This document shows, piece by piece, positions 1 through 5,426 of a stretch of DNA of 5,426 nucleotides. Both the position numbers and the translations under genes were made by a program. Position 1 is the first letter of the stretch. Every line of letters starts with the position of its first letter. The DNA lies in NCBI GenBank assembly GCA_041623475.1, contig JBFJWU010000246.1, positions 1 to 5,426 on the forward strand, read 5' to 3'. The DNA is from JBFJWU01 sp041623475 [NCBI: bacterium] (lineage in GTDB: Bacteria > J088). The notes below the pieces were generated by a model. That model did no database searches, had not been told where the DNA came from, and saw only the letters and a list, made by a program, of their open reading frames with translations.

Positions 1-2
1 AC

Positions 3-131
3 GCAGTCAAGCTGCCACCGCAGATCGGATCGACGGCAATCATTACCGCGCGCGCCTCGTTCGGTCCCTGCTCGCCCCGAACTGAAGCAGACCTGGCGCG
101 TTTTATTGTCCGACGCCTGGGCGTGTCGTGA
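3..131 (+). CDS. 3' end of an unidentified CDS (partial, runs off the left edge)
   Basis: The frame starting at base 3 is open to a TGA at 129-131 and encodes 42 residues ending in LARFIVRRLGVS. I do not recognise the protein. The main support is the junction: its stop overlaps the GTG start of the acyltransferase at 128 as GTGA, a classic translational-coupling arrangement, and the acyltransferase lacks a clear ribosome binding site of its own. About two thirds of codon third positions are G or C, in keeping with the neighbours. The frame starting at base 2 is also open, to a TGA at 83-85, with similar composition, so the choice of frame is not certain. If correct, this gene and the acyltransferase form an operon. 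Confidence 0.4.
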   Translation, partial: AVKLPPQIGSTAIITARASFGPCSPRTEADLARFIVRRLGVS

Positions 132-1081
132 AAAGACTCTTCAGCTGGCTCGGGTTTGCAATTCTCAGGGTTTCCCTGATGCTGTTGCGCAGCACGGACC
201 TGGAACGGGCAAGGCGCAAGGGACGGGCCCTGGGTCGTATTGCCTGGCACCTGGATCCGAAATGGACCCGACTGGCTGCCCGACAGGCAACCGAACGATT
301 GGACCATCCCGATCCTCAAACATTGATTAACGAAAACTACCAGCACTACGGGCAGGTCCTTGCTGAGCTGGCTTGTATCGATGGAATCATTCGCGACGCG
401 AAATCAATCTACCGAATTGAAGGTTCCAGTAACGCTGAGGCGCTGGCTAATGGCGGGCTGCTGGTCACCGGGCATATCGGCAACTGGGAAGCGGTTGCAC
501 CTGCCCATACGAGCCACTATGGACCGATGCACGCGCTGGTCAAACCGGTCCACAATCCCTTTGTCGACCGGTGGATCAACGACATCAGGCTGCGAACGGG
601 TGTCCATCCCGTTGTGACCCGTAATAATGCCAGTCATATCCTCAAATTGTTGAAGTCAGGCGAGACAGTGTGCGCGCTGGTCGACCAGAACAGCCTGTAT
701 CACGAAGGGGTTTTCGTGCCCTTTTTTGGCAAGCCTGCCTGCACCCACTATGGTCCGGCGATGCTGGCCGCGCGCAGCCGTGTCCCGGTCGTTCCCGCAT
801 TTGCCGTCCGCGAACCGGGAGGATTCCTGATCCGCTATGGTTCGCCGATTGAACCTACGGGATCAAGGGACCTGAGGGCCACAACCTGGACAATTACCGC
901 CCGGATCGTAGAATTCCTCGAGAGTATCATCCGTCAATACCCGGAGCAATGGTTCTGGGTACACAAACGCTGGCGAAATCAGCCCCGTGCTGATGTCGAA
1001 GCCTGGAAGTACGGGCCAGACGGGCCCGGTTGGGTTCGGGAACTGGCGATTCGCCGGCCAGACGACCGCCAATCGGTCTGA
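128..1081 (+). CDS. LpxL/HtrB-family lipid A (lysophospholipid-type) acyltransferase
   Basis: A 317-residue protein of the bacterial lipid A biosynthesis acyltransferase family, close to the usual length of about 300. Family members transfer an acyl chain from acyl-ACP or acyl-CoA to a lipid A precursor or other membrane lipid at the inner face of the inner membrane. Residues about 4-21 form a hydrophobic N-terminal segment (MKRLFSWLGFAILR onward) suited to membrane anchoring. The catalytic HX4E motif is present as GHIGNWE, with H116 and E121. Further family signatures are VDQN at 185-188, the following VFVPFFGKPA segment, and WFWVHKRWR starting at W275. GTG 128 is the only usual start codon between the upstream in-frame stop at 83-85 and the conserved region; the Shine-Dalgarno is poor, and the GTGA overlap suggests coupling to an upstream gene. 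The exact substrate (lipid A, ornithine lipid, aryl polyene or other) cannot be told from sequence, so no gene symbol is given. Confidence 0.9.
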   Translation: MKRLFSWLGFAILRVSLMLLRSTDLERARRKGRALGRIAWHLDPKWTRLAARQATERLDHPDPQTLINENYQHYGQVLAELACIDGIIRDAKSIYRIEGSSNAEALANGGLLVTGHIGNWEAVAPAHTSHYGPMHALVKPVHNPFVDRWINDIRLRTGVHPVVTRNNASHILKLLKSGETVCALVDQNSLYHEGVFVPFFGKPACTHYGPAMLAARSRVPVVPAFAVREPGGFLIRYGSPIEPTGSRDLRATTWTITARIVEFLESIIRQYPEQWFWVHKRWRNQPRADVEAWKYGPDGPGWVRELAIRRPDDRQSV

Positions 1082-1097
1082 TTACTCTATTTTTTTT
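1064..1097 (+). terminator. Weak terminator-like hairpin and T tract at the acyltransferase 3' end
   Basis: GACCG (1064-1068) pairs with CGGTC (1074-1078) around a 5-base loop, ending just before the TGA of the acyltransferase. A run of eight T follows at 1090-1097, but 11 bases separate stem and T run, and the T run also encodes the lysines near the C-terminus of the convergent JmjC gene. It may work poorly or not at all as an intrinsic terminator. Confidence 0.25.
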
Positions 1098-2068
1098 CGG
1101 AAAATCAGATCCTCTTCTTCGAAAAAACTGGACAAATAGGACTGCAGCAAAAACGGTCGGGTGGAAACTGTGAACAAAAATGACAACATGGGCGAAGATC
1201 GGATCGCCGATGCAATATCGATAAATTTGAACGCAACGCCGATCGAGTCGGTCGGATTTTCCACCATATGCCATGTCCAAGGTGGAAAAAACAAGACGTC
1301 TCCCGGCTCCAGGACAATCTCATATGGACTGGCAAAGTGGTAAAGGCAATCTTCGTCGTCTGAGAGTGCGCGCGGATCTGTGTTTGAGTAGAAATAATTT
1401 GTCCGGCTCGCCCGTACATTCAAAAACATTCGGTCAGCAACCGGGTAAAACGTCCATTTTTTACGCCCCCAACACTGGACGAATACTGTATTCTGCACCG
1501 CCGAGTGGATCGGTGTATCGGTTCCGGAAGCGCCCATGAACATGTAATATCGTTGCTGCAGATTGACAGATTTCTTGAATCTGGTCAGCCACGCGTCATC
1601 AAAGTCTTCGCGTAAAATCGATTGCTGATCGACCATCCGGGAAAATTTTAGATATTTCTTGCTTCCTGACCGAAGCAGGTCAATGTAATCTGACAGAGGT
1701 ACCGATTCGAAATCCTGGTCGCTGGCTTTACTCTTGAGGCCGGGATTGTTGAATAATGTGACCTGGACATCGCCGAAATTTGCCTTGAAGTAGTCCAGCG
1801 ACCACTCCTGCACACAGGGCCAGGCACCGGCCGCACCGCGATACACCCTTACCTCGGACGGATGCGACAGTTCAGCCGGAAACATACCGGGGCCAAATTC
1901 GCGGACTGTCAAATAGTTGCCGACTTGGTCCGAGCTAAACTGTGACGCGATTCGCTGGCGCCAGCGACTTTCAATTCTCCCGATTGATTTCGAATACAAA
2001 TTCTGACCAAAAAGATGCTCAGTCAACAGGAAAAGATTAAAGATTCCCATCCAGTAACGCGGAGGCAT
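1082..2068 (-). CDS. JmjC/cupin_8-family protein with HxA in place of the metal-binding HxD
   Basis: A 328-residue cupin-like (JmjC, FIH-type) protein; related enzymes are Fe(II)/2-oxoglutarate dioxygenases that hydroxylate proteins or small molecules. Residues about 60-95 carry the family's WPCVQEWSLDYF-type element. The core reads TDTPIHSAVQNTVFVQCWG then RKKWTFYP, matching the human FIH stretch around H199 to K214. H188 aligns with the first iron His, K203 with the 2-oxoglutarate-binding Lys (same spacing of 15), T185 with the Thr three residues before the His, and H267 in GDVLFFPPWTWHMVEN with the second iron His. The carboxylate ligand is missing: position 190 is Ala (codon at 1499-1501). 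The C-terminus ends FRKKIE, with TAA at 1082-1084. Start: ATG 2068 is chosen, with only a weak purine-rich stretch upstream; TTG 2122 (346 residues) follows a G run and is possible, as is ATG 2050. Function may be a hydroxylase, a halogenase-like enzyme or a non-catalytic cupin. Confidence 0.82.
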   Translation of the reverse strand: MPPRYWMGIFNLFLLTEHLFGQNLYSKSIGRIESRWRQRIASQFSSDQVGNYLTVREFGPGMFPAELSHPSEVRVYRGAAGAWPCVQEWSLDYFKANFGDVQVTLFNNPGLKSKASDQDFESVPLSDYIDLLRSGSKKYLKFSRMVDQQSILREDFDDAWLTRFKKSVNLQQRYYMFMGASGTDTPIHSAVQNTVFVQCWGRKKWTFYPVADRMFLNVRASRTNYFYSNTDPRALSDDEDCLYHFASPYEIVLEPGDVLFFPPWTWHMVENPTDSIGVAFKFIDIASAIRSSPMLSFLFTVSTRPFLLQSYLSSFFEEEDLIFRKKIE

Positions 2069-2206
2069 TTCAGTTTCTTTGGCCACAGTACGTTTTACCC
2101 CGAACGCCGGTTTCGTCGCCAAATTGCCCCCCGTGGAAGAAGACGCCCGGAGATGTCAGTACGTTGCGATTGTCGGCCCCAGGGCCTAGGCTTAATAGTG
2201 GGTGAG
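2069..2206. promoter_or_regulatory. Divergent intergenic region between the JmjC and SRPBCC genes
   Basis: These 138 bases separate the chosen starts of two divergent genes and should hold both promoters. I see no convincing -35/-10 pair. What can be seen is an 8-bp palindrome GCCTAGGC at 2184-2191, a direct repeat CAGTACGTT at 2086-2094 and 2157-2165, and a direct repeat GAGATGTCAG at 2150-2159 and 2204-2213 that contains two candidate ATG starts of the SRPBCC gene. The extent depends on the starts of both genes; if JmjC starts at TTG 2122 the region shrinks. Confidence 0.35.
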
Positions 2207-2857
2207 ATGTCAGGGGGATTCTTCGTGGGCGACCGATTGGGAAAAGCATCAGGAACTGGCTGCAAGTGCCAACAGGTAACGTTGCCTGCGGTACTGATTA
2301 TTCTGACCTCAGCTCTATTCCTGCCAAATGTATATTCTCCCGTCATCGAGTTCCTCTGGACAGATTTTGCGAAAATCGAGATCGCAGCTAGTCCGGAACG
2401 TGTCTGGTCGGTACTGTCAACGCCCGGAATCCTCCAAAAAACCCATCCCTTCTGCAGGGCCAACCCCGTCGACAAATGGCCAGGGCCAGGATCGGTTGAC
2501 TACGTACATTATTACGGGGGCACCACCATGATTCGACGGATCACCGACTGGCACGAGGGCAGCGGATTTGATCTGGTCATCGACGATGTCAAAAACCAGC
2601 TGGAAAAATTTGATGTGTCCTGGCGAGTATCTGCGTCGGAAAACAATTCCACCCAGTTGTCGATTCGACTTACACCTTCTGACGTGCCCATACGATCGTG
2701 GCATCTGCCGTGGATTCTTATGTGGCGATACCAGTCGGCCAGTTACCTGCCACCGTTACTTGCCGGATTCAAATACTACATTGAAACGGGACACCCCGTC
2801 ACGAAAAATCAGTTTGGCCCGCATTCGCTGTCACCCGCATCGCCTGAGGAAGATTGA
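2207..2857 (+). CDS. SRPBCC (START/polyketide cyclase-like) ligand-binding protein
   Basis: A protein of about 216 residues with an SRPBCC helix-grip fold, a family that binds hydrophobic ligands or acts as aromatase/cyclase or lipid carrier. Visible signatures are KIEIAASPERVWSVL at about 56-70 (first strand and helix, W67), a central beta-rich region with WHEGSGFDLVIDD, and the C-terminal helix with GFKYYIETG from G187 followed by the family-typical NQFG at 201-204. Residues 26-41 (LPAVLIILTSALFLPN) are hydrophobic and precede the domain, so a membrane anchor or signal-like segment is possible. The start is unresolved: ATG 2207 has no well-spaced ribosome site, GTG 2225 follows GGGGGA at 6 bases, TTG 2282 follows AGGT at 4 bases, and ATG 2153 or ATG 2015 would extend it (the last into the JmjC gene on the other strand). 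The ligand is unknown. The gene is divergent from JmjC and convergent with the cytochrome-monooxygenase gene, with 34 bp between stops. Confidence 0.75.
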   Translation: MSGGFFVGDRLGKASGTGCKCQQVTLPAVLIILTSALFLPNVYSPVIEFLWTDFAKIEIAASPERVWSVLSTPGILQKTHPFCRANPVDKWPGPGSVDYVHYYGGTTMIRRITDWHEGSGFDLVIDDVKNQLEKFDVSWRVSASENNSTQLSIRLTPSDVPIRSWHLPWILMWRYQSASYLPPLLAGFKYYIETGHPVTKNQFGPHSLSPASPEED

Positions 2858-2891
2858 TTGGCAGGCGGCCGTGTGTTGGACCCCGTCCTCG

Positions 2892-4247
2892 CTAACCGCC
2901 CCGTGGTGCTGAGATATACAGGTTGGCAACGCACATTTCATCGTCCGTGCCCTCACCCCAATTGACGTCGATCGGTTCTTTTTGGATGCCGTCGACGATG
3001 GGCTGGTTGCCTGGGCTGTTATCCCACGTACACGCCACGTACAACTTGTCGCCCGGATAAAAGCGGACCGGCGTGGCGAAAGTATAGACAAATTGCCAAC
3101 CAAAGTCCCAGTCCGGAACCCAAAGCAACAGGTCTTCTGTCCCATCGGCACGGATAATCTTGACTTCGCCGCTTTTGCCCAGTGCATGCAGGTGCAGCAG
3201 GATCGAATATATTTCAAAACCGTTTTCTGTTGTAACATCAGGCGCAAACGTTGAAAAGAAACCTTCGGGTTCTCCCTGGGCAATGTGCGTCACTGGCGAT
3301 TCGCCGGCCGGAATATCCATGTTGCGAAAAGTAGGCCAGGAAACGTCCAGCCACGGCGCGAACGATGCCTGGTGCTCGACCGAGTCTGTAACTTTGAACC
3401 GCACCGCCGTCCGGTCCGGCTGCGGATTGATCGACGTGGTGTTGTAATGCATCTGCAGGACAACTTTTGAGCCCGGCCGAACCTGGATCCCGGTGCCTGC
3501 AGGAAAATCCCCGGAACCCATTCCCGGGACCCATTGGCCGAGCTGCAATGCTGGAATCTGGTCGTTTTCGCCTGCGGGCCCACCATAGCAGGTATAGCCG
3601 ATCCCAGGGTCATCGGCGTCATACTGTTCGACCAAACCGACGGCGTCCTGCAAATCTGCAAGCCCGTCTGGCGGAATCAGGTAGACCGCTATGTGGTGCG
3701 CCTGCTCGACGACATCGGGGTCGGCGTCCATACCAGTTACGTAGACCGTTGTTTCTTCCGGCCAGTCAAAGACGAAACAGTGATAATCATCCGGGGACTG
3801 CTCCGGGGTATATGGCTCGGGAATCCTTAGTTCCAGATCCACTCGGTCAAGTTCGGCAAGAACATGTGTCCCGTGCTCCGGTTCGTTACCCGGGTCCCCT
3901 GGCTGGCCCGCGTTCAATGCCCAGTCAACGATCACGTTGACCTGCTCATCGGTCAGGGAGTTGTCGTTTTTATATTCGTACTGTACCGCCGCAGAATCGG
4001 CCCCCCAGGGCGGCATCAACCGGTTGGCAACATTAAACGCAATGGCCTCGCGAAACTGGTCTACCCCGGCGTGATGATCCAGGGCGAACGGCGCCAAGCC
4101 ACCCGCCTGGTGACAGCCGATGCAGTTCTCGTCAATAATCGGCTTGACATGTTCGTAGTAGGTCAATTCAGACCGAGGCGTATCCGTAGTTCCCAGACAA
4201 CCTTCGACAACAAGTATCAGTACCAAGTAAACCGCAGTTCGCGTCAC
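2892..4247 (-). CDS. Cytochrome c - copper type II monooxygenase (PHM/DBM-like) fusion lipoprotein
   Basis: A 451-residue exported protein. Residues 1-16 form a short hydrophobic lipoprotein signal ending VVEGC, with C17 as the likely lipidated Cys. Next comes a c-type cytochrome domain with heme motif CIGCH (42-46) and likely distal Met M78 in NRLMPPWG. The rest matches the catalytic core of peptidylglycine alpha-hydroxylating monooxygenase and dopamine beta-monooxygenase. Copper-H ligands are H184-H185 (EQAHHIAVYLI) and H267 (VVLQMHYN). Copper-M ligands are H352 and H354 (LHLHALGK) and M438 (TDDEMCVANLYI). C406 and C439 match the PHM C293-C315 disulfide. Known relatives hydroxylate C-H bonds using two electrons, usually from ascorbate; here the heme domain could supply them (inference). 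GTG 4247 is chosen because GGTGGAG lies 7 bases upstream and a signal peptide follows at once. A longer open frame upstream is antisense to the next gene. The substrate is unknown. Confidence 0.9.
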   Translation of the reverse strand: MTRTAVYLVLILVVEGCLGTTDTPRSELTYYEHVKPIIDENCIGCHQAGGLAPFALDHHAGVDQFREAIAFNVANRLMPPWGADSAAVQYEYKNDNSLTDEQVNVIVDWALNAGQPGDPGNEPEHGTHVLAELDRVDLELRIPEPYTPEQSPDDYHCFVFDWPEETTVYVTGMDADPDVVEQAHHIAVYLIPPDGLADLQDAVGLVEQYDADDPGIGYTCYGGPAGENDQIPALQLGQWVPGMGSGDFPAGTGIQVRPGSKVVLQMHYNTTSINPQPDRTAVRFKVTDSVEHQASFAPWLDVSWPTFRNMDIPAGESPVTHIAQGEPEGFFSTFAPDVTTENGFEIYSILLHLHALGKSGEVKIIRADGTEDLLLWVPDWDFGWQFVYTFATPVRFYPGDKLYVACTWDNSPGNQPIVDGIQKEPIDVNWGEGTDDEMCVANLYISAPRGG

Positions 4248-4254
4248 AAAATTT

Positions 4255-4261
4255 CTCCACC
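4255..4261 (-). promoter_or_regulatory. Ribosome binding site that fixes the GTG start at 4247
   Basis: Read on the minus strand this is GGTGGAG, with its GGAG core 7 bases before GTG 4247. It supports this start over the in-frame ATG codons further upstream, which would add 125 residues without family resemblance. Confidence 0.75.
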
Positions 4262-4276
4262 ATCCCCACTGTTGCA

Positions 4277-4307
4277 GCGACAGCCTAACAAATGTTAGGT
4301 TTATACT
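4277..4307 (+). promoter_or_regulatory. Candidate promoter for the plus-strand copper monooxygenase
   Basis: The -10 candidate TATACT (4302-4307) differs from consensus by one base. The best -35 is GCGACA (4277-4282, four of six matches) at a long 19-bp spacing, and the inverted repeat sits almost exactly in the middle of that spacer. Long spacers with a central dyad are typical of MerR-family control; this is inference from geometry only. Confidence 0.45.
4284..4299. promoter_or_regulatory. Inverted repeat, probable operator (CCTAACA-AA-TGTTAGG)
   Basis: The two 7-base arms are perfectly complementary, separated by two A. It lies upstream of the plus-strand -10 and just downstream of the minus-strand -10, so a bound protein could affect both genes. 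There is no T tract, and it precedes both genes, so a terminator is unlikely. I do not recognise it as the site of a specific regulator. Confidence 0.6.
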
Positions 4308-4329
4308 GCAATTTCCATGACGGCAGCAA
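4300..4329 (-). promoter_or_regulatory. Candidate promoter for the cytochrome-monooxygenase fusion gene
   Basis: On the minus strand TTGCTG (4329-4324) and TATAAA (4305-4300) are 18 bp apart. The -10 overlaps the plus-strand -10 (4302-4307), so the two promoters probably compete for polymerase. The -35 matches consensus only in its first three bases, so confidence is moderate. Confidence 0.4.
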
Positions 4330-4332
4330 AAC

Positions 4333-4337
4333 AAGGA
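4333..4337 (+). promoter_or_regulatory. Ribosome binding site that fixes the ATG start at 4344
   Basis: AAGGA lies 6 bases before ATG 4344. The in-frame ATG at 4317 has no such site and would put nine extra residues before the positively charged start of the lipoprotein signal. Confidence 0.75.
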
Positions 4338-4343
4338 TACATC

Positions 4344-5303
4344 ATGCGACGCTCCGGGGTGCCACCGCTTGAGTTTTTGTCTGCCTGCGCAGCCGCGCTG
4401 GTGATCACGGGGTGTGGCCAATCCGCTGTTGACAGCCCCGTGGATGCTCGTCTTGATGCAACCCAGTTCACGCCGTCTGCGACCCGACAGGTTTTTGCCC
4501 AACCGGAACTGGTCATTTCGCCGGGCACAGAGGTTATGCAGTGCTGGGTAGTCGACTGGACACCCGATGAAGATATCTACATTCGTGCGTTCAAGGGGCA
4601 TCAGGCACTGGGTGGGCATCATGTAGCGGCGTTTTCCTCGGCGTTTCCCAGAGAACCCGGTGCCACATTTGACTGCACGGACAACGAGGACATGGTTTCA
4701 TTGTCTCCGTTGATCCTGCCCGATCCTGAAGGCGAAAACCTGCTGCCGCCTGGATTTGCGGTGCGACTGCCTGCCAAAACGAACATCGTCATCCAGTCCC
4801 ATTACCTGAATACAACTGACCGGGACATGCTGGTGTCCGACATCGCCGAATTCGTTATTTATGGCGGCAGTGAACCGCCTACTGTTGCCAGCTATCTGAT
4901 CATGAACCACGGCGAGTTTGAACTATCGCCGGGCGTGACTTCAACCACGCTGGAATGCGACATGGAAACCGACGTCAGCCTGATGCTGATGCTGGGCCAT
5001 ATGCACGAACACGGGACGAGCATGTCGGTGACCCGGGAACGAAATGGCAACTCCGACATCCTGTACGGGATTGATCAATGGACCGTTGACCTGCGTGACC
5101 AGCCCGTTGTCAAAAAATATGCAAACGATGAGCCGCTCCGGCTCGTCGCTGGTGACCACCTGGCCCTGACCTGCAATTACGACAACCGGACAGAAGGACC
5201 GCTGAAATTCCCCGAGGAAATGTGCACGATGGTGTCGTATTACTATCCAGCCCGATTTGAGCCGCCGGCCCTGCCCAACGGCCTGATCTTCTGCGACAAC
5301 TGA
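4344..5303 (+). CDS. Copper type II monooxygenase (PHM/DBM-like) lipoprotein, no cytochrome domain
   Basis: A 319-residue exported protein, a divergent paralogue of the fusion on the other strand. The N-terminus MRRSG, a hydrophobic stretch and ALVITGC form a lipoprotein signal with C24 as the lipidated Cys. The two-domain PHM-like core follows. Copper-H ligands are H92-H93 (LGGHHVAAF) and H153 (IVIQSHYLN). Copper-M ligands are H219 and H221 (LGHMHEHG; H223 is an additional His) and M293 (FPEEMCTMVSYYYPA). C67 (VMQCWVVDW) matches the Cys before the first copper site, and C277 with C294 matches the conserved C-terminal disulfide. All six copper ligands are kept, so it is probably active, although it is shorter than the catalytic part of its neighbour. 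No CXXCH is present, so electrons must come from elsewhere, perhaps from the cytochrome domain of the divergent partner (inference). ATG 4344 is preferred over 4317 because of AAGGA at 6 bases. The substrate is unknown. Confidence 0.87.
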   Translation: MRRSGVPPLEFLSACAAALVITGCGQSAVDSPVDARLDATQFTPSATRQVFAQPELVISPGTEVMQCWVVDWTPDEDIYIRAFKGHQALGGHHVAAFSSAFPREPGATFDCTDNEDMVSLSPLILPDPEGENLLPPGFAVRLPAKTNIVIQSHYLNTTDRDMLVSDIAEFVIYGGSEPPTVASYLIMNHGEFELSPGVTSTTLECDMETDVSLMLMLGHMHEHGTSMSVTRERNGNSDILYGIDQWTVDLRDQPVVKKYANDEPLRLVAGDHLALTCNYDNRTEGPLKFPEEMCTMVSYYYPARFEPPALPNGLIFCDN

Positions 5304-5305
5304 CC

Positions 5306-5332
5306 CGTGGCCACCAGCGGCTGGCGGCCACG
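5306..5332. terminator. Hairpin between convergent genes, possible bidirectional terminator
   Basis: CGTGGCC (5306-5312) pairs with GGCCACG (5326-5332), and inside it CCAG (5314-5317) pairs with CTGG (5321-5324) around CGG, with one A/C mismatch between the stems. It begins two bases after the stop of the plus-strand gene and ends eight bases before the stop of the minus-strand gene. Neither side has a T tract, so intrinsic termination is uncertain; it could instead protect mRNA 3' ends. Confidence 0.45.
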
Positions 5333-5340
5333 CCAGACGA

Positions 5341-5426
5341 CTACAATTTGGGGCGCATCTTGTGGATCAGGTGCGTCGTATAGTTCCCCATTCGGAACTC
5401 CGGGTCATCCAGCAATTCGGCCAGGA
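5341..5426 (-). CDS. C-terminal end of a probable biotin carboxylase (AccC-like), partial
   Basis: The minus strand is open from the right edge to TAG at 5341-5343. The 27 complete codons read LAELLDDPEFRMGNYTTHLI and then HKMRPKL. This resembles the last helix region of biotin carboxylase subunits of acyl-CoA carboxylases, whose C-terminus has the pattern LL-DP-F--G---TH-(L/I)-E and which use ATP and bicarbonate to carboxylate biotin. The protein stops here, so no biotinyl (BCCP) domain is fused at the C-terminus, unlike PccA- or MccA-type alpha subunits. With so little sequence, the acyl-CoA substrate and even the family assignment remain tentative. It converges on the copper monooxygenase gene across a 37-bp gap that holds a hairpin. 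Confidence 0.55.
   Translation of the reverse strand, partial: LAELLDDPEFRMGNYTTHLIHKMRPKL

Follow-up and report, generated by a model that had tools for sequence, protein, structure and literature searches.

A carboxylate-less JmjC/Cupin_8 protein and its lineage: a candidate two-histidine Fe(II)/2-oxoglutarate enzyme

Introduction

The stretch of DNA analysed here (5,426 nucleotides, called the window below) encodes a JmjC/Cupin_8 protein, P0001, from which the JmjC 2-His-1-carboxylate triad (HxD/E...H) is absent; His-Ser-Ala (HSA) stands where that triad has HxD/E. This gives it the HxA iron motif, as in Fe/2OG halogenases in general (HxA or HxG). Among these, SyrB2, WelO5 and BesD have such motifs and belong to other families than P0001. 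Is the missing acid an accident, a sign of decay or a family trait, and what might an iron site with one open position be used for? A preliminary description, made from the sequence alone, called the protein halogenase-like or degenerate. Caution is needed with the former label, since the HxA/G motif alone yields false positives in halogenase annotation, as the accessible part of one report states (PMC12871659).

Searches and samples

Pattern search. The pattern T-P-x-H-x-[A/G]-x7-Q-xx-G-x-K-x-W was run at the DNA level on 84,980 species genomes. It gave 51 matches in 47 stretches; the motif is uninterrupted in 43 of these matches, of which 39 were retained as Cupin_8-like. Twelve were dropped, eight being interrupted by a stop codon (L003 together with seven records of Corallococcus or Myxococcaceae) and four being chance frames (L005, L022, L028, L039); L024, initially kept, scores only 44 bits. 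Because Thr, Pro, His, Gln, Gly, Lys and Trp are fixed by the pattern, they are invariant by construction in the 37 motif-carrying rows. Conservation was therefore counted on 56 rows without the motif, 36 from the 73-member alignment and 20 added later; some of these sit in tandem with motif-picked genes, and such genes also seeded the profile used below.

Profile search. The genomes of 23 loci were covered by profile rather than by motif. Among 395 genomes from the phylum of L031 (Bacteroidetes), 64 had a match, one of family grade and the others at 6e-39 or weaker; all 29 loci fetched from these weaker matches are HxD. Matches occurred in 14 of 198, 20 of 129 and 4 of 36 genomes of three orders, and in 13 of 377, 1 of 199 and 3 of 199 genomes of the phyla of three members. 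The class of the Acidovorax genome had none in 369 genomes at E 1e-42, and three further genomes had none. The phage search gave no P0001 match, and viral contigs gave two stretches, both with a stop in the motif, and none in a second search.

Neighbourhoods. Domains were tallied for 86 of 118 flanking ORFs, leaving out short ORFs and some scanned separately, and the counts have no background control. A further neighbour scan covered 44 selected ORFs.

The gene and its iron motif

Features of the window are collected in Table 1. The ATG start agrees with the family, in which Met occupies that column in 62 of the 67 members having a letter there. The protein matches Pfam Cupin_8 (PF13621) at E 1.7e-23, with 84.3 bits against a cut-off of 27.4. 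No NCBIfam model matched, Asp_Arg_Hydrox (PF05118) is not among the Pfam matches down to E 1, and PhyH appears only at E 0.2, under the cut-off.

Table 1. Features of the window that bear on P0001
Feature	Position	Strand	Basis or remark
LpxL/HtrB-type acyltransferase	128..1081	+	Lip_A_acyltrans E 1.8e-40; tail to tail with the P0001 gene, stop codons abut
CDS, HxA Cupin_8/JmjC protein P0001	1082..2068	-	328 aa open frame; ATG at 2068; alternative TTG 54 bases upstream possible
His267, second iron ligand by alignment, within His-x-Val-x-Asn	1268..1270	-	Translation and alignment
Lys203, putative 2-oxoglutarate-binding lysine	1460..1462	-	Translation and alignment
Ala190 (GCG) where an Asp/Glu ligand is expected	1499..1501	-	Translation and alignment
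His188, first iron ligand by alignment	1505..1507	-	Translation and alignment
Thr185 preceding the first His	1514..1516	-	Translation and alignment
N-terminal helix, residues 3-43	1940..2062	-	AlphaFold model and conservation
Divergent ORF with Polyketide_cyc2 domain (residues 120-220)	2015..2857	+	Pfam; true start probably inside the listed ORF

Translation of the minus strand of 1082-2068 places the HSA motif and the second His exactly at the codons first given for them, with Ser189 at 1504-1502. It also bears out the claim that the carboxylate alone had been lost, both His, the 2-oxoglutarate Lys and the preceding Thr being intact; the role of Lys203 as 2-oxoglutarate binder we take from the JmjC family. 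The spacing from His to Lys is 15 residues, in a stretch that phmmer aligns to JMJD5, which has HQD there. At the His+6 position P0001 has Thr, while the JMJD5 and FIH sequences have Asn; across the 73 aligned members the count is Asn 51 and Thr 15. A DNA-level search for H-x-A-xx-N-xxxx-Q-xx-G-x-K-x-W finds a single occurrence in the window, and none of 200 shuffles has one. The GCG codon of Ala190 is two base changes from either Asp codon and one from a Glu codon.

The missing acid is a family trait

The closest relatives of P0001 share 43-46% identity with it (L031, E 4e-97). In the 56 motif-free rows His188, Lys203 and His267 are each present 56 times, so that the free variation of Lys and His by which a pseudoenzyme was to be recognised is not seen; His267 is also kept in all 73 aligned members and in all 20 further rows. 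The acid position in the same 56 rows reads Ala 33, Gly 9, Ser 6, Asn 3, Thr 1 and Asp 4, an acid thus being missing from 52. The question whether Ala or Gly is conserved together with the two His and the Lys receives a divided answer: the three residues are constant, and the acid position is not Ala or Gly throughout. Residue 185 varies slightly in the 36 motif-free members (Thr 28, Ser 7, Ala 1).

A second count was made with the critical column masked from the profile. Matches of at least 150 bits outside the pattern picks (n=55) have Ala 29, Gly 10, Ser 6, Asn 3, Thr 1 and Asp 6, as many as two Gly rows (L070, L113) coming from genomes that the pattern had touched as well, via cut-off loci; the acid is missing in 49 of 55. 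Of the six Asp rows, the tree assigns L078 and L080 to the HxD/E group; the remainder are L122, L125 and a tandem pair in L112. Between 100 and 150 bits the residues are Asp 35, Glu 2 and Ala 5, with one further row (L168) that the alignment misreads. It takes the tree to tell OocP-side members (102-270 bits; see below) from HxD/E proteins (114-154 bits), as bit scores by themselves do not part the two.

Other positions are conserved as well. K-x-W and H-x-V-x-N are near-constant in it (Trp 73, Val 72 and Asn 69 of 73) and are rarer, yet present, in 14 HxD/E rows (Trp 3, Val 7, Asn 3), and the N-terminal helix is conserved (His18 61/71, Gly21 61/70). These alignments support the view that the family conserves this state, in which the carboxylate alone is gone and both His and the Lys remain.

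Within the tree P0001 sits in a clade of 17 (support 99) with Ala 6, Gly 9 and Asp 2 at the third position, so the idea that its clade ordinarily carries Asp or Glu falls away. The two Asp copies (both from genome G541, locus L112) are nested inside an HxG clade, with L034 and L042 as HxG neighbours, and Asp was therefore probably regained there; over the whole tree the third position changes state 13 times. That P0001 is an ordinary HxD oxygenase altered by an isolated mutation or a sequencing error is very unlikely, because its relatives lack the acid too. The exact gene is known from a single copy and a genome-wide search with exact P0001 peptides found no relative (16 stretches, none confirmed), which leaves some room for such an accident; the family counts at the acid position rule it out in practice.

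Decay fares no better. dN/dS was computable in 4 of 11 close pairs and came to about 0.03, 0.03, 0.07 and 0.15, from components of 0.026/0.87, 0.104/3.1 (near saturation), 0.107/1.55 and 0.286/1.88. Together with the conservation this is not the pattern of a decaying enzyme, and with His, Lys and His invariant and dN/dS low in the relatives we found no support for calling the protein degenerate; a pseudoenzyme is unlikely.

A compensating carboxylate was sought and rejected as a candidate. The family has no specific conserved Asp or Glu: Asp257 (72/73) and Asp155 (61/73) are also kept in the seven HxD rows compared.

Tandem arrays of two to four family members were seen at L025, L037 (G017), L109 (G509), L110 (G514), L111 (G437), L112 (G541), L013, L033 and L043. 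One of these loci, L013, belongs to Acidiluteibacter ferrifornacis, a relative in cultivation. The third iron position can differ within an array, being Ala, Gly or Asn in G437, G509 and G514 and Ala or Ser in L025 and L037. Asp-bearing family members occur at L112, L122 and L125.

Predicted structure

The AlphaFold model of P0001, built without metal from a 71-row alignment, has pLDDT 89.3 and pTM 0.90. Foldseek ranks JMJD5 first. By VIA-align, JMJD5 (4aap) has Z 24.3 over 228 residues, with Lys203 and Thr185 in a predicted DSBH fold, and JMJD7 has Z 21.9 over 252 residues. Tied with JMJD5 is PDB 8a82, entitled 'Fe(II)/aKG-dependent halogenase OocPQ', which covers model residues 1-318 with Z 24.1 over 297 residues. 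OocPQ has the lead among those listed matches that start at the first residue of the model, and this full-length comparison is the fairer one because JMJD5 matches cover the model only from about residue 49 on.

The JmjC hydroxylases JMJD5, JMJD7, TYW5 and FIH resemble P0001 in fold and co-substrate site, JMJD5 being the best match by sequence; JMJD5 and FIH carry HxD where P0001 has Ala. The D201A and D201G variants of FIH are in the PDB with metal and 2-oxoglutarate, to judge from the entry titles (2ilm, 3d8c), and the fold can therefore hold both without the Asp.

Comparison with the halogenase OocP

The accessible part of PMC11260071 describes OocP, a trans-acting Fe/2OG halogenase, as pairing with the auxiliary protein OocQ in a heterodimer, the chlorinating unit of oocydin synthesis; the same text reports that an oocQR mutant lost chlorination and that supplying oocQ restored it. 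It had earlier been listed as a cupin-like-domain protein required for oocydin (PMC4552970, in the part available). The OocP fragment reads T-N-W-H-Q-G (HxG), followed by G-V-K-R-W and W-P-H-A-V-I-N. OocP shares with P0001 the Cupin_8 domain, the missing acid, the Lys, the second His, K-x-W and H-x-V-x-N, and the N-terminal part.

In trees that are unrooted and in which OocP has a long branch, OocP groups on the carboxylate-less side: it joins HxA proteins in a 99-row tree (support 84) and falls in a 12-row carboxylate-less clade in a 38-row tree (support 99). Forcing OocP with the 12 HxD/E rows of the latter was rejected by an AU test on these 38 hand-chosen rows with OocP residues 101-308 only (p 0.0187); with the trait column dropped, p against the same placement was 0.0181 and, under a mixture model, 0.0038.

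The two proteins also differ. Identity by structure is about 14%, P0001 lies outside OocP's own subclade in the unrooted trees, and OocP acts with OocQ in a polyketide assembly line, whereas the five window proteins scanned (5.4 kb window) have no match to carrier-protein, PKS or NRPS domains. By family profile OocP is no nearer than JMJD5 (1.8e-28 versus 1.9e-41). The precedent that OocP offers for a halogenase-like reading of P0001 is concrete, and by this analogy the reading is supported in part: a conserved carboxylate-less trait and a Cupin_8-fold HxG halogenase both exist, and halogenation is a candidate activity of P0001 itself.

Gene neighbourhoods

The P0001 and acyltransferase genes are convergent and so do not form one operon; the lipid A acyltransferase-like neighbour is the only substrate hint for P0001 itself. 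Within the window no Rfam family reached its gathering score and no tRNA was found, and promoter and terminator scans stayed at chance level. Further along lie two divergent genes, 2892-4622 (-) and 4317-5303 (+), with copper type II ascorbate-dependent monooxygenase C-terminal domains. Both look lipoprotein-like by eye, the former also has a weak cytochrome c match under the cut-off, and since the listed ORFs overlap, the minus-strand start is probably near 4250-4300.

Around members of the family, one cluster of similar ORFs, with a B12-type radical SAM protein as its scanned representative, is found in 8 of 20 loci, and another, represented by an AspH-family protein, in 8. The tally of 86 flanking proteins gave Radical_SAM 19, Asp_Arg_Hydrox 14, B12-binding 13, LPG_synthase_TM 5, Glycos_transf_2 5 and PhyH 3, and the AspH-like neighbours are themselves HxG in the 14 aligned. 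OocP-side members in two high-GC genomes adjoin very large acyl-AMP ligase (FAAL)/carrier/thioester reductase/AurF-like proteins (L189:6531-10862, L191:1007-5194). Likewise on the OocP side, a member with an HCA motif on a Planktothrix agardhii plasmid (L165:3707-4810) is clustered with three P450 genes, a gene of the squalene-synthase family and one with prenyltransferase/squalene oxidase repeats. Locus L016 has an acyl ligase (AMP-binding) and a KAS III-like gene. Other loci have no such neighbours, L156 for instance having a DNA polymerase beta subunit and a glutathione peroxidase. Taken without background control, the context of the relatives mildly favours substrates of an acyl or lipid-like kind.

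A CLC-type chloride channel gene (L151:7687-9453 minus; by Pfam) directly adjoins the HxA gene of one Halobacteriovoraceae genome, and another (L152:1753-3489 plus; by clustering) is separated by three genes from the HxA gene of a Bacteriovoracaceae genome. Such a neighbour would fit a halide enzyme and is suggestive; it may also be chance.

A second Cupin_8 gene with intact HxD or HxE stands beside the HxA gene or one gene away in three of the closest genomes, L031 (547-1221 plus), L006 and L032. Its product is perhaps a partner subunit.

Discussion

If the missing acid is a trait, the open position at the iron has to be accounted for. The explanation that we favour, and hold to be close to evenly balanced between right and wrong, is that P0001 is a two-His Fe(II)/2-oxoglutarate JmjC/Cupin_8 enzyme of OocP-like kind, whose open iron site is used by halide. 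With the Asp gone, the iron would be held by two histidines only, one site being open to an outside ligand; chloride or bromide would fill it, 2-oxoglutarate and O2 would yield the ferryl, and the substrate radical would pick up the halide, in the manner of OocP and other HxA/HxG halogenases. An acyl-chain or lipid-like molecule is the probable substrate. The motif, the predicted fold, the conservation, the selection on relatives and the place of OocP among carboxylate-less proteins are shown; that P0001 binds iron, 2-oxoglutarate and halide, what it does with them and the type of substrate are inferred. In its favour, the one relative of known chemistry that turned up on the carboxylate-less side, OocP, is a halogenase. 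Against it stand the minority of Ser, Asn, Thr and Asp at the third position, and the lead of JMJD5 over OocP by sequence profile with a tie in structural Z. The nested Asp copies of G541, moreover, would suit a halide site poorly and count against a family-wide one.

That varying third position, which extends even to Asp, also fits a ligand that is dispensable, and so brings in a two-His hydroxylase, which, like human AspH, would have water, held by second-shell residues, in the empty site and would make an alcohol. We consider this a real possibility, if on balance a doubtful one. AspH and PF05118 enzymes share with P0001 the two-His iron site, theirs being HxG, and belong to another family; genes of the AspH family are common beside the relatives of P0001. 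The available text of PMC13168262 and PMC8252765 gives the iron of AspH as bound by two His and water, and according to the former AspH does not halogenate its substrates though its iron site resembles that of a halogenase. The preliminary statement that FIH without its Asp keeps some activity proves half right: in the part of PMC8252765 at hand, Asp201 to Gly retains some, while Asp to Ala or Glu is inactive, and P0001 has Ala, which speaks mildly against a simple FIH-like hydroxylase. No water-holding acid specific to the family was found either in the comparison with seven HxD rows, and the one characterised carboxylate-less relative is OocP. A non-catalytic role, the fold keeping metal or 2-oxoglutarate for structure or sensing, or pairing with a catalytic HxD/E paralogue, seems unlikely to us. 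The intact Cupin_8 neighbours in three genomes, the tandem arrays and the need of OocP for its auxiliary OocQ, as PMC11260071 in its accessible part describes it, would agree with such a role; at 17 of 20 loci, however, no HxD/E Cupin_8 gene was detected, and even distant relatives, the motif-free rows included, keep both His and the Lys without exception. Loss of catalysis usually frees catalytic residues to vary.

The fold, the motif type and one Cupin_8 halogenase were already known. What appears new from the alignments and trees is that the missing acid marks out a wide lineage in which P0001 has its own subclade; a literature search that had most subscription journals outside its scope found neither a paper on a carboxylate-less Cupin_8 family nor the OocPQ structure paper. 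The lineage spans at least Bacteroidota, Bdellovibrionota, Acidobacteriota, Planctomycetota and Cyanobacteriota. Tentatively, and with more doubt than conviction, we picture it as a large group of JmjC/Cupin_8 enzymes that would carry out two-His radical chemistry (halogenation or other anion transfer) on lipid-like molecules, with the third position toggling among Ala, Gly, Ser, Asn and Thr and back to Asp, so that natural halogenase and hydroxylase states would coexist in one family.

No Cupin_8-fold halogenase other than OocP was met in this analysis, and if the halogenase reading is true, what is now one example would become a widespread kind, with much of the family lying away from classical antibiotic clusters. 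If its members are hydroxylases instead, they would be natural two-His JmjC enzymes, contrary to the usual reading of a missing acid as inactive. Members with HxG beside HxD in one clade are natural near-neighbour pairs for asking what decides chlorination versus hydroxylation.
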